Source: Hymenobacter negativus (GTDB taxonomy: Bacteria > Bacteroidota > Bacteroidia > Cytophagales > Hymenobacteraceae). From it: a DNA stretch of 64,000 nt. Both the position numbers and the translations under genes were made by a program. Below are positions 1-64,000 of this stretch, one piece after another. Numbering within the stretch: the stretch's first letter is position 1; the number at the start of each line of letters is the position of its first letter. The DNA lies in the NCBI RefSeq assembly GCF_016056375.1, contig NZ_JAEDAE010000001.1, positions 1-64,000 of the forward strand, read 5' to 3'. The notes under the pieces were generated by a model, which made no database searches, was not told where the DNA came from, and saw only the letters and a list, made by a program, of their open reading frames with translations.

Positions 1-1442
1 CCTTCGGGGCGGGGCGGGCGCTGGTAGGGCACGGCGGGCGCATGGCCGGCGTCGAGGGCGGCCAGGGCGTTTTTGGCGGCGGCGAGGCGCTCCAGGTGCT
101 TGGGGTCTTTGGGGTCGGGGGCGTCGCGGCGGGGCTTGCCACCGTCGCGGCCGCCATCCCGGCCGCCTTCGCGGCGCGGGCCGCGTTCGCCTTCGGGGCG
201 AGGACCACGGTCGCGGCCTCCACCGCCACCGCCGTGGCTACCCCGGGCCGGGCGGCCACCAATTTTACCACCCAAGCCGGCGAAGCGCTTGGGGTCGAAC
301 TCGGGAGCTTCGCCCAGGCCCAACTCTTCGGTGATTTTCTGCTTCTCGATGTCGCGCTCGATGAGGCGCTCGATTTTTACTACCCGGTCCTGGTCCTGGT
401 CCGAGATGAAGGTGATGGCCGTGCCTTTGGTGGCGGCGCGGGCGGTGCGCCCAATGCGGTGCACGTAGTCTTCGGCGGCGCGGGGAATATCGTAGTTCAC
501 CACGTGGCTCAGCGAGTCGATGTCGATGCCGCGGCTGAGCACGTCGGTGGCTACCAGGATGGGGAACTGCTTGTTTTTGAAGGCGCGCATGATTTCTTCG
601 CGCTCCTCCTGGGTGCGGTCGGAGCTGATGCCGCGGGCTTCGATGCCGAGCTTATTCACGGCCTTTACAATGCCGCCCACGGCTGCTTTTTGGCTGGTAA
701 AGAGCACCATACTCTGCACATCCTGCGTCTTGATGATGTGCTCGAGCAGGTAGATTTTCTGGCGGTCGTAGGCCATGTAAAACTGCTGGTCGATGCCGGC
801 GGCGGGCTTCGATACAGCCAACCGAATTTCGTCGGGCTGGTGGAGAATCTGCTGCGAAAACTCCCGGATTTTGCTGGGCATGGTGGCCGAGAACAGCAGC
901 GTCTGCCGCTGCTTGGGCAGCTGGCGCACGATGTTCAAGATGTCATCCGAAAAGCCCATGTCCATCATTTTATCGGCCTCGTCGAGCACCAAATACTTGA
1001 TTTGGTCAAACTTCACGTAGCCCATTTGCAGGTGGGCGATTAGGCGGCCGGGCGTGGCGATAATGATGTCGGCCCCGCTCGTGAGGGCGCGCTTCTGCTG
1101 CTCCCAGTTCTCGGATTTGCCGCCGCCGTAGATGGCGATGGAACTGGCTTCCACGTAGTAGCCGAAGCCCATCACCTGCTCGTCAATCTGGGTGGCCAGC
1201 TCGCGGGTGGGCACTAGAATGAGGGTGGTGGTGTGGCCGTGCTTGGCGTGCGAAATCTTGTCGAGCAGCGGCAGCAGGTAGGCGGCGGTTTTGCCAGTAC
1301 CGGTCTGAGCGCAAGCAATTAAGTCCTTGCCCTCAATGATTTTGGGAATGGCCTGCTCCTGAATAGGGGTGGCCTGCTGGTAGTTCATGGCGTCGATGCC
1401 AGAAAGCAGGTCGTCGTGGAGGTTAAATTCGTGAAACGTCAA
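1..1442 (-). CDS. DEAD-box ATP-dependent RNA helicase, RhlE-like (3' end beyond window)
   Basis: ATP-dependent RNA helicase that remodels RNA duplexes, for example in ribosome assembly or mRNA turnover. The frame starts with TTG at 1442 (MTFHEFNL), four codons after an in-frame stop, and runs off the left edge. Visible motifs are the Q motif (QATPIQEQAIP), motif I AQTGTGKT, the DEAD box in VLDEADKMMDMGF near 960-995, and motif VI HRIGRTAR near 445-470, where RhlE proteins usually have HRIGRTGR. After the second RecA domain comes a Gly/Arg/Asp-rich tail (about 120-240), then a basic stretch; such tails bind RNA non-specifically. A TATCTTTA box on the minus strand at 1512-1519 could be its -7 element. 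The family is certain; the subfamily is inferred from the short N-terminus and RGG-like tail. Confidence 0.93.
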   Translation of the reverse strand, partial: MTFHEFNLHDDLLSGIDAMNYQQATPIQEQAIPKIIEGKDLIACAQTGTGKTAAYLLPLLDKISHAKHGHTTTLILVPTRELATQIDEQVMGFGYYVEASSIAIYGGGKSENWEQQKRALTSGADIIIATPGRLIAHLQMGYVKFDQIKYLVLDEADKMMDMGFSDDILNIVRQLPKQRQTLLFSATMPSKIREFSQQILHQPDEIRLAVSKPAAGIDQQFYMAYDRQKIYLLEHIIKTQDVQSMVLFTSQKAAVGGIVKAVNKLGIEARGISSDRTQEEREEIMRAFKNKQFPILVATDVLSRGIDIDSLSHVVNYDIPRAAEDYVHRIGRTARAATKGTAITFISDQDQDRVVKIERLIERDIEKQKITEELGLGEAPEFDPKRFAGLGGKIGGRPARGSHGGGGGGRDRGPRPEGERGPRREGGRDGGRDGGKPRRDAPDPKDPKHLERLAAAKNALAALDAGHAPAVPYQRPPRPE

Positions 1443-1560
1443 AGTTCAGCTGTTGAAAGTTGTTAAAGGGCTGACCTTGATGCCGTGGTCAGCAAACCGC
1501 TTGATTTGAGGTAAAGATACGGCAGGTCGGGCGGAGGTTCGGTAGGGCTGGGTTGATTGA

Positions 1561-1670
1561 AAAAGAACGTCATGCTGGGCGGAGTCGAAGCATCTCGCGT
1601 GCTTAACGCAAGCCAATCGTGTAACGAAGCGAGCAAGATGCCTCGGCTGCGCTCGGCATGACGTTCTTTT
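1561..1670. repeat. long inverted repeat, REP/MITE-like (GTCATGCTGAGC type)
   Basis: Two arms of about 38 bases (1561-1598 and 1633-1670) pair with a few mismatches. The outer 15 bases, AAAAGAACGTCATGC, are almost perfect. The spacer is about 34 bases. It lies between the divergent helicase and methyltransferase genes. The same outer core recurs at 15844-15944, and related cores occur at 5792-5977 and 14840-14882, so this is a dispersed family and not a simple terminator. Confidence 0.75.
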
Positions 1671-1697
1671 GTTGCTTCCAACATCCATCCCCCGCCC

Positions 1698-2444
1698 ATG
1701 CCCACCCTCGACCGTTTCTCCACCCAGGCCGCCGACTACGCCCGCTACCGCATTGCCTACCCCGCCGAGCTCTACGACTGGCTGCTGCCGCAGGTGCCGG
1801 GCCGCGAGCGCGCTTGGGACTGTGCCACCGGCAACGGCCAGGTGGCGGCCGTGCTGGCCGAATCATTCGTGCGAGTTGACGCTACCGACCTCAGCGAAAA
1901 CCAATTAGCTCAGGCCCCGGCGCGGCCCAACATCCACTACCAGCGGGCCACCGCCGAGCACACACCTTTCCCCGACCAGCGCTTCGACCTCATCACCGTG
2001 GCCCAGGCCGTGCACTGGTTCGATAGCGAAGCCTACCACCAGGAGGTGCGCCGCGTGGCCCGCCCCAGCGCGGTGCTGGCCGAGTGGGGCTACCAGCTGT
2101 GCCGCCTCGAAACACCCGAGTTGACCCAGGTGCTCGATGAGTTTCACGACGTGACCTCGGGCCCGTATTGGGACGCCAACCGCCGCCACATCGAAAACGA
2201 GTACGCCAATCTGCCTTTCCCCTTCGCCGATGTGCAGCAGGCCCGCTTTGCCGTGGTAAAGCACTGGACAGTAGAAGACATGCTGAATTATCTGCGCACC
2301 TGGTCGGCCACGGCCAACTATGCCCGGCAGCACGCCGGGGCCGATATGGTGGCCCTGGTGGCCGACGAGCTGAAGCGGCTGTGGGGGCCGCAGGCGCGTC
2401 CCGCCACGTTCCCGGTCTTTGCCCGGTCCGGGCGGGTAGAATAA
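1698..2444 (+). CDS. class I SAM-dependent methyltransferase
   Basis: 248-residue methyltransferase of the Methyltransf_11 type; the substrate cannot be read from the sequence. The N-terminus DRFSTQAADYARYR is typical of the small trans-aconitate/ubiquinone-like methyltransferase group. Motif I is WDCATGNGQVA (residues about 40-50), which holds the SAM glycine loop. The acidic motif II is VDATDLSENQL, and FDLITVAQAVHWF is motif IV. The C-terminal half (WTVEDMLNYLRTWSA) is the usual cap of this group. The ATG at 1698 is the first good start after the repeat. The next gene follows on the same strand. Confidence 0.88.
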   Translation: MPTLDRFSTQAADYARYRIAYPAELYDWLLPQVPGRERAWDCATGNGQVAAVLAESFVRVDATDLSENQLAQAPARPNIHYQRATAEHTPFPDQRFDLITVAQAVHWFDSEAYHQEVRRVARPSAVLAEWGYQLCRLETPELTQVLDEFHDVTSGPYWDANRRHIENEYANLPFPFADVQQARFAVVKHWTVEDMLNYLRTWSATANYARQHAGADMVALVADELKRLWGPQARPATFPVFARSGRVE

Positions 2445-2486
2445 TTGGCCAGCCGCCACGTTGGCAAGCCAAATCAAGCCTTGCTT

Positions 2487-2819
2487 ATGACCGTTCTGGC
2501 TACCCAATTGCGGGCCGTGGCCTTGTTCTACCGCAGTGTCGTGCCCTTCATGGCAGGCATTTCGGCCCTGATATTGTTGGCCGTGCTGCTGCCCGCATTG
2601 CGCGAGGGCTGGGGCCGCAGCTTGCTGCCGGCGCTGCTGCTCGTCAAGCTGGCTACTGCGCCGGTGGTGTGGTACCTGTCGGAGCAGCTGCGGCCGGGGC
2701 AGTATTGGTTCTATTTCAACTTGAATATTTCGCGTCGGCGATTGTGGGCTGGGGTGGTGGCGCTGGATGGCCTGCTGTTTCTGGGCAGCGCCTTGCTCAT
2801 GCGGGCCGTGTTGTCATGA
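2487..2819 (+). CDS. small integral membrane protein beside an ABC ATPase
   Basis: About 110 residues from the ATG at 2487; a TTG at 2445 in the same frame would add 14 residues without hydrophobic character. There are about three membrane segments (residues 18-38, 45-65 and 85-108). I recognise no family. Its stop overlaps the ATG of the next gene, an ABC ATPase, by four bases (ATGA), so the two are translationally coupled. The protein may be the membrane partner of that ATPase, but it is much smaller than normal permeases, so this is only inference. Confidence 0.72.
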   Translation: MTVLATQLRAVALFYRSVVPFMAGISALILLAVLLPALREGWGRSLLPALLLVKLATAPVVWYLSEQLRPGQYWFYFNLNISRRRLWAGVVALDGLLFLGSALLMRAVLS

Positions 2820-3505
2820 GCCAGTTAATTGATAATCCGGTCGGGGCGCAAGTACTGGAAGCGGATGGCATTCGCATCGGGTTTGGTGAGCGGCAAGTGC
2901 TGAACGATATCTACCTGCGCGTGCAAACCGGCCAGCTGGTGGGCCTGTTGGGCCGCAACGGCAGCGGGAAGTCAGTATTGCTCCAAACTATTTTCGGTGC
3001 CCGGGCCGTGGCCGATGCTTCGGTGCGCGTGAACGGCCGGCGCGTGGTACCGGCCTTTCGTCATCCCGGCCTGCTGAACTATCTGCCGCAGGAACCGCTG
3101 TTGCCGCCTTCGCTTTCATTGGTTCAGGCGGCTGATATGCTGGGCGTCGACCTCGTAAAAGCCACCGCTGGTTTTCCTGAGCTGCGCCCGCAGCTGGGTC
3201 GGCGGCTGGGCGAGTTGTCGGGAGGCTCGGGCCGGCTGGTGCAGGCGCTGCTGCTTTTGCATCAGCCTACCGCATTTTCCCTTTTCGATGAGCCATTTTC
3301 AGGGGTGATGCCGGTGCACGTCGAAGCCCTGGCCGAGGAAATGCAACACGTCAAGCACCGTAAAGGCCTGCTAATTACCGACCACCGCTATGCCGAAGTG
3401 CTGCCCATCTGCGACGTGGTGTACCTGCTGCACCAGGGCCGCCTGCTGCGGCTGGACGGCGACGTGCGCGAGCAGCTGCGCGATTATGGATATTTGGCGA
3501 CTTGA
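2816..3505 (+). CDS. ABC transporter ATP-binding protein
   Basis: 229-residue ABC ATPase. Walker A is GRNGSGKS (residues about 46-53). The signature is LSGGS, Walker B is FSLFDEP, and the H-loop histidine is in LLITDH. It resembles the stand-alone LptB/LivF-like ATPases that energise a membrane partner. The start at 2816 overlaps the stop of the small membrane protein by four bases, so the two genes form one unit. No periplasmic binding protein or full-size permease is nearby, and the transported substrate is unknown. A much longer reading of this frame, starting inside the methyltransferase gene, is not supported. Confidence 0.88.
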   Translation: MSQLIDNPVGAQVLEADGIRIGFGERQVLNDIYLRVQTGQLVGLLGRNGSGKSVLLQTIFGARAVADASVRVNGRRVVPAFRHPGLLNYLPQEPLLPPSLSLVQAADMLGVDLVKATAGFPELRPQLGRRLGELSGGSGRLVQALLLLHQPTAFSLFDEPFSGVMPVHVEALAEEMQHVKHRKGLLITDHRYAEVLPICDVVYLLHQGRLLRLDGDVREQLRDYGYLAT

Positions 3506-3556
3506 GCCAATTTGTGACTCGGCGCGTAGCTTGCCGGTTTTCCAAGCAGTCTGAAT

Positions 3557-4771
3557 ATGTCGTTGCCGCTTCCCTTTGCCCATCTTCGCGTCCTCGAACT
3601 CGCCTCCGTGCTTGCCGGCCCGCAGGTGGGCCAGTTTTTTGCCGAGCTGGGAGCCGAAGTGCTGAAAATTGAAAGCCCGGCCGGCGACGTTACGCGCACC
3701 TGGAAAACCAGTGCCGAAACAGCTATTCCCAGCGCCGCTGCAGATGCTTCGGTTTCGGCCTACTTCGCCGCTTCCAACTGGGGCAAAAGCTCGCTGGTGC
3801 TCGACCTGACCACCGCCGCCGGCCAGGCTGATTTGCACCGCCTGGCCGCCCAAGCCGATATCGTGCTGGCCAGTTACAAGCCCGGCGACGCCGAAAAGCT
3901 GCGCGCCGACTACGCCACGCTGTCCGCCCAAAACCCGCGCCTGCTCTACGGCCACCTCACCGGCTACGGCCCTGCTAATACCCGCGCCGGCTACGATGCC
4001 GTGCTGCAGGCCGAAGCCGGCTTCATGTACCTCAACGCCCCCGGTCCCGGCCAGCCACCCCAGAAAATGCCGGTGGCCATGGTCGACCTGCTGGCCGCGC
4101 ACCAGTTGAAAGAAGGCTTGCTAACGGCTCTGTTTCAGCGCGAAAAAACTGGAAGCGGGGCGCTGGTACAAGTCAGTCTGCTTGACAGTGCGCTCTCGGC
4201 CCTGGCCAACCAGGCGGCCACCTTCCTCGTCACGGGGCGCGACCCGCAGCCGCTCGGCTCGGGCCACCCCAGCATCGTGCCCTACGGCACCGTTTATCGC
4301 GCCGCCGACGGCCGGGCTATGGTGCTGGCCGTTGGCTCCGATGGGCAGTTCTGGCAGCTCTGTGTCGCGCTGGGGCGTCCGGAGTGGGCCACCGATGTTC
4401 GTTTCGCTACCAACCCGGCCCGCGTGGCGCACCGCCCCGAGCTGGAAGCCATGTTAACCGCGGCAATCGCCTCGGTGAGTGGCGACGAGCTGCTGGCCGA
4501 GCTGGAGCGCCGCGCCGTACCGGCCGGGGCCGTGCGCACAGTGGGAGAGGCCTTGCGCCATCCCTCGGCTCGGCCCATGCTGCTGCCGGGGGCCAGCCCC
4601 GGTATGCAGGGCCTGCGCACAGTGGCTTTCCGCAGCCCGCAATGGGCCGTAGCAAGCCAGCTGAGTACGCCCCCGGGCCTGGGAATGGCCGCAGTGGCCC
4701 CTTTTTCGCTGGGTCCATCGGCATTGGATGAAACTACCGCCCCATTTACTTGCGTACCACCTGCAACCTGA
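3557..4771 (+). CDS. CaiB/BaiF family CoA-transferase
   Basis: 404-residue family III CoA-transferase; these enzymes move CoA between carboxylic acids. The N-terminus LRVLELASVLAGPQVGQFFAELGAEV is the family's CoA-binding fold, followed by VLKIE. The catalytic aspartate is probably D177 in MPVAMVDLLAAH, at the position of the aspartyl-CoA residue. The length is normal. It stands alone: 51 bases separate it from the ABC ATPase, and the next gene is an unknown protein. The substrate (carnitine-, oxalate- or alpha-methylacyl-like) cannot be told from the sequence. Confidence 0.92.
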   Translation: MSLPLPFAHLRVLELASVLAGPQVGQFFAELGAEVLKIESPAGDVTRTWKTSAETAIPSAAADASVSAYFAASNWGKSSLVLDLTTAAGQADLHRLAAQADIVLASYKPGDAEKLRADYATLSAQNPRLLYGHLTGYGPANTRAGYDAVLQAEAGFMYLNAPGPGQPPQKMPVAMVDLLAAHQLKEGLLTALFQREKTGSGALVQVSLLDSALSALANQAATFLVTGRDPQPLGSGHPSIVPYGTVYRAADGRAMVLAVGSDGQFWQLCVALGRPEWATDVRFATNPARVAHRPELEAMLTAAIASVSGDELLAELERRAVPAGAVRTVGEALRHPSARPMLLPGASPGMQGLRTVAFRSPQWAVASQLSTPPGLGMAAVAPFSLGPSALDETTAPFTCVPPAT

Positions 4772-4861
4772 GTGGCTGCTAGTGGCCGCTCCTTATCGTG
4801 CTTTTTAATAGGTAATTTCCTGCCCCGTGTCGCGCTCATTCGTGGCTTATTCCCCCTTCGC

Positions 4862-5776
4862 ATGGCTAAAACGTCCCCCAAAAAAAACGCCGCGCCCGCG
4901 CCGTTAGTCACTTCTGAACCAACAACTACGCCGAAGCCCGCACCCGCGTCAGCCCGCCGTAAAGCCGCGAAAACTTCTAAAGACAGTAAAGCAACGGCCG
5001 CCAAACCCAGCGCTCCACGGCCGACAGTGCCCGAAACCGGCCATACCGGGGCCACCGCCACCAACAACCACCCCACGGCCGCAGCCGGCTCGCCCACCGA
5101 AGCCCCGGCCGACCGCCTCAATCAGATTTTTGAGGGCCTCAAGCAGAAATCCAGCGCCAAGCAGGCCATCTACCGCAACACCCAAGCCGCGTTCGACTGC
5201 CTCCGGCTGGTATCGCAGGAGTTGGTGCTGGAGCTCAGCCGCAAGCTTACGCCCCTCGATTCGAGCGTGGTGATTGAGTACCGTTCCATCAACGACATGG
5301 AGTTTCACATCCGCTTTTCGGGCGATTTGCTGGTGTTTGTCATGCACTCCAACATCGTGACCTTTCCCGACGACTACGGTCCCATGCCCAGCAAATACGT
5401 CGAAGCCGACTTTCGTCGCCGCTTTTTCGGCCACATCATGGCCTACAACTTCATGGCCGACAGCATCAAATACCAGCGCCTGAACGACCCCGGCTACCTC
5501 GTGGGCCGTCTGCTTGTCAACATCAACAACCACTACTTCCTCGAAGGTGTGCAGCAGCTTGAGCTGCCCGATAACGACATGAGCGACAACCCGGTAACGC
5601 CCGAATCCATGCGCCTCTTCGTGGAAAGCGCCATGATTGCCGCCGTCAACAACGACCTTATTGCCCCGCCGCTGCCCGAAATCCAGCGAATATCGGTGAA
5701 GCAAAAGCTGGAAAACCAGCAGGTGAGCCGCGGCAGCAAGGTCGGCTTCAGCTTTTCGGCCCAGCAGGCGTTTTAG
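4862..5776 (+). CDS. conserved protein of unknown function with Lys/Ala/Pro-rich N-terminus
   Basis: 304 residues from the ATG at 4862. An in-frame GTG at 4772 would add 30 residues directly behind the CoA-transferase stop, but MAKTSPKK is the more natural start. Residues 1-90 are a low-complexity region rich in K, A, P and T, as in nucleic-acid-binding or disordered tails. Residues 95-300 form a folded, soluble domain with conserved-looking blocks such as VVIEYRSINDMEFHIRF and GPMPSKYVEADFRRRFFGHIM. There is no signal peptide and no membrane segment. I do not recognise the family and assign no function. A strong hairpin terminator follows at 5872. Confidence 0.8.
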   Translation: MAKTSPKKNAAPAPLVTSEPTTTPKPAPASARRKAAKTSKDSKATAAKPSAPRPTVPETGHTGATATNNHPTAAAGSPTEAPADRLNQIFEGLKQKSSAKQAIYRNTQAAFDCLRLVSQELVLELSRKLTPLDSSVVIEYRSINDMEFHIRFSGDLLVFVMHSNIVTFPDDYGPMPSKYVEADFRRRFFGHIMAYNFMADSIKYQRLNDPGYLVGRLLVNINNHYFLEGVQQLELPDNDMSDNPVTPESMRLFVESAMIAAVNNDLIAPPLPEIQRISVKQKLENQQVSRGSKVGFSFSAQQAF

Positions 5777-5791
5777 TCGAATAGCACTCGC

Positions 5792-5977
5792 CTGTCATTG
5801 CGAGCGCAGCGCGGCAATCCGTCCTGTTGAAGCGCGAAACCTTGGGATGTGATGCAGCCTTTTTGAAAGCAAAAAGCCCCGGCTCTTGATAGAGTCGGGG
5901 CTTTTCACATTTCGGGGTTTATCGCATTATACAGGACGGATTGCCGCGCTGTGCTACGCTCCCCTCGCAATGACAGA
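5792..5977. repeat. long inverted repeat (GTCATTGCGAGC type) enclosing a terminator
   Basis: The left arm 5792-5827 and right arm 5931-5977 are reverse complements, apart from a few extra bases in the right arm. They bracket about 100 bases. The core CTGTCATTGCGAG with GCGGCAATCC is a relative of the GTCATGCTGAG repeats at 1561 and 15844. The element fills the gap between the unknown gene ending at 5776 and trpS, which ends at 5986 on the other strand. Confidence 0.75.
5872..5905. terminator. bidirectional intrinsic terminator
   Basis: The stem AAAAGCCCCGGCTCT pairs with AGAGTCGGGGCTTTT (one G-T type mismatch) around a TGAT loop. It is flanked by A-run and T-run sequence on both sides, so it can work in both directions. 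It sits between the convergent gene at 4862-5776 and trpS. Confidence 0.8.
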
Positions 5978-5985
5978 CGAGAACC

Positions 5986-6960
5986 CTACCGCCCGTAGCC
6001 CACTTTCTGGCGCACTTTGGCCAGCACGCCCGCGCCGTACTCCTGTGCTCGCTTCGCGCCAATGGCCAGCGCCGCATCCAGCTCCGGCAGGTTGTTCATG
6101 TAGAAATCGAACCGCTCCCGCTCCACGGCAAAGCGGCGCAGAATCAGCTCGTACAGCTCTTTTTTGGCGTGGCCGTAGCCGTAGCCGCCAGCCAGGTAGT
6201 TGGCGCGCATCGTCTCCGTTTCGGCCGGCGTGGCCAGCAGTGAATAGAGCTTGAACGTCACGTCCGTATCCGGATTTTTGGGCGCTTCCAGCGGTGTGCT
6301 GTCCGAAATAATGGTTTTGATGGCCTTCAACAGGTCTTTCTCCGGCAGGAAAATGTCGATGATGTTGCCGTAGCTCTTGCTCATTTTCGCGCCATCGGTG
6401 CCGGGAATGGTCATCAACTGCTCGTCGGCGCGGGCCTTGGGCAGCACCAGCGTCTCGCCGTAGCGGTTGTTGAAGGCGCTGGCAATGTCGCGGGCAATTT
6501 CGAGGTGCTGAATCTGGTCTTTGCCCACGGGCACGATTTCGGCATCGTAGAGCAGGATATCGGCCGCCATCAGCACTGGGTAGGTGAAGAGGCCGGCGTT
6601 CACGTCCGACAGCTTGTCGCTCTTATCCTTGAAGCTGTGCGCGTTGGCCAGCATGGGGTAGGGCGTGAAGCAGCTCAGATACCAGGTCAACTCCGTTACC
6701 TGCGGCACGTCGGACTGCCGGTAGAACAGGTTTTTATCGGTATCGAAGCCGCAGGCCAGCCACGCGGCGGCCACAGCGTAGGTGTTGGCGCGCAACACCT
6801 CAGGGTCGCGCACGGTGGTGAGCGAGTGCAGGTCGGCGATGAAATACAGCGAGTCGTTGGTCGGGTTTTTCGACAGCTCGATGGCGGGCAAAATAGCTCC
6901 AAGCAGGTTGCCGAGGTGCGGCCGGCCGGTGCTCTGAATGCCGGTAAGGATGCGGGACAT
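5986..6960 (-). CDS. trpS: tryptophanyl-tRNA synthetase
   Basis: Charges tRNA-Trp with tryptophan in the cytoplasm. It has 324 residues, the normal length for a class Ic bacterial TrpRS. The HIGH-type signature appears as TGRPHLGN (residues 11-18) and the KMSKS loop as AKMSKSYGN (191-199). The block VGKDQIQHLEIARD is also typical. The start is the ATG at 6960. It is the last gene of a minus-strand run (rnz, VUT transporter, secreted protein, trpS) with gaps of only 9-30 bases, so it is probably co-transcribed. Confidence 0.96.
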   Translation of the reverse strand: MSRILTGIQSTGRPHLGNLLGAILPAIELSKNPTNDSLYFIADLHSLTTVRDPEVLRANTYAVAAAWLACGFDTDKNLFYRQSDVPQVTELTWYLSCFTPYPMLANAHSFKDKSDKLSDVNAGLFTYPVLMAADILLYDAEIVPVGKDQIQHLEIARDIASAFNNRYGETLVLPKARADEQLMTIPGTDGAKMSKSYGNIIDIFLPEKDLLKAIKTIISDSTPLEAPKNPDTDVTFKLYSLLATPAETETMRANYLAGGYGYGHAKKELYELILRRFAVERERFDFYMNNLPELDAALAIGAKRAQEYGAGVLAKVRQKVGYGR

Positions 6961-6969
6961 TTTTAGTAA

Positions 6970-7581
6970 TTAAAGTTTTAATCGCACGCCTTGGTTGTAG
7001 GCGTGTACGGCGGCCACGAGCTGGGCCCGGCTGACCGCATTAGTAGCAAATTGGCGCTGTAGCACCGGGTCGGCCGGAAACAGGGCCGCCACGAAGCCGC
7101 CGGGCGCCAGTTTCGGGTCGAACCCCGGCGTGCGGCCGGGACTGTACGCAAAGAACGTACTCGTGCCGGCTTTGCGCAGCACCGGCAGCTTCACGTGAGC
7201 TTTAAAATTAGTACCCATCTCCACCTGGTAGTAGTAATAAAACAGCTCCACCGGCCCGGTTTCCAGGATTTCGAGTAGCGCGGGTTCCTTAAAATCCGCA
7301 TCGGTGCCGCTAAGGAAACGGAAGTCGTTCACCCGCACAAACCGGTGGTTTTCCACGGTGAAAGCCGTGACTTCGGCGGCGCGGAACTTACGCTCTTTGC
7401 CGTTTTTTACGCCCACCATCATCGTGGGGCTGCCGTTTTCTGCCAAGGCCAGCTTCAGCGAAGCTTCGCCTTTGGAGCCGTTGGCCAGCTGGTAGGTGCC
7501 AGGGGCAAAATTGAACTGGGCGCGGGCCACGGCGGGCAGCAAAAGTGCCCCGGCCGCCAGCAGAAAATAGGAAAGTCGCAT
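6970..7581 (-). CDS. secreted protein of unknown function
   Basis: 203 residues. Residues 1-21 (MRLSYFLLAAGALLLPAVARA) are a clear Sec signal peptide with an ARA-Q cleavage site. The mature part starts QFNFAPGTYQLANGSKGEA and looks beta-rich. It resembles the common Bacteroidota pattern of small periplasmic proteins that open with 'pGyi.l.nGd...G', but I cannot name a family. It lies 9 bases upstream of trpS and 30 bases after the VUT transporter in the same run. Confidence 0.8.
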   Translation of the reverse strand: MRLSYFLLAAGALLLPAVARAQFNFAPGTYQLANGSKGEASLKLALAENGSPTMMVGVKNGKERKFRAAEVTAFTVENHRFVRVNDFRFLSGTDADFKEPALLEILETGPVELFYYYYQVEMGTNFKAHVKLPVLRKAGTSTFFAYSPGRTPGFDPKLAPGGFVAALFPADPVLQRQFATNAVSRAQLVAAVHAYNQGVRLKL

Positions 7582-7611
7582 GGCGGTGAAAGGCCGACGG
7601 GCGAAGAAAAG

Positions 7612-8358
7612 TTACACGCTCACGTTTTCCACGGCTTCTTCCTGCAGCTCAACGGTTCCCTCTTTGCCTAAGTATTTGTCAATGAGAAAGTGCGACAGGT
7701 ACAGCACCGGCGTTAGCAGAATAGCCGCCGCAAACTTGTACCAGTAGTTGGTATTGGCCACGCTGATAACCTGGTCGAAACTCCAGTTCCCAAATACGTA
7801 AAACGCCACGTACAGCACCACAAACGAATCAACCAGCTGCGAAACCAACGTTGACCCCGTGGCGCGTAGCCAGATGTAGCGCCCGCCCGTAGCCTTGCGC
7901 AGGGCCGTGAAAATGGTGGCATCAAGCACCTGCCCTACGGCAAATGCCGTGATGGACCCCGTGATGATGCCCAGCCCTTGTCGGAAGATGCTCTGGTAGG
8001 CGAAGTCGATATTGAAGGGGCGGCCGAGGCTGTCCGTCTTGTTCACGTCGAGCCAGAAGTCGGCCGGTGGCAGCTTGGTGGTGAGGTAGATAACCCCGAA
8101 CGCAAACAGAATCAGCACCACCGTCAGGTAGCTGATGCGCAGCACGCCCGCCTTGCCAAAATACTCGTTGATGATGTCCGTGGTCACAAACACGACGGGC
8201 CAGATGAGCACGCCCGCCGTGAGATTGCCGGGCAGCCCCATGAGTTTATCGGCCGAGAAAATCTTGACGCCGATGATTTCGGCCAGCAGCGCATTTACCA
8301 GAAAAATCCCGCTGAGCACGAGGTAGAGCTGCTGCTTTTTATTGGCGAAGGTATTCAT
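7612..8358 (-). CDS. yhhQ: VUT/YhhQ family queuosine precursor transporter
   Basis: 248-residue inner-membrane protein with about six membrane segments. The family block VFVTTDIINEYFGK (about residues 56-69) and the later STLVSQLVDSFVVLYVAFY are hallmarks of the VUT (former DUF165) family. Characterised members take up queuosine precursors such as preQ0/preQ1. It starts at the ATG at 8358, 10 bases after the rnz stop, so it shares that transcript; both products act on tRNA metabolism. The exact substrate here is inferred from the family. Confidence 0.9.
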   Translation of the reverse strand: MNTFANKKQQLYLVLSGIFLVNALLAEIIGVKIFSADKLMGLPGNLTAGVLIWPVVFVTTDIINEYFGKAGVLRISYLTVVLILFAFGVIYLTTKLPPADFWLDVNKTDSLGRPFNIDFAYQSIFRQGLGIITGSITAFAVGQVLDATIFTALRKATGGRYIWLRATGSTLVSQLVDSFVVLYVAFYVFGNWSFDQVISVANTNYWYKFAAAILLTPVLYLSHFLIDKYLGKEGTVELQEEAVENVSV

Positions 8359-8368
8359 AGGAAGTTGG

Positions 8369-9280
8369 CTACAGGCTCACAACCAAGCCCTCCGTCGCCA
8401 GTTCGGCGGGGGGAAACACGGCCTGGGCCTCGTGCAGCAGCGGCTCCAGCGCCTTGTAGCGGCTGGAGAAATGGCCCAGCAACAAGCGTTTCGCGCCCGC
8501 ATCGTGGGCAATGGAAGCGGCCTGGCGGGCGGTGCTGTGGTGGGTTTGGGCGGCCCGCTCCTGCAGGTCATCCAGAAAGGTCGCCTCGTGGTAAAGCAAA
8601 TCGACGCCCTCGATGAGCGGTACCAGCGCGGGCGTGTAAAGCGTATCGGAGAAGAAGGCGTAGCGGCGTGGCGTGGGGGCGGGGCCGGCCACGTCGGCAT
8701 GGCGCAGGCCGGGCTGCTGGTCGTCGGGTGGCAGGTCGTCGCCCTGGGCTAGGCGGGCCAGCTGGGCAGGGGTTAGGCCGGCCGGTAGCTTTTCTTTCAG
8801 CAGGTTGGCGCGGCGCGGCCTTTCCGAGAACAGGTAGCCGGCGCACGGCACGCGGTGGCGCATGGGCAGCGTGGCCACGGTCAGGTTTTCGTCTTCGTAC
8901 ACCACGGCGTGGGCTTCGGTGTTCACGGCCGTGAAATCCATGGCAAACCCCAGCTGCATATTCGACACCCGGGCCTGGGTCACCAGCACCTCATCGAGGC
9001 CGGGCGGGCCGATGATGGCCAGCGGCTGGGTGCGCCCCTGCAGATGCATGGTGCCCAGCAGCCCAAACAACCCAAAATAATGGTCGCCGTGCAGGTGCGA
9101 GATGAAGATGGCCCGGACGTGGTGTGGCCGCACGCGGTACTCCAGCATCTGCCACTGAGTGCCTTCGCCGCAATCTATCAGGTAATTCGATGCGCCAACG
9201 GTGAGCACCTGGGCCGTGGGGTGGCGCCCGGCCGTTGGCGTGGCCGAAGCCGAACCCAGAATCTTCAGCTCAAAAGTCAT
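8369..9280 (-). CDS. rnz: ribonuclease Z
   Basis: Zinc phosphodiesterase that cuts the 3' trailer from tRNA precursors. The short form has 303 residues, the normal length. The metal-binding motif HLHGDHYFGL is at residues 62-71. GEGTQWQ comes before it, and the later ligands are in FFSDTLYT, LYHEATF and LLLGHFSSRY (histidine motif near the C-terminus). The start MTFELKILGSASATP is typical. It is the first gene of the minus-strand run that ends with trpS. Confidence 0.95.
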   Translation of the reverse strand: MTFELKILGSASATPTAGRHPTAQVLTVGASNYLIDCGEGTQWQMLEYRVRPHHVRAIFISHLHGDHYFGLFGLLGTMHLQGRTQPLAIIGPPGLDEVLVTQARVSNMQLGFAMDFTAVNTEAHAVVYEDENLTVATLPMRHRVPCAGYLFSERPRRANLLKEKLPAGLTPAQLARLAQGDDLPPDDQQPGLRHADVAGPAPTPRRYAFFSDTLYTPALVPLIEGVDLLYHEATFLDDLQERAAQTHHSTARQAASIAHDAGAKRLLLGHFSSRYKALEPLLHEAQAVFPPAELATEGLVVSL

Positions 9281-9303
9281 GCGTTGGGAAAGGGCTACAA
9301 GCC

Positions 9304-9371
9304 ATAAGCTGCAAGCCGCAAGCCATTGTCCTGGCTAAAAGCAGAACAGCAGCTTGCGGCTTGCAGCTTAT
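9304..9371. repeat. 20-base perfect inverted repeat
   Basis: ATAAGCTGCAAGCCGCAAGC at 9304-9323 is the exact reverse complement of 9352-9371, with a 28-base spacer. Each arm also contains the short direct repeat GCAAGC. It lies between the STAS gene (which ends at 9389 on the minus strand) and the rnz start, so it could serve as a terminator. It has no strong T-run and looks more like a dispersed palindromic element. Confidence 0.7.
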
Positions 9372-9388
9372 AGCGCGCGGCTAAAAAA

Positions 9389-9763
9389 TTACTCTTTGTC
9401 GGTCAGGTCGCGCTCGATGGCGTGCAAAAACACGCGGTCGATGCCTTCTTCCACGGTGGGCAGAATGTGCAGCACAGACTCAAGCTTGCTGATGGTGATG
9501 AGTTTCAGCACGTGGTCTTGCAGGCCGGTGAGGACCAGCAGACCGCCCGTGGAGTTGCAAAGACGGTTGGCGATGAGGATGGAGCTGAGGCCCGACGAAT
9601 CCGTGTACTTAACGTTCGTGAGGTCGAGTATCAGGTTGTTAATACCTTCAGCGTTGAGCTTCACAAACTCCGACTTAAGGTCGGGCGCGACGGTGGTGTC
9701 GAGCTTCTTCTCCTCAATCGTGATGATGGTGTAGCTATCTTTTTTATCAATCGTGTACTTCAT
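9389..9763 (-). CDS. STAS-domain anti-sigma factor antagonist-like protein
   Basis: 124 residues covering one STAS domain of the SpoIIAA/RsbV type. These proteins bind an anti-sigma kinase and are switched off by phosphorylation of a serine. Here that serine is in VKYTDSSGLSSIL (about residues 52-63). ILDLTNVKY is the preceding beta-strand. No anti-sigma kinase is next to it. The PP2C/SpoIIE-type phosphatase at 36737-38041 could be a partner, which is inference only. Its moderate GC and acidic C-terminus (IERDLTDKE) are ordinary. Confidence 0.9.
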   Translation of the reverse strand: MKYTIDKKDSYTIITIEEKKLDTTVAPDLKSEFVKLNAEGINNLILDLTNVKYTDSSGLSSILIANRLCNSTGGLLVLTGLQDHVLKLITISKLESVLHILPTVEEGIDRVFLHAIERDLTDKE

Positions 9764-9835
9764 ACAACGTAAGCGAGGGAGGGTAAGAGAACGGCGAAGG
9801 TAAAGAAAAAACCTAAAATGTTCGGTGAAGTTTGG

Positions 9836-10708
9836 CTAATGTTTTGCGGGAATTCGCAACGCTGCGGCCGGACCGGCGAAAGTTAGCGATGCCCAGGTAG
9901 ATTGCCAATCGGCGCGGGCGCGCAGCTTGGCGGGGGCGACGCTCATGTCCACGGCGGCCAGCAGGTAGGGGCCGGGTCCGGATAAGCGTAACAGAATACG
10001 GCCGTTTTGGTTGGCGCGGGTGTTGTAGTGCGTGGTGGGCAGGCCGCCGGGCTGGCGCTGCCACACCTGCACCGCTGCGCCAAACGCCGGCCGGCCGGCG
10101 CGTAGCACGCGCACGGTCAGGGCTTTATCAGCAGCCAGGCGGTAGGGGTTTTGCTCGGGTACCAGTTCCAAAGGCAGGCCGTAGATGTGGCGGCAGGCGC
10201 TGTCGGTAGCTGCCGCAGTAGCTGCGGCTTCGCCCACCTGGATGAGAGTTTTGGCGCAGCGGCGGTAGGTTTCGCGGCCAGGCTTGGCCATTTCTTCGTT
10301 TTCCTGGCGCAGCTTCAGGGCGTAGTCGAGGCCTTCCTCGCGCAGGTAGGCGGTGAACTGGTCGGCGGGCAGCTCGATGAAGGAATTGGTGGAGCGAAGC
10401 AGCACCACATGGGTGCCGGGCTGGGCAAAGGTAAAGCCGGTGCGGAAAGTGTCGGTTTCGGTGGGGTTTTGGGGCGTAAGGTCAGCCGAGTCGGTTCGGG
10501 TGGGGCTGAATCGGATGAGGCGTTGGATTTTGGTGGCTTTGGTGGTCCAGGGCTCTCCTTTGAAATCGGCCCCGATGAGGGTGTGCACGTTCACCGTTTC
10601 GCCCGGCTGCAGGCGGAAGCGCGGGGCTTCAAGCCAGAATTCGTGGGCGAGGGCGGCCGTGGCAAGTAAGCCTCCTATTGCTGCCAATACAATTGTTCGG
10701 ATATGCAT
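9836..10708 (-). CDS. DUF4198-type periplasmic protein
   Basis: 290 residues with a signal peptide (MHIRTIVLAAIGGLLATAALA, cut before HEFW). The mature N-terminus HEFWLEAPRFRLQPGETVNV matches the DUF4198 family. Some of its members are linked to nickel or cobalt uptake, and others accompany TonB systems. The exposed His-Glu after cleavage could bind metal. The C-terminal part, with NQNGRILLRLSGPGPYLL, is an Ig-like fold. It begins three bases after the stop of the membrane protein at 10712-11467, so the two form an operon. A metal role is inferred from the family only. Confidence 0.82.
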   Translation of the reverse strand: MHIRTIVLAAIGGLLATAALAHEFWLEAPRFRLQPGETVNVHTLIGADFKGEPWTTKATKIQRLIRFSPTRTDSADLTPQNPTETDTFRTGFTFAQPGTHVVLLRSTNSFIELPADQFTAYLREEGLDYALKLRQENEEMAKPGRETYRRCAKTLIQVGEAAATAAATDSACRHIYGLPLELVPEQNPYRLAADKALTVRVLRAGRPAFGAAVQVWQRQPGGLPTTHYNTRANQNGRILLRLSGPGPYLLAAVDMSVAPAKLRARADWQSTWASLTFAGPAAALRIPAKH

Positions 10709-10711
10709 TCG

Positions 10712-11467
10712 CTAAGCAGGGTAGGGAGGTGATGTCAACCGGTTTTGCAAGCTGCGGGGCAGGTTCGCTACCAACATAGCATTGGGAGGGAAACTACGCT
10801 GCAGTGCAATGTTCTCCTCTTGGTGCAATTGCTTCAGCTTTGTTTCTGAAACATCCAGAATATGGTGATATTCAATATTATTGAAGCTGTAAACGTAGTG
10901 CGCCTTGTACTCCTGCTCTTCGTCATGGACAAGTGCTTTCGTCTTAATCTGGGTCCGAACAGCAGGTGCCACGAAAGCATCCTCTGCAATTGCGATAACC
11001 TGTCTGCAATAGGAACCGCTTTTATAAACCCAGGCCAAACCGCTTATCGCACATCCGAGCACGGGTAGCAATGTCCATAGCATGTAAGGCGCATTCGAAG
11101 TGCTGAGAATACGTGAATGATTGGGTTGGGCGCTCACGTATTCGATTTGAACAACAGTGCCCGGGCGGACATTTTGCGAGCTTGAATACGAATGGTTTTT
11201 ATACAGATGGCCAGCGAGGTTGAATGTGTAATCGATTTCCCAGATGCGGTCTTCGTCCTCACTTTCAGTGTAATCGGTGGAGCTGGCGCTGACTATGGTG
11301 CCGGATGCTTGCGCAATTGGTTGGGTGATAAACCACGCACTCTCAAAGTCAACGGTCGGCAGGAAATTCGTCATTAATACCAACCCAACCGCGCAAAACA
11401 GCAGCCCAAGTAGGAAATTGGTGTTGCCGAAGTAGATACGGAGCTTGTCGCCCAAAGTCAGTAACAT
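10712..11467 (-). CDS. DUF3592-like membrane protein
   Basis: 251 residues with two membrane segments (about 18-38 and 127-145). Between them is a beta-rich extracytoplasmic part with RIWEIDYTFNLAGHLYKN and GTVVQIEYVSAQPNHSRI. This layout, a 'Y.F...G..y.n......v..Gd.v.V.Y.p..P..S.i' pattern between two helices, is that of DUF3592 proteins. A second similar block (YKAHYVYSFNNIEYHHI) follows in the C-terminal half. The function of the family is unknown. GC content is lower than in the neighbours. It is the first gene of a pair with the DUF4198 gene, three bases apart. Confidence 0.72.
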   Translation of the reverse strand: MLLTLGDKLRIYFGNTNFLLGLLFCAVGLVLMTNFLPTVDFESAWFITQPIAQASGTIVSASSTDYTESEDEDRIWEIDYTFNLAGHLYKNHSYSSSQNVRPGTVVQIEYVSAQPNHSRILSTSNAPYMLWTLLPVLGCAISGLAWVYKSGSYCRQVIAIAEDAFVAPAVRTQIKTKALVHDEEQEYKAHYVYSFNNIEYHHILDVSETKLKQLHQEENIALQRSFPPNAMLVANLPRSLQNRLTSPPYPA

Positions 11468-11495
11468 GAATTTCAGGGCTTACTTAGCGATTCTG

Positions 11496-13349
11496 TTACT
11501 GCCGCTCAAGCGCCAAGGCATAAGCCCGGTCGTAGTACACGCGTAGGTTTTTCCAGTCGAAGAGTTCGGCGGAGCTTTCCACTGCGTTGCGCTGCATGAT
11601 GCGGTCGCGGCGGTTGAGCTGCACGAATTGCCAGAGCATGTCGCACAATTCCTCGGCCGATTCGTCGAAGGATTTTTCCTGCCGATGTACCACGAAAATG
11701 CCCTTGCCTTCGGGGTCGGGCACGTTTTGCAGGGCGTAGTCGCCGAATCCTGACAGGTCGGAGGTGATGGCGGGAACGCCGCGGGCCACGCATTCGAGCG
11801 GGGTGTAGCCCCACGGCTCGTAGTAGCTCGGGAACACGCCCATGTGGCAGCCGCGCACAAACTGGCCGTACTCCATGCCCAGCAGGGGCGAGGCGGGCGA
11901 CACGAAATCGGGGTGGTACACCATCTTCACCCGGTCGTGCTTGTGGTTGAGCAGCTTGGAGCGGCGCAGGTAGTTCAGGATGTCGTCGTCGGCATCGTTC
12001 ACCAGGTTGTGGGTGATGACCGGGGGCAGGGCGTTGGTTTTCCAGCTCTGGAGTTGGCGGCGGTAGCGCAGCTTCCAATAGTCGTCCACCATCGCGCCGA
12101 GCTCGGGTAGCTTGTGGTCCTGGCTGGCGGCGGCGGCGTAGAACAGGCGCTCGCCCACTTGGCGCTCGATGGCTTTGCAGGTTTCGTGCACCTCGTCGAG
12201 CATGGCGCGGCGCTCCAGTACCTGCGGGTTGATGCTGGTGAAGGGCCGCTTGGTGATGAAAAACATCACCACCTGGGTTTCCAGGCCGCTTTGCTGAAGG
12301 CGGTAGTTAAGGCGGGCCAGGGCTTCGAGGGTCAGGTCAAAGCCTTTGTTGTGGTACTCGTAGCGGCCCGAGGTAAAGAAATACAGCGTCTTGTCCAGGT
12401 CGAAGGCATACGACTGGAAGAAGTGCGCCATCACGAATTCGTGGATTTTGGCCTTGTACTGCTGGTGCAGGTTCTGGAACTCGTGTAGGGCCACGAAGCG
12501 CTCGATGTTGAGACCGTTGGGCAGCACCGCGTCCGGAATTCTATCCAGCAGGTAGATGCACTCGCGCACCGTCAGCTCGCTCACGGTGGTGAAGACGTGG
12601 CTGCCGTGGGCGGCGGCGCGCTCCATGCGCACGGCCGGCTCGATGTTGAAGTGTTTGGCCTCCTGCTCCCAGTTCACCCACATGAGGTGGTCATAGAAAG
12701 CAGGGTCGTTCATGGCCAGGTAGCGGCCCAGCAGCGTGGCGTGGGTGGTGAAGAGCAGGTGCGCGGGCACTTGCAGGCGGCGTAGCTCCGGGATAGCCAC
12801 GCCGGTCATCCACTCATGGAAATGGCCCAATAGGCGTTGCCCGGCCGGTTTTTGGGCGGCCAGGTGCTGGAAGAAAACGGTGGTGAGGTGCCCAAAGGCC
12901 ACGACCTGGTGCAGTAAGTCGTCGTTGTTGGGGGCCGGGATGCCGTGGCGGCTCCAGAGGTCAGTTTTGAGCTGGCCCAGCCGGTCATATGCCTGAAACG
13001 GGTTGATGAGCACCACCCGGGGCCGGCCGGTGATGAGCCAGGTCCCAATCTGCACGTCGTAGCCCTGGGCGCGCATGGTGCGCACGGCGGCCATATAGGG
13101 GTCGGCGCCGGTGTGCACGGTCAGGTCGTCGTAGGGCTCAAACTCGCCCTGGGCCATGTTGGGAAAGTAGGGGCCCAGCAGGCAGTACCGGTCGCCCCAG
13201 GCGGGCACAGTGGCCGGCACCTTGCTGCGAATCACGGTGTAGATGCCGCCCACCTGGTTGCACACTTCCCAGGCCACTTCAACCAGCAGCGAATCGGGAA
13301 ACAGGACGTCGGAAGTGTCGGGGGCGTGGGGGGTGGGCTGCGTAGGCAT
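11496..13349 (-). CDS. glycogen synthase, GT3 (animal/fungal) type
   Basis: 617-residue glycosyltransferase that adds glucose from a nucleotide sugar to glycogen. It belongs to GT3, the family of animal and yeast glycogen synthases, not to bacterial GlgA (GT5). The N-terminal donor-side loop is VAWEVCNQVGGIYTVIRSK. The conserved E-x7-E motif is EPWGYTPLE at residues 511-519, followed by CVARGVPAITSDLSGFGD. The short length fits bacterial GT3 proteins, which lack the regulatory phosphorylation tails. A GH13 branching-type enzyme lies 2.6 kb further on the same strand, so glycogen making is clustered but interrupted by two unrelated genes. The start is the ATG at 13349. Confidence 0.93.
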   Translation of the reverse strand: MPTQPTPHAPDTSDVLFPDSLLVEVAWEVCNQVGGIYTVIRSKVPATVPAWGDRYCLLGPYFPNMAQGEFEPYDDLTVHTGADPYMAAVRTMRAQGYDVQIGTWLITGRPRVVLINPFQAYDRLGQLKTDLWSRHGIPAPNNDDLLHQVVAFGHLTTVFFQHLAAQKPAGQRLLGHFHEWMTGVAIPELRRLQVPAHLLFTTHATLLGRYLAMNDPAFYDHLMWVNWEQEAKHFNIEPAVRMERAAAHGSHVFTTVSELTVRECIYLLDRIPDAVLPNGLNIERFVALHEFQNLHQQYKAKIHEFVMAHFFQSYAFDLDKTLYFFTSGRYEYHNKGFDLTLEALARLNYRLQQSGLETQVVMFFITKRPFTSINPQVLERRAMLDEVHETCKAIERQVGERLFYAAAASQDHKLPELGAMVDDYWKLRYRRQLQSWKTNALPPVITHNLVNDADDDILNYLRRSKLLNHKHDRVKMVYHPDFVSPASPLLGMEYGQFVRGCHMGVFPSYYEPWGYTPLECVARGVPAITSDLSGFGDYALQNVPDPEGKGIFVVHRQEKSFDESAEELCDMLWQFVQLNRRDRIMQRNAVESSAELFDWKNLRVYYDRAYALALERQ

Positions 13350-13480
13350 AAGGAAGGGGCCGGGCGGGAAAAAGAACGTGGCGAAAGGTAAGCCGATTGG
13401 GGCTTAGTTGGCACCCGGGGGCACATTTTTTCAAATCAGCGGATGGCGGGCGCCAGGGCAAGGGCGGGAGGGCTTGGTTG

Positions 13481-14812
13481 CTAGGTTTGCGCAACCTCCA
13501 GCACCCCGGGAATCGTTATTTTGGCTGGCATTATGCCGGTGCGCGCAAAATCGGCCCAGAGCTGCCGCAACTGCCGGCCCGCCGCGTCAAATTCCTCCCA
13601 ATTGGCCTGGCCCAGCAGCGGAGTGGCAGCCCAGCTGGCCTGCGTGCCCAACAGCAGCGGCAAGTCGACGACGTGCGCGGCTCCGAACGGACTGCCAGGT
13701 GGCTGGTACGTGAGCAAAAACCGGTAGGCCCGGCCGCCGGCCCGGACCTGCTGCTCGGCAAAAGCCCGCGCCGGGTCCAGGTAAATGCGGCGGGAGGTCG
13801 CCTCGGTGAGCAGGCGCACCAGCCGCCCACCCGCCAGCGGCAGGCGTTGCAACCAATTGAAAGTAGGGTCTATAACGGCAAAAAACCGGGTTTCTTCGGC
13901 CGTAGCCCCAATGAGAACATCGATGTGCGGGGCCACGGCGGCCCAGCTCGCCTCGATTTCGGTTTCGGGCGGCAGGGGGGCGGCACCGTATTGCGGGCCG
14001 AAGGGCATGCCGCTTTTCAAACCCTGCCAGCGGGCGGCTTTCACCACGGCGCTTTCGCGGGCCAGTACTTCATCGGTGGAAGCGGTGGTGGGGATTTCGC
14101 CCACGGCCTGGCTCATGGCGCGCAGCATGCGCTGGCGGCCCCGGGTGAGGCCCAGTGGCGCGCTGTGCAGCATCACGCGGCGGAACAGGCCCGGGGCCTC
14201 GGGCACCAGCATGAGCTGGGCAATGGCATCGGCCCCCGAGGAATGGCCGAACATAGTGACCAGTGCCGGGTCGCCGCCGAACGCGGCGATGTTGCGCTGC
14301 ACCCAGCGCAGGGCTTCCAGCAAATCGAGCAGGCCAAGATTGGGCGGCGTGCTGCCGCTGCCTAGAAACCCGAACAGCCCCAGCCGGTAGGTAACGGCCA
14401 CAAACACCACCCGTTGCTCGGCTACCCAAACAGCCGGGTCATAAATCGCCAAATCGCCCGCGCCCGACACGTAGGAGCCACCGTGCACCCACACGATGAC
14501 GGGCAACGTTTCACCGGCCCGGTAGTCGGCAGGCCGCGTGATGGACAGGCGCAGGCAGTCTTCGTCGAAGCGGAGGGCGGCGAACAGCTCACCCAGCACC
14601 TGGTCTACGCGCGGGTCGGCGAGCTGGGGGCAGGCTGGTGCGGGCGCGGTAGCGTAGATGGGCACGGTGGCCGGCGGCTGAGATTCCGGCGGGCAAAACC
14701 GGGCGGCCAGGGCGTAGCGAATGCCCGTGGCGCGCACTACCGGCCCATCAACCCGGCCGATAATAAGACCGGCCGGGGTGTGGAAATGTGGTGCGGTAGA
14801 GGCGGGTTGCAA
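13481..14812 (-). CDS. type B carboxylesterase/lipase family protein
   Basis: 443-residue alpha/beta hydrolase. The oxyanion-hole motif is PVIVWVHGGSYVSGAG, and VFVAVTYRLGLFGFLG follows. The nucleophile elbow is FGHSSGADA: the serine sits in GHSSG where most relatives have GESAG. The block ALRWVQRNIAAFGGDPALVT is diagnostic for type B carboxylesterases. The protein is about 60 residues shorter than usual and shows no signal peptide, so it is probably cytoplasmic. The substrate is unknown. It lies between the glycogen synthase and YitT genes with a hairpin upstream at 14840. Confidence 0.88.
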   Translation of the reverse strand: MQPASTAPHFHTPAGLIIGRVDGPVVRATGIRYALAARFCPPESQPPATVPIYATAPAPACPQLADPRVDQVLGELFAALRFDEDCLRLSITRPADYRAGETLPVIVWVHGGSYVSGAGDLAIYDPAVWVAEQRVVFVAVTYRLGLFGFLGSGSTPPNLGLLDLLEALRWVQRNIAAFGGDPALVTMFGHSSGADAIAQLMLVPEAPGLFRRVMLHSAPLGLTRGRQRMLRAMSQAVGEIPTTASTDEVLARESAVVKAARWQGLKSGMPFGPQYGAAPLPPETEIEASWAAVAPHIDVLIGATAEETRFFAVIDPTFNWLQRLPLAGGRLVRLLTEATSRRIYLDPARAFAEQQVRAGGRAYRFLLTYQPPGSPFGAAHVVDLPLLLGTQASWAATPLLGQANWEEFDAAGRQLRQLWADFARTGIMPAKITIPGVLEVAQT

Positions 14813-14839
14813 AGGGATGCTTGGTAATGGTTTGGATTT

Positions 14840-14882
14840 AAAAGGCAGTCATGCAGGGTGCAGCGAAGCATGACTGCCTTTT
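14840..14882 (-). terminator. hairpin terminator after the YitT gene
   Basis: AAAAGGCAGTCATGC (14840-14854) pairs perfectly with 14868-14882 over a 13-base loop. Read on the minus strand it is followed by TTTTAAAT, as in an intrinsic terminator. It lies 20 bases past the YitT stop. The GTCATGC core links it to the repeats at 1561 and 15844. Confidence 0.72.
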
Positions 14883-14902
14883 AATTTTTTGAGAAGAAGC
14901 CC

Positions 14903-15793
14903 TTAGTGCAGCGCCCGCTTCTTGATGATGCCGCCCTGCGCATCATCGATGCGGTACTGCACAATGAAGGCATTGGGGTCGACTTCCTGCACAGCGGTGC
15001 GCAGGGCGGGCAGCTCCAGGCGGGTGACTACTGTGAACACGATGTCGCGCTCCAGGCCCAGCTCGCCGCGCTTGCCGTAGCCAGATTTGCCCTGGTACAT
15101 CGTCACGCCCCGGCCCAGCTTCTCGGTGATGACTTTGCGCACGGCGTCGCTGTACTCCGACACGATGGTGACGCCGGTGTACTGCTCGATGCCGTTGAGC
15201 ACGAACTCGAGCACGCGGGCGGCAGCGAAGTACGTCAGCATCGAGTACAGGGCCGGCTCGGTGCCCAGCACCAGAACGGCCACGCCGAAGATGATGACGT
15301 TGAGAATCAGAATCAAGTCGCTCACCTTGAGCAGCACCAGGTAGCGGCTCACGAGCAGGGCCGCGATTTCGGTGCCGTCGAGCACGGCCCCGCCGCGCAT
15401 GGCCAGCCCGATACCGGCCCCAATGAACACCCCGCCAAATACGGCCGTGAGCAGCAGGTCGTGGGTCACATCGGGGAAGGGTACGAAGGCCAGCATCAGC
15501 GCCAGCCCGCCAATGCCCAACGCGCTGCGCAGGGCAAACCGACGGCCCAGCTGTTTATACCCCAGGGCAATGAAAGGCAAGTTGATAATGAGAATGAACA
15601 CCGAAAGCGGCAGCCGGAAACCCGTGGCCAGCAGCATCGAAACGCCCGTAACGCCGCCGTCGATGAAGTGGCTGGACAGCAGAAATGATTTCAGGCCAAA
15701 CGCGGCGGACACGACGCCCGCGATGATGAACGCCGCGTTGGTCAGCTCCGAGTTGGGGCGGTTGATGGTTTTGGCGGAGGTAGGAGTATCCAT
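14903..15793 (-). CDS. YitT/DUF2179 family membrane protein
   Basis: 296 residues. The first 190 hold about five membrane segments, with FIDGGVTGVSMLL and GGAVLDGTEIAALLVSR, both typical of the YitT family. The C-terminal 80 residues form the DUF2179 domain (SGYGKRGELGLERDIVFTVVTRLELPALRTAV, PNAFI), a small soluble sensor-like module. The transported substrate is not known for this family. It has its own downstream hairpin and a repeat element upstream, so it is probably transcribed alone. Confidence 0.9.
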   Translation of the reverse strand: MDTPTSAKTINRPNSELTNAAFIIAGVVSAAFGLKSFLLSSHFIDGGVTGVSMLLATGFRLPLSVFILIINLPFIALGYKQLGRRFALRSALGIGGLALMLAFVPFPDVTHDLLLTAVFGGVFIGAGIGLAMRGGAVLDGTEIAALLVSRYLVLLKVSDLILILNVIIFGVAVLVLGTEPALYSMLTYFAAARVLEFVLNGIEQYTGVTIVSEYSDAVRKVITEKLGRGVTMYQGKSGYGKRGELGLERDIVFTVVTRLELPALRTAVQEVDPNAFIVQYRIDDAQGGIIKKRALH

Positions 15794-15843
15794 GCGGGTG
15801 CGTTAGGTGAATCCCGATATATCGGGAGCAATCGATAATGACA

Positions 15844-15944
15844 AAGAACGTCATGCTGAGTGCAGCCGAAGCATCTCTCCCGCGTAACTAATTGATTTTA
15901 GTATGGCGGGAAAGGTGCTTAGGTTGCCTCGGCATGACGTTCTT
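15844..15944. repeat. inverted repeat of the GTCATGCTGAG family
   Basis: AAGAACGTCATGC (15844-15856) pairs with 15932-15944. Internal parts of the arms (GCAGCCGAAGCATC against GGTTGCCTCGGC) pair less well. The outer core is the same as in the element at 1561-1670. It sits between the YitT start and the end of the GH13 gene and may terminate transcription of the latter. Confidence 0.7.
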
Positions 15945-15971
15945 CGACAGCAGAATAAGGGCAAGCAGGGG

Positions 15972-17864
15972 CTACCCCTCCTGCGACAATATCAGCACCG
16001 CATACGGCGCAATGGCGATGCTGCCGTGCCAGCCAAAGCCGTCGTATTCGCCTTCTGCGGCATCGATGCCAAAGCTTTCCATGTCGCCAAACTCGCCGTC
16101 GTAGCCCTTCCAGTCGCTGTTGAAGCGCACCTGCCAGTGGCCCGGGCCGGGCAAGCCGATGGTGTAAGCCTCGTGGGCCTGGTTGGCGAAGCTGGCCAGT
16201 ACCACGGTGGTATCGCCGGGGCCACCCTCGCCGGCCTGCCGGCCGAAGGCCACCAGCTTGTCGTTGTTGTTGACGTGAAAAACCTTGGTATGTTGGCCGC
16301 CCAGGCCACGCGTGGTGCCGTGCAGGTTGCGGCGCAGGGCAATGAGGTCGCGGTAGAGGTGCACCAGCCCGCCGCGCTCCTGCAGGCGCTGCCACTGCAC
16401 GGGCTCGGTGTCGACGAAGGCACCGTCGGCCAGCATCTCCTGGCCCTGGAAGAGCATGGGGATGCCGGGGGCCGTCATCACCAAGGCCGCGCCCAGGGTG
16501 GTGCGCTTCTTGGCGAACCAGTGGTCGGCCGCGCCGGGCATGATTTCCTCGGCCACGCGGCTCTTGCCGTTGGCCACTTCGTCGTGGCTTTCGGTGTAGA
16601 TGACGCGGCGGAAAGCGTTGTCGTTGTAGAGCTGCGTCAGGGCCTGGGCAACGGCATTCATGTCGCGGTCGGCGTCGTTGGGCGTGGTCAGCGCGTCGCG
16701 GATGGGGTACACGAACGAGCCGTCCCACTGCGAGTCGAAGCCCTGGCCGCCGTTGGCGGGGGCTTCGGTGATGGCGGCGTTGCCGCGCAGGTCCTCGGCG
16801 ATGGTGATTTTCCAGGGCATCGTCTTATCGATTTCCTCGTTAATCCAGCGCATCAGGCTCCAGCCGTCGGGCAGGTCGTCGCCGGGGGCTTCCTCGCCCT
16901 TCACGTTGCGGATGAAGGCAATGGCATCGGCGCGCAGGCCGTCGCAGCGGTACTCGTTCAGCCACATCAGGGCGTTGTCGCGGATGTACTGGCGCACTTC
17001 GGGGCGGCCGTAGTCGGGACGGTTGTCGCCCCAGGGCGTTTTGGCGCGCCAGTCGTTGTAGAAGTAAATGCCGCCGCCGTCGTTCTCGCTCCAGCCGTCA
17101 AACTGCCACAGGTCGAGGTCGCCGGGGCCGAAGTGGTTGTACACCACATCCAGCACCACCGCAATGCCGTGCTGGTGGGCCGCCTTCACCATTTCCTTGA
17201 AGGCCACCGGCCCGCCGTAGTCGCTTTCGAGCGCAAACGGGTTGGCCGGATTGTAGCCCCACGAGCGGCTGCCCGGAAACTCCGTAGCCGGCAGCAATTC
17301 GATGCAATTGATGCCCAAATCGCGCAAATACGGCAGCTTTTCGGCCACGCTCATAAACGTGCCTACGTTTTCGGCATCGGGGGCATTGAAGGTGCCCACG
17401 TGCAGCTCGTAAATCACCAGCTCGTTCCAAGCCGGCATCTGGAAATTGTCGTCGCCCCAGTCGAAATTGGGGTCGTGCACCACCGACGAGCCGGCCGAAT
17501 TCGTGACCTGGCGGGCGTAGGGGTCGTTGCGGTCGAAGGTCTGGTCGCCGTTGGTAAGGTGGAATTTGTATTCGTCACCCACCTTGGCTGCGGCCACATC
17601 CACGGCCCAATAGCCGTTTTCTTCGGCTTGCATCGGGCTTTTTTCGGCCTGCCAGTCATTGAACGTGCCGATGACGGAAACCGAATTAGCGTGGGGGGCC
17701 CACACCCGGAAGGTGGTACCGGCCGTGTGGGGCACGGCCCCCATGCCGGGCTGTAGCGTGGCGCTGGGCGCGGGTTGCGGCGCTTTGGCCGTGGGCGAAT
17801 TGGAAGAAGCTTTCGAGGCAGTTTTAGCGCGGGAAGCGGGTTTGGAAGCGGAAGCGTTGGGCAT
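15972..17864 (-). CDS. GH13 alpha-glucan enzyme with CBM48, branching-enzyme or TreZ-like
   Basis: 630 residues. A Lys/Ser/Pro-rich leader (1-40) is followed by a CBM48-type module (FRVWAPHANSVSVIGTFNDW, about 50-115) and a GH13 barrel with LDVVYNHFG (238-246). The catalytic residues are D313 in DGLRADAI, E357 in IAEDL and D428 in TESHDE. A beta-sandwich domain closes the protein. The layout fits glycogen branching enzymes (GlgB), which make alpha-1,6 branches. The segments TPWGDNRPDYG and IRDNALMWLNEYRCDGLR also recall malto-oligosyltrehalose trehalohydrolase. The nearby GT3 synthase favours a glycogen role. There is no signal peptide. The family is certain; the exact reaction is not. Confidence 0.88.
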   Translation of the reverse strand: MPNASASKPASRAKTASKASSNSPTAKAPQPAPSATLQPGMGAVPHTAGTTFRVWAPHANSVSVIGTFNDWQAEKSPMQAEENGYWAVDVAAAKVGDEYKFHLTNGDQTFDRNDPYARQVTNSAGSSVVHDPNFDWGDDNFQMPAWNELVIYELHVGTFNAPDAENVGTFMSVAEKLPYLRDLGINCIELLPATEFPGSRSWGYNPANPFALESDYGGPVAFKEMVKAAHQHGIAVVLDVVYNHFGPGDLDLWQFDGWSENDGGGIYFYNDWRAKTPWGDNRPDYGRPEVRQYIRDNALMWLNEYRCDGLRADAIAFIRNVKGEEAPGDDLPDGWSLMRWINEEIDKTMPWKITIAEDLRGNAAITEAPANGGQGFDSQWDGSFVYPIRDALTTPNDADRDMNAVAQALTQLYNDNAFRRVIYTESHDEVANGKSRVAEEIMPGAADHWFAKKRTTLGAALVMTAPGIPMLFQGQEMLADGAFVDTEPVQWQRLQERGGLVHLYRDLIALRRNLHGTTRGLGGQHTKVFHVNNNDKLVAFGRQAGEGGPGDTTVVLASFANQAHEAYTIGLPGPGHWQVRFNSDWKGYDGEFGDMESFGIDAAEGEYDGFGWHGSIAIAPYAVLILSQEG

Positions 17865-18058
17865 TGAAAAAAAGGCGTCCCCACCGCCCGGGCAGCCGAA
17901 AATGCGGCCGGTACGCGGCGGTAGGTACCCCCGGCATACGTAACGGTTGTGTTTTTGGCCACATCCAAGCTGCCCGGGCGCAGAACCCCGCTGGCCCTCA
18001 CCTAAATTAAGCCGGTGCTATATTTCAACCAGAAAAATATTTTGCCGACTTTCCAGCC

Positions 18059-18748
18059 ATGGACACTGCCGCCGCACCCGCCGCCGAGGGCCGCACCACC
18101 CTCTACCACCGCCGCCACGCCTGGCAACAGCGCGCCAAAACCCTGGGCCACGTGGGGCCGGCCCTGGTGCTACTCTTCGCCGTGCAACCGGTGCTGGCGG
18201 GGGAGGAGGCCTTCACGCCCCTCGTGGTGCTAGAGTTTGCCGTGGGCGCCGCCTACCTCGTGCTCATGGTGCGCGAGCTGTTGCACCTGCGCCACAACCC
18301 GTTCCACCAGGAGCGGGTAGCGTGGCTAGAGCTGGCATCGGCCGCCATTCTAGCCATCGAAAGCTACCACATCTGGCACCGCCACCACGCCGCCGACCTG
18401 GCCCGGGGCGTGCACCGGCTGCACATGCTGCCCTGGATTTACGCGGCCTTGGCCGTGGTGTACGTGGTGCTGGCCTTCCGGATGAAGCAGATGGCCGGCC
18501 GCCGCTTCCTGCACCTGCGCCCCGAGGGCTTTGCCACCCGCACCAAGCCCCTGGGCCGCGCCCACGAGTTGCGCTGGGCCGACCTGGCCGCCGCCGAGCC
18601 CGCCGGCCCCGCCGACGTGCTGTTGCACCGCCACGACGGCCAGACCCACCGCATCTCTTTTGCCGACCTGCACGACGGCCCGGCGCACCGCGACCGCCTG
18701 CTGGCCCACGCCGCCCAGGCGCTGGCTCCCGCCCCGGAAGGCGCATAA
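18059..18748 (+). CDS. multi-pass membrane protein of unknown function
   Basis: 229 residues with about four membrane segments (roughly 29-47, 55-73, 93-108 and 127-144). A soluble C-terminal part follows with HLRPEGFATRTKPLGRAHELRWADL, which resembles the PH-like or YcxB-type tails of bacterial membrane proteins. It is rich in His, Ala and Pro. I do not recognise a family. It is divergent from the GH13 gene across a 194-base gap that must hold both promoters. The start is the ATG at 18059. Confidence 0.72.
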   Translation: MDTAAAPAAEGRTTLYHRRHAWQQRAKTLGHVGPALVLLFAVQPVLAGEEAFTPLVVLEFAVGAAYLVLMVRELLHLRHNPFHQERVAWLELASAAILAIESYHIWHRHHAADLARGVHRLHMLPWIYAALAVVYVVLAFRMKQMAGRRFLHLRPEGFATRTKPLGRAHELRWADLAAAEPAGPADVLLHRHDGQTHRISFADLHDGPAHRDRLLAHAAQALAPAPEGA

Positions 18749-18822
18749 GTGTCCTGCGCGGGCAACTTTAGCCCCCAGTTTGGGGTTTTCAGGGTAATCT
18801 TTGCCCCCGATTTATTGCCCCC

Positions 18823-19230
18823 ATGCCCCGTCCCAAACCCGTTGTTTTTGGCCTCTACGGCTGGACGCCCGACTACGGCTTCCGCTACATTCACCCCGCC
18901 AACCGCCGCGCCTTCGAGCTGCTGGAGCCCGTGGGCAAGCTCTTCGAAAAAATTGCCGAGGACGACGAAGGCGAGTGGATAACCCTGCGCTACGACGAGC
19001 AGCAGTTCTTGGTGCGCCCCGAGCTGTTCAAGGAAATTTACCACAAGCCCAAGTTCAGCTTTGGCGATGCCGTGGAAGAAACCACGCCCCAGCCCGGCCA
19101 GTACCGTCACTTCGGCCACGTCTCCGACGTGTTCTGGAGCGAGGCCACCGATACCGCCACCTACCAGATTGTGGAGCGCAAGCGCAAGCTGCCGCGCGTG
19201 TTTGCGGCGAGTGAACTGCGGGCGGACTAG
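18823..19230 (+). CDS. small conserved soluble protein, possibly DUF6960-like
   Basis: 135 residues, no signal peptide and no membrane segment. The N-terminus FGLYGWTPDYGFRYIHPANRRAFELLEPVGKLFEKI recalls a small Bacteroidota family in which 'G.Y.W.pe.G..yIHP.d' is followed by a short beta-barrel-like domain (here ITLRYDEQQFLVRPELF and PKFSFGDAV). I believe this is the DUF6960 group but could not check it. The function is unknown. It follows the membrane protein by 74 bases on the same strand. Confidence 0.72.
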   Translation: MPRPKPVVFGLYGWTPDYGFRYIHPANRRAFELLEPVGKLFEKIAEDDEGEWITLRYDEQQFLVRPELFKEIYHKPKFSFGDAVEETTPQPGQYRHFGHVSDVFWSEATDTATYQIVERKRKLPRVFAASELRAD

Positions 19231-19234
19231 GGAT

Positions 19235-19352
19235 AGGGTAGGAGGGTGTGAGGTTGGGAGGAAGAGAGTAAACGGGTGCGAATGGACAAGGCAACCGTCT
19301 GGGGCGAGTGTGCTTGCTCTCCTACCATCTTGCCCTCATACCCTCCTACCCT
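19235..19352. repeat. 118-base palindromic element between convergent genes
   Basis: AGGGTAGGAGGGTGTGAG (19235-19252) pairs with 19335-19352 with one mismatch over 18 bases. Inside it, GGAGGAAGAGAG and TTGCTCTCCTACC pair partly again. The element fills the gap between the gene ending at 19230 and the transporter ending at 19357. It looks like a MITE-sized palindrome and may act as a terminator for both genes. Confidence 0.65.
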
Positions 19353-19356
19353 AAAA

Positions 19357-20712
19357 TCACACCCCCGCCGCGATGCCCACTACCACTGCCACGGCCCCCA
19401 GCGCAAACAGCGCCGCCCACAGCGGCGCGGCAAACCGAATCCAGTGCTCGAACCGCACGCCCGTGGCCGCCAGCATGGCCATCAGGGTGCCATTGGTGGG
19501 CGAGATGAGCTCACACAGCCCCGCGCCGTACTGAAACGCCAGCACCGTGACCTGCCGCGACAGTCCCAGAATATCGGACAGCGGCACCAGCAGCGGCATG
19601 GTGAGCGTGGCCTGCCCGCTGCCGCTCGGCACGGGCAGGTGGAGCAGGGTTTGCACGCCCATCATGCCCAGGGCGGCCAGCGCCACGGGCAGGTGCCCCA
19701 GCGGCGCGGCCAGCCCCTGCACGATGGTGTCGACGATGTGGCCCTGCTCCAGCACCACGAAAATGGCCCGGGCAAACCCCACCAGCATGGCCGAAAATGC
19801 AATGTCGCGGAAGCCCGCGATGAAGCCCTCGGCCGTGCCCGTGAGGCCGCGCCCGCCCACCAGCCCCGCCACCACGCCCAGCCCCAGAAACAGGGCCGAC
19901 ATCTGCTCGAACTCCCAGTGCAGCTGCACCACGCCGTAGGCAAACACAGCAAACGCGCCCAGCATAAGCAGCAGCACCAGGCCGGGGCGGGCGCTGCTGG
20001 CGATGGGGCCGGCGGCCGCTTCGTTGGCATCGAGGCTGAGGTCGGGGGACAAGCGGTGGCGCACGGCGTGGCGCGTGGTGGCCCACAGCCACAGCCCCAC
20101 CGCCACCAGCAAAAAGCCCATTCGAAACGCCCCGCCCGAGAGCAGTGGCAGCTGCGCCAGCTTCTGGGCAATGCCCACCTGAAACGGATTTATTGGGCTA
20201 AAGGAAGCGCCCACGAAGGCCGCCCCCACGCTGGCCGCCACGGCCGTGAGCACGGGGTAGCCCAGCCGCCGCATCAGCACCAGCAGCACCGGCACGAGCG
20301 GAATTATCTCCTCGCCCATGTTCTCCAGCGCGCCCATGGTGGCGAACAGCGTGCCCACCAGCGGAATGACGAGCACCTCGCGGCCGTGGGCGCGGCGCAG
20401 CAGCCAATCCACTCCGAAGCGCAGCGCCCCGGTCTGGTCCACCACCGTGAAGGCCCCGCCGGCCAGAAAAATCAGGAATACTACGGCGGCCGCATCGGCC
20501 AGGCCTTTGGGCACGTCCACCAGCACATCGAGCGGGCTCACGGGGGTGGCGGGCACGGCGTGGTAGGAGCCGGCCACCACCACCTGCCGCCCGGTCACGG
20601 CGTCGAGGTGGCGCGTGAATTCGCCGGCCGGCAGCACGTAGCTCAGCGCCGCCGCCAGGATAATAAAACCAACAATGAGCACCAGCGGATGCGGAAAACG
20701 AAAACGATTCAT
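19357..20712 (-). CDS. YfcC/AbgT-like inner-membrane transporter
   Basis: 451 residues with about 11-12 membrane segments. The start MNRFRFPHPLVLIVGFIILAAALSYVLPAGEF is the classic opening of the YfcC family (basic-amino-acid antiporter/C4-dicarboxylate group): a PHP motif and then VLPAGEF. Other family blocks are VFLIFLAGGAFTVVDQTGAL, MGEEIIPLVPVL, SPINPFQVGIAQKLA and ELISPTNGTLMAML. Members are thought to move amino acids or dipeptide-like anions; the substrate here is unknown. It is monocistronic. A semi-palindromic 150-base gap precedes its start, with two copies of a GGGGACTT-like word in each orientation. Confidence 0.9.
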   Translation of the reverse strand: MNRFRFPHPLVLIVGFIILAAALSYVLPAGEFTRHLDAVTGRQVVVAGSYHAVPATPVSPLDVLVDVPKGLADAAAVVFLIFLAGGAFTVVDQTGALRFGVDWLLRRAHGREVLVIPLVGTLFATMGALENMGEEIIPLVPVLLVLMRRLGYPVLTAVAASVGAAFVGASFSPINPFQVGIAQKLAQLPLLSGGAFRMGFLLVAVGLWLWATTRHAVRHRLSPDLSLDANEAAAGPIASSARPGLVLLLMLGAFAVFAYGVVQLHWEFEQMSALFLGLGVVAGLVGGRGLTGTAEGFIAGFRDIAFSAMLVGFARAIFVVLEQGHIVDTIVQGLAAPLGHLPVALAALGMMGVQTLLHLPVPSGSGQATLTMPLLVPLSDILGLSRQVTVLAFQYGAGLCELISPTNGTLMAMLAATGVRFEHWIRFAAPLWAALFALGAVAVVVGIAAGV

Positions 20713-20864
20713 GCCGCAAAGTTGGGCCCTGGGAACTTAGGGCCGTGGGGACTTGGTCTAACTTGCGGCGCTGAGATGAGGCGTCCGGCCGCGCAATGGC
20801 ACGAAAGCAGCCAGAGGGACAAAAAGCCAAAGCCCTAAGTCCCCAAGTTCCTAAGTCTCCCTGA

Positions 20865-21110
20865 ATGACCATCACCGCCTTCAAAGCCCTGCACCAGCGC
20901 TGCCAGACCGAGCACCTCGCCCAGCACGGCACCCCCCTGGCCGAGCGCCAGGAGGATAGTTTTGACCTGACGCTCTACGCCGTGGAAGGCTTTTACGCCG
21001 AAACCTGGCGCAGCCGGGGCGAAGAGCAAATCCTCTTCATCCACGTGTTTCAGAAGCCCGCCGGGCTGGGCGAATACCTGGCCCGGGTGCAACTGCCCGC
21101 CAACCTGTAA
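20865..21110 (+). CDS. small protein of unknown function
   Basis: 81 residues, soluble, no signal peptide. The sequence (FKALHQRCQTEHLAQHGTPLAERQ, then a predicted beta part DLTLYAVEGFYAETWRS and EQILFIHVFQ) has a balanced composition and codon use like its neighbours, which supports a real gene. I recognise no family. It ends 50 bases before the start of the next hydrolase gene and may share its transcript. Confidence 0.62.
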   Translation: MTITAFKALHQRCQTEHLAQHGTPLAERQEDSFDLTLYAVEGFYAETWRSRGEEQILFIHVFQKPAGLGEYLARVQLPANL

Positions 21111-21160
21111 AGTCCTTGCGCCGCCCCGGCACTACCGCCGTTGAGCAAACAAGAGGCTGG

Positions 21161-22165
21161 ATGAGACAAACCCTACTGCTGTTAATTCTGGTGTTGCTGA
21201 CGACGCTAAACCGCCCCAGCTACGCCCAAACCGTCCCCGCCTCGCGCCCGCCCGAAGCCTTCGGTTACCGCCGCCTTGTAGTGATGTTTGGGCGCGACAG
21301 TGTGCAGGTGCTGCTGCTCTCGAAACCTGGCGAGGAGAAGCTGAAGAAGCCGCTGCTGCTCTGGGAGCAGGGCTCCATCCCTACGCCGCTGCTGCTCTAC
21401 GATGCGCACGGGCCCTACTCGCCATTCGGATTTCACCCCAAAAAGGTGCTGGAGAGTTGCCACATCGCCATCATCAGCAAGCCCGGTATTCCGCTCACCT
21501 TCGACGTGACAGGGCAGGACCCCAATGTTATTTTCCAGCGGCGCCAGCCGTCGGCCTACTATTGCGCCCGCAACTACCTCGACTACTACGTGCGGCGCGA
21601 CGAGGCCGTGCTCCGCTTCATCAAGAAGCAGCCTTGGGTTGATGCGCAGCGCGTGGTCATCGGCGGGCATTCGCAGGGCACGTCGGTGGTGGCGCACCTG
21701 GCCGCCGTGCCGGGCCTGGTGAGCCGGGCCGTGTACCTGAGCGGCAACCCGCTGGGCCGCAACATGTCAATGCTGGCCCAGGCCCGGCAGGCGGCCGATA
21801 CCACCGCCGCGGGCTGGATTTTTCGCCGCTGGCAAACCGTAGTGGCCGACCCCACTGTTGCTGACTGCAAGGGCGACGACCCGCGCAACGCCTACGGCTT
21901 CGGCGCCTCCGAAATGCCCGAGCTGCTGCGCACGAAAGTGCCCGTGTTCATCGGCTTCGGCACGCTCGACCAAGGCGTGGCCGGCGACGACTACCTGCGC
22001 TTGGAAACCATCCGGCAGCACCGCACCAACTTCACCTTCCGCGAATACCCCGGGCGCGAGCACAACTTTTTCGGCGTGAAAAACGGCCAGCCCGACTACG
22101 ACGATTTCCACTGGGACCAGGTGGGGGAGGACTTCCTCCGCTGGGCGGGGCTGTGGCCGCAGTAG
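21161..22165 (+). CDS. secreted alpha/beta hydrolase (esterase/peptidase-like)
   Basis: 334 residues from the ATG at 21161; an in-frame TTG at 21116 would only add residues before the signal peptide. Residues 1-23 (MRQTLLLLILVLLTTLNRPSYA) are a Sec signal. The nucleophile elbow is VVIGGHSQGTSVVAHLA. A late aspartate region lies in GFGTLDQGVAGDD, and the histidine is in REYPGREHNFFG. These are the triad positions of dienelactone-hydrolase or S9-like enzymes. The substrate is unknown. It is convergent with the zinc-ribbon gene, 15 bases away. Confidence 0.85.
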   Translation: MRQTLLLLILVLLTTLNRPSYAQTVPASRPPEAFGYRRLVVMFGRDSVQVLLLSKPGEEKLKKPLLLWEQGSIPTPLLLYDAHGPYSPFGFHPKKVLESCHIAIISKPGIPLTFDVTGQDPNVIFQRRQPSAYYCARNYLDYYVRRDEAVLRFIKKQPWVDAQRVVIGGHSQGTSVVAHLAAVPGLVSRAVYLSGNPLGRNMSMLAQARQAADTTAAGWIFRRWQTVVADPTVADCKGDDPRNAYGFGASEMPELLRTKVPVFIGFGTLDQGVAGDDYLRLETIRQHRTNFTFREYPGREHNFFGVKNGQPDYDDFHWDQVGEDFLRWAGLWPQ

Positions 22166-22180
22166 TGCCGGCGCTGGTTC

Positions 22181-22801
22181 CTATTCTTCGAGCCGGTCCA
22201 CGTCGGTGAGCTGGCCTTTGTTGTGCATGATTTGCAGGTCAAGCACGGTGAGCGACTCGGTTTCTTTGCTGTATTTCTCGGGCGCGTTGAGCTCGTTGAT
22301 GGGCGACCGGTCGTCGATTTCGTATTCGTTGGCCGCCACCTCCACGGTATTGCCTTTGGCGCTCATTACCTTCAGCAGCGAGTATTTGGTGCTGTCGCCC
22401 ATCGAGTGAATGGTGTAGATGTCGCCGGCATGCGGGGCGGCTAAGTAGGCGAGGCGGTCGCGCTCGTGGTAGCGGCCGGCAATGGATGCCCCGGCCAGGC
22501 CCAGCACCAGCACGCCCACGCCGGCCCAGTTCCAGAGCGGGAAGCGGGTGCTTTTCTTCAGGGTGCGCACGGCAGGGTGCAGCTCGGCGGGCAGGGTTTT
22601 TTCTTCCCAGCCCTGCTGGCAATGCTCGCACAGGGCCACTGCTGACTTGCTGAACGGGAAGAACGGAATCCAGTAAACGTGGGCGTAGCGGCTGTACACG
22701 CTGGCCTTCAGCGCATCGGGGGTGGCGCAGGCCGGGCAGCTGGAGCCAGCGGGGAGGGGGGCGGTGCGCAGGTGCGCGCCCTTGAAGCCGTAGATAATCA
22801 T
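22181..22801 (-). CDS. membrane protein with N-terminal zinc ribbon
   Basis: 206 residues. Four cysteines form a zinc-ribbon pattern: CPAC (about residues 23-26) and CEHC (about 58-61), with SRYAHVYWIPFFPFSK between them. One membrane segment (about 94-111) follows, then a C-terminal domain (GDIYTIHSMGDSTKYSLLKV, GNTVEVAANEYEIDD) that would lie outside the cytoplasm. The ribbon part matches the zinc-ribbon 'YWIPFFP' proteins frequent in bacteria. The function is unknown. Confidence 0.78.
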   Translation of the reverse strand: MIIYGFKGAHLRTAPLPAGSSCPACATPDALKASVYSRYAHVYWIPFFPFSKSAVALCEHCQQGWEEKTLPAELHPAVRTLKKSTRFPLWNWAGVGVLVLGLAGASIAGRYHERDRLAYLAAPHAGDIYTIHSMGDSTKYSLLKVMSAKGNTVEVAANEYEIDDRSPINELNAPEKYSKETESLTVLDLQIMHNKGQLTDVDRLEE

Positions 22802-22950
22802 GCGGGGTCAACGGTAGCGACGATAGCGCTTGGGAAAGGTGAAGCCACAAAATAAGGCAATGATTTGCAAAAGGAAAATGGGTGGCTAATGCGAAATTCC
22901 TAAGGGCAAAATCCACCGGTAATAGCAGTAGCGGCGCTACCTTGCCGGGC

Positions 22951-24516
22951 ATGAACCGCCTGCTCCCGCTCGCCTTTGCCCTGCTCAAGTTTGCCTCCGG
23001 CTATTTCCTCACCAGCCCGCAGTACGACCTGCACCGCGACGAATACCTGTACCTGAACCAGGGCCGGCACCTGGCCTGGGGCTACCTGGAAGTGCCCCCG
23101 CTAATGGCCGCGCAGGGCTGGATGAGCATGGCCCTGGGCGGCAGCTTTTTCTGGGTGAAGTTCTGGCCATTTTTGTGGGGCGCGGCCACGCTCTATTTGG
23201 TAATGCGACTGGCGCAGCGACTGGGCGGCGGCTGGTTTGCCACGGCGCTGGCGGGCACCTGCTACCTGGGCACGGCCTTTGCGCGGCTCAACCTGCTGTT
23301 TCAGCCCAACTCATTCGAAGTGTTTGGTTTCTTGTTCTGCCTGTATGGGCTGGCGCGCTACGTGCAAACGGAGCGGCCACGCTTCCTATACTGGCTGGGC
23401 CTGGGGCTGGGCTTGGGCCTGCTAAACAAGTACACCACGCTGTTTTTCATTGCGGCGCTGGGCGGGGCGCTGCTGCTCACGCCCTGGCGGCGCCTGCTGG
23501 GGCAGCGGGATTTCTGGGGCGCGGCGGGGCTGGCGCTGCTGCTGTGGCTGCCCAATGTGGCCTGGCAAATCCGGCACGGCGTTCCGTTCCTACACCACAT
23601 GCAGCTGCTGCACGACACGCAGCTGGTGCACGTGGAAGCAGCTGCTTTCTGGAAAATGCAGTTGCTGATGTGCATCGGGGCCGTGTGGGTGTGGATGCCG
23701 GGCCTGCTGGCCCTGCTGCAGGGCCGCGCCCTGCAGCCCTACCGAGTGGTGGGGCTGGTGGTGGTGTTTGGCATCGGCCTGCAGGCGCTGCTGCACGGCA
23801 AGGATTACTACACGCTTGGGTATTATCCGGTGTTGTTCAGCTTTGGGGCCTGGTGGTGGGAGCAGCGGTTGCGGCCATTCGCGCGGCCGAGTCGGCCCAG
23901 CGCTTTGGCCTGGCGGCCGGTGGTGCAGGTGGCGCTGCTGAGCCTGCCGCTGCTGCTGATGCCACTCATGCTGCCGTTCATCTACTCACTGCGGCCGCCG
24001 GCGGCCATGGCGGCCCTGCGCCCCCGGTACGCTCCCCTGGGCCTCTACCGCTGGGAAGACGGCCACGACCACGCCCTGCCCCAGGACTACGCCGACATGC
24101 GCGGCTGGCGCGAAATGGCCGACAAGACCTGGGCCGCCTACCAAAGCCTGCCCGATTCGGTGCGCGCCCACACCCTCATCAAGTGCGATAACTACGGACA
24201 GGCCAGCGCCCTCAACTACTACAACGCCCACCGACCCATGCCGCCGGCGCAGAGCTTCAACGGCAGCTTTCTGTACTGGTACCCGGTGCGAGAGGACTGG
24301 CAGGCGGTTATCCTGGTGGACGATGAGCCCGACGCGGAGCTGATTTCCCATTTCGCCAGCTGCCGCGCATTCGGCCGCGTGGAGGACCCTTATGCTCGCG
24401 AAAAAGGTGCCGTCATCACGGTTGGGATAAAGCCGGACCGCGCGATAATCAGCCGGGCCAACGGCGAGCACCGCGCCGCCCTGGCCGAGTGGGAAGGCCC
24501 TGCCCGGCCCCGCTAA
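22951..24516 (+). CDS. GT39-like membrane glycosyltransferase (ArnT/PMT family)
   Basis: 521 residues from the ATG at 22951; an in-frame GTG at 22882 gives a longer form without support. The acidic loop after the first membrane helix, SPQYDLHRDEYLYLNQG, carries the conserved Asp-Glu of GT39/GT83 enzymes that use polyprenyl-phosphate sugars. HLAWGYLEVPPL is another family block. About ten membrane segments follow, then a soluble C-terminal domain of about 150 residues. It probably glycosylates a cell-surface acceptor. The last four bases overlap the end of the convergent RNA-ligase-like gene. Confidence 0.85.
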   Translation: MNRLLPLAFALLKFASGYFLTSPQYDLHRDEYLYLNQGRHLAWGYLEVPPLMAAQGWMSMALGGSFFWVKFWPFLWGAATLYLVMRLAQRLGGGWFATALAGTCYLGTAFARLNLLFQPNSFEVFGFLFCLYGLARYVQTERPRFLYWLGLGLGLGLLNKYTTLFFIAALGGALLLTPWRRLLGQRDFWGAAGLALLLWLPNVAWQIRHGVPFLHHMQLLHDTQLVHVEAAAFWKMQLLMCIGAVWVWMPGLLALLQGRALQPYRVVGLVVVFGIGLQALLHGKDYYTLGYYPVLFSFGAWWWEQRLRPFARPSRPSALAWRPVVQVALLSLPLLLMPLMLPFIYSLRPPAAMAALRPRYAPLGLYRWEDGHDHALPQDYADMRGWREMADKTWAAYQSLPDSVRAHTLIKCDNYGQASALNYYNAHRPMPPAQSFNGSFLYWYPVREDWQAVILVDDEPDAELISHFASCRAFGRVEDPYAREKGAVITVGIKPDRAIISRANGEHRAALAEWEGPARPR

Positions 24517-25031
24517 GAAGCAAACGGAAATTCGGCCAGGCTTTCCCACGGGCCGCCCCGGTAGGCCCACAGGTGCAGACCGGTCCCCACGGTTTGAAAA
24601 GGGGTAAAATCGGCCTGCAATTCGGCCAGGAGCACGCGGGCTTCGGTGGGGTCCACCTTGTTTTGGATAGTGACGTGGGGCTGAAGTTTCTGCTGGTCCT
24701 GGGGCGTGAGGTGCGGGGCAAACTCGGCTTGCAGCCGGCGGTGCAGGGCACGCAGCTCGTCGTTTTCGAGGGTGAAGGCCACGCCCCGGCCCAGCGAGCG
24801 CAGGCCCGTGACCGATAGCGGAAGAGGCCGCTGGCTGGCCGCGATGGCTTTTAATTGCGCCTGCACGGCGGCCCGCTCTGCGCCGGGCAGGTGATGAAAC
24901 AGCGTGAGGTGGGCCGCGAGGTAGTTGATTTTGGGCGGGAAGTTCCGGCGGCGCAAGTCGTTGAAGTAAGCCTGCGCGTCGGCATCGAGCGCGAGGGTGA
25001 GAATGAGCGGAGCGGGAATGGAATCGGGCAT
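24513..25031 (-). CDS. 2'-5' RNA ligase/phosphoesterase superfamily protein
   Basis: 172 residues of the LigT/2H phosphoesterase fold. The two signature motifs are HLTLFH (residues 41-46) and HVTIQN (118-123), each of the H-x-T/S-x type, placed about 75 residues apart as in the family. Such enzymes ligate or open 2'-5' RNA bonds or hydrolyse cyclic phosphates; the cellular substrate is unclear. It overlaps the convergent glycosyltransferase gene by four bases and is divergent from hutI, with 84 bases between the starts. Confidence 0.88.
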   Translation of the reverse strand: MPDSIPAPLILTLALDADAQAYFNDLRRRNFPPKINYLAAHLTLFHHLPGAERAAVQAQLKAIAASQRPLPLSVTGLRSLGRGVAFTLENDELRALHRRLQAEFAPHLTPQDQQKLQPHVTIQNKVDPTEARVLLAELQADFTPFQTVGTGLHLWAYRGGPWESLAEFPFAS

Positions 25032-25115
25032 AAAAGACGGGAGGCGTAGCGCAGGTACCTACGCAAAGCTGCCCGCCAGGGCCGTAATTTGCCGTCCCAC
25101 CTACCTGCATTCCCC

Positions 25116-26381
25116 ATGCCGCACCCTGCCCCCTACACCCTCCTCATTCAGCACGCCGCGCAGGTGCTCACGCTGGCCGGCGGCCCAACCGACCGCCCCC
25201 TGGCCGGCCCCGCCCTCAGCGCCTGGACGATAATCGAGCGCGGATACGTGGCCTGCGTGGGCGATAAAATTGTGGCCGTTGGCCCGATGGACGAGCTGGA
25301 CCTCTCGCATATCGGCCCCGAAACCCGCCTCGTGGACGCCACCGGCTGCGTGGTGATGCCCGGCCTGGTGGAATGCCACACGCACCTGGTGTTCGGGGGC
25401 AACCGCGCCCACGAGTTCGAGCGCAAGCTGCGCGGCGAAAGCTACCTCGACATTCTGGCCAGCGGCGGCGGCATTCTAAGCACCGTGCGCGCCACCCGCG
25501 CCGCCTCGGAGGAAGAATTGCTGGCCAATGCCCTGCACCATCTCGACGGCTTCCGGCGCTATGGCGTGACCACCGTGGAGGCCAAAAGCGGCTACGGCCT
25601 CGACCGCGACACCGAACTGCGGCTGGTGCGCGTGGCCCGCCAGGCCGGCCGCCAGCAGCCCGTGCGGGTGGTGCCCACCTTCTTGGGCGCGCACGTGGTG
25701 CCGCCCGAATTCAAGGAGGCCGGCCCGCAGGCCTACGTCGATTTCATTTTGCGCGAAGTGCTGTCGGACCTGAAAGGAGAGGCGGCGTTTGTGGATATTT
25801 TCTGTGAGCAGGGCGCGTTTCCGCTCGAAGTGGCGCGCTATTACCTGGAGCAGGCCCACCACATGGGCTTCGGCCTGAAAATCCACGCCGAGCAGTTGCA
25901 CGACCTCGGCGGGTGCGAGATGGCGGCCGCCTTAGGCGCGGTGAGTGTAGACCATTGCGACTACCTTACGCCGGCCGGCGCCGCTTGCATTGCGCAGCAT
26001 ACCCAGGGGCAAACCGTGGCCGTGCTGCTGCCGCTGGTGCCCCTGTTCCTCCGGCAGGCACAGTATGCGCCCGGCCGCGATTTCATCGAAAAAGGGTTGC
26101 CCGTGGCCCTGAGCACCGATTTCAACCCCGGCTCGTGTCCCAGTAAAAACCTCTGGCTGGCCTTGTCGGTGGCCTGCCTCAAAATGGGCTTCACGCCCAA
26201 GGAAGCCGTGGCCGCCGCTACCCTTAACGCCGCCTGGGCCATTGGCCACCAGCACGACTGCGGCAGCCTGACCCCCGGCAAGCGCGCCGACGTGCTGGTG
26301 CTGAACGTGGGCAGCGTGGCCGAAATCCCGTACTGGCTGGGCGAAAACCCGGTGCGCGACGTGATAATCGGCGGAGAATAG
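25116..26381 (+). CDS. hutI: imidazolonepropionase
   Basis: Third step of histidine breakdown: it opens 4-imidazolone-5-propanoate to N-formimino-glutamate. 421 residues from the ATG at 25116 (a TTG at 25089 is in frame but unneeded). The amidohydrolase metal motif is VECHTHLVFGGNRAHEFE. Substrate and metal contacts appear in KSGYGLD, KIHAEQLHD, SVDHCDYLT and LSTDFNPGSCP. No other hut genes are in the window. A strong bidirectional terminator follows. Confidence 0.95.
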   Translation: MPHPAPYTLLIQHAAQVLTLAGGPTDRPLAGPALSAWTIIERGYVACVGDKIVAVGPMDELDLSHIGPETRLVDATGCVVMPGLVECHTHLVFGGNRAHEFERKLRGESYLDILASGGGILSTVRATRAASEEELLANALHHLDGFRRYGVTTVEAKSGYGLDRDTELRLVRVARQAGRQQPVRVVPTFLGAHVVPPEFKEAGPQAYVDFILREVLSDLKGEAAFVDIFCEQGAFPLEVARYYLEQAHHMGFGLKIHAEQLHDLGGCEMAAALGAVSVDHCDYLTPAGAACIAQHTQGQTVAVLLPLVPLFLRQAQYAPGRDFIEKGLPVALSTDFNPGSCPSKNLWLALSVACLKMGFTPKEAVAAATLNAAWAIGHQHDCGSLTPGKRADVLVLNVGSVAEIPYWLGENPVRDVIIGGE

Positions 26382-26401
26382 CTGGAAGGCCTTTCAAAAG
26401 C

Positions 26402-26437
26402 AAAAAGGCCAGTCCGAAGCTTCGGACTGACCTTTTT
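26402..26437. terminator. bidirectional intrinsic terminator after hutI
   Basis: An 18-base stem, 26402-26419 against 26420-26437, has one mismatch (core CAGTCCGAAG/CTTCGGACTG) and almost no loop. It has an A-run on the left and seven T on the right. It can end both hutI and the minus-strand lipoprotein gene at 26465. Confidence 0.85.
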
Positions 26438-26464
26438 TTGTGGAAAAGGAAGGAAAAAAAGCGT

Positions 26465-27469
26465 TTATAATTGGCGGATGCGCCGAATGATTTCGGCAGC
26501 GCTGAGGGCTTCCAGCGTGGGCGTGACCGTAGTGCCGGCGGCCGTGGTCAGGCGCTGGGTGCCGTAGTAGAGCAGGCCTTCGCGCTCCTGCAGCACAATG
26601 GCGATGACGTCGGCCCCGTAGGGCAGGTAGCTGCTCCAGGTAGTGGGCGCGGCACTGGAAGCATAGCCGCGGGCCAGCCCGTTGTAGCCCACCGGGCGGA
26701 AATACACGCGCGTACCGGTAGTAGTGCTGGTGAAGGGCACCGTGACCCCGATGGGCCCGGAACTGTTGGCCGAGTAAGCGTGCCAGAACTGGTCGAGGTT
26801 CCAGAGGCTGAGCGAATCGAGCGGGAGAGAGGTGTTGTAGTAACTGGCAGTAGTGGCCGGCCCGGTAGTGGTGGTGACCTGGATGGCCCGACCGGTCGAA
26901 TCGGCTCGCAGCTGCCAGGCCGACGAATCAGAGATGGTGCCGGCCACGCTGGGGGCCGCTGCGGGTTGCTGCCAGAGCAGCATGGGCGTGGTATCGAGGC
27001 CGGCCGGGGGCACGGGCGAGGTGAGCTTGAGCACCTGCCGCCCCGCCCCGTTGGCCGACCACCCCGGGTATAGCCGCAGTCGCGTGCTGCCCTGCCAGAC
27101 CTGAATGTCAAATTCACCGCCGGAAATTAACACTTGGCGCGATGAGGCTGCCGTGGTGGGCAGGTTGGCCAGCACCATGTCGGGCACCGAGTATATCTCG
27201 CGCACCCGCAGCTGGGCCTGGCCCGTGGCCAGCTGGCGGTTGGGTAGGATGAAGACATTGGCCCCGAAGGCCAGCGTGGCTCCGGCCCTAGTCGAGAAGG
27301 TCTGCGCCTTGTTCAGGTCGAAGGTGAATGTTTGAACGGCTGGCGCGGTGGCCCGCAAATCGGCGAAGGTGGCCGGCGCCACTGCCGGGGCGCACTCCAC
27401 TACGTCGTCGTCTTTGTGGCAAGCGGCCAGCAGGGCCGCGCCCAGGCATAAACACACAAAATGTTTCAT
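26465..27469 (-). CDS. lipoprotein of unknown function
   Basis: 334 residues from the ATG at 27469; an upstream in-frame start at 27562 would place the signal peptide internally and is rejected. MKHFVCLCLGAALLAAC is a lipoprotein signal with the lipobox LAAC, followed by HKDDD. The mature part is Thr/Ser/Ala-rich and beta-like, with THR-type repeats such as TTTTGPATTASYY and FTSTTTGTRVYF. I recognise no family. It lies 92 bases behind the trans-envelope barrel gene on the same strand, so it is probably the third gene of the sigma-factor operon and faces the periplasm or the cell surface. Confidence 0.78.
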   Translation of the reverse strand: MKHFVCLCLGAALLAACHKDDDVVECAPAVAPATFADLRATAPAVQTFTFDLNKAQTFSTRAGATLAFGANVFILPNRQLATGQAQLRVREIYSVPDMVLANLPTTAASSRQVLISGGEFDIQVWQGSTRLRLYPGWSANGAGRQVLKLTSPVPPAGLDTTPMLLWQQPAAAPSVAGTISDSSAWQLRADSTGRAIQVTTTTGPATTASYYNTSLPLDSLSLWNLDQFWHAYSANSSGPIGVTVPFTSTTTGTRVYFRPVGYNGLARGYASSAAPTTWSSYLPYGADVIAIVLQEREGLLYYGTQRLTTAAGTTVTPTLEALSAAEIIRRIRQL

Positions 27470-27561
27470 AGAAATCAGGAAGGAAATGTGGTTGGAAAGT
27501 TCCCACTGGTCGCGGGGCTTTCGGCTGCTGGCCAGCCAGCCGGAAGCCCTGCGCCGAGACA

Positions 27562-29421
27562 TTAGGGCAGATTGAATGATACCCCCAGCAGCGCCGCGCC
27601 GCCAAATAAATGGCGTTGGTAGTAAGGCGTGTAATTAGCCAGAGGCGTGAACAGGTAAGTGGCCGTGGGCTGAGCCAGCAGCTCCCAGCGCTCGGAGAGG
27701 CGGTAGCGGGCCTCGGCCCCCATGCTGGCCCCCAGGCTGTAGCGTCGGTAGGGGCTGCCCGAAAAGCCCCAGGTCTGGCTCTGGCAGGCGCAGGCGCTGC
27801 CTTCGGTGCTGCTGCCGCCCACGTACACGGCGGCTTCGGCCCCGGCCAGCAGGCCCACGCGCCAGCGCCCCGAGAGCGTCCAGCCGTAACCTACCCGCAC
27901 CGGCACCGTCACAAACCGGTAGGTGTCGCGCCGATGAATGCCGGTGGAATCAGGGGTTGGGCTATTGGCGACCGCGCTGGTGGTGCTATACACCTGCTGC
28001 AGGGCCAGGGCGCTGGCATATTCGGCGTAGCCCAGGCCCGCGCTCAGGCTCCAGTGCCCGCCCAGGGTGCGCCGCACGGCTACCTGCACCGCGCTGCCCA
28101 GCGCCGGCCGTTCCAGCGTGGCCACCGGTGTGGCGGTGTTATTATTTGGAATATAAACTATTGTTGGCGGAGATGTTACAGATGCGGCTAGATTAGCTGC
28201 CGTGTTCAGGTTGCGGTAAGTGATGGCTGGGCCGGCCACCACCTGCACCGCCCAGCGCGACGCGAGGGGCAACGGTAGGGGACTGGGCACCACGGCCACC
28301 GGCTGCGGGGCAGGTAGCCCTAGCCCCGCGCCGAACTGCACAGCGACCAACCGGGCAGATAGCAAGTCCTGAGCTGCGCGTTGGCTACGGACTTCCATCG
28401 GGCGGGCACGGCTGATTGCGGCGGTTGCCGGGGCGAGTTGCCGAGTGGGCTGGTCGGCAATGGGTGATGTGTAGGACTGCGGCTGCTCTGAAGAAGGGGT
28501 AGCTGCGGCCGCCAGCGCGGCAGCTGACTGGTCCTTATGCTGAGTTAGCCGCTTTTTCGAGGCAGCCCGCCCTTGCGAGGACTTGGTGATTGTTGCCATT
28601 GAAGCATTGCGGCCCGTCCGCAATGCGCCGGATTGAGCCACTGCCGGGTTAGTAGTTTCGGGCAAATGGTGTGTGACACTTGCCACCGAACCCGCCTGCT
28701 TGCGCGGTGCTCGCGCTTGCCCGCGAGCGGCTTGTGGCGAAGAATGATTCCAGCGGGCACTATTTGCTGCCAGCTCTTTAACAGCGGACGACGCTGCTAC
28801 GCTGCGAACCGGCTGGCCGGTAGTGCCCACGGAAGCCCCCCGAGCTGCTGAAGCAGCAACTGCGGCTTTCGCTGCGGCAGAAACCGCTGCGCCAGCCGGA
28901 ACTGAGGTAGCCACCGCCGCTGGTGTCTTTTGGGGGCCTTTTGTCGCAATCGAGCCAGGCGAAACTACCGGCGAAATCACCTGACCCGCAGTCGGTCCGG
29001 CGGCCGCATCGGCAGTTGGCCGTGGCGTGGTAGCCGGCGAAACTGGCAGCGTATTCAGCGCCAGCCTCTGCGGGTTTGTGCGGCTGGTAGCAGTGGCGTT
29101 CTGTGAGCTGACGCCACTAGTCCGGGCGGCGTTGTCTGATGAATTATAGGAAGCATTCTGGCGGGTTCTCGAAGCAGTAATAGTCGACTGTTTGGCGCCC
29201 CACCAATGCCAGCTTGCGGCCAGGGCCACCACCGACAGCGTCATCAACAACAGCCACGCTGCCGGCACCCGCCGTCGGCGCTTTCGGAGCTGCGGCGCGG
29301 CCACGGGCGGCGGCAGCTGCGACCGAATACCGGCCCACAGCTGCGCCGGCGGCTCCTGGCCGTAGTCGGCCAGGCGGTCGCGCAGGGCATCGTACAAGTC
29401 GTCGGGTTTGCGGTCGGTCAT
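27562..29421 (-). CDS. trans-envelope anti-sigma/beta-barrel candidate
   Basis: 619 residues in four parts. A cytoplasmic N-terminus (1-50: MTDRKPDDLYDALRDRL, ending in a run of Arg/Lys) resembles anti-sigma tails. One membrane helix lies at about 52-72. Next is a low-complexity linker of about 300 residues rich in Ala, Ser, Thr, Pro and Gln. The C-terminal domain (about 389-619) has the alternating pattern and the Gly-aromatic ends of an outer-membrane beta-barrel (WAVQVVAGPAITY, closing with ALLGVSFNLP). Its start overlaps the ECF sigma stop by four bases. The architecture suggests a protein that spans both membranes and holds the sigma factor until a surface signal comes. That role is inferred. 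Confidence 0.82.
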   Translation of the reverse strand: MTDRKPDDLYDALRDRLADYGQEPPAQLWAGIRSQLPPPVAAPQLRKRRRRVPAAWLLLMTLSVVALAASWHWWGAKQSTITASRTRQNASYNSSDNAARTSGVSSQNATATSRTNPQRLALNTLPVSPATTPRPTADAAAGPTAGQVISPVVSPGSIATKGPQKTPAAVATSVPAGAAVSAAAKAAVAASAARGASVGTTGQPVRSVAASSAVKELAANSARWNHSSPQAARGQARAPRKQAGSVASVTHHLPETTNPAVAQSGALRTGRNASMATITKSSQGRAASKKRLTQHKDQSAAALAAAATPSSEQPQSYTSPIADQPTRQLAPATAAISRARPMEVRSQRAAQDLLSARLVAVQFGAGLGLPAPQPVAVVPSPLPLPLASRWAVQVVAGPAITYRNLNTAANLAASVTSPPTIVYIPNNNTATPVATLERPALGSAVQVAVRRTLGGHWSLSAGLGYAEYASALALQQVYSTTSAVANSPTPDSTGIHRRDTYRFVTVPVRVGYGWTLSGRWRVGLLAGAEAAVYVGGSSTEGSACACQSQTWGFSGSPYRRYSLGASMGAEARYRLSERWELLAQPTATYLFTPLANYTPYYQRHLFGGAALLGVSFNLP

Positions 29422-29990
29422 GGCAATTGGGGGTGATGGTGGGCCGCCAGGCGGGTTTCGAGCAGCCGGCGGGCCCGCGCCAGCTGCGATTTGGATGTGC
29501 CTTCGGCGATGCCTAGCAGCTCGCCGATTTCCTGGTGCGAGTAGCCCTCCACGGCGTAGAGGTTAAGCACCGTGCGGTAGCCGGGCGGCAGGGTGGCCAG
29601 CAGGGCCAGCAAGTCGTCGGCGGCCAGGTGGTCCAGGGCCGAGGGCTCGGCGGTGGGCAGGTCGCCGGCCAGCTCATCCAATGCGTCTCCGGCGGGGCCG
29701 GGGTGGCGCAGGCGGTGCTGCTCCAGGGCGTGCAGCGAGGTGGTGACGGCAATGCGCCGCGCCCAGGCCTCGAACGGCCCCTGCCCCCGGAACTGGTCGA
29801 GACGGGTGAAGATTTTGACGAAGGTGTTTTGCAGGGCGTCTTCGGCTTCAGCCCGGTTGGGGCAGTAGCGCAGGCACACGCCCATCAGGGCATAGGAAAG
29901 TTTCTGATAGAGTTGGTACTGCGCCGCCGATTCGCCCCGCCGGCACGCAGCCAGCAGCGCCTCATCAACCAGGGTAATGGGTGGCGGCAT
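29418..29990 (-). CDS. ECF-type RNA polymerase sigma factor
   Basis: 190 residues from the ATG at 29990; upstream in-frame codons up to 30080 lack coding character. Region 2 shows YQLYQKLSYALMGVCLRYCPNRAEAEDALQNTFVKIF and the -10 recognition helix FEAWARRIAVTTSLH. Region 4 is LPPGYRTVLNLYAVEGYSHQEIGELLGIAEGTSKSQLARARRLL, with the helix-turn-helix in the last part. This is a group 4 sigma factor that directs a small regulon. It is the first gene of an operon with the trans-envelope barrel protein (four-base overlap) and a lipoprotein. Divergent phzF starts 180 bases away. Confidence 0.93.
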   Translation of the reverse strand: MPPPITLVDEALLAACRRGESAAQYQLYQKLSYALMGVCLRYCPNRAEAEDALQNTFVKIFTRLDQFRGQGPFEAWARRIAVTTSLHALEQHRLRHPGPAGDALDELAGDLPTAEPSALDHLAADDLLALLATLPPGYRTVLNLYAVEGYSHQEIGELLGIAEGTSKSQLARARRLLETRLAAHHHPQLP

Positions 29991-30170
29991 GCAGTGGAAA
30001 GTAGGAGTGAAGGCCAGCGGTACCTGCCGCCTTATATCCCCCTGACCGGCCAGTGCCGGCCGGGGTTGCGTGGCCCGCAAAAGATTTTAAAAATAATTCG
30101 CCATCGCGCCCCACGCCGTATTCTTGCCAAAAGAATTCCGCGCTCACCGCCATATCCGCCAGAACCCGCC

Positions 30171-30974
30171 ATGCGCTACTTCCACGTCGATGCCTTTGCC
30201 CAAACGCCCTTCGCCGGCAACCCCGCCGGCGTGTGCCCGCTCGAAGCCCCGCTGCCCGCCGCCCTCATGCAGCAAATCGCGGCCGAAAACCACTTAGCCG
30301 AAACCGCCTTCTTCGTACCCCGCCCCGGCGCCCCGGCCGAGTTCGACCTGCGCTGGTTCACGCCGGCCGTCGAAATCGACCTCTGCGGCCACGCCACGCT
30401 GGCATCGGCCCACGTCCTGTTCACGCACCTCGGCTTTGCGGGCCCGCAAGTCACCTTCCACAGCCAGAGCGGCCCTCTGCGCGTAACCCGCGAAGCCGAC
30501 GGCCGCCTCACCCTCGATTTCCCCTCGCGCCCGCCGCAGGAATTACCCGTCCACCCCACCGGCCTCACCGATGCCCTCGGGGCCACGCCGCTGCGGGTGC
30601 TGGCCGCCCGCGACCTGCTGGCCGTGTTCAGCTCCGAAGCCGAAGTGCACGCCCTAAAGCCGGATTTCGCCCGCATCGCGGCTCTGGAGTACGTGGGCGT
30701 CATCGCCACCGCGCCCGGCTCGGATGGCATCGATTTCGTGTCGCGGTTTTTTGCGCCCCGCGTGGGCGTGCCCGAAGACCCCGTCACCGGCTCGGCCCAC
30801 AGCATCCTCATTCCCTTCTGGGCCGAAAAGCTGAGCAAAACCGAGCTGCGCGCCCGCCAGATTTCCCCCCGCAGCGGCGACCTCTGGTGCCGCCTGCGCG
30901 GCGATAGGGTGGATATCAGCGGTTACGCCGTGACGTATTCGGCGGGGGAGTTGCTGGTGGGATTGGACAGCTAA
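30171..30974 (+). CDS. PhzF family isomerase/epimerase
   Basis: 267 residues from the ATG at 30171 (MRYFHVDAFAQTPFAGNPAGV, the family's fixed opening). The catalytic glutamate lies in AENHLAETAFF. DLRWFTPAVEIDLCGHATLASAHVL and VGVPEDPVTGSAHS are family motifs of the two half-barrels. PhzF proteins catalyse proton shifts in phenazine making; most members, like this one without phenazine genes, have unknown substrates. It stands alone between the sigma operon and an AT-rich islet. Confidence 0.92.
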   Translation: MRYFHVDAFAQTPFAGNPAGVCPLEAPLPAALMQQIAAENHLAETAFFVPRPGAPAEFDLRWFTPAVEIDLCGHATLASAHVLFTHLGFAGPQVTFHSQSGPLRVTREADGRLTLDFPSRPPQELPVHPTGLTDALGATPLRVLAARDLLAVFSSEAEVHALKPDFARIAALEYVGVIATAPGSDGIDFVSRFFAPRVGVPEDPVTGSAHSILIPFWAEKLSKTELRARQISPRSGDLWCRLRGDRVDISGYAVTYSAGELLVGLDS

Positions 30975-31048
30975 TAATTCATTACGCAAATTGCTCCAAT
31001 ACCGCAGAAACAAAAACAATACGTATTACACTTCTCAAATTAGAAACG

Positions 31049-31495
31049 ATGACTATGGATTTAGAAAAAATATTAAGACAGTATGTGTCTGATATTGTAT
31101 CAGTAGTAAATATTATGAAAGAAGAAGGGTTTAGAAGAAACCCCATTGAGACTTGGCAACAAACCTTATATAAAAACGGGGAAATTGCGGGGGCTAACTT
31201 AAAATACGATTTCCATGGAATGGGTTGTTGGGTAAAATGGCGTGGAAGGGTTATTGATTTTGATTTTAGAGGTGACGTGGCCAATACAATATTTGGTATT
31301 GATGCATGGTTTGCAGCATACTATTTGCAAAGCATGAAGCTAGAAGGCTATAGTGATTTTGGTTTTTGCCATATACAGATTCTGAATACCATTGAAAAGT
31401 TGAATCAAGAGGGAGAATTAGTACAAAAGGAAAATGTGTACTTCTATCTTCAGGATTACAATAAATTAGAAGAGTTAGAAAATTTGATAGACTGA
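31049..31495 (+). CDS. DUF6896-like protein in an AT-rich islet
   Basis: 148 residues, strikingly AT-rich with A/T-ending codons, unlike the genes on either side, which points to recent transfer. The centre, LKYDFHGMGCWVKWRGRVIDFDFRG, followed by FGIDAWFAAYYL, matches my memory of the DUF6896 family ('YdFHG.GC......vdFDf....iDgfDaW'). Some members of that family sit among immunity genes of secreted toxins. No toxin gene is visible here. The N-terminus is helical (MTMDLEKILRQYVSDIVSVV). The function is unknown; an immunity role is a guess from such contexts. Confidence 0.72.
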   Translation: MTMDLEKILRQYVSDIVSVVNIMKEEGFRRNPIETWQQTLYKNGEIAGANLKYDFHGMGCWVKWRGRVIDFDFRGDVANTIFGIDAWFAAYYLQSMKLEGYSDFGFCHIQILNTIEKLNQEGELVQKENVYFYLQDYNKLEELENLID

Positions 31496-31626
31496 ATGGA
31501 TAACAGCGCTGTAATGCAGATTTGAAATCCGGGGTATGTAAACTTAGGGTTTGTGTTTCTAAAACAAGTCTATTCCAGCTGATGCTTTTAGACTTAAAGC
31601 GGGTAAATAACTTTGATTCACTTCGC

Positions 31627-32265
31627 CTACGATTTCGCCGGCGCCTTCTTCTTGCCCGTACTAGCCCCCAGACGCTCCGGGTTCTCGGCCAGAAACTTGC
31701 CCCAGCTTTTGCCGCCGCTGGCGGTTACGTTGTTGCCTTTCATGTAGTGGTGGCACAGGGCCACGGCCAGGGCGTCGGTGGCATCCAGAAAGGTGCTGGC
31801 TTCGGCAATGGGCGGCAGCTTGAGGGTCTGGCGCAGCATGTGGGCCACCTGCTCCTTGGTGGCCGAGCCTGAGCCGGTGACGGACTGCTTCACCTTGGTG
31901 GGGGCGTACTCCACGTAGGGAATCTGGCGGGAGAGGGCGGCCGCGATGGCAACGCCCTGCGCCCGGCCCAGCTTGAGCATGCTCTGCACGTTGACGCCGA
32001 AAAACGGGGCCTCGATGGCCAGCTCGTCGGGCAGGTACTCGTCGATGAGCTCCAGCATGCGGTCGAAAATCCGCTTTAGCTTTACGGCGTGATTCGAGCC
32101 CAGGGACTTCATATTGATAACGTCGTAGCACAGCACGTCCACGCGCTGGCCGCGCACCTCAATCAGGGCGTAGCCCATAATCTGGGTGCCAGGGTCGACG
32201 CCCATGATGATTTTGGGCAGCAAATCCGGGGCGGGAGCGGGGCGGGGGCGAAGGGGAGCGGGCAT
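31627..32265 (-). CDS. ruvC: Holliday junction resolvase RuvC
   Basis: Endonuclease that resolves four-way junctions with RuvAB. 212 residues: 20 extra Pro/Arg-rich residues at the N-terminus and a Lys/Ala-rich tail beyond the usual core. The acidic active site is complete: D24 in IIMGVDPGTQIMGYA, E85 in LAIEAPFF, and D161 and D164 in DATDALAVALCHH. The start ATG is at 32265; a later ATG inside IIMGVD would delete the first strand. It is divergent from a membrane protein gene. Confidence 0.95.
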   Translation of the reverse strand: MPAPLRPRPAPAPDLLPKIIMGVDPGTQIMGYALIEVRGQRVDVLCYDVINMKSLGSNHAVKLKRIFDRMLELIDEYLPDELAIEAPFFGVNVQSMLKLGRAQGVAIAAALSRQIPYVEYAPTKVKQSVTGSGSATKEQVAHMLRQTLKLPPIAEASTFLDATDALAVALCHHYMKGNNVTASGGKSWGKFLAENPERLGASTGKKKAPAKS

Positions 32266-32412
32266 CTCTTACAAAGTTACGCCCCCGGGCAGGGCGAAGC
32301 GCCCGCCCCGGCCGATTCTTCGGCGGCAGCTGCTGCCGCCGCGTCGCGCCCGGGCCGGGGCAAAGGTCCGGACGAGCCCGAAAACCGCCGCGCCCGACAG
32401 TGGAAACGCATC

Positions 32413-33372
32413 GTGTTCTGGGGCAAAATCGGGGTCACACTGCTCACGCTGGGGCTGCTGTATAATTCCATTTTCGCCGCGCCCGATACGGCGGCGGCTT
32501 GGCGGCATTTGCTCAGTACCACGCTCAGCGGAGCGGGGCGCGGTCCTGTCCTGCTGGCCCTGGCCCTGGTGCCCGCCAACTGGGGCCTGGAGGCTTGGAA
32601 GTGGTACCGCCTGGCCCGGCACCTGGAGCCCGTTACGTTCGGGCGCAGCTTCCGGGCGGTGCTGGTGGGCCTCACGCTGGGCTTCGCCACCCCCAACCGC
32701 GTGGGCGATTACGCGGGCCGCATTATCGAGCTCAAAAGCCGCCGCGTGAGTGCGCTGGGGGCGGTGTTTCTGGGGCGCTACTGCCAGCTGGTGGCTACGG
32801 TGCTGGCGGGCGTGGCGGGCCTGCTGTACTTCCTGCTGAAATTTTACCTGAAGGGCTACCCGGCCGCCGGGCTGGGCGTGGCGGCCTCGGCGGTGCTGCT
32901 GAGCGGGCTGGTGCTGGTGCCGCTGTACCGGTCGCGGCTGCTGCTGGCGGCGCTGGGCGTGTGGCGGCCGTTGCGGCGGTTTCGGCCGGCGCTGGCCATT
33001 ATGCCCACGTATCCGGCCACGGCGCTGCACGCGGTACTGGCCATTTCGGGGCTGCGCTATGCGGTGTTTTGCGCGCAGTTTATGCTGCTGCTGGCGGCGT
33101 ATGGCGTGGGCGGGCCGCTGGGGCCGGGGCTGGCCGCCGTGGCGGGCACGTTCTTTTTGAAGTCGCTGGTGCCTTCGCTCAACGCGCTGGCCGATGTGGG
33201 GGTGCGGGAGCTGTCGGCCACGCACCTGTTTGGGCTGCTGGGGCAGCCGGCGCTGCCGGTGCTCTCGGCCAGTTTGAGCTTGTGGGTCATCAATATTGCC
33301 CTGCCCAGCGCGGCGGGCCTGCTGCTGGTGCCCGGCCTGCGGGTGCTGCGCGAGAAGCGCGCCGGGAAATGA
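32413..33372 (+). CDS. lysylphosphatidylglycerol synthase/flippase-like membrane protein (UPF0104)
   Basis: Integral membrane protein with about eight segments. Family marks are GLTLGFATPNRVGDYAGRI and the last third ending in LVPSLNALADVGVRELSA. Such proteins resemble the flippase domain of MprF and often sit next to lipid or glycan glycosyltransferases. The start is uncertain. The frame stays open upstream, but the only standard start codon between the ruvC start and the first helix is the GTG at 32413, giving 319 residues, the usual length. Its stop overlaps the ATG of the next glycosyltransferase by four bases, so the two probably act on the same envelope glycolipid. Confidence 0.85.
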   Translation: MFWGKIGVTLLTLGLLYNSIFAAPDTAAAWRHLLSTTLSGAGRGPVLLALALVPANWGLEAWKWYRLARHLEPVTFGRSFRAVLVGLTLGFATPNRVGDYAGRIIELKSRRVSALGAVFLGRYCQLVATVLAGVAGLLYFLLKFYLKGYPAAGLGVAASAVLLSGLVLVPLYRSRLLLAALGVWRPLRRFRPALAIMPTYPATALHAVLAISGLRYAVFCAQFMLLLAAYGVGGPLGPGLAAVAGTFFLKSLVPSLNALADVGVRELSATHLFGLLGQPALPVLSASLSLWVINIALPSAAGLLLVPGLRVLREKRAGK

Positions 33373-34544
33373 TGGCGGCGGTAGGAATTAGCCTGCTGGT
33401 GCTGCCCGCGCTTTATGCGGCGCTGATGGCGTGGCTGCGCGGCGGCTGGGTTAGGAATGAGGCATTCAGCGTGGAACGTGAGAAATCAGGGAAGAATGAT
33501 TTCCCGGGTCTCATTCCCGATGCGGAATCAATTCCGCTATTCTCCGTCCTCATCGCCGCCCGCAACGAGGCCGACAACCTCCCGCAACTCCTGCGCGACC
33601 TCGCCGCCCAAACCCTGCCGGCCACCTGCTTTGAAGTCCTCATTGCCGACGACCATTCCACCGATGCCACCGCCGCTCTAGTAACGGCCGCTGCTCAGGA
33701 AAACGCTTTCGCGCTGTGCCTCATCAAGCTGCCCGCCGCCCAGACCGGCAAGAAAGCGGCCCTGCTCACGGCCCTGCACGCGGCCCGCGCCCCCTGGCTG
33801 GTGTGCACCGATGCTGACTGCCGCCTCGGTCCCGGCTGGCTGGCGGCCTACGCGACCATGCTACACCGGCAGCCACAGGCCAACTTCATCAGCGGCCCGG
33901 TGCTGCTCACGGGGCCTGATAATTGGTTTATGACCCTCATGGGGCTGGAATTTGCCGGCCTGGTGGGCGTGGGCGCGGCTTGCCTGGCCCGTCGGCAGCC
34001 CACCATGTGCAACGGCGCCAACCTGGCCTACCGCCGCGCCGCCTTCGAGGCCGTGGGCGGATTTGCGGATAACGCGCACCTCGCCAGCGGCGACGACGAG
34101 TTTCTGCTCCATAAAATCCACGCGGCCTTTCCCGGCACGGCGCATTTCCTGACCGATGCGGCGGCCATTGCCCGCACGGCTGCGCCATCCTCGTTGCGGG
34201 CGCTGCTGCGGCAGCGGGTGCGCTGGGCCAGCAAGTGGCGGCACTACCAAAGCGCGGCTTCGCGCAATCTGGCGCTGTTAGTGCTGGGCGCCAATGTGGC
34301 CCTGGCCGCCGGCGCCCTGGCGCTGCTGTGGCGGCCCGGCCTCTGGCCCTGGGTGGCGGCGGCGTGGCTGCTCAAGTTGGGCGGCGATGCGTGGCTGCTG
34401 GGTCCGGTGCTGCGATTTTTGGGGCGGCGGAAGTGGCTGTGGGGGCTGCTGCCGCTGCAACTGCTGTATGCGCCGTATGCGCTGGCGGTGGGAGCGGCCG
34501 GTTGGCGCGGTGGCTACGAGTGGAAGGGGCGGGCGGTGCGGTAA
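33369..34544 (+). CDS. GT2 family membrane glycosyltransferase
   Basis: 391 residues. An N-terminal helix is followed by the GT-A domain: VLIAARNEADNLPQLLRDL, VLIADDHSTDAT, the DxD motif in VCTDADC, the acceptor region GASGDDE-like (ASGDDEFLLHKI) and the QxxRW motif as RQRVRW. Two or three C-terminal membrane helices complete a processive-type GT2. The ATG at 33369 overlaps the stop of the flippase-like gene (ATGA), showing coupling. It probably extends or decorates a membrane-anchored glycan; the sugar is unknown. Confidence 0.9.
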   Translation: MMAAVGISLLVLPALYAALMAWLRGGWVRNEAFSVEREKSGKNDFPGLIPDAESIPLFSVLIAARNEADNLPQLLRDLAAQTLPATCFEVLIADDHSTDATAALVTAAAQENAFALCLIKLPAAQTGKKAALLTALHAARAPWLVCTDADCRLGPGWLAAYATMLHRQPQANFISGPVLLTGPDNWFMTLMGLEFAGLVGVGAACLARRQPTMCNGANLAYRRAAFEAVGGFADNAHLASGDDEFLLHKIHAAFPGTAHFLTDAAAIARTAAPSSLRALLRQRVRWASKWRHYQSAASRNLALLVLGANVALAAGALALLWRPGLWPWVAAAWLLKLGGDAWLLGPVLRFLGRRKWLWGLLPLQLLYAPYALAVGAAGWRGGYEWKGRAVR

Positions 34545-34618
34545 TGGTTTAGGAGAAACAAAATCCACGACCTGTTAGCACGATTAGGTATGGCTATAAG
34601 ATTTACAATACACAAAAA

Positions 34619-35014
34619 TTAATCATTGCCTAGTAATGCCGATAATATATCATCTTTTAATGTAAAAGTTCTGGTAGTTTGTTCGTAATCGTAATAGACA
34701 GGATTAGCATCAAATCCCCACTTTCCTGGAATGCCCGTTGTAGAATTTATTCTTTGCCCTTGCACGCACCAAGTTGGTTTTGAGTCAATACTATTGAATA
34801 AACCATCAGCTATGTTGCTGTAGAAATAGGTAATTACGGTCACTTCACCTTCAATAGTCTTCTCCCCTCTAACCACTTTTACCTTATCTCCAATTTTTAA
34901 AGGAGATATTTCTATGGCTATTTCTTGCAACTTTAGTTCAAGCTGTTTAAGAGTATTATGATGTTGGGTTTTTAACGACCTTAGTTCGTCAAACAATATA
35001 TCGGCTTTTGTCAT
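34619..35014 (-). CDS. AT-rich gene of unknown function
   Basis: 131 residues from the ATG at 35014; the frame stays open to 35137, but that part is Cys/aromatic-rich and unlikely. The first 45 residues (MTKADILFDELRSLKTQHHNTLKQLELKLQEI) should form a coiled coil. Then comes a small beta domain with IGDKVKVVRGEKTIEGEVTV and PGKWGFDANPVYYDYE, like an SH3 or KOW fold. Base composition is far more AT-rich than in the neighbours, as with the gene at 31049. There is no signal peptide. I recognise no family. Confidence 0.65.
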   Translation of the reverse strand: MTKADILFDELRSLKTQHHNTLKQLELKLQEIAIEISPLKIGDKVKVVRGEKTIEGEVTVITYFYSNIADGLFNSIDSKPTWCVQGQRINSTTGIPGKWGFDANPVYYDYEQTTRTFTLKDDILSALLGND

Positions 35015-35165
35015 GTACTTGTTTTTTGAAGGTGAAAAAAGGTGAAAAGAATAGGTTTTACTGCTTTTTTCGATGCCTGTACTGCATTTGCGTAAACGAA
35101 TCCAATATAACAGTTTTAGTGAAAATTCCAGATGCAATAAAAGGAATGAGTAGCAGATTTTCTCA

Positions 35166-35492
35166 ATGAATAGCTGTAAGCCTCTCGCCGCCGGGCTTAC
35201 ATTTGCTCAAATCCCAGCCCGCCGTTTCTTCCTCGTGACTGACCCCGAATTCGACCTGCTCGACGAACTGTACTTCGTCACCCCGTTCCGCACGCTGCTT
35301 CAGAAAACCGGCCTGCCCGCCGCCGAGCTTGAAGACCAGCTCCGCACCTTGCTGGAGCAGGGCCTCATCCGCAGCTACTGGCCCGACCCCGACACCGAGT
35401 TGGCCTACGAAACCACGTCCTTTGGTGCCATTGCCCGCGATGCCTCTTACCTGGCCTCAAAGGAAGGCCTGCTGCAACACAACACCCGCTAA
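35166..35492 (+). CDS. small protein coupled to an ABC permease
   Basis: 108 residues with no signal or membrane segment. FFLVTDPEFDLLDELYFVTPF and LEDQLRTLLEQGLIRSYWPDPDTEL suggest a winged-helix-like fold; no family is recognised. It ends two bases before the GTG start of the OppC-like permease, so the two are co-translated. The first 10 residues (MNSCKPLAAG) may not belong to the fold; a later start is possible. Composition returns to GC-rich here, at the edge of the AT-rich stretch. Confidence 0.72.
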   Translation: MNSCKPLAAGLTFAQIPARRFFLVTDPEFDLLDELYFVTPFRTLLQKTGLPAAELEDQLRTLLEQGLIRSYWPDPDTELAYETTSFGAIARDASYLASKEGLLQHNTR

Positions 35493-35494
35493 CG

Positions 35495-36688
35495 GTGGCG
35501 ACGACGGCAGTATCGGCAGCCCCCACCACTGCGGCGGCCGCCCGGCCGCCCGGCTACTACGTGCGCCAGCGCCTGTGGCAAAACCGCCCCGCCGTGGCCG
35601 GGCTGGCCTTTATTGCCCTGTGTACGCTGGTGGCGCTGCTGGGCTACTGGGTGCTGCCCGACAACTCGCCCAACGCCAACCACGGCTTCGTCCAGGTTCA
35701 GAAAGAAGGCCCCGGCTTGCGCGTACTGCTGCTGCGCCAGCCCCTGCCCGATTCGGCCCGCACCGGCCTGGCCCCGGCCAATATCTTCAGCACCTGGCTG
35801 CGCGGCCGCGAGCCCGAAGCGCAGGAAACGCCCATCGGCGGCTATCAGTTTTCCGGCGATTCCATCATCCTCAAGCCCTTGGGCCAGCACTCAGCCGAGG
35901 CGGGCCGGCCCCGGCGGCTGGCGCTGGCGGCTGTGACGGGCCACCTCGGCCCGGCCGCCGAATTGCAGCGCGAAATCGAAGCCAGCCACCTCGTAACCCG
36001 CACATATGCCCTGGGCACCGACAAAGCCGGCCGCGACGAGCTGAGCCGGCTGCTGCTGGGCACACGCATCTCGCTGGGCATCGGGCTGGTAGCCGTGCTG
36101 ATTTCGGTGGTGCTGGGCATGGCCGTGGGCGCGGTGGCCGGCTACTTCGGCGGCTGGGTCGATTCTGTGCTGCTGGGCCTGATGACCGTGGTGTGGAGCA
36201 TTCCCGGCATCATGCTGGTTATTGCCATTTCGCTGGCGCTGGACAGCAAGGGCGTGTGGGTCAGCTTCGTAGCCGTGGGCCTTACCATGTGGGTCGATGT
36301 GGCGCGCGTGGTGCGCGGGCAGATGCTCAGCCTGCGTTCGGCCACCTTCGTGGAGGCCGGGCGGGTGCTGGGGCTGCCCACACCGCGGCTCATTGCGCGG
36401 CACCTGTTGCCCAACATGCGCGGGCCACTTATCGTGCTGGCCACCAGCAATTTTGCTTCGGCTATTCTGCTCGAAGCGGGCCTGAGTTTTCTGGGCCTCG
36501 GGGTGCAGCCGCCCGCGCCCAGCTGGGGCCTGATGGTGAAGGAAGGCTACGATTTGCTGGGTACCGAGGCGGGCCTGTGGCTCACACTGCTCCCCGGCAC
36601 AGCCATTTCGCTGCTCGTGCTCAGCTTCAACCTGCTTGGCAATGGTCTGCGCGACGCTTACGACCCCAAAACGCCCGTGGCGGTGTAA
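35495..36688 (+). CDS. ABC transporter permease, OppC/DppC type
   Basis: 397 residues, GTG start at 35495. The N-terminal cytoplasmic part and first helix (GLAFIALCTLVALLGYWVL) match the OppC_N domain. LGTDKAGRDELSRLLLGTRISL then leads into the permease core, with the EAA loop as FVEAGRVLGLPTPRLIARHLLPN and LSFLGLGVQPPAPSWG. Between helix 1 and the core lies an insert of about 100 residues, longer than in E. coli OppC. No ATPase, second permease or binding protein is beside it; the only partner gene is the 108-residue protein two bases upstream. The substrate class is oligopeptide-like by family. Confidence 0.9.
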   Translation: MATTAVSAAPTTAAAARPPGYYVRQRLWQNRPAVAGLAFIALCTLVALLGYWVLPDNSPNANHGFVQVQKEGPGLRVLLLRQPLPDSARTGLAPANIFSTWLRGREPEAQETPIGGYQFSGDSIILKPLGQHSAEAGRPRRLALAAVTGHLGPAAELQREIEASHLVTRTYALGTDKAGRDELSRLLLGTRISLGIGLVAVLISVVLGMAVGAVAGYFGGWVDSVLLGLMTVVWSIPGIMLVIAISLALDSKGVWVSFVAVGLTMWVDVARVVRGQMLSLRSATFVEAGRVLGLPTPRLIARHLLPNMRGPLIVLATSNFASAILLEAGLSFLGLGVQPPAPSWGLMVKEGYDLLGTEAGLWLTLLPGTAISLLVLSFNLLGNGLRDAYDPKTPVAV

Positions 36689-36736
36689 GTTTGTGGTCCC
36701 GCGCCCGCATTTCCGGCGTATTGCTTACCTTGCTGC

Positions 36737-38041
36737 ATGCCTGCTGTCGCTCCCAATTCTCCCACTGAACCACTGGCAAATGCTGCCGCCGAGCTTGCTG
36801 CGCGCGATGAGCAGCTTAAGCAGATGCGTCGCCAGCTGCAGCTCAAACAGTTCGAGCTGGATACGGTGCTGGGCGTGGCCCATGACATGACGGCCCGCGA
36901 CCACTCCGTAGACGAGCTCTACCACATGCTGCGCCTTACCCTGCAGGGCCAGCGCAACGTGGTGCAGCTGGTATTGTTTGCTCATGAGGACAATCATTTT
37001 AGGGCCCGCCTCGCGCTGGGCTGCGACCTGGCCACGGCCGAAAAGCTGGTGCTTTCGCCCGCGCTGATTGATGGGGAAATAAAAGAGCCGCACTCGGTGG
37101 AAGACCTGCTGCTGGGGCCGGCCTGGGACCGGTACGAGCTGGTGCTGCCCATTCTGCGGCAGCGCCAGGTGGTGGCCTATGTTTTTGTGGGTGGCCTGCG
37201 CACCGATTTCGACCGCCAGCAGCTCATTCCCTTCCTTACCTCGCTGGCCAACACGCTGATGGGGGCCGTGGAAAACCGCCGCCTGCAGGCCCAGCGCGTG
37301 GCCGATGCTGCCGTGCGCAAGGAAATCGAAATTGCTCAGGAGGTGCAGGCCATGCTCTTCCCACGTAAGCTGCCCAATGATGCCGACCTGGCCATCGAGC
37401 GCAGCTACGTGCCGCATACCGAAATCGGAGGCGACTATTACGATGTAGTCGAAATTGACGCCGACCGCCTGCTGTTGTGCGTGGCCGACGTGAGCGGCAA
37501 AGGCGTGCCGGCCTCTCTGCTCATGTCGAACTTCCAGGCCGGCCTGCGCACGCTGCTGCGCCAGGGCGTGCCACTGGCCACCATCGTGCCCGAACTCAAC
37601 CACCTGCTATTTCGCAACTCGGGTGGGGAGAAGTTCATCACCGCCTTTCTGGGCATCTACGACCGCCGCACGCGCCGCCTGCAATACGTGAATGCCGGCC
37701 ACAACGACCCGCTGCTGCTGGCCGATAACGGCACCGTGACCACGCTCAAAGACGGTACCGTGATGCTGGGCATCATGGAAGAACTGCCGCTGCTGCGGGT
37801 GGGCGAAATTGAAATCCCCAGCCATTCGCTGCTGCTGCTCTACACCGACGGCCTCACCGAAGTATTCGACGCCGAAAACAATGAGTTTGGTGAAGAAGGC
37901 GTGCTGGCCGTGCTGCACCGCAGCCGCTACCTGCCGCTGCCCAAATTGCATCAGGAACTGTTGCGCAGCATCAACGCCTACAGCGCCCACAACGCGCAGT
38001 TTGCCGATGACGTGACGATTCTCAGCTGTCGGTTTAAGTAG
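36737..38041 (+). CDS. PP2C/SpoIIE-type serine phosphatase with GAF-like sensor
   Basis: 434 residues. A short coiled coil (about 25-50) comes first, then a GAF-like sensory domain (about 50-190; VVQLVLFAHEDNHFRARLALGCDL). The phosphatase starts with the linker EIAQEVQAMLFPRKLP, typical of RsbU/SpoIIE proteins. Metal-site motifs are IGGDYYDV, VADVSGKGVPASLLMS, LYTDGLTEV and FADDVTI. These enzymes dephosphorylate STAS-type anti-anti-sigma factors; the orphan STAS protein at 9389-9763 is a possible partner by function, not by location. It ends six bases before the DinB gene. Confidence 0.92.
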   Translation: MPAVAPNSPTEPLANAAAELAARDEQLKQMRRQLQLKQFELDTVLGVAHDMTARDHSVDELYHMLRLTLQGQRNVVQLVLFAHEDNHFRARLALGCDLATAEKLVLSPALIDGEIKEPHSVEDLLLGPAWDRYELVLPILRQRQVVAYVFVGGLRTDFDRQQLIPFLTSLANTLMGAVENRRLQAQRVADAAVRKEIEIAQEVQAMLFPRKLPNDADLAIERSYVPHTEIGGDYYDVVEIDADRLLLCVADVSGKGVPASLLMSNFQAGLRTLLRQGVPLATIVPELNHLLFRNSGGEKFITAFLGIYDRRTRRLQYVNAGHNDPLLLADNGTVTTLKDGTVMLGIMEELPLLRVGEIEIPSHSLLLLYTDGLTEVFDAENNEFGEEGVLAVLHRSRYLPLPKLHQELLRSINAYSAHNAQFADDVTILSCRFK

Positions 38042-38047
38042 TACACC

Positions 38048-38614
38048 ATGGTGCCTGCTTTGCTGATTGCCGAAATCAACCAACGGCTGACCACGGCCTT
38101 CGATGAACTCAACAATTGGTTTGCGGCCCCGGCCTTCCTGCGGAACTACCACCCGGCTAACGGTGGCTGGAGCATTGACGAGATTCTCGAACACGTTGCC
38201 CTAACCAACCATTTCCTGCTTATCCTAATCGAAAAAGGGGCAGTGAAAGCGCTTAAAAATGCTCAAGGGCTGGACCTGACCACAGAACTGGCCGCTCGCC
38301 AGTCGGCGCGTGCACGCCTTGACGAGATTAGCCAGCCGGGGGCCTTTACTTGGATGCGGCCCGACCATATGGCACCGCAAGGGCTGAAAACGGGCACAGA
38401 AATAGCCGCTACGCTTCGGAAACAATTGACGCAGTGCCAGGCCGTGCTGGCCCGTCTGCCCAACGGCGAAGGTGTGCTATACCGCACCACGATGACCGTG
38501 AATGACCTGGGCAAAATGGACGTGTATGATTTCGTCTACTTTCTGGCTAAGCATGCCGAACGACACCTCGCCCAAATTGCGAAAGTGGCAGCTGAGTGCA
38601 GCGCGATAGGCTAA
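38048..38614 (+). CDS. DinB superfamily protein
   Basis: 188 residues, an alpha-helical four-helix-bundle protein of the DinB/YfiT type. GGWSIDEILEHVALTNHFLL holds the first metal-ligand histidine, and FLAKHAERHLAQI holds the last two in the H-x3-H pattern. Members bind a divalent metal, and some act in thiol transfer or stress responses; most have no known role. It follows the phosphatase gene by six bases, and its stop overlaps the stop of the convergent O-antigen ligase gene. Confidence 0.85.
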   Translation: MVPALLIAEINQRLTTAFDELNNWFAAPAFLRNYHPANGGWSIDEILEHVALTNHFLLILIEKGAVKALKNAQGLDLTTELAARQSARARLDEISQPGAFTWMRPDHMAPQGLKTGTEIAATLRKQLTQCQAVLARLPNGEGVLYRTTMTVNDLGKMDVYDFVYFLAKHAERHLAQIAKVAAECSAIG

Positions 38615-40095
38615 GCTTTCGTCACTGGTGCTTCCGCACCATCTTCCAGCCACGACTGCGCCCGCACCAAGAGGGCCAGGCAGATGAAGAATATCGGCCC
38701 AATCTTATCCACTTCAATCAGCTCATTGAGCGTGAGGTGGAAGATGATGACAACCAGCGACATCGACGCAGCCAGCACCACGCGGCGCACTTCCGGCTGT
38801 GCGCGGGAGCGGTGGTAGAGGTTTTCGGCGAATAGGAGGGACGTGGCTATCAGCGTGATAAACAGCAGAAACCCCGGAATTCCCTGTTCGGCCAGCTGGA
38901 GCAGGAAGTAGTTATGCGTGGTCGATTTTTCGGGGTTGTCGCTCACGTAGGTGCGGAAGCTCTTCACCGTGTAGCGCTTGTACTCGGGGTAGAAAGTGGC
39001 CGCGCCGCTGCCGGTGATGGGCTTGTCGCCAATCATGCGAGCTGCGGCCACCCAGCGGTACACCCGCTCCATGCCCGACACATCCTGCAATTTGTAGGTG
39101 GCTTCGAGATGCTTTTCGAAATTCTGGCCGTTGAAGACGGTGCGCTCATAGTTAGGCGCGAATTCCATGTATCGGTCGCCGGTTACCACGTAGGTCACAC
39201 CCAGCGTAACGCCCACGGCCACGGCCAGCAGCAGCACCCGCGTGAGTCGCAGGCGCATCACCAGGTAGAAAAGTCCCGCGATGGGCAACGACAGGATGGA
39301 CGCGCGGGTGTAGGAAGTGAGCAGGCCAAACAGCACGACGCCCAGCCCTATGCGCCACGCCAGCCGGACACCGCCCCGGCTCGTGGCCTGAATGGCAAAC
39401 CAGGCAAACGGCACCAGCAGCGCCAGCATGGCGGCATAGATAACGTGGTTGCGAAAAAACGGGTGTAGCGCCCAGTTAATTTCAGCAAAGCTGAAGCCCT
39501 TGGTGGCGTGGCGGCTGGCCACGTAGAGCACGCTCAAGGCGGCCCCGGCCACATACACCGCTGCAAAGCGCCAAGTGTCGTTGGGCCGCTGCACAACAAG
39601 CAGTGTGCCCAGCAGGAAGGGCACGATGTACCACACCTTGGCCAGCAAATATTTGAAGGACTTGAGGGTATCAACCGAAAACAGCAGGTCGACGCCCGTC
39701 CACAGCAGCATCAGGGCCAGAACGACCAGCAACGGGTTTAGCAGCTCGCGGCGCGGGATGTGGCCCACGCCCAGCATCAGGGCGCCCAGCACGCAGGCCG
39801 TGAGCACCAGCATCAGCGGCTCGGAGGGCACGTCCATGCTCAAGCCGCCAAACAGGCCGATTTCCTGCGAAAAAGGCAGTACGAAAAACAGCAGGTAGTA
39901 GACCCAGCGCCATTCGACGAGGGCCACCAGCACGCCCACGGCCAGCAGCGCCGGTAGAAACAGCGCCGGCATCTCGGCCAGGGCCGCTGCTGCGCCACCG
40001 GCCAGCAACAATCCCACAAACCCCATAAAAAGAAGCTGGGGCGTATCGAAAGACCTCCAGAGCCGGCCCAGCCGCTGGTTCACGGACGGGTTCAC
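38611..40095 (-). CDS. O-antigen ligase/polymerase (Wzy_C family)
   Basis: 494 residues, about 11-12 membrane segments. The large periplasmic loop near residues 340-400 contains PITGSGAATFYPEYKRY and STTHNYFLLQLAEQGIPGFLLF, the Wzy_C signature with the H-N-x-x-L pattern. It polymerises or ligates lipid-linked glycan units at the periplasmic face. The start ATG overlaps the stop of the Wzz-like gene by four bases, and both are divergent from the wzx-led run, so they belong to one polysaccharide locus. Confidence 0.9.
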   Translation of the reverse strand: MNPSVNQRLGRLWRSFDTPQLLFMGFVGLLLAGGAAAALAEMPALFLPALLAVGVLVALVEWRWVYYLLFFVLPFSQEIGLFGGLSMDVPSEPLMLVLTACVLGALMLGVGHIPRRELLNPLLVVLALMLLWTGVDLLFSVDTLKSFKYLLAKVWYIVPFLLGTLLVVQRPNDTWRFAAVYVAGAALSVLYVASRHATKGFSFAEINWALHPFFRNHVIYAAMLALLVPFAWFAIQATSRGGVRLAWRIGLGVVLFGLLTSYTRASILSLPIAGLFYLVMRLRLTRVLLLAVAVGVTLGVTYVVTGDRYMEFAPNYERTVFNGQNFEKHLEATYKLQDVSGMERVYRWVAAARMIGDKPITGSGAATFYPEYKRYTVKSFRTYVSDNPEKSTTHNYFLLQLAEQGIPGFLLFITLIATSLLFAENLYHRSRAQPEVRRVVLAASMSLVVIIFHLTLNELIEVDKIGPIFFICLALLVRAQSWLEDGAEAPVTKA

Positions 40096-41174
40096 GCCGG
40101 GCGCACGGCCCCGGGCCGGTTGTAGCGGTACAGCTCGAGCAGCGCTATGAACACCACCGACAGCGCGAAGGTGAGCAGCATGGAACCCAGCACAATGAGC
40201 GAGCGCACCGGCTTGAATTTCTTGGTGGCCGGGTAGGCCTTCTGCACCAGGTACACGCTCGAAAGCCGGCCCTTGATGCTCAGCTCAGCCGTTTCGAAAG
40301 CCGAGCGGGCGGCGATAAGGCGGCCCTGCAGGTCGGCCACGCGGGTCGTGAACATGGCCAGCGAGTCGGCGCCCGCCACGTAGCTTTCCAGGTTGATGAG
40401 GTTGCCGCCGTCGGCGCGGGTCAGGCCGCGGAGGCTGCGCTTGAGGCCGGCCACGTCGCCGCCGCTGGCTTCGGCCTTGCGCAGAGCCGCTTCGGTTTCG
40501 ATAAGCTGCTTCACCATATAGCGGCCCTGCATTTCAAGGCCGAAGATGCCGTAGCGGTGGCGGGCACCCACCAGCTCACGGCGGCTGCGCTCGTAGCTGG
40601 TGCTCAGGTAGTCGTAGCGCTGGCGGTAGAGGTTGAGGACGGTGCGGCGGTTCTCCAGCGTCAACTGCTGGTTCACCGAGTCGATGGCGTGGACCAGGGC
40701 ATTGGCCACGGCCGCAGCCAGCTTCTTGTCTTTGTCCATGAACGTCAGCTCGATGGCGTCGCGCTCGTTGTGCACGATGCTCAGGTTGTTGCTGAACTCG
40801 CTTAGTACGAAGTTGTCAACGGCATCATCGCCCGGTTCGCCGGCCTTATAGTGCTTGTACAGATTGAACTGCTTAATAATTATCTCGGCCACCGGTTGCG
40901 ATTCGCCGATGGTGATGACGCGGTCCAAGTCTTCGGCCCGGCCGCCAAGCTCCAGCTTGCTGCCCGACTGACTGCCCGGCTCCAGCAAGCGGTCGGGGTC
41001 GGCCGTTTGCGGGTTGGTGGGGATGAAGATGGCCGTGGAGCGGTACACGTTGGGCAGCAGCAGCGCCACAACGATGCTCACAACGGCTGCCAGCGCCACG
41101 GCGCCGGCCACGAAATATTTCCAGCGGTTGATAATGGGCCCCAGGCCCACCAGCGAGAAAGAAGGTGCGGACAT
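40092..41174 (-). CDS. polysaccharide chain-length regulator (Wzz type)
   Basis: 360 residues from the ATG at 41174 (MSAPSFSL); an earlier in-frame start at 41243 lacks support. Membrane helix 1 lies at about 18-42 and helix 2 at about 325-348, with a long periplasmic coiled-coil domain between them, as in Wzz. The conserved part after helix 1 reads YRSTAIFIPTNPQTADPDRL. There is no cytoplasmic tyrosine-kinase domain. It sets glycan length together with the Wzy-type protein encoded directly downstream (four-base overlap). Confidence 0.9.
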   Translation of the reverse strand: MSAPSFSLVGLGPIINRWKYFVAGAVALAAVVSIVVALLLPNVYRSTAIFIPTNPQTADPDRLLEPGSQSGSKLELGGRAEDLDRVITIGESQPVAEIIIKQFNLYKHYKAGEPGDDAVDNFVLSEFSNNLSIVHNERDAIELTFMDKDKKLAAAVANALVHAIDSVNQQLTLENRRTVLNLYRQRYDYLSTSYERSRRELVGARHRYGIFGLEMQGRYMVKQLIETEAALRKAEASGGDVAGLKRSLRGLTRADGGNLINLESYVAGADSLAMFTTRVADLQGRLIAARSAFETAELSIKGRLSSVYLVQKAYPATKKFKPVRSLIVLGSMLLTFALSVVFIALLELYRYNRPGAVRPA

Positions 41175-41240
41175 ACAGAAAGGAAAACCGCTGGCTCCGC
41201 CTGCAAAAATTAGTTGGGCAGGGAGCGGGAAAGCGGCCGG

Positions 41241-41248
41241 CAAAGATA
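41241..41248 (-). promoter_or_regulatory. putative -7 promoter box (TATCTTTG) for the wzz-like gene
   Basis: On the minus strand the sequence reads TATCTTTG, an exact match to the Bacteroidota -7 consensus TAnnTTTG. It is 67 bases upstream of the wzz-like start. No clear -33 TTTG is seen. Confidence 0.5.
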
Positions 41249-41300
41249 GCCGGAAAATAGCCCTTCGTACCTAATAGTGCGGCTGCCCCGGCGCGGTGCG

Positions 41301-41308
41301 TAGCTTTG
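41301..41308 (+). promoter_or_regulatory. putative -7 promoter box (TAGCTTTG) for the wzx-led operon
   Basis: TAGCTTTG matches TAnnTTTG exactly and lies 57 bases before the likely first codon at 41365. Together with the box at 41241 on the other strand it forms a compact divergent promoter region for the polysaccharide locus. No clear -33 box is seen. Confidence 0.5.
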
Positions 41309-41364
41309 TGGGCCCCGCGCCACGCGTCGGGGCGCATTTTTCGTAATCTAGCCTTCCCTCCAGC

Positions 41365-42795
41365 ATCAAACGGTTTTTCGGCAATATCAGCTTCGTCGTC
41401 CTGCTCAACCTGCTGGTAAAGCCCGGCTGGGTGGTGGTCGAAAACCTGGTGCAGGACCGGCTCGGGCACGCCACCTTCGGCCTCGTCACGGCCCTGTCGG
41501 CCCTCACGCTGGTAGTGGCCGCCCTCTCCGATTTGGGCCTGACACCCTACGCAGTACAGCGCGTAGCGGCCGAGCCTAGTTTCATGGCCGAGACCTTTCC
41601 CACGCTGCTGCCCCTGCGCGGCGCGCTCAACTTTGTGGCCCTGGCCGCCATGCTGGTGGTGGGCTGGGTGCTGGGCTACCGCGGCCCCGAGCTGGCCTTG
41701 CTGGCGGCCGTGGGCGCGGCGCTGCTGCTGGCTCAGTACGGGCAGTTTTTGCGCGGTACCCTCCAGGCCCATCAGAAATTTAACACCGACGCCGTGCTCT
41801 CGGTGGTCGAAAAATTCCTGCTGCTCGGGGCCGTGCTGGCGCTGCTGCCGGTGGGCCTCACGCTGCCGCGCTACGTGGGAGCGCGGCTGGGCGCGGCGGC
41901 CTTCACCACAGTGCTGCTTTATGGGCTGATGACGCGGTTTTTTGGCCGCGTGAAATACCGCTGGAAAGGCCCCGTGGCCCGCACGGCCCTGCGCGCCAGC
42001 CTGCCCTTCGCCCTCATGACGCTGCTCTACGGCGTGAACGAGCGCATCGACATGGTGATGCTGGAGCGCCTGGCCTCGCCCACCGAGGCGGGCTACTACG
42101 CCGGGGCCTACCGCTGGGTCGATGCCGTGATGATGTACGCCTGGACGGTGCTGCCGCTGTTTTTTGCCAAGTTTGCCAGCGTGCCGAAGGATGCCGGAGC
42201 CCAGCGTGAGCTGCTGCGCTTCGGGCAGCGCATCGTGACGCTGCCACTGCTTTTTGTAGTGGCTTTCATCCTGTTTCGGGGCGAGGTGGTGTTCTGGCAG
42301 TTCAAGCACAGCAGCCCGGCCGAAGTGGCCCGCATGACGCTCTGCCTGAAAATATTATTCGTCAACGTGCTGGTCCACGGCTTTTTTGCTATTTACAGCA
42401 CCCTGCTCACCAGCACCACTCACGAGCGCGCCGTGAGCTGGCTGGTGGCCCTCAGCATTGCCCTCAACATCGGCCTGAACCTGATTTTTCTGCCCAAATT
42501 CGGGGCCGTCGCGGCTTCCGTCGATACCTTGGTTTGCGCGGCGGCGGTGTCGGTGGGCTACCTCGTGCTGGTGACGCGGCGCACCAGCGTGGGCGTGCCC
42601 GGCCGCCTGCTGGCCCGCCTGCTGTTGTGTTTTGGGCTGCTGTGCGGGGCGTGGGCTGGCCTGCAATATGGCTTGTACCTGAAATGGTGGCTGGAAGCGG
42701 GCATCATGGCCGTGGTATTTGGGCTGATTGTGCTGGGCACCGGCCTGGTGCGCCGCAGCGAAATCAACCAGCTTATTCCGGGCAAGAAAGCATGA
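41365..42795 (+). CDS. polysaccharide flippase (Wzx/MATE-like), start codon unusual
   Basis: Moves lipid-linked glycan units across the inner membrane; about 12-14 membrane segments. The first standard start in frame is the GTG at 41431, but the frame reads on upstream to a stop at 41344 and encodes IKRFFGNISFVVLLNLLVKP directly before it. That is the expected first helix and KPG loop of Wzx proteins. The natural start would be the ATC codon at 41365, where relatives have ATG. Other blocks are TPYAVQRV, LYGVNERIDMVMLERLASPTEAGYYAGAYR and HSSPAEVARM. It overlaps the next glycosyltransferase gene by four bases. Confidence 0.88.
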   Translation: MKRFFGNISFVVLLNLLVKPGWVVVENLVQDRLGHATFGLVTALSALTLVVAALSDLGLTPYAVQRVAAEPSFMAETFPTLLPLRGALNFVALAAMLVVGWVLGYRGPELALLAAVGAALLLAQYGQFLRGTLQAHQKFNTDAVLSVVEKFLLLGAVLALLPVGLTLPRYVGARLGAAAFTTVLLYGLMTRFFGRVKYRWKGPVARTALRASLPFALMTLLYGVNERIDMVMLERLASPTEAGYYAGAYRWVDAVMMYAWTVLPLFFAKFASVPKDAGAQRELLRFGQRIVTLPLLFVVAFILFRGEVVFWQFKHSSPAEVARMTLCLKILFVNVLVHGFFAIYSTLLTSTTHERAVSWLVALSIALNIGLNLIFLPKFGAVAASVDTLVCAAAVSVGYLVLVTRRTSVGVPGRLLARLLLCFGLLCGAWAGLQYGLYLKWWLEAGIMAVVFGLIVLGTGLVRRSEINQLIPGKKA

Positions 42796-43952
42796 CCTCT
42801 GCGCCACTGCACATCGCCGTAAATACCCGCTTCCTGCTGCCCGGCGACCACCTCGAAGGCATCGGCCGCTTTACTTATGAGACGCTGGGGCGCCTCGTGG
42901 CGCAGCACCCGGAGGTCACGTTTCATTTCCTGTTCGACCGCGCTTACGATTCCCGCTACCTGTTCGGGCCCAACGTAGTGCCGCACGTATTGCAGCCGCC
43001 GGCGCGGCATCCGTTCCTGTTTGTGGCGTGGTTTGAAGGTGCAGTGGCGGCGTGGCTGGCCCGACACCGGCCGGCGGCCTTCCTCAGCCCCGACGGCTTC
43101 ACCACGCTAAACACCCGCGTGCCCCGCGTCACGGTCATCCACGACCTGGCTTTTGAGCATTTTCCGCTCGATGTGGGCCTGCTGCAACGCAAGTATTACC
43201 ACTTTTTCTCGCCTCGTTTCGCCCGCGCCTCCGCACAAATAGTAGCAGTGTCCGAAGCCACAAAGGCCGACATCGTGCAGACCTACGGCACCGCACCCGA
43301 AAAAATCAGCGTGGCCTACAACGCGCCCGCCGATTTATTCCAACCCCAATCGGAGCAAAGCCAGCGGGAAATTCGCCGGAAATTCAGCCACGGGCAGCCG
43401 TATTTTTTGTTTGTCGGGGCCCTGCAGCCACGCAAAAACCTGGGCAATCTGCTCCGCGCCTTCGACCAGCTCAAAGCCACCGGCGGCGCGGCCGTGGCCG
43501 ATGCCCAGCTCCTCATCGTGGGCCGCAAGGCCTGGAAAGCCGGCCCCATCCTGGCGGCGTATCAGCAGATGCGCCACCAAAACGCCGTGCATTTCACCGG
43601 CCGCGTGGCCGATGCCGAGCTGGCCGGCCTCTACGCGGCGGCCCGGGCCACGGTGTACGTGCCTTATTTCGAGGGGTTTGGAATTCCAATTGTGGAGGCG
43701 CAGGCCAGCGGTTGCCCGGTGCTCACGTCGGGTGTCAGCTCGATGCCGGAGGTGGCAGGGGAAGGCGGGGCGCTGCTGGTCGACCCGCGTGATGTCGCCA
43801 GCATTGCCGCCGGCCTGGCCCGTTTGTGGACCGATGCGAGCCTACGGCAAGAGCTGATAGCCCAGGGGCATGAGAATTTAAGCCGGTTTTCGTGGGCGCA
43901 AAGTGCCGAAGTGCTGTGGCAGGCCATAGAAAAGGCCATCAATAAGCAGTAA
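42792..43952 (+). CDS. GT4-type glycosyltransferase (glycosyl transferases group 1)
   Basis: 386 residues from the ATG at 42792. The N-terminal Rossmann half has HIAVNTRFLLPGDHLEGIGRF and VTVIHDLAFEHFP. The C-terminal half has FLFVGALQPRKNLGNLLRAF, NAVHFTGRVADAELAGLY, and the nucleotide-sugar motif E-x7-E in EGFGIPIVEAQASGCPVLTS. It is a retaining GT-B enzyme, probably mannosyl- or glucosyltransferase-like, acting on the repeat unit that the flippase exports (four-base overlap with wzx). The sugar is not known. Confidence 0.92.
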   Translation: MTSAPLHIAVNTRFLLPGDHLEGIGRFTYETLGRLVAQHPEVTFHFLFDRAYDSRYLFGPNVVPHVLQPPARHPFLFVAWFEGAVAAWLARHRPAAFLSPDGFTTLNTRVPRVTVIHDLAFEHFPLDVGLLQRKYYHFFSPRFARASAQIVAVSEATKADIVQTYGTAPEKISVAYNAPADLFQPQSEQSQREIRRKFSHGQPYFLFVGALQPRKNLGNLLRAFDQLKATGGAAVADAQLLIVGRKAWKAGPILAAYQQMRHQNAVHFTGRVADAELAGLYAAARATVYVPYFEGFGIPIVEAQASGCPVLTSGVSSMPEVAGEGGALLVDPRDVASIAAGLARLWTDASLRQELIAQGHENLSRFSWAQSAEVLWQAIEKAINKQ

Positions 43953-43994
43953 TTTGAAGCGGCAGGACATGCCGCACGAAGCGCCGCCCGGCCG

Positions 43995-44002
43995 TACTTT
44001 TG
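43995..44002 (+). promoter_or_regulatory. putative -7 promoter box (TACTTTTG)
   Basis: TACTTTTG fits TAnnTTTG exactly, 10 bases before the ATG at 44012. If used, transcription would start at or very near that ATG, giving a nearly leaderless mRNA for the three genes at 44012-46352. The only TTTG upstream (43954) is too far away for a -33 box. Confidence 0.4.
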
Positions 44003-44011
44003 CACCTAGTT

Positions 44012-44557
44012 ATGGCCCGTTTGCATCCCTACAATTTCGCCCACGTGCTGCTGCCGCAGCTGGCGTGGCGGCGTCCTTCGTCGGTGCGCCGGGAGCTCAG
44101 CGACCCGTACCTGGCCAAAGAGCTGCTGCATTACGTGTGGGACAAAGCGGCTGAACACGTAGCCCCCGCCGACCGCGTGCCGCCCAAGGGCCTGCGCCTG
44201 AGCTGGCACGAGGTAGCCGGCCGCGTCACGGCCCTGTTCCATTTGCCCGCGCCCCAGGCCACCATGGAGGCCCATTTTTCGGCCCTCGTGTACGAAGAGG
44301 ACGACGAGCCCGCCGAAACCGAAGCCGAGGAAACGCGCCCTCGTTACTTTACCCTCGAAGCCACGCTGGGCCTGAGCGGCCCCGCCGGCACGCCCACCGT
44401 GGTAGGCGAATGGGCCGGCGACGTGCACCGCCACATAGTGCGCGGTCCCGCCGGCGGCCGTCCCAACACCGCCGAGGCCTTCCTCGAAGCGCTGGCCACC
44501 GTGCTCGGCCCACTGCCCGATACCAGCGTGCCCTTCATGCGCATCGTTCGCTCCTGA
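44012..44557 (+). CDS. conserved protein of unknown function in the polysaccharide locus
   Basis: 181 residues from the ATG at 44012; a TTG at 44000 would add four residues. Soluble and mixed alpha/beta, with an acidic stretch (YEEDDEPAETEAEE) in the middle. LHPYNFAHVLLPQLAWRRPSSV, HLPAPQATMEAHFSALV and MRIVRS are the most distinctive parts. I recognise no family. It is coupled to the polysaccharide deacetylase gene by a one-base overlap (TGATG), which ties it to that enzyme's task. Confidence 0.78.
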   Translation: MARLHPYNFAHVLLPQLAWRRPSSVRRELSDPYLAKELLHYVWDKAAEHVAPADRVPPKGLRLSWHEVAGRVTALFHLPAPQATMEAHFSALVYEEDDEPAETEAEETRPRYFTLEATLGLSGPAGTPTVVGEWAGDVHRHIVRGPAGGRPNTAEAFLEALATVLGPLPDTSVPFMRIVRS

Positions 44558-45237
44558 TGGCGGGTGCCTCTGCCTGGCTCGAAGCGGCCGTGCTCACGCG
44601 CCCGCCCCGGCTGCTGCACGCCCTGCTGCCCGGCTGTGAGTGGACCGGCCCCGCCGCCACGCACGCCGGCGCGCCGGTCGTGTACCTCACGTTCGACGAC
44701 GGCCCCATTCCCGAAGAAACGCCCTGGGTGCTGGAGCAGTTGGCATTGTTTCAAGCCAAAGCCACCTTCTTCTGCGTGGGCGAAAACCTGGTGCGCTACC
44801 CCGAAATTGCCCGCGCCGCGCTGGCCGCCGGCCACCGCCTCGGCAACCACACCCACCACCACCGCAGCGCCTGGGCCACCGCTCGCACGGCTTACCTGGC
44901 CGATGTGGCTGCCTGTCAGGCTCAACTTGATGAGCTGCTGAAGGAGGCCGGGCAAACCGCTGTTCCGCTTTTCCGCCCGCCATATGGCCGGCTTACCTGG
45001 CCGCTGCTGCCCACGCTGGGGCGTGATTTTCGCGTCATCATGTGGTCGGTGCTCACCCGGGACTACGACCCCGGCCTGAGCCCGGAAACCTGCCTGCGGT
45101 TTGCGCTGGAAGCCATCCGGGCCGGCGATGTGGTGGTGTTTCACGACAGCCGCAAGGCTAGTGCCCGGCTGCGCTTCGTGCTGCCCCGGGTGCTGGCCCA
45201 CCTGGCTGCGCAGGGCTTTCAGTTTGCTACGCTATGA
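44557..45237 (+). CDS. polysaccharide deacetylase (NodB homology, CE4)
   Basis: 226 residues from the ATG at 44557. CE4 motifs are all present: motif 1 VVYLTFDDGPIPEETPWVL (catalytic and metal Asp), motif 2 LGNHTHHH (metal histidines), motif 3 PLFRPPYGRLTW, motif 4 IMWSVLTRDYDP and motif 5 GDVVVFHDS. It removes N-acetyl groups from a glycan, by family. There is no signal peptide, so it may act in the cytoplasm or be exported by another route. It overlaps both neighbours (one base before, four after), so the three genes form a tight unit. Confidence 0.93.
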   Translation: MAGASAWLEAAVLTRPPRLLHALLPGCEWTGPAATHAGAPVVYLTFDDGPIPEETPWVLEQLALFQAKATFFCVGENLVRYPEIARAALAAGHRLGNHTHHHRSAWATARTAYLADVAACQAQLDELLKEAGQTAVPLFRPPYGRLTWPLLPTLGRDFRVIMWSVLTRDYDPGLSPETCLRFALEAIRAGDVVVFHDSRKASARLRFVLPRVLAHLAAQGFQFATL

Positions 45238-46352
45238 GCGGGCTGCTGCTGAATTTTCTGTCGATTTACCTGGCCTTGTGGCTGTTGGGCATGGCATTCA
45301 CGGCGTGGCGCTTCGCAAGCCGGCGCGGAACCAAACCGGCCGCCAGCCTGCCCGCGCCGTTGCCTCGCGTGAGCATTCTCATCGCCGCCCGCGACGAAGA
45401 AATGGCCCTGCCGCGCTGCCTGGCCAGCCTGCGGGCGTTGGATTACCCGGCCGAATTGCTGGAAATTCTCGTCGGCGATGATGGCAGTACGGACCGCACC
45501 GCAGTCGTGGCCGCTGCCGCCATGCAGGGCTTCGCGGGGCAGTTTCGGCTGATTTCCATCACCGAAAACCGGGGCCGGGCTCGGGGCAAGGCCAACGTGC
45601 TGGCCCACCTGGCCCGCTTGGCTACCACCGAATTCTTCTTCATTACGGATGCCGATATCAGCCTGCCCAAAACCTGGATAGCCGGCCTGCTGGCCCATGC
45701 CGCGCCGGGCGTGGGCACGGTCACGGGCATCACGGCCGTGCGCGGGCCGCGCCTGTTCGACCAATTGCAGGGCATCGACTGGCTGCTTTCGCTGAGCATG
45801 GTGCAAGTGGTGAGCGACCTGGGTCGCCCCGTAACGGCCATGGGCAACAACATGCTCGTAACCCGTGCCGCTTACGAGGCTACCGGCGGCTACGAAGCGC
45901 TGCCCTTCTCCGTGACCGAAGATTTTGCCTTGTTTCAAGCGGTGCTGGCGGCCGGCTTCGGCTTCCGGCAGGTGTTTCAGGCTGATATCCGGGCCGATTC
46001 GTTGGCCATGCCTACCTGGGCGGCGCTGCTACGGCAGCGCAAGCGCTGGCTGCGCGGGGTGGCAGGGCTGCCGCTACGTCTGCGGCTGGAATTGCTATTT
46101 TTCAGCGGCTTCTGGCCGGCGCTGGCTGGTGTAGCGATGATGGCTGGACCGGCCGTGGCGCTTGGCGTCTGGGCCGCTAAAGTGCTGGTGCAGGGCGCGC
46201 TGGCGGCGGCGGCGCACCACCGGGCCGGCCTGCGGCTGCGCTGGTGGCTGCTGCCGTTGTTCGAGCTTTACACGCTCGGACTGACGGCAGCTATTCTGGT
46301 GTTTCAGCTGAGCGGCGGGAAAGTGGTGTGGAAGGGCAGGAGCTACGAGTAG
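45234..46352 (+). CDS. GT2 family membrane glycosyltransferase
   Basis: 372 residues. One N-terminal helix, then the GT-A core: VSILIAARDEEMALPRCLASL, EILVGDDGSTDRT, the DxD motif in FFITDADIS, the TED motif in SVTEDFALF, and RQRKRW as the QxxRW site. Three C-terminal helices follow. The full set of D, DxD, TED and QxxRW fits processive enzymes such as those that make poly-N-acetylglucosamine or hyaluronan, and the deacetylase beside it (four-base overlap) fits that type of polymer. That product is inference. Confidence 0.9.
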   Translation: MSGLLLNFLSIYLALWLLGMAFTAWRFASRRGTKPAASLPAPLPRVSILIAARDEEMALPRCLASLRALDYPAELLEILVGDDGSTDRTAVVAAAAMQGFAGQFRLISITENRGRARGKANVLAHLARLATTEFFFITDADISLPKTWIAGLLAHAAPGVGTVTGITAVRGPRLFDQLQGIDWLLSLSMVQVVSDLGRPVTAMGNNMLVTRAAYEATGGYEALPFSVTEDFALFQAVLAAGFGFRQVFQADIRADSLAMPTWAALLRQRKRWLRGVAGLPLRLRLELLFFSGFWPALAGVAMMAGPAVALGVWAAKVLVQGALAAAAHHRAGLRLRWWLLPLFELYTLGLTAAILVFQLSGGKVVWKGRSYE

Positions 46353-46367
46353 TTGAGCAGATGCTTA

Positions 46368-46469
46368 TTTCCCGCAGTGGGCGCAGTGAAAAGGGCCGTG
46401 TTTCGCAGTGCTATTCGTTGGACGACACTGCGGAACACGGCCCTTTTTCACTGCGACCACTGCGGGAAA
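46368..46469. repeat. 43-base near-perfect inverted repeat between convergent genes
   Basis: The left arm 46368-46410 and right arm 46426-46469 pair with two mismatches and one extra base over about 43 bases, with a 15-base loop. Each arm holds three copies of the word GCAGTG. It separates the glycosyltransferase (ends 46352) from the M56 gene (ends 46491) and can act as a strong terminator for both. The length and internal repetition are more than a terminator needs. Confidence 0.85.
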
Positions 46470-46490
46470 TTTTTCGTGGTGGAAATGAGG

Positions 46491-47999
46491 CTACTTCCCT
46501 TTCTCAACTACTACCAGTGCAATGTTCACTAGGTCGGTAGGCTCATTAGGCCGCATTTCGGGCGCGGGGTTGATGCCCACTTTATTAGGGTCGAACTCTC
46601 CCTGCTGAGCCAAAATGCGTTGCGTTTCCAGTAGTTTGGCCCGGCTGAAATCTTCGCCTGAGCGCAACGGAATGAGCTTGAGTAGAGCGGCCGTGGAGGT
46701 TTTGGTGTTGCCTGTGATGCTAACGCGACCAATCTGTGCTTTCCGGCCTTCGGAAATGTTGAAAGTCAGGTCGGTAGTGCCGTTGGGCTGGCGGGTGGCT
46801 TTCGGGCTTACCGAGAAGAACAGGTAGCCGTGGTCCATGTAGCGAGAGGTTACGTCGTCACCTTTGGGGTCGAAGCTCAGGCGGCGGGCCACGGCGGCGG
46901 AGTCGTAGGCGTCACCGGTTTTGAGGCCCAGGGCCTGGTTCAGTTCAGTCGCCGTCAGATACGTGTTGCCCTGCCAGCTGATGCGGCCAATGCGGCCAAT
47001 GCGGCCCGCTGCCGCATTCGGTGCGGCTGTGGTATTGGCCGGTGCCTCGGCCGGAGCCGCAGTTTCCGGAGCCGGCGAACCGACGCAGGCCGTGGCCGCC
47101 CAGGTAAAGGCAAAAACTGGCACAATGAACAGAAAACGAAGCTTTTTCATGGGAGAGGAAGTTGGTTGAGTGAGCATTTGGATTCGTAGAAAAATTTGTT
47201 TGTGGGAGAAGGCATGAACCAGGGCAAAGGGCAATTGCTGAGCGGCCAGCTTTATCAGCAGTTCGCCGTAAGGGGCAGGGCTGGCCTGGGTGCGGGCCAC
47301 GGCCGCGTCGGCCAGGTACTCGTGCACCACTTTCAGCTGCCGGCCGATGTAGCCCACCGCGCTGTTGAACCAGAACATCACGCCCAGTGCCTCCACCAAG
47401 AGCAAATCCAGGGTGTGGCGCTGCTGCACGTGCACCTGCTCGTGCAGCAACAGCTGCTCACGCTCGGCCGGGCTGAGCGCCTCGTGTAGCGGCGACAAAA
47501 ACACGTGCCGCCCAAAGGAAAAGGCTGGCATACTGGCCTCAGGCAGATGCACGATGGCGAAGGTGCCCAAATCGGTCTGCGGATTCTGCCGGGCCAGCCG
47601 GCGCAACGTCCGCACATTGCGCACGGCCCGCACCAGCTTATAAAGCGCCCCCAACGCGTAAAGAATCACCGCCCCGATTAGCAACATCGCCAGCCAATCT
47701 GGCCCGTTGGGCGTGGGCGTAGCCACCGCCTGGGCCAAGGGCGCATTCAACTGCCAGTTGAGGCGGAGCGGCAGTTGGGCCACGGCCGGCGCGGCGGCTG
47801 GGTTGGCCAGCCAGGCCGCCAGGCCCGGAAAGCCCACCAGCGGAATTACCACGCTTGCCAGCAGGGCACCCAGTAGGTAGGCCCGGTTCCAGGCGAAGTA
47901 GGTGAGGCCGGCTAGCAGCAGGCGGTAGGCCAGAGCAAATATTATCAGGCAGAAGCTGGCCTCGGCCAGATAAAGCAAAAAGCTAGTGAGCATCGCCAT
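46491..47999 (-). CDS. BlaR1-like M56 metallopeptidase with POTRA-like C-terminus
   Basis: 502 residues. Residues 1-270 form the M56 part: membrane helices near 8-28, 40-60 and 103-120, and the zinc motif HEQVH at 186-190 with a further ligand likely in HEYLAD (226-231). A fourth helix lies at 287-304. Residues 339-418 and 421-502 form two beta-alpha-alpha-beta units (YLTATELNQALGLKTGDAYD; IGRVSITGNTKTSTAALLKL), the pattern of POTRA domains of BamA. Normal Bacteroidota M56 proteins end in TonB- or plug-like parts instead. It overlaps blaI by 17 bases. Expected role: it senses an envelope signal and cleaves BlaI. Confidence 0.85.
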   Translation of the reverse strand: MAMLTSFLLYLAEASFCLIIFALAYRLLLAGLTYFAWNRAYLLGALLASVVIPLVGFPGLAAWLANPAAAPAVAQLPLRLNWQLNAPLAQAVATPTPNGPDWLAMLLIGAVILYALGALYKLVRAVRNVRTLRRLARQNPQTDLGTFAIVHLPEASMPAFSFGRHVFLSPLHEALSPAEREQLLLHEQVHVQQRHTLDLLLVEALGVMFWFNSAVGYIGRQLKVVHEYLADAAVARTQASPAPYGELLIKLAAQQLPFALVHAFSHKQIFLRIQMLTQPTSSPMKKLRFLFIVPVFAFTWAATACVGSPAPETAAPAEAPANTTAAPNAAAGRIGRIGRISWQGNTYLTATELNQALGLKTGDAYDSAAVARRLSFDPKGDDVTSRYMDHGYLFFSVSPKATRQPNGTTDLTFNISEGRKAQIGRVSITGNTKTSTAALLKLIPLRSGEDFSRAKLLETQRILAQQGEFDPNKVGINPAPEMRPNEPTDLVNIALVVVEKGK

Positions 48000-48372
48000 C
48001 GGGTTTGGGGCCGTTTTCGGAATCGTGGAGCAGGTCGAGCAACTGCTGTTTCTCGCGCTGGCTCAGGGTTTCTTCTACCATGAACGACACCAGCGCCGTG
48101 GGCGAATTATCGAAATACTGCGCCAGCATCCGCTTCAGGCTTGCGGCCCGGTACTCCATCTTGCTGATGAGCGGGAAGTACTCGTAGGTTTTGCCATAGG
48201 CCTTGAAACCCACGTAGCCCTTGCGCTCCAGAATGCGCACCACCGATGAAATGGTGTTGTAGGGCGGCTTCGGGTCGTCGGGCAAGTGGTCGATAACGTC
48301 CTTTACAAAAGCCTTTTTCAGCTTCCAGAGCGCCTGCATGATGCGCTCTTCCGTTTTGGTTAGTTCTTCCAT
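47983..48372 (-). CDS. BlaI/MecI/CopY family transcriptional repressor
   Basis: 129-residue winged-helix repressor. Opening MEELTKTEERIMQALWKL and the recognition region PPYNTISSVVRILERKGYV are typical. The C-terminal dimerisation helix pair (SLKRMLAQYFDNSPTALVSFMVEE) holds the site that the M56 partner cleaves in this family. Its gene overlaps the M56 gene by 17 bases, so both are made together. A perfect-looking dyad at 48386-48441 lies directly upstream, so the repressor very probably controls its own operon. Confidence 0.94.
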   Translation of the reverse strand: MEELTKTEERIMQALWKLKKAFVKDVIDHLPDDPKPPYNTISSVVRILERKGYVGFKAYGKTYEYFPLISKMEYRAASLKRMLAQYFDNSPTALVSFMVEETLSQREKQQLLDLLHDSENGPKPDGDAH

Positions 48373-48385
48373 GTGTCAAATGTAT

Positions 48386-48441
48386 AACGTATAAATCAGT
48401 TTAAAAACTTGTTATTAAGTTTTAAAACTGATTTATACGTT
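48386..48441. promoter_or_regulatory. candidate BlaI operator, 25-base dyad
   Basis: 48386-48410 and 48417-48441 are reverse complements with one mismatch over 25 bases (outer half AACGTATAAATCAGTTT), with the spacer GTTATT. The dyad ends 14 bases before the blaI start codon and is the only AT-rich stretch in this divergent gap with tatD. A BlaI dimer binds such symmetrical sites, so autoregulation is likely. A function as a dispersed palindrome cannot be excluded. Confidence 0.7.
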
Positions 48442-48525
48442 GATATCCGTTTTTGAGCGCGTCGGCTGCTTTTTAGCAAGCAAAATAGTTGTCGGCCCGT
48501 GCCTTCGCCCGACCTTTGCGCCACT

Positions 48526-49293
48526 ATGCACATCACCGATTCGCACGCTCACCTCTACTCCGAACAGTTCCGGCCCGACCGCCTTGAGGCCCTGCGCCGC
48601 GCCAAGGAAGCGGGCGTGCGCACCATCGTCATGCCCAACGTCGACCACAGCACCATCGACGCCATGCTCGAACTGGAGGCTGAGGCCCCGGAAACCTGCT
48701 TCGCCATGATGGGGCTGCACCCGTGCTCGGTCACGCGCAATTTTGAACAGCAGCTGTACGAAGTGGAAACGTGGCTGGGCCGTCGGCCTTTCGCCGCCGT
48801 GGGCGAGGCCGGGCTCGACCTGCACTGGGATAAAACCCTACTGGCCGAGCAGCAGCAGGCCCTGAAAATTCAGCTCGACCTGGCTAAAAAGCACAACCTG
48901 CCCATCGTGCTGCACACCCGCGAAGCTTTCGCCGAAACCGTGGCGCTGGTCGAAGCCGCGCAGGACGGTACGCTGCGGGGCGTGTTCCACTGCTTTTCGG
49001 GCACGCCCCAGGAGGCCGAGCAGGTTATCAAGCTGGGTTTCAAGCTGGGCATCGGCGGCGTGGCCACTTTCAAGAACGGCGGGGCCGATAAGGTACTGCC
49101 CGGCATCGGCCTGGAGCATCTCCTGCTCGAAACCGACTGCCCGTATCTGGCCCCCGTGCCGCACCGGGGCAAGCGCAACGAGCCAGCCTACCTGCCGTTG
49201 GTGCTGCGCCGGGTGGCCGCATTGCTGGGCCTGCCCGAAGCGGAGGTGGCCGAAGCCACCACGCGCAACGCAATGGCGCTGTTTAATCTGTAG
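48526..49293 (+). CDS. TatD family metal-dependent DNase
   Basis: 255 residues from the ATG at 48526 (an upstream in-frame start at 48499 adds nine residues without support). Metal ligands are in ITDSHAHLYS, AVGEAGLDLHWD, PIVLHTREAF, GVFHCFSGT and LLLETDCPYLAP. These are the six classical sites of the TatD amidohydrolase fold. It is a 3'-5' nuclease linked to DNA repair and RNA quality control in other bacteria. It is divergent from blaI; a GACCTTTG box sits about 12 bases before the start. Confidence 0.93.
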   Translation: MHITDSHAHLYSEQFRPDRLEALRRAKEAGVRTIVMPNVDHSTIDAMLELEAEAPETCFAMMGLHPCSVTRNFEQQLYEVETWLGRRPFAAVGEAGLDLHWDKTLLAEQQQALKIQLDLAKKHNLPIVLHTREAFAETVALVEAAQDGTLRGVFHCFSGTPQEAEQVIKLGFKLGIGGVATFKNGGADKVLPGIGLEHLLLETDCPYLAPVPHRGKRNEPAYLPLVLRRVAALLGLPEAEVAEATTRNAMALFNL

Positions 49294-49307
49294 TAATCGG
49301 GTTATTG

Positions 49308-49366
49308 GAAATAAAAACGTCTGTCATCCTGAGCGCAGTGCTTAGGATGACAGACGTTTTTATTTC
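49308..49366. terminator. 27-base hairpin, bidirectional terminator
   Basis: 49308-49334 pairs with 49340-49366, with one mismatch and a five-base loop (GCAGT). A-rich and T-rich ends make it work in both directions, for tatD and for the CZB-like gene at 49378. The inner core CTGTCATCCTGAGC is again a relative of the GTCAT-type repeats. Confidence 0.85.
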
Positions 49367-49377
49367 TAAAACTGCTA

Positions 49378-49728
49378 CTACGCGGCGCGTTCCAAGTCGG
49401 TGAGCAGGCCTTCAATCTGGTCCGAATAGGCGTTGACCTGGTCGAGGCCGGCGCGGGCTTCTTCGAGGTGGCCGCGCTGGTAGCGGGTGGCCAGGTCCTG
49501 GCCGGTGCTGAGCATTCGCTGGAGCACGTGTTCGAGCTCGCGCACGGCGGGCTGGCCGGCGGCCTGGGGCTTGAGCACGGTTTGAATCCACTGGCCCAGC
49601 GGGTTCTCGGTGAGGGAAAACAGGGCCGGCTCGGCTTCGCGTACGCCGTAGAGCACCGAGCGCAACCGCGACTTAAACAGCACCTGCTTTACGCGGGCTT
49701 GCTGAAAGTCGAAAGAAGAAAGTGGCAT
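49378..49728 (-). CDS. small CZB-like helical protein, copy 2
   Basis: 116 residues, all-helical. It shares about 65-70 percent of positions by eye with the protein at 51242-51601 (FDFQQARVKQVLFKSRLRSVLYGVREAE is common to both). The spacing of ENPLGQW, RELEHVLQRML and HLEEARAGLDQ recalls the chemoreceptor zinc-binding (CZB) domain, but the His/Cys ligands of CZB are not there, so zinc binding is doubtful. It follows a three-PAS protein gene by 51 bases. Possible role: partner or output subunit of that PAS protein. This is inferred from the fixed gene pairing. Confidence 0.8.
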   Translation of the reverse strand: MPLSSFDFQQARVKQVLFKSRLRSVLYGVREAEPALFSLTENPLGQWIQTVLKPQAAGQPAVRELEHVLQRMLSTGQDLATRYQRGHLEEARAGLDQVNAYSDQIEGLLTDLERAA

Positions 49729-49763
49729 GCTGGGGCTGAAAAAAAGTCGAGCAGAAAGGACCG

Positions 49764-49771
49764 CAAAGATA
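49764..49771 (-). promoter_or_regulatory. putative -7 promoter box (TATCTTTG) for the CZB-like gene
   Basis: On the minus strand TATCTTTG matches TAnnTTTG exactly, 36 bases before the start at 49728 and 9 bases past the stop of the PAS gene. It would allow the small gene to be transcribed apart from the PAS gene. No clear -33 box. Confidence 0.45.
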
Positions 49772-49779
49772 CACCGGTT

Positions 49780-51105
49780 TTAGCCGGCCGTGGCAGTGCC
49801 AAGGGCATCGGTGGCCGCGTCGCGCACATGCTCTAGGGCTTGGCGGGCTTTCACCAGGTCGGTTACCTCAAAAGCGAAGACCATGATACCGGCCGGCTGG
49901 CCGTTTTCGCGGAACTGCTGATAGATGAAATTAAAATAGCTGTCCTTGAGTACGTTGCTGGTGTCGCGCTCCAGCTGCAGCTTCATCTCGTTGCCATGGA
50001 AGGTTTCGCCGGTTCGGAATACGTCGTCGAGGATGGTGATAATGCCCTGGTCTTTCACCTCGGGTAGCACTTCCGCCACGGTGTGCCCCACCAATTGGCG
50101 GTGCGGGAAAATCTGCTGGTAGTTCGGGTTCACGAACTCGTAGCGGTGCTTGGGCCCGCGCAGAATGCAAATCATGGACGGCGCCTGCTGAAACAGATTC
50201 TCATAGGTTTCGCGCTGGTTTTCGGCCTTCTGGTACATCTGGTAGGCCTGCTCGGACAGCGTGTTCTGCTGCTCGTTAGCGGTGAGGAGCTCCTGCACCA
50301 TCTGGCGCTGCTCGTGGATGTCGGTAGCACCGCCCACCCAGAGGTTGATGCGGCCCTCGGCATCGCGGCGGGGCACGGCCCGCACCAAAATCCAGCGGTA
50401 CTGGCCGTCGTGGCGGCGCAGACGGTATTCGACTTGATAGGGGTCGCCGGTTTTCACGGAGGTGAGCCAGGCGGCGAGCACACGGTCGCGGTCTTCTGGG
50501 TGCAGGCTCTCGCCCCATTGCAGGCCGGTTTGCTCGGCCAGGGGCTTGCCGGTGAAAGTGAGCCAGCGGGAATTAAAGTAGTCGCGTTGGCCGGCGGCAT
50601 CGGCGGTCCAGATGAGGACGGGCAGGTTTTCGAGGATGAAACGGGTGCGGTCCTGGGCTTCGTCGAGGTCGCGCTGCACTTGAGCGGCGCGCTGGGCAGC
50701 GCGGTGGGCCTCGGTCACGTTTTGGGTGCGTTGCAGGATGTATTCCAGCTCGCCCTGCTCGTTCAGAATGGGGTAGTGGGTAGCCTGCCAATACATTTCC
50801 TCGAAGCCGCCGCCCTGCTCGGCGGGCAGGGCCAGGTCGTAGCGAATGAGGGGCATGGTGTGCGGCGCATGGTGCTGGCGCACATGCTCATGCGATTGAA
50901 AAATGACATCACCCTCGTTCTGGTCAACCGACGGAAAGGCTTCAAACAGCGTTTTGCCCACTACCTCGGCCCGGGGCTTGAGGGATGCTTCCACGTGGCC
51001 GTCGGTATTGTCGACGATGGTGGCATCGGGCAACATCAGCAGCAGGTTTTCGGGCAGGGAGCGAAACAGGCGCTGATAGTCGGGGGAAGCAACGAAAGCA
51101 GTCAT
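49780..51105 (-). CDS. three-PAS sensor protein without output domain, copy 2
   Basis: 441 residues from the ATG at 51105. Three PAS units: about 8-150 (YQRLFRSLPENLLLMLPDATIVDN), 160-290 (FILENLPVLIWTADAAGQRDYFNSRWLTFTG with a PAC part VEYRLRRHDGQYRWILVR), and 310-430 (YENLFQQAPSMICILRGPKH). Short coiled coils lie between them (residues about 150-165 and 280-315). The protein stops soon after the third PAS (TDLVKARQALEHVRD), just where a histidine kinase domain would begin. There is no kinase, GGDEF or HTH part. It is a close paralogue of 51703-53013, and each is followed by a CZB-like gene. Confidence 0.88.
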   Translation of the reverse strand: MTAFVASPDYQRLFRSLPENLLLMLPDATIVDNTDGHVEASLKPRAEVVGKTLFEAFPSVDQNEGDVIFQSHEHVRQHHAPHTMPLIRYDLALPAEQGGGFEEMYWQATHYPILNEQGELEYILQRTQNVTEAHRAAQRAAQVQRDLDEAQDRTRFILENLPVLIWTADAAGQRDYFNSRWLTFTGKPLAEQTGLQWGESLHPEDRDRVLAAWLTSVKTGDPYQVEYRLRRHDGQYRWILVRAVPRRDAEGRINLWVGGATDIHEQRQMVQELLTANEQQNTLSEQAYQMYQKAENQRETYENLFQQAPSMICILRGPKHRYEFVNPNYQQIFPHRQLVGHTVAEVLPEVKDQGIITILDDVFRTGETFHGNEMKLQLERDTSNVLKDSYFNFIYQQFRENGQPAGIMVFAFEVTDLVKARQALEHVRDAATDALGTATAG

Positions 51106-51241
51106 TGGGTCAAACGGGGAGAGGAAACGCAATACAATACAATACAAGCAGAAAAGGCCGGCGGTCCGAAACTAAAACGGGAGCCCTCGGAGCCTTAAAA
51201 GTACGGCCGGCTGCGCACTGCGCAAAGCCGGCCAGCGGCGC

Positions 51242-51601
51242 TTAAGCCGCGGCCAGGCCACGCTCCAGGGAGAGGAGCAGGGTTTCGATGTGGTCGGCAA
51301 AGGTGTTGATTTGGTCGAGGCCGGTGCGGGCTTCCTCGATGTGACCGCGCTGGTAGCGGGTGGCCAAGTCTTGGCCGGTGCGCAGCATCTGCTGCACGGT
51401 GCGGTCGAGCTCGCGCACCTCGGGGTGGGCGCCGTGCTGGGGCTGGAGCACGGTGTGCAGCCACTGGCCCAGCGGGTTTTCCTGGGGCGAAAAGAGGCTG
51501 GCTTCGGCCTCTCGCACGCCGTAGAGCACGGAGCGCAGCCGCGACTTAAAGAGCACCTGCTTCACGCGGGCCTGCTGAAAGTCGAACGAAGTAAGAGGCA
51601 T
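51242..51601 (-). CDS. small CZB-like helical protein, copy 1
   Basis: 119 residues from the ATG at 51601 (an in-frame ATG at 51643 gives an unsupported 14-residue leader). Paralogue of 49378-49728 with the same block pattern (ENPLGQW, RELDRTVQQML, HIEEARTGLDQINTF). It is all-helical with CZB-like spacing but without the zinc ligands. It is placed 101 bases after the three-PAS gene at 51703, and the same arrangement is repeated downstream. Confidence 0.8.
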   Translation of the reverse strand: MPLTSFDFQQARVKQVLFKSRLRSVLYGVREAEASLFSPQENPLGQWLHTVLQPQHGAHPEVRELDRTVQQMLRTGQDLATRYQRGHIEEARTGLDQINTFADHIETLLLSLERGLAAA

Positions 51602-51702
51602 AGAGAAGGGTGTAGAAAGAATAGAAGGGTGGCCAAAAGGCAAAGAAGCGGCGACAGAGGAGCCGCAAACCTCAACAATGGTTGCGGGCGGCCTACCACA
51701 AA

Positions 51703-53013
51703 TCAGGCCAATGGCAAATCGGGGTCAGTATTGCGGAGTTTTTCCAGGGCTTGGCGGGCCTTCACGAGGTCGGTGACTTCGTAGGCAAACACCATGATGC
51801 CGGCCGGCTGGTCGTTCTCGCGGAATTGCTGATAAGTAAAATTGAAGTAACCCGTGCGCAGCTGGCCGCCGGCGTCACGCTCCAACTGCAGCGGCAGCTC
51901 ATGGGCTTCGAAGCTCTCGCCGGTCTGATACACCTTGTCCAGCAGCTCCATAATGCCCTGGTCTTTGACTTCGGGCAGGGCTTCGGCCACGGTGTGGCCC
52001 ACCAGCTGGCGGTGCGGAAACACCTGCTGGTAGCGCGGGTTCACAAACTCGTAGCGGTGCCCGGGCCCGCGCAGGATGCAGATGAGGGCCGGGGCCTGAG
52101 CAAACAGGTTTTCATAGGTTTCGCGCTGGCTTTCGGCCTTTTGGTACTGCTGGTAGGCCTGCTCGGAAAGGGCGGCCTGGTGCTCGTTGGCCGTCAGGAG
52201 CTCCTGCACCATCTGGCGCTGCTCGTGGATGTCGTTGGCTGCACCCACCCACATGGTGATGTGGCCAGCGGCATCGCGTCGGGGCGAGTTACGGATAAGC
52301 AGCCAGCGGTACTGGCCGTCGTGGCGGCGTAGGCGGTATTCGTGCTGGAAAGGGGTGCCGTTGGCCAGGGCCGTTGCCCAGGCCTGTTGCAGGCCGGTCC
52401 GGTCGTCGGGGTGCGTTATTTCGGCCCAGTCGATGGCCTGCATCTCCTGCTGGGTTTTGCCCGTGAACTCCAGCCAGCGGTTGTTGAAGTAGTCGGGGGT
52501 ACCATCGGGGCGGTTGGTCCACACCAGCACGGGCAGGCTTTCGAGGATGAACCGGGTGCGCTGCTCCGACTCGTCGAGGGCCTGCTTGGCGTGGGTGGCA
52601 GCCCGGCTGGCCCGGTGGGCTTCGGTCACGTCCTGCGGAATCTGCAGGATGTATTGCAGCCGTCCCTGGGCGTCGAGGATGGGGAAGTGGGTGAGCTGCC
52701 AGTACCGCTCCTCGGTGCCGCCGCCCAACTCGGCGGGGCGCTCCAGGTCGTAGCGCAGCAGGGGCATGGTGTCGGGTCGCAGGGTGCGGCGCACCTGCTC
52801 GTGCGAGGCGGCCAGGTCGCGCTGGCTTTCAGGGGCCGAGGGGTAGGCATCGAAAATGTTGCGGCCCACGGCCTGCGCCCGGGGCAGCAGCGACACGGCT
52901 ACGTGCTGGTCAGAATTGTCGAGCACGGTGCCATCGGGGGCCAGCAAAAGGTAGGAGCCGGGGAGGGCGTGAAACAGGGCCTGGTAATCGATGGGCAGGG
53001 AGGTATCAGCCAT
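51703..53013 (-). CDS. three-PAS sensor protein without output domain, copy 1
   Basis: 436 residues from the ATG at 53013. It has the same layout as the protein at 49780-51105: PAS1 (YQALFHALPGSYLLLAPDGTVLDN), PAS2 with PAC (FILESLPVLVWTNRPDGTPDYFNNRW) and PAS3 (YENLFAQAPALICILRGPGH). The linkers (HEQRQMVQELLTANE) are nearly identical in both, and the second PAS has the YRLRRHDGQYRW block of PAS_3. The chain ends at VTDLVKARQALEKLRN without a kinase. Sensing of a ligand or redox state is the family role; the ligand is unknown. Confidence 0.88.
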   Translation of the reverse strand: MADTSLPIDYQALFHALPGSYLLLAPDGTVLDNSDQHVAVSLLPRAQAVGRNIFDAYPSAPESQRDLAASHEQVRRTLRPDTMPLLRYDLERPAELGGGTEERYWQLTHFPILDAQGRLQYILQIPQDVTEAHRASRAATHAKQALDESEQRTRFILESLPVLVWTNRPDGTPDYFNNRWLEFTGKTQQEMQAIDWAEITHPDDRTGLQQAWATALANGTPFQHEYRLRRHDGQYRWLLIRNSPRRDAAGHITMWVGAANDIHEQRQMVQELLTANEHQAALSEQAYQQYQKAESQRETYENLFAQAPALICILRGPGHRYEFVNPRYQQVFPHRQLVGHTVAEALPEVKDQGIMELLDKVYQTGESFEAHELPLQLERDAGGQLRTGYFNFTYQQFRENDQPAGIMVFAYEVTDLVKARQALEKLRNTDPDLPLA

Positions 53014-53258
53014 GAGGCGGGCTAAATGGATAGTGGCGCCACAAGTATCAGCGGACAGTGGTGAGGGGCGCGTGAAGGCGGGGAAGGATGGTTTAGGCCG
53101 CCAAGCAGGGGCGGAGGGCACTGGAAGCCCGGGCCCATTGTTGCCAACAGAGGAGCTTCGTTCTACAAGAATACGAGTTAAGCGGCAATTCGGTTGGAAT
53201 TATCCAATTTCTGAGGCTATAGAGTCAGAAGCTCTTGCTCAACCCATCGTTCGGCTCG

Positions 53259-53288
53259 ACGGTTCATCCGGACCATCCGACGGTTCGG
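53259..53288 (+). promoter_or_regulatory. putative LytTR-binding direct repeats before the TonB receptor
   Basis: ACGGTTCAT (53259-53267) and ACGGTTCGG (53280-53288) are 9-base direct repeats with a 12-base spacer, close to the published LytTR consensus [TA][AC][CA]GTTN[AG][TG] apart from position 3. A -7-like CACTTTTG lies at 53323-53330 and the receptor ATG at 53353. The same arrangement is found at 59085-59114. The site lies in the 339-base gap 53014-53352; the rest of that gap, including the promoter of the PAS gene, shows nothing else I can name. Confidence 0.6.
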
Positions 53289-53352
53289 TAACAGGAAGTT
53301 GAACACCGGGTCAGCCTGCGGGCACTTTTGAGCCATCAAAACACCCGCCGCC

Positions 53353-55587
53353 ATGAAAACTTCGCTACTGCCGCTGCTCCTGCTGCTGAGCGCCGCCCAC
53401 GTCGTCCTAGCTCAAACCGCTACTCCACCAGCCCACCAATCCACCACGGCACCAACCCGCCTGCACGGCGTGGTGCGCGATGCCACCGGCCAGCCCCTGC
53501 CCGGCGTGAACGTGTTCCTGAAAAGCACCTTCGACGGGGCCAGCACCGACTCGCTCGGCCGCTTCGATTTTCGCACCGACCGCGCCGCCGGCCCGGCCGT
53601 GCTGGTGGTGAGCTTCATCGGCTACGTGCCGCAGGAACTGCTGGTGACGCTGGGCGAAGGCGCCATCAGCCTGCCCAACATTCGGCTGAAGCTCAACCCT
53701 GCCGCCCTAGGCGACGTGGTGGTGACGGCCGGGGCCTTCGAAGCCAGCGATGCCAAGCGCGGCACCCTGCTCAAGCCCCTCGACATCGTGACCACGGCCG
53801 GGGCGCTCGGCGACGTGGCCGGCGCGCTGAATGCCCTGCCCGGCACCACGCGGGTGGGCGAGGACGGCAAGCTGTTCGTGCGCGGTGGGGCGGCCTCGGA
53901 AACCAAGTATTACATCGACGGGCTACCCGTGCAGACGCCCTACGGCGGTGCGGTGCCCAATGTAGCCTCGCGCGGCCGGTTTTCGCCTTTCCTCTTCAAA
54001 GGGCTGGTATTTAGCACGGGCGGCTACTCGGCCGAGTACGGGCAGGCGCTGAGTGCGGTGGTGGTGCAGAACTCGACGGATTTGGCCCCCGAAACGCAGT
54101 CGAGCATTTCGCTGATGTCGGTGGGCGGCAGCCTCGGGCGCACCCGGCGCTGGGAACGCACCTCGGTGGCCGTGAGCGCAGACTACACCAACCTCGCGCC
54201 TTACTACAACCTCGTGCCCCAGAACCTGGGCTGGGACAAGGCCCCGCTGGTCCTGGGTGGCTCCCTCAAAGTGGCCCACAAAGCAGGCGAGGCTGGCATG
54301 CTGAAAATCTACAGCACCTACAGCCGCCAGCGCCTGGCCCTGCGCCAGCCCGACCCCAGCCCCGCCTACGCTGCCGACGGCCACCCCATCACGCTGGCCA
54401 ACGACAATGCTTACCTCAACGCCACCTACCGCACTCCGCTCGTGCGCGGCTGGAGCCTGAACACCGGCCTGGCCCTGACTGTGGACGACAACCTGATTCG
54501 GACCGACGCGCAGCGCGTGCGCGACCTCGACCAGTCGGCTGTGGCGCGGGTGGTGCTCACCAACGACTCGGCCAGCACCTGGTTCAACCTTAAAATGGGC
54601 CTCGAAGGATACGCCCAGCGCTACCGCCAGCAGTACCAGTCGTCGGCCGAAGCAAGTACGCTGGCCCTGGCCGTGGATGAGCAGCGCGGCAGCGGCTTTG
54701 CCGAAAGCGAGATGGTGCTGAGCCACCGCCTGGCCGCCCGGGTGGGGGCGCGGGCCGAGTATTCGGCGTTGCTGCACCAGTTCAATGCCGCGCCGCGTCT
54801 GGGCCTGGCCTACAAAACCGGCGAGCACAGCCAGCTTTCGGCCGCCTGGGGCTACTTCTACCAGACACCTACTACCGACCTGCTGCGCATCAGCCACGCC
54901 CTCAACTTCGAGCGAGCCGAGCACTACAGCCTCCTGTTTGAGCGCACCGTGCACGACCGCACCCTGCGCGCCGAGCTCTATCAGAAAAACTACCGCCAGC
55001 TCGTCACCTACGACCGCGCTAACATCTACAACCCCGTCGGCTACCAGAACGCCGGCAGCGGCTACGCCCGCGGCCTCGACGTGCTGTTCCGCGACCGCAG
55101 TACCTTTAAAATGGCCGATTACTGGCTTAGCTATGGCTTCCTCGACACCCGCCGCCAGTACCGCGCCGACCCCGTGGCGGCCATCCCCACCTTTGCCGCC
55201 CGGCACAACCTGAGCGTGGTGGGCAAGTACTACGTGGCCCGGATGCACACCCAGTTCGGCTTCACCTACAGCTACGGCAGCGGCCGCCGCTACTTCGACC
55301 CCAACCTGCCCGGCTACAACCAGGCCACCCTGCCCGCCTACCAGGACCTGAGCCTCAACGTGAGCTACCTCACCCATTGGTTCAAGCAGTTCACCATCGT
55401 CTACGTCTCGGCCTCAAACGTGCTGAATCGCCAGAATATATATGGCTACACCTTCGCCGGCACGCCCGATGCCGCCGGGCAGTACCGCAGCGCCGCCGTG
55501 CTGCCGCCCGCCCCGCGCATGCTGTTCGTGGGCGTGTTTATCTCGATAAATAAGACCAAAGTGGATTTGAACGCGCGGCCGGATTAA
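53353..55587 (+). CDS. TonB-dependent receptor with carboxypeptidase-like N-terminal domain
   Basis: 744-residue outer-membrane receptor. Signal peptide 1-20 (cut after VLA). CarboxypepD_reg-like domain about 35-115 (LHGVVRDATGQPLPGVNVFLKST, FSFIGYVPQEL-like block). Plug about 125-230 (NALPGTTRVGEDGKLFVRGGAASETKYYIDGLPVQTPY), where FVRGG and DG are the plug marks. The barrel runs to the end (VFISINKTKVDLNARPD). There is no TonB-box I can point to. The length is short for a SusC and fits a siderophore, metal or peptide receptor; the ligand is unknown. A LytTR-type site lies 64 bases upstream. No SusD partner follows. Confidence 0.93.
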   Translation: MKTSLLPLLLLLSAAHVVLAQTATPPAHQSTTAPTRLHGVVRDATGQPLPGVNVFLKSTFDGASTDSLGRFDFRTDRAAGPAVLVVSFIGYVPQELLVTLGEGAISLPNIRLKLNPAALGDVVVTAGAFEASDAKRGTLLKPLDIVTTAGALGDVAGALNALPGTTRVGEDGKLFVRGGAASETKYYIDGLPVQTPYGGAVPNVASRGRFSPFLFKGLVFSTGGYSAEYGQALSAVVVQNSTDLAPETQSSISLMSVGGSLGRTRRWERTSVAVSADYTNLAPYYNLVPQNLGWDKAPLVLGGSLKVAHKAGEAGMLKIYSTYSRQRLALRQPDPSPAYAADGHPITLANDNAYLNATYRTPLVRGWSLNTGLALTVDDNLIRTDAQRVRDLDQSAVARVVLTNDSASTWFNLKMGLEGYAQRYRQQYQSSAEASTLALAVDEQRGSGFAESEMVLSHRLAARVGARAEYSALLHQFNAAPRLGLAYKTGEHSQLSAAWGYFYQTPTTDLLRISHALNFERAEHYSLLFERTVHDRTLRAELYQKNYRQLVTYDRANIYNPVGYQNAGSGYARGLDVLFRDRSTFKMADYWLSYGFLDTRRQYRADPVAAIPTFAARHNLSVVGKYYVARMHTQFGFTYSYGSGRRYFDPNLPGYNQATLPAYQDLSLNVSYLTHWFKQFTIVYVSASNVLNRQNIYGYTFAGTPDAAGQYRSAAVLPPAPRMLFVGVFISINKTKVDLNARPD

Positions 55588-55697
55588 GGACAGCTGGCAG
55601 TTGGCCCGTGCCAGCCGGAGAGAAAATGTGGTTGGTCCGTGAAATAATCGTGTGGCGGGGCACGTTGCAGGCCCACCATCCACTGTCAATTCCACAT

Positions 55698-56183
55698 ATG
55701 CCTATTTCGTTACGAAGATTGACGCTGGCCCTTTGTGCCGGCGGCGCGCTGGGGCTCACCGCCTGCAAGAAGCATCAAGAGCCGGCCCCCGATACCCGTT
55801 CGCAACGGGAAATATGGCTGACCACTCCGGGGTGGAGCATGCAGACCATCAAGGACGAGTTGACAACCCCGGCGGGTGTTGTGACCACCTCCACCAGCAC
55901 ACCCGCGTCCTTCTTTGACCCCTGCCATCTAGACGACCTGACCCGTTTCAATGCCGACCGGACCTTTACGGTAGACGATGGGCCGATAAAATGCCCGCAG
56001 CCCGCAACGTCCAGCACTAACACCTGGAGTTTCGCCGCTAACGAAACGGAAATCCTGTTTAGCAACGCCACCAAGAGCAATAAGATTACAACCCTTACCG
56101 CAACTACCCTGGCGCTGACTTATAACGAGACCTACCCTGACGGAACGATGTGGACCCAAACGGTTACGTACGCCGCCAAGTAG
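55698..56183 (+). CDS. lipocalin-like lipoprotein
   Basis: 161 residues from the ATG at 55698. Lipoprotein signal MPISLRRLTLALCAGGALGLTAC with lipobox LTAC. The mature part has the pattern of small Bacteroidota 'lipocalin-like' lipoproteins: a REIWLTTPGWSMQTIKDEL start, a CHLDD cysteine followed by FNADRTFTVDDGPIKC, then NTWSFAANETEILFSN and a closing strand. The two cysteines (in FDPCHLDD and IKCPQ) probably form a disulfide. It lies between the intact TonB receptor and a remnant of a second receptor, and may be a surface-exposed helper. The role is inferred. Confidence 0.78.
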   Translation: MPISLRRLTLALCAGGALGLTACKKHQEPAPDTRSQREIWLTTPGWSMQTIKDELTTPAGVVTTSTSTPASFFDPCHLDDLTRFNADRTFTVDDGPIKCPQPATSSTNTWSFAANETEILFSNATKSNKITTLTATTLALTYNETYPDGTMWTQTVTYAAK

Positions 56184-56252
56184 CCGCGGGTGGGTGCCTG
56201 AAGTAGGAGCAAGCCCTCGGTAAGCAGTTACGGGATAATGGCCCCTCCAGCC

Positions 56253-56378
56253 ACGCCCGATGCCAGCGGGCGATTCCGCAGCGCGACCGTGCTGCCGCCT
56301 GCCCCGCGCATGCTGTTCGTGTGGGTGTTCATCTCGATAAATAAGACAAAAATGGATTTGAATGCGCGGCCGGACTGA
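56253..56378 (+). pseudogene. remnant of a TonB-receptor 3' end
   Basis: In one open frame, 41 codons plus a stop encode TPDASGRFRSATVLPPAPRM and on to NKTKMDLNARPD, the same as the last 41 residues of the receptor ending at 55587 except for about seven changes (G to W in LFVGVF, V to M, and so on). No receptor sequence is recognisable before 56253. It is either the leftover of a second receptor gene or a partial duplication with the lipoprotein gene between the copies. Confidence 0.82.
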
Positions 56379-56381
56379 GTT

Positions 56382-56410
56382 GTAGTGTGGACTCTGCGAG
56401 TCCACACTAC
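56382..56410. terminator. 13-base perfect hairpin without T-run
   Basis: GTAGTGTGGACTC (56382-56394), loop TGC, then GAGTCCACACTAC (56398-56410). It sits four bases after the receptor remnant and five before the stop of the minus-strand TonB-like gene. Terminator-like for both, but there is no T-run. Confidence 0.6.
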
Positions 56411-56414
56411 GGTG

Positions 56415-57479
56415 CTAGCGGCGCACTTTCGGTGCGGCTTTGGGCCGGGCAGGCCGGGCCAAGGCCTGGCGTACCTCGGCGGCCGTGGCCAGTTCGTTGA
56501 GGTCGGGGCGCTCGGGGGCTTGCTGGTACTGCGGCCGTCCGGCGGGGTCCACGTCCCGGTATTGCCAGATGTCGGTGCGATAGTGCGTGCGGCGGCCGTA
56601 CGTCCAGTGGCCGTTTATTTTTACCGGGTCGCGCAGGCTGCATGAGGAGAGTGCGAGCAGGTCCTTGCGCCCGTCGTGGTTGGCATCGGTAAAGAAAAGC
56701 GCACTCAGGTACGTCAAATCGCCTTGCGAGTCGATGGGCAGCACAAGTACGCGGTAGGTGTCCGGCTGGTAGGGGTCGAGCACAAAGAGTGCGCTGCCGT
56801 ACGCGTCGCGGTCGCCGCCCGGTACCGAGAAAAATAGCTGCTTGCCGAAGGCGCTGGGCCGCCAGGAGTAGGCCAGCAGGTCGTTCGACTGGGCGAAGGA
56901 CACCGGTAGCACCCGCCGCACGAAGGCGCTGTCGGCCTCGCACGGCAGGCGCTGGGCTTCGCCCTGCTGGCGCGTGCGTTCTTCGATGACAGCGGGCTGT
57001 TGCTGGTGCGGCGCTTCTGGTTCCCAGACCAGGGTTGGGCCAGCGGGCGGGGTTGGCAGGGCCACGCCCAGCGTGTAGGCCACCCGCACCGGCCGTCCGC
57101 CCTGCCGGCCCGGCACGAAGACGGGAAGGCGGCGCACGGCGGCCAGCACGGCGGCATCGGCGGCGGCGCTCAGGCCGCGCACGATGCGCAGGCTGTCAAT
57201 AGCGCCCGTAGGCTCGATGGTGAACCGGACGACGACGCGGCCCGCCGGCCGGGGCTCCGCCTGCGGCCACTCAATGGCTTCCTCGATGGCCAGCTTGGTG
57301 GCCTCGGGGCCGCCCCAGCCGGGCAGCTTGGGCAGTTGCTGCACATTGGGCGGATTGACTTCGGTGGGGCCAAATTTTTGGGCCGAGGCAACATGTGCGA
57401 CGCCGTAGCCGCCAAGCAGCCCCAGGAGAAGAAAGCCGCGTAGTAGGAATGCCCGACCGGACATAAGAAATGGGGACAT
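56415..57479 (-). CDS. TonB C-terminal-domain-like secreted protein
   Basis: 354 residues from the ATG at 57479; a later ATG at 57464 (MSGRAF) is equally possible. The N-terminal hydrophobic stretch (AFLLRGFLLLGLLGGYGVAHVASA) is a signal peptide or anchor. Residues about 60-140 (RVVVRFTIEPTGAIDSLRIVRGLSAAADAAVLAAVRRLP) match the TonB_C energy-transducer fold, without the usual long proline spacer. A second domain (NDLLAYSWRPSAFGKQLFFSV, TDANHDGRKDLLAL) resembles FG-GAP/VCBS-like repeats. A Pro/Arg-rich tail ends it. It may link envelope proteins; a real energy-transducing role is doubtful. Confidence 0.78.
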   Translation of the reverse strand: MSPFLMSGRAFLLRGFLLLGLLGGYGVAHVASAQKFGPTEVNPPNVQQLPKLPGWGGPEATKLAIEEAIEWPQAEPRPAGRVVVRFTIEPTGAIDSLRIVRGLSAAADAAVLAAVRRLPVFVPGRQGGRPVRVAYTLGVALPTPPAGPTLVWEPEAPHQQQPAVIEERTRQQGEAQRLPCEADSAFVRRVLPVSFAQSNDLLAYSWRPSAFGKQLFFSVPGGDRDAYGSALFVLDPYQPDTYRVLVLPIDSQGDLTYLSALFFTDANHDGRKDLLALSSCSLRDPVKINGHWTYGRRTHYRTDIWQYRDVDPAGRPQYQQAPERPDLNELATAAEVRQALARPARPKAAPKVRR

Positions 57480-57707
57480 GCCGCAAAGGTGAACCAGAAA
57501 ATGGCTACTGCCGGGCTGCCCGGCCCTATTACCAACCGTTGCCGTCGCGCCAGCCGCCGGGAAGCCGGTGGCCTCGGCCGGAAACAACCACCAGCCGGCG
57601 CAAACGGCCCATTTTTTTGGCACGATTGGCCCCGCTGTGGGGACGCCTTTTGCCTCACCTTTGTTCCATTCACCTTTGTGCCATTGAATCACCCAAACAG
57701 CACTCTC

Positions 57708-58280
57708 ATGAGAAACCTCCGCATCCTGGCCCACATCTCCCTAGACGGCGTCATCCAACATGAAAACGACGCCCAATTCACGCACGGCGACTGGACGACG
57801 CCCTACCGCACCCCGGCCGGGCTGGCCGCCGTGCTCGAAGCCCAAGGCCGCCGTTTCGATTTGCTGCTGGGCCGTCGCACCTACGACCTGTGGGCCGGCT
57901 ATTGGCCCAACGCCGGCGATACCCCGATTGCGAATGGAATAAACACGGCCACCAAATACGTGGCCACCCACCGGCCCGACAGCCTCGTCTGGGGCCCGGC
58001 CCAGGGCGTAGGCCCCGACATTGCGGAAGCCATTCGTGCCCTCAAGGCCACCGCCGGCCCCGACCTCGTGGTGTGGGGCAGCACCACGCTGACCTCAGCG
58101 CTGCTCGACGCGGGGCTAGTGGATGAGGTGGTGCTGCTAACGTACCCGGTGCTGCTGGGCCAGGGCAAGCGCCTGTTTTCGGACAGCATCACCGCGCGCG
58201 AGCTAGCCTTCGTCGGCTCGCAGGCCACGCCTTCGGGCGTGCTCGTCAGCACGTACCGGTATGTAGGAGCGCTGCAGTAA
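57708..58280 (+). CDS. dihydrofolate reductase/RibD C-terminal family protein
   Basis: 190 residues from the ATG at 57708. The fold is that of the RibD_C/YyaP group: RILAHISLDGVIQHEN at the N-terminus, LLLGRRTYDLWAGYWP, and VWGSTTLTSALLDAGLVDEVVLLTYPVLLGQGKRLF near the C-terminus, where G-S-x-x-L and the P-V-L-L-G-x-G-x-x-L-F block are diagnostic. These are NADPH-dependent reductase-like proteins; most have unknown substrates. It stands alone and is divergent from the TonB-like gene. Confidence 0.9.
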   Translation: MRNLRILAHISLDGVIQHENDAQFTHGDWTTPYRTPAGLAAVLEAQGRRFDLLLGRRTYDLWAGYWPNAGDTPIANGINTATKYVATHRPDSLVWGPAQGVGPDIAEAIRALKATAGPDLVVWGSTTLTSALLDAGLVDEVVLLTYPVLLGQGKRLFSDSITARELAFVGSQATPSGVLVSTYRYVGALQ

Positions 58281-58291
58281 GGCTATCAACG

Positions 58292-58969
58292 CTACTGCCC
58301 AAACCGGTAGCGCAGGCCCAGCGCGGCACTGCCGATAAAGTCGGGGCGGGTAAGGTCACGGTTGGTGGTGATGTCGAAATTCAATTCGAAGCGGGAACTG
58401 AGGCGGTAGCGCGCGGCCAGGCCCGCCGTGAGGAGCCAGTTGTTGGTGGCGTTGCGGACAGCAAATGGCGCCGATTGGGTGCTGCCGGAAAACCTGTCGA
58501 TTTGGGTGCCGCGGGAGTAGCGCGCGGCGTGCACCAGTCCAACGCCGCCCAGCACATCGAACTGCAGCCGGTGGGCAGGCTGGCGCGTGAGGGTATAGCG
58601 GGCCAGGGCCGAAACCGACGTGGTGCGCACGGTGTAGGTATTGCTGTATTGATAGTAAACGGCCGCGCCGGAGCCATCGTAAAAATAGCCGTCATAGGCG
58701 TATCTGCTGGTGCGCCCGCAGTAGGCCGCGCCCAGCTCCAGGGCTAGGCGGGGCCGCAGCTGGTAGCCGGCCGTGAGCTGCACCGGCACCCGGAAGCCGG
58801 TGTCGCCATAGCGCAGGTCGCCCAGGTTTTGGTAGTTGCTGTGGTAAGCCCCCAGGCCGATATAGAAGCGCCGGGCGGTGGGCGCATCGGCAACGGTAGT
58901 GGTTTGGGCGAGGGCGGGCAGGGCGGCCGTGCAGAGCAGGCCGCCGAGCGCGAAGGTAAGGAAACGCAT
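58292..58969 (-). CDS. outer-membrane beta-barrel protein (OmpA/PorT-like)
   Basis: 225 residues from the ATG at 58969. Signal peptide MRFLTFALGGLLCTAALPALA. The mature protein has alternating beta-strand patterns (FYIGLGAYHSNYQNLG, VQLTAGYQLRPRLALELGAAY, FDVLGGVGLVHAARY, WLLTAGLAARYRLSSRFELNFDI) and ends AALGLRYRFGQ, the C-terminal strand of small OMP barrels with about eight strands. No peptidoglycan-binding domain. It shares the gap 58970-59207, with its LytTR-like site, with the divergent secreted protein. Confidence 0.85.
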   Translation of the reverse strand: MRFLTFALGGLLCTAALPALAQTTTVADAPTARRFYIGLGAYHSNYQNLGDLRYGDTGFRVPVQLTAGYQLRPRLALELGAAYCGRTSRYAYDGYFYDGSGAAVYYQYSNTYTVRTTSVSALARYTLTRQPAHRLQFDVLGGVGLVHAARYSRGTQIDRFSGSTQSAPFAVRNATNNWLLTAGLAARYRLSSRFELNFDITTNRDLTRPDFIGSAALGLRYRFGQ

Positions 58970-59084
58970 GGATGTAGAACGGAAAGAGACCAGAATATTG
59001 CCAAGAGCACACTGGTGGCCCCAGCGTTGCACGGCCGAAACCTAAATCCGCACAAAAGCGCCGCCCGCTGGTCGGTCCCGGCCG

Positions 59085-59114
59085 ACGGTTCATCCCCTTC
59101 ATCCGACGCTTCGG
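59085..59114 (+). promoter_or_regulatory. putative LytTR-binding direct repeats before the secreted TPR-like gene
   Basis: ACGGTTCAT (59085-59093) and ACGCTTCGG (59106-59114) with a 12-base spacer. Surrounding bases are also shared with the site at 53259 (GACGGTTCATCC, CATCCGACG). The -7-like CACCTTTG begins 63 bases after the site start, against 64 in the receptor promoter. The ATG at 59208 is 93 bases on. Divergent 58969 could also respond. Confidence 0.6.
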
Positions 59115-59207
59115 GAACACCCATTTCCGACCGGCCCGGCCCGCTGCCACCTTTGAATCATCAATCACGGCAACCATTCCTTCACTCACACCATCAGCCC
59201 TCATTTT

Positions 59208-59918
59208 ATGAAAACCCTCGTTCTCACCCTCGCTTTCGCCGCCGCCTCGCTCGCCGCCAGCGCCCAGGCCCAACCGGCTGCTATTGCTCCGGCTGCCACA
59301 GCCGCTGCGCCTGCCGATGCCTACACCACGATGATGAGCGCCACCATCGCCGAGCTGATGAGCACCGGAGACCCGGCCGCCCTCAAGGCCGTGGCGGCCA
59401 AGCTGGAGCGCGCTGCCACCGTGGCCCCCACCGACTGGCTGCCCCGCTACTACCAGGCGTATGCACTGGTGGTGAATAGCTTCACGAGCAAGGAGGACGG
59501 CGACACCAAAGACAAAACCCTCGACCAGGCCGAAGCGGCCCTCGGCCAGGCCCGCCAGCTGCACGGCGATGCCTCGGAGCTGCTCACCCTGCAAGCCTAC
59601 CTCTACCAGGCCCGCCTGAGCATTGCGCCCATGGCCCGCTCGCAGCAATATTCCGAAATGGTGGGCGAAGCCGTGGCCCAGGCCCAGGCCATGAACCCCG
59701 CCAACCCGCGTCCCTACCTGGTAGAGGCCAACAACGTGTACTTCACGCCCAAGATGTTCGGCGGCGGGGCCGAGGCTGCTAAGCCGCTTTACGAGCAGGC
59801 CCAAGCCAAATTTGCCGCCTTTGTGCCCGCCGGCCTGCTCATGCCTAGCTGGGGCGAGCGCCAGTTGCAAGTCCGCCTGAAGCAGTACGAAACGCCCGCC
59901 ACGGCCGCCGCGAAGTAG
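59208..59918 (+). CDS. secreted helical protein of unknown function
   Basis: 236 residues. Signal peptide MKTLVLTLAFAAASLAASAQA, then an Ala/Pro-rich linker to about residue 38. The rest is helical with TPR-like spacing: KLERAATVAPTDWLPRYYQAYAL, LDQAEAALGQARQLHGDASELLTLQAYLYQARL, and AQAMNPANPRPYLVEANNVYFTP, then a C-terminal helix. I call it TPR-like only from this pattern. It has a LytTR-type site upstream and lies 83 bases before the LytS-type kinase gene, which makes it a likely target of that system. Confidence 0.82.
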   Translation: MKTLVLTLAFAAASLAASAQAQPAAIAPAATAAAPADAYTTMMSATIAELMSTGDPAALKAVAAKLERAATVAPTDWLPRYYQAYALVVNSFTSKEDGDTKDKTLDQAEAALGQARQLHGDASELLTLQAYLYQARLSIAPMARSQQYSEMVGEAVAQAQAMNPANPRPYLVEANNVYFTPKMFGGGAEAAKPLYEQAQAKFAAFVPAGLLMPSWGERQLQVRLKQYETPATAAAK

Positions 59919-60001
59919 GGTGGTAGATGCTTGAAATTAGGCAGTAAGATGAGCCTGCCGGGCCTTTTAAATTCCATATCTACCCCCAGTCCCTTACTTT
60001 G

Positions 60002-61114
60002 ATGGAAACTTGCCCGCCCACTGCCGTGCTGCCGCCCCACCCGCCCCTTGCCCAGCCCTGGATAACGACCTCCGAGCACTCGCAGCTGCGCAGCATCTGG
60101 AAGCGGCGCTGGTGGATACTGCTGGGCACGGCAGGCTTCGCGTTTTCCAACGAACACCAGCCCTGGCTGCATCCGGTGAACTACGCCATCAGCTTTGCCA
60201 TTTCGCTGGCGTATTTTGTGGGGCTGTGGCTGGCCAATGGCTACACCGGCGACTGGCTCAATCGGCACCAGGGCTGGACGGAGCGCCCCATGCGCCGCCT
60301 GCTGCTCACGGTGGGGGCCTCGGTGCTGGCCTCGTTTTCGGTGATTCTGGTGATGGGCGAGTTCATTACCGTGGTGCTATGGCACAAGGACCCCTTCTTT
60401 CCGTTTCGGCACAACGTGGCCGGGCAGGTGGTGGCCCCGCTGGTGATGACGGTGATTATCTCGCTGTTTATGCACTCGCGCTCCTTTCTGCTGGGCTGGC
60501 GCGAAGCCACGGTGCGCGTCGAGCGCCTCGAAAAGGAAACCGCCGTGGCCCGCCTCGACTCCCTGCGCCGGCAGGTGGACCCGCATTTTCTGTTCAATTC
60601 GCTGAACGCGCTGACCAGCCTGGTGGAGGAAAACGATCCCGCCCGTGCCGTGCGCTTCATCCGGCAGCTCTCGCAGGTGTACCGCTACGTGCTCGACAGC
60701 GAAAACCAGGAGCTGGTGCCGCTGGCCGATGAAGTTGCCTTCGCCGAAAGCTACCTGTACCTGCAGAAAACCCGCCTCGGCGAGGCGTTGGCCGTGGAAA
60801 TGGACCTGCCACCCGCCGCCGTGACCCCGTACTACGTGCCGCCGCTGGCCCTGCAGCTGCTGCTCGAAAACGTGCTCAAGCACAACGCCGCCTACCAAAC
60901 CGACCCGCTGCACCTGCGCGTGACGCTGGACCCGGCCGCCCACACCCTCACCGTGCGCAACACCCGCCGCCCGCGCCGCTTGGCCCCGGGCGAATCGTCG
61001 GGCCGGGGCTTGGCCAACCTGGCCGCCCGCTACGCATTCCTCACCGACAAGCCGGTGGTGAGCGGGGAGGAGAACGGCGAGTTTGTGGTAACGCTGCCGC
61101 TTTTAGTCATTTAA
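60002..61114 (+). CDS. LytS-type sensor histidine kinase (His_kinase domain)
   Basis: 370 residues from the ATG at 60002. Four membrane helices (about 38-55, 62-80, 97-120 and 140-158) form the sensor part. The His_kinase domain then has the phospho-accepting histidine in RQVDPHFLFNSLNALTSLV, the N-box in LLLENVLKHNA, and the G-box SSGRGLANLAARY. This is the small Bacteroidota LytS/AlgZ-like kinase class that pairs with LytTR regulators; the regulator gene follows after 107 bases. Confidence 0.93.
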   Translation: METCPPTAVLPPHPPLAQPWITTSEHSQLRSIWKRRWWILLGTAGFAFSNEHQPWLHPVNYAISFAISLAYFVGLWLANGYTGDWLNRHQGWTERPMRRLLLTVGASVLASFSVILVMGEFITVVLWHKDPFFPFRHNVAGQVVAPLVMTVIISLFMHSRSFLLGWREATVRVERLEKETAVARLDSLRRQVDPHFLFNSLNALTSLVEENDPARAVRFIRQLSQVYRYVLDSENQELVPLADEVAFAESYLYLQKTRLGEALAVEMDLPPAAVTPYYVPPLALQLLLENVLKHNAAYQTDPLHLRVTLDPAAHTLTVRNTRRPRRLAPGESSGRGLANLAARYAFLTDKPVVSGEENGEFVVTLPLLVI

Positions 61115-61124
61115 CAATTACCAT

Positions 61125-61213
61125 TTATCATTTAACACCCGGTAGGTTTGCAGCGGGGCTGTTGGCACCCACCGAATCCGACTTACGCCGGGCTGTTAAA
61201 TGTTAAATGATAA
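61125..61213. repeat. 13-base perfect inverted repeat between the kinase and regulator genes
   Basis: TTATCATTTAACA (61125-61137) is the exact reverse complement of 61201-61213. TCATTTAACA is also repeated directly at 61107-61116, and the right arm is preceded by TGTTAAA. It lies across the kinase-regulator gap and ends nine bases before the likely regulator start. It may form a hairpin that lowers regulator expression, or be another palindromic element. Confidence 0.65.
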
Positions 61214-61221
61214 CCGTGATA

Positions 61222-62022
61222 ATGAAGCTAACTGCCCTCATCGTTGAAGACGAACCCCTCGCCGCCCGGCGCCTGGCCGACATGCTGGCCCGCCAGCCCG
61301 AGCCGCTCGAAATCCTCGGCACGGCCGAATCGGTGGCGCAGGCGGTGAGCTTGTTGCGGGAAATATCGCCCGACGTGCTGTTTCTCGACATCAACCTGGC
61401 CGATGGGCTGAGCTTCGAGATTTTTGAGCAGGTGGCGGTGCGCTGCCCGGTCATCTTCACTACCGCCTACGACCAGTATGCCCTGCAAGCCTTCAAGGTG
61501 AACAGCGTGGATTACCTGCTCAAGCCCATCGATGCCGACGAGCTGGCCGCCGCCCTTGCCAAGCTACGCCAGCGCCTGCCCGCCGCGCCCGCCCCAGCCG
61601 CCGCCCCACCGGCCTTCGACCCCGCGCTGCTGGCCCAGCTCGTGCAGCAGATGCAGCAGAGCGCGCCGCCCGCCGCCAGCTACAAAACCCAGTTTGTGGT
61701 GCGCGTGGGCGAGCACCTGAAAGTGGTGCCGCTCGACCAGATTGCCTACTTCTTCAGCCTCGAAAAAGCTACCTTCCTGCAAACCACCGAGGGCCGCAAG
61801 TTCGTGGTAGACTACACGATGGACCAGCTCGAAACGCTGCTCGACCCGCGTCGCTTCTTCCGCCTCAATCGCGCCTACCTGGCCCAGCAGTCGGCCATTC
61901 AAGACATCATCCACTACGCCAACTCGCGCCTGCAAACCGTGCTCAAGCCCACCGCCCCCGATGCCCAGGTGCTGGTGAGCCGCGAGAAGGTGAACGTGTT
62001 CAAGAGCTGGCTGGATAGGTAG
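61222..62022 (+). CDS. LytTR-type response regulator
   Basis: 266 residues from the ATG at 61222 (an ATG at 61207 adds five residues and would overlap the dyad). Receiver domain: acidic pair in LIVEDEPLAARRL, phospho-acceptor D in VLFLDINLADGLSFEIF, then TTAYDQYALQAFKVNSVDYLLKPI with the switch Thr and Lys. A Pro/Ala-rich linker (about 115-145) leads to the LytTR DNA-binding domain (VRVGEHLKVVPLDQIAYFFS, FFRLNRAYLAQQSAI, VLVSREKVNVFKSWL). It is a likely regulator of the two promoters with LytTR repeats at 53259 and 59085. Confidence 0.94.
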   Translation: MKLTALIVEDEPLAARRLADMLARQPEPLEILGTAESVAQAVSLLREISPDVLFLDINLADGLSFEIFEQVAVRCPVIFTTAYDQYALQAFKVNSVDYLLKPIDADELAAALAKLRQRLPAAPAPAAAPPAFDPALLAQLVQQMQQSAPPAASYKTQFVVRVGEHLKVVPLDQIAYFFSLEKATFLQTTEGRKFVVDYTMDQLETLLDPRRFFRLNRAYLAQQSAIQDIIHYANSRLQTVLKPTAPDAQVLVSREKVNVFKSWLDR

Positions 62023-62046
62023 CGTCAGGGTAAAAAAACGTCCTGC

Positions 62047-62859
62047 TCACCCCTCCAGCCAGGCTTTCAGGGCGGGGGCTTTCTCGCGGCTCACTAGGAT
62101 TTCTTCGGCCGGGGCAGGGTGCAATTCGACCATTAGCTTGCCGCCGAAATGTGGGTGCAGGCGGCGCACGGACGGCAATTGGGCGATGATTTGGCGGTTG
62201 AGTCGGAAGAACCGGGCCGGGTCGAGCAGGCCTTCGAGCTGCTCTAAAGTGTAGTCGAGCACGAAGCGACGGCCGTCGGTGGCCACCAGCGTCACAGTTT
62301 CGTTCCGGCTCAGAAACCAAGCCGCTTCGGCCACCGGCAGGGGCAGCATCTGCTCGCCCTGCCGCACCAGAAACCGCGTTTTGTAGGGCCGCAGGGTATC
62401 GAGCATGCGCTCGATGGAATTAAGGGCTAAGAGTGAAGAATTAGGAGTTGAAACTGCAGAATCTGTCGCATCAACTTTCAACTCTTCACTTCTAACCCTT
62501 AATGTTGACCACTGCTGCAGCTTGGCCAGGGCAGCTTGCAGCTCGGCCAGCTTCACCGGCTTCAGCAGATAGGCCACGCTGTGGGCCTGGAAGGCGCGGA
62601 TGGCATACGCATCGAAGGCGGTGGTGAAGATGACCGGACTGGGCACTACGGCCTGCTCCCAGATTTCGAGGCTGAGCCCATCGGCCAGTTGGATATCGCT
62701 CAGAACAAGGTCAGGCGCGGGGTGGGCGGCCAGCCAGGTCAGAGCGCCGGCCACGGTGTCAAGCACGGCCAGCACCTGCGCGTTGGGGGCGGCTTGCAGC
62801 AGCAGGCGTTGCAGGCGCTCGGCGGCGGGGTACTCGTCTTCGAGGAGGAGAACGGTCAT
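62047..62859 (-). CDS. LytTR-type response regulator with palindrome-derived linker
   Basis: 270 residues. Receiver domain: LLLEDEYPAAERL, phospho-acceptor D in LVLSDIQLADGLSLEIW, and SVAYLLKPV. LytTR domain: VRQGEQMLPLPVAEAAWFLS, FFRLNRQIIAQ and ILVSREKAPALKAWL. The linker at about residues 119-147 (LRVRSEELKVDATDSAV and on to SSLLALNS) is encoded by an AT-rich palindrome at 62420-62502 and is unlike the rest of the gene. Its end is 24 bases from the end of the other LytTR gene, so the two pairs face each other. It is preceded by its kinase gene, nine bases upstream. Confidence 0.93.
   Translation of the reverse strand: MTVLLLEDEYPAAERLQRLLLQAAPNAQVLAVLDTVAGALTWLAAHPAPDLVLSDIQLADGLSLEIWEQAVVPSPVIFTTAFDAYAIRAFQAHSVAYLLKPVKLAELQAALAKLQQWSTLRVRSEELKVDATDSAVSTPNSSLLALNSIERMLDTLRPYKTRFLVRQGEQMLPLPVAEAAWFLSRNETVTLVATDGRRFVLDYTLEQLEGLLDPARFFRLNRQIIAQLPSVRRLHPHFGGKLMVELHPAPAEEILVSREKAPALKAWLEG
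62420..62502. repeat. 83-base palindrome inserted in frame in the LytTR gene
   Basis: The arm 62420-62453 (TTAAGGGCTAAGAGTGAAGA and on) pairs with 62476-62502, apart from a seven-base gap and two mismatches; the outer ends are TTAAGGG/CCCTTAA. It is clearly AT-richer than the gene around it and codes for the linker between receiver and LytTR domains, leaving the frame intact. It resembles the palindromic elements found between genes here. Confidence 0.8.
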
Positions 62860-62868
62860 GGTGGCGGG

Positions 62869-63909
62869 TTAGCTCTGGGCCGGTAGCAGGGGCAGTTTTA
62901 CTACGAATTTGCCGTCGGTGGCGCCGGCCTCCACGGTTTGCGCTGCGCCCAGCAGCGTGTAGCGACGGCGCACGTTGGCCAGGCCGGTGCCCGTGCCGGG
63001 CGCAAAACCGGCTGTGCGCAGTCGCAAAGTGTTTTCAACCACCAAAACATCTGGCGCATCGACAGCCACGACTAGCCGCAGGTGCAGCGGGTGCTCGCGC
63101 GAGGCCACGTTGTGCTTCAGTGCATTCTCCACCAATAGCTGCACGCTGAGCGGGGCCACGTGCCGGGATTGGACGGCGGGCGCAATGTTCATTTCGACCC
63201 GTAGATTATCCCGAAAGCGGGCTTTGTGCAGTGCCAGGTAGGTTTCGACGAAGGCCAGCTCCTCGGCCAGGGGCACGGTGGCGCGGCCCTGAGCCAGCAG
63301 TACGTAGCGGTACACGTCGGCCAGTTGCTCCACGAAGTCCTGGGCCGGGGCGTTGTCGGGCTCGATGAGGGCCGAGAGTGTGTTGAGGTTGTTGAACAGA
63401 AAATGCGGGTCGAGCTGGTTTTGCAGAGCCTCCAGCTGGGCCTGGTTCTGGGCGCGGCCCAGCGCCTCGGCGCGGTCCAGGCTGGTCTTCCACTGCTCGA
63501 AGAAATACATGGTTTCGTAGAGCGTGAGCACCGCCACGGTGGGCACCAGGCTGAACCGGACCTGCACCAGCAGCGCCGGGAGCGTGAGGGGAAATTCCTT
63601 GGGAAGCAGCGCGTGCAACGGCAAAATCAGCAACACCGACGTGGCGGCGGTAATCAGCACCGCCAGGCCGGCCAACAGCCAGAGGCGGCGCGGCGTCTGC
63701 TCGGGGCGGGGGAGGCGGGCCAACAGCGCCATCCACAGCTGCCGGTTGGCCAGCCAGTAGCCCGTGGTGAAATACAGCGAAACCACCCAATGCATCAGCA
63801 CCAGTGGCCAGCGCCCATCCGGCTCGTTTGGCAGGCCAACGACAGTAATGGCCAAACTCAGCAGCGGAATGCCTCCCAGCAGAAACCGACGGTCATTGAG
63901 GGCAGGCAT
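62869..63909 (-). CDS. LytS-type sensor histidine kinase (His_kinase domain)
   Basis: 346 residues. Four membrane helices (about 8-26, 34-52, 75-98 and 113-130) and a short coiled coil (FEQWKTSLDRAEALGRAQNQ) lead to the kinase core, with the histidine in NQLDPHFLFNNLNTLSALI, the N-box LLVENALKHNV and the G-box GTGTGLANVRRRY. Partner of the regulator starting nine bases downstream. Its layout is the same as that of the kinase at 60002-61114, but the membrane part differs, so the two probably sense different signals. Confidence 0.93.
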   Translation of the reverse strand: MPALNDRRFLLGGIPLLSLAITVVGLPNEPDGRWPLVLMHWVVSLYFTTGYWLANRQLWMALLARLPRPEQTPRRLWLLAGLAVLITAATSVLLILPLHALLPKEFPLTLPALLVQVRFSLVPTVAVLTLYETMYFFEQWKTSLDRAEALGRAQNQAQLEALQNQLDPHFLFNNLNTLSALIEPDNAPAQDFVEQLADVYRYVLLAQGRATVPLAEELAFVETYLALHKARFRDNLRVEMNIAPAVQSRHVAPLSVQLLVENALKHNVASREHPLHLRLVVAVDAPDVLVVENTLRLRTAGFAPGTGTGLANVRRRYTLLGAAQTVEAGATDGKFVVKLPLLPAQS

Positions 63910-63960
63910 GGGCGAGGCGGCGGGGCGTGAGGTGACAATCCGTCAAAAATAGCGGGCGAA

Positions 63961-64000
63961 TTACGGCATGGCCCACAGCGGCCGGCCCGCCATGGCCAGC
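63961..64000 (-). CDS. possible 3' end of a gene running off the window
   Basis: On the minus strand the last 40 bases read LAMAGRPLWAMP and a TAA stop at 63961-63963, in GC-rich codons like the neighbours. It would be the tail of a gene upstream of the kinase gene. Only 12 codons are visible, so this is weak. Confidence 0.3.
   Translation of the reverse strand, partial: LAMAGRPLWAMP

Follow-up and report, generated by a model that had tools for sequence, protein, structure and literature searches.

The locus studied here raises the question of what a BlaR1-type antirepressor reads in the periplasm when its C-terminus presents two POTRA domains in place of the penicillin-binding sensor domain. 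To our knowledge, little has been established on how Bacteroidota sense trouble in the assembly of their outer-membrane proteins (OMPs), and the function of many M56/BlaI pairs of this phylum is mostly undescribed. The window is the first 64,000 nucleotides of contig NZ_JAEDAE010000001.1 of Hymenobacter negativus. A preliminary description of the sequence had noted an M56 half with an HEQVH motif and a BlaI partner overlapping by 17 bases, followed by two POTRA-like units in residues 339-502. The parts of the fusion gene are the following.

46491..47999, minus strand: M56-POTRA fusion gene, 502 aa (P0001), by ORF, Pfam and AF2
47154..47999, minus strand: residues 1-282, three TM helices and the BlaR1-type gluzincin protease core (PF05569; 8exs, Z 16.8 over 224 residues by VIA-align)
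47430..47444, minus strand: HEQVH zinc/catalytic motif, residues 186-190 (sequence; invariance in the alignment)
47307..47327, minus strand: VHEYLAD, residues 225-231, third zinc-ligand motif, (nearly) invariant
47208..47222, minus strand: LVHAF, residues 260-264, matching the BlaR1 autocleavage-loop motif LSHSF (P4-P1'), by sequence
47082..47153, minus strand: TM4, residues 283-306, preceded by KK (AF2 helix 283-306; BlaR1 topology)
46995..47081, minus strand: disordered Ala/Pro-rich linker, residues 307-335 (AF2 pLDDT <50 at 307-332)
46746..46994, minus strand: first POTRA, residues 336-418, equivalent to BamA POTRA4 (profile and structure matches)
46500..46745, minus strand: second POTRA, residues 419-500, equivalent to BamA POTRA5 (profile and structure matches)

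Profile and structural comparison agree on both halves of the protein. Peptidase_M56 (PF05569) matches at 4.7e-13 (49.4 bits against a cut-off of 31), and the POTRA profile (PF07244), whose use had been proposed as a check, matches at 9.6e-21 with two stretches above the cut-off. In a genome-wide POTRA scan, positions 46746-46994 score 45.6 bits and positions 46500-46736 score 36.5 bits, each exceeding the 21.3-bit cut-off. The AF2 model, for which the input was an alignment of 22 sequences, presents long membrane helices, disorder at residues 307-332 and a pLDDT of ~90 across residues 336-496, where the β-α-α-β-β order occurs twice. The top structural matches (Foldseek, VIA-align) are BamA POTRA4-5 (5efr, Z 20.1; 9n2f, Z 18.9; 3og5, Z 16.1), while residues 7-267 match S. 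aureus BlaR1 (8exs, Z 16.8; Z 15-17 for BlaR1 matches overall). The predicted fold is that of POTRA; a TonB_C or unrelated fold, named beforehand as the outcome that would refute the POTRA reading, is not seen. It is confirmed that a complete BlaR1-type M56 protease is followed by two genuine POTRA domains, and both kinds of domain are present in 22 of the 22 homologues scanned.

The protease motifs are conserved. H186, E187 and H190 of HEQVH are invariant (alignment A2), as are L260 and H262 of the putative autocleavage loop, with F264 in at least 90% of the sequences (alignment A1). The KK ahead of TM4 places the C-terminus, by prediction, in the periplasm. The BlaR1 β-lactam sensor models NF000326 and NF033108 are far from reached (24.8 bits against 400, over residues 169-296 only). 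The BamA/Omp85 barrel is absent too: the protein terminates at residue 502, directly past POTRA5, the second POTRA stops in the BamA alignment at the point where the barrel would start, and the BamA/Omp85 model TIGR03303 scores 56.1 bits against 297. A lipobox-like Cys304 just past TM4 was considered as the mark of a lipoprotein and dropped as a general feature, the residue being Ala, Trp or Ser in many relatives. Rfam gives no match at the locus. Between the fusion gene and a convergent glycosyltransferase gene lies a long imperfect hairpin (46367-46470), whose 29-nt arms are 93% complementary and enclose inner arms of 22 nt; it is either a terminator acting in both directions or a repeat element.

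The provenance of the POTRA pair can be traced. Scored with a profile built from the fusion POTRAs, the last two POTRAs of 15 Bacteroidota BamAs reach 97-156 bits, and the remaining POTRAs of these proteins reach 27 bits at most and mostly ~10. Identity to POTRA4-5 of H. negativus's own BamA is 38%. In a tree without a fixed root, where three of the fusion rows are long, one branch (support 97/99) splits the fusion POTRAs from the 15 BamAs; this partition is consistent with POTRA4-5 having been captured from BamA once. Several independent captures were considered and rejected, as the fusions stay on one side of that branch (root not fixed). The GYLFF region of POTRA4 is common to fusions and BamA. 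The BamA-specific POTRA5 stretch T-x-D-H-V-x-x-R...T-x-P-G is not retained in the fusions, so part of the BamA contacts is probably gone. Taken together, these data support derivation of the C-terminal pair from POTRA4-5 of BamA. Some distant M56-POTRA proteins (L112 and L072) carry an extra C-terminal segment of ~100-130 aa beyond the POTRAs.

Homologues of the fusion were found in 28 of the Hymenobacter genomes searched, with intact copies at ~45-86% identity, and in at least three further Cytophagales families (G219, G271, G333/G421); within the family, the threshold used gave none outside Hymenobacter. The closest named relatives of the protein belong to H. artigasi and H. siberiensis; a Flammeovirgaceae MAG, the Cytophagales MAG ES-bin-26 and Catalimonadaceae bacterium JC749 are among the other named ones. 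Hymenobacter sp. IS2118 has two divergent M56-POTRA/BlaI pairs (L095 and L101; 66% and 48% identity to the protein of the window). Across 12 gene pairs, both POTRAs have a dN/dS of mostly 0.05-0.25, no higher than that of the protease; purifying selection acts on both halves. This selection, the spread over genomes and families and the constant blaI neighbor argue that the fusion is no artifact. Copies broken by stops or frameshifts occur in four genomes (G032, G057, G071 and G118), which together with the patchy distribution shows the system to be dispensable and accessory.

The sole constant neighbor is blaI, which adjoins the fusion where the locus is complete; the gene order varies, and in two distant loci blaI comes second. 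The neighborhoods compared hold no bam, surA or OMP gene. Linked target genes were rejected, the other neighbors varying between subclades. Elsewhere in the window, positions 49378-53121 (minus strand) hold a unit present twice in tandem, a PAS-like protein of ~460 aa with a small protein of ~120 aa; similar units recur next to the fusion in related Hymenobacter.

47983..48372, minus strand: blaI repressor, 129 aa (P0002; PF03965 at 2.7e-27; MecI match)
48082..48087, minus strand: predicted BlaI cleavage site Ser96-Phe97, aligned with N-F of S. aureus MecI/BlaI

The two reading frames do overlap by 17 bases, as first described; many relatives begin at the residue equal to Met3 here, and if that start is the true one the overlap would be 11 bases. 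In S. aureus, BlaR1 is cleaved in its autocleavage loop Leu-Ser-His-Ser-Phe immediately ahead of Phe284, and the bond cut in BlaI is Asn101-Phe102, the P1' Phe being almost invariant (PMC9834060). F97 of the H. negativus BlaI aligns with the NF of MecI, and every aligned homologue has F or Y at this position. At the level of sequence, the fusion, BlaI and the operator described next supply the parts that BlaR1-like action requires.

Three AAC-N10-GTT dyads with a 20-bp period (48386-48441) form a candidate operator over the blaI promoter. The Bacteroidota -7 element has the consensus TAnnTTTG.

48377..48384, minus strand: TACATTTG, which fits the -7 element (sequence)
48386..48401, no strand: operator dyad 1, AACGTATAAATCAGTT (sequence, comparison of loci)
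48406..48421, no strand: operator dyad 2, AACTTGTTATTAAGTT (sequence, comparison of loci)
48426..48441, no strand: operator dyad 3, AACTGATTTATACGTT (sequence, comparison of loci)

A scan for E. coli-type sigma-70 promoters found none, as expected in Bacteroidota. The tandem-dyad layout precedes blaI in most loci examined, other families included, with a differing inner dyad sequence. Searches of the genome with a 19-mer (3 mismatches allowed), a double-dyad and a single-dyad pattern place the POTRA-type operator at its own promoter and nowhere else. Extra pattern hits were rejected as a regulon, being chance-like, mostly inside coding sequence and unshared between genomes. One hit, on contig C14, was rejected as a target of the POTRA switch; it belongs to a TonB_C-type M56 paralogue (C14:407238-408161; TonB_C 3e-05) with the tandem operator AACTAA...TTAGTT. 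That this operator is of another flavor suggests that the two switches are insulated.

These elements can be assembled into a mechanism that we hold to be rather probable: a BlaR1-type antirepressor that uses the POTRA4-POTRA5 pair of BamA as its extracytoplasmic sensor. In the uninduced state, BlaI would occupy the three tandem dyads at its promoter and keep blaI-m56P repressed. The periplasmic POTRA pair would bind (or lose) a ligand, most likely an OMP precursor or one of the BAM partners with which POTRA4-5 is normally in contact. From there, the signal would pass via TM4 to the cytoplasm-facing M56 protease, which would cut BlaI next to Phe97 and derepress the operon. The sensor architecture is well supported. 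Because sister M56/BlaI pairs carry other periplasmic modules, the POTRA pair stands in the place of the sensor module. We infer the cleavage of BlaI by the fusion protease, the direction of signaling, the nature of the ligand and whatever targets there may be besides the operon. In E. coli, OMP precursors contact the POTRAs of BamA. The fusion probably reports on the state of BAM or of its cargo.

The preliminary description had gone further, to a sensor of unfolded OMPs in an envelope-stress pathway without sigma-E. What holds of the sensor is the BamA-derived POTRA pair, its periplasmic side and the intact BlaI-cleavage and operator motifs; the OMP reading itself does not follow from them. 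As for the pathway, RseA_N is absent from the genome by a profile search in which the E. coli control is positive, a result that removes only one canonical alternative. A stress regulon would be hypothetical: the operator of this flavor was found at its own promoter only. A switch unlinked to bam, surA or OMP genes, for which no second operator target was found, is odd for a stress pathway, and it is therefore the nature of the module that carries the envelope-stress claim.

Three other functions for the POTRA pair were weighed. It could read the assembly state of BAM, by binding a free BAM partner (BamP-like, or BamD) that docks on POTRA4-5, rather than unfolded OMP. The N-terminal domain of BamP binds BamA POTRA 4 and POTRA 5 in F. 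johnsoniae, exactly the captured pair; BamP is, however, restricted in distribution (PMC12611786), and the fusions are without the BamA-specific POTRA5 stretch. We regard this function as unlikely. Alternatively, the pair could be the output, a self-amplified POTRA protein with an inner-membrane anchor that tethers outer-membrane precursors or acts as their chaperone, with the trigger sensed elsewhere, such as in the TM2-TM3 loop. The one strong operator of POTRA flavor being at its own promoter, the main known product of induction is indeed the fusion itself. BlaI regulons, however, can use degenerate sites, which escape a pattern search. An output role seems improbable to us: the sensor of BlaR1 is the domain beyond TM4 (PMC9834060), and the sister M56 proteins vary exactly there. 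Just as improbable is a mere periplasmic scaffold (for dimerization or another envelope contact) unconnected to BAM. In its favor, POTRA is a general protein-interaction fold and the neighborhoods show no genetic link to BAM; against it, the module is an intact P4-P5 pair from BamA, with shared GYLFF-type motifs and low dN/dS.

The antirepressor with a BamA-derived sensor is a concrete candidate that lends itself to testing, since the residues to mutate and the promoter to read are already defined. If true, it would be a clean example of a sensor made from a copy of that part of the monitored machine which contacts its clients. A description of M56 or BlaR1 with POTRA was not found in the literature, which is weak evidence given that subscription papers were mostly outside the search. 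Tentatively, Cytophagales may have grafted BamA POTRA4-5 on a BlaR1-type protease as a sigma-E-independent monitor of OMP assembly, and on a wider view the M56/BlaI switches of Bacteroidota may report on outer-membrane machines in a modular way, through parts borrowed from TonB, TonB-receptor plugs, type 9 secretion and BAM; this is a possibility that we would stop short of calling probable.

Comparison with known systems sets the fusion in context. With BlaR1/BlaI and MecR1/MecI of S. aureus, where a protease of this kind turns on penicillin resistance, it shares the gluzincin M56 protease, four TM helices, the HEXXH and LxHxF motifs, a BlaI partner with the cut-site Phe and dyad operators over its own promoter. 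Where BlaR1 and MecR1 have a class-D β-lactamase-like sensor, the fusion has two BamA POTRAs, and its operon is without a β-lactamase or PBP gene. The M56 half and the BlaI partner are also common to Bacteroidota M56-TonB_C proteins paired with BlaI; these and other sisters have TonB_C, Plug, Por_Secre_tail or M23 modules where the fusion has POTRA. TonB_C occurs on 41 of 46 other Bacteroidota M56 proteins, and Plug, Por_Secre_tail, M23 or GldM modules on some of the 46. Sorting tails of type 9 secretion are seen on 15 of 46 other Bacteroidota M56/BlaI partners (A3 members, L114-L169). To judge by domain content, the POTRA form is one more swap of the periplasmic module, here with a part of BAM, and the Plug, M23, GldM and type 9 tail modules may likewise sense outer-membrane machines. 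With BamA (Omp85) the fusion has POTRA4-5 in common, but it is anchored in the inner membrane and lacks POTRA1-3 and the barrel. If the ligand is an OMP, the logic of DegS-RseA-sigma-E in E. coli, from periplasmic OMP status through proteolysis to transcription, would be shared; in place of a PDZ sensor and an anti-sigma factor, a one-step cleavage of the repressor is proposed here.
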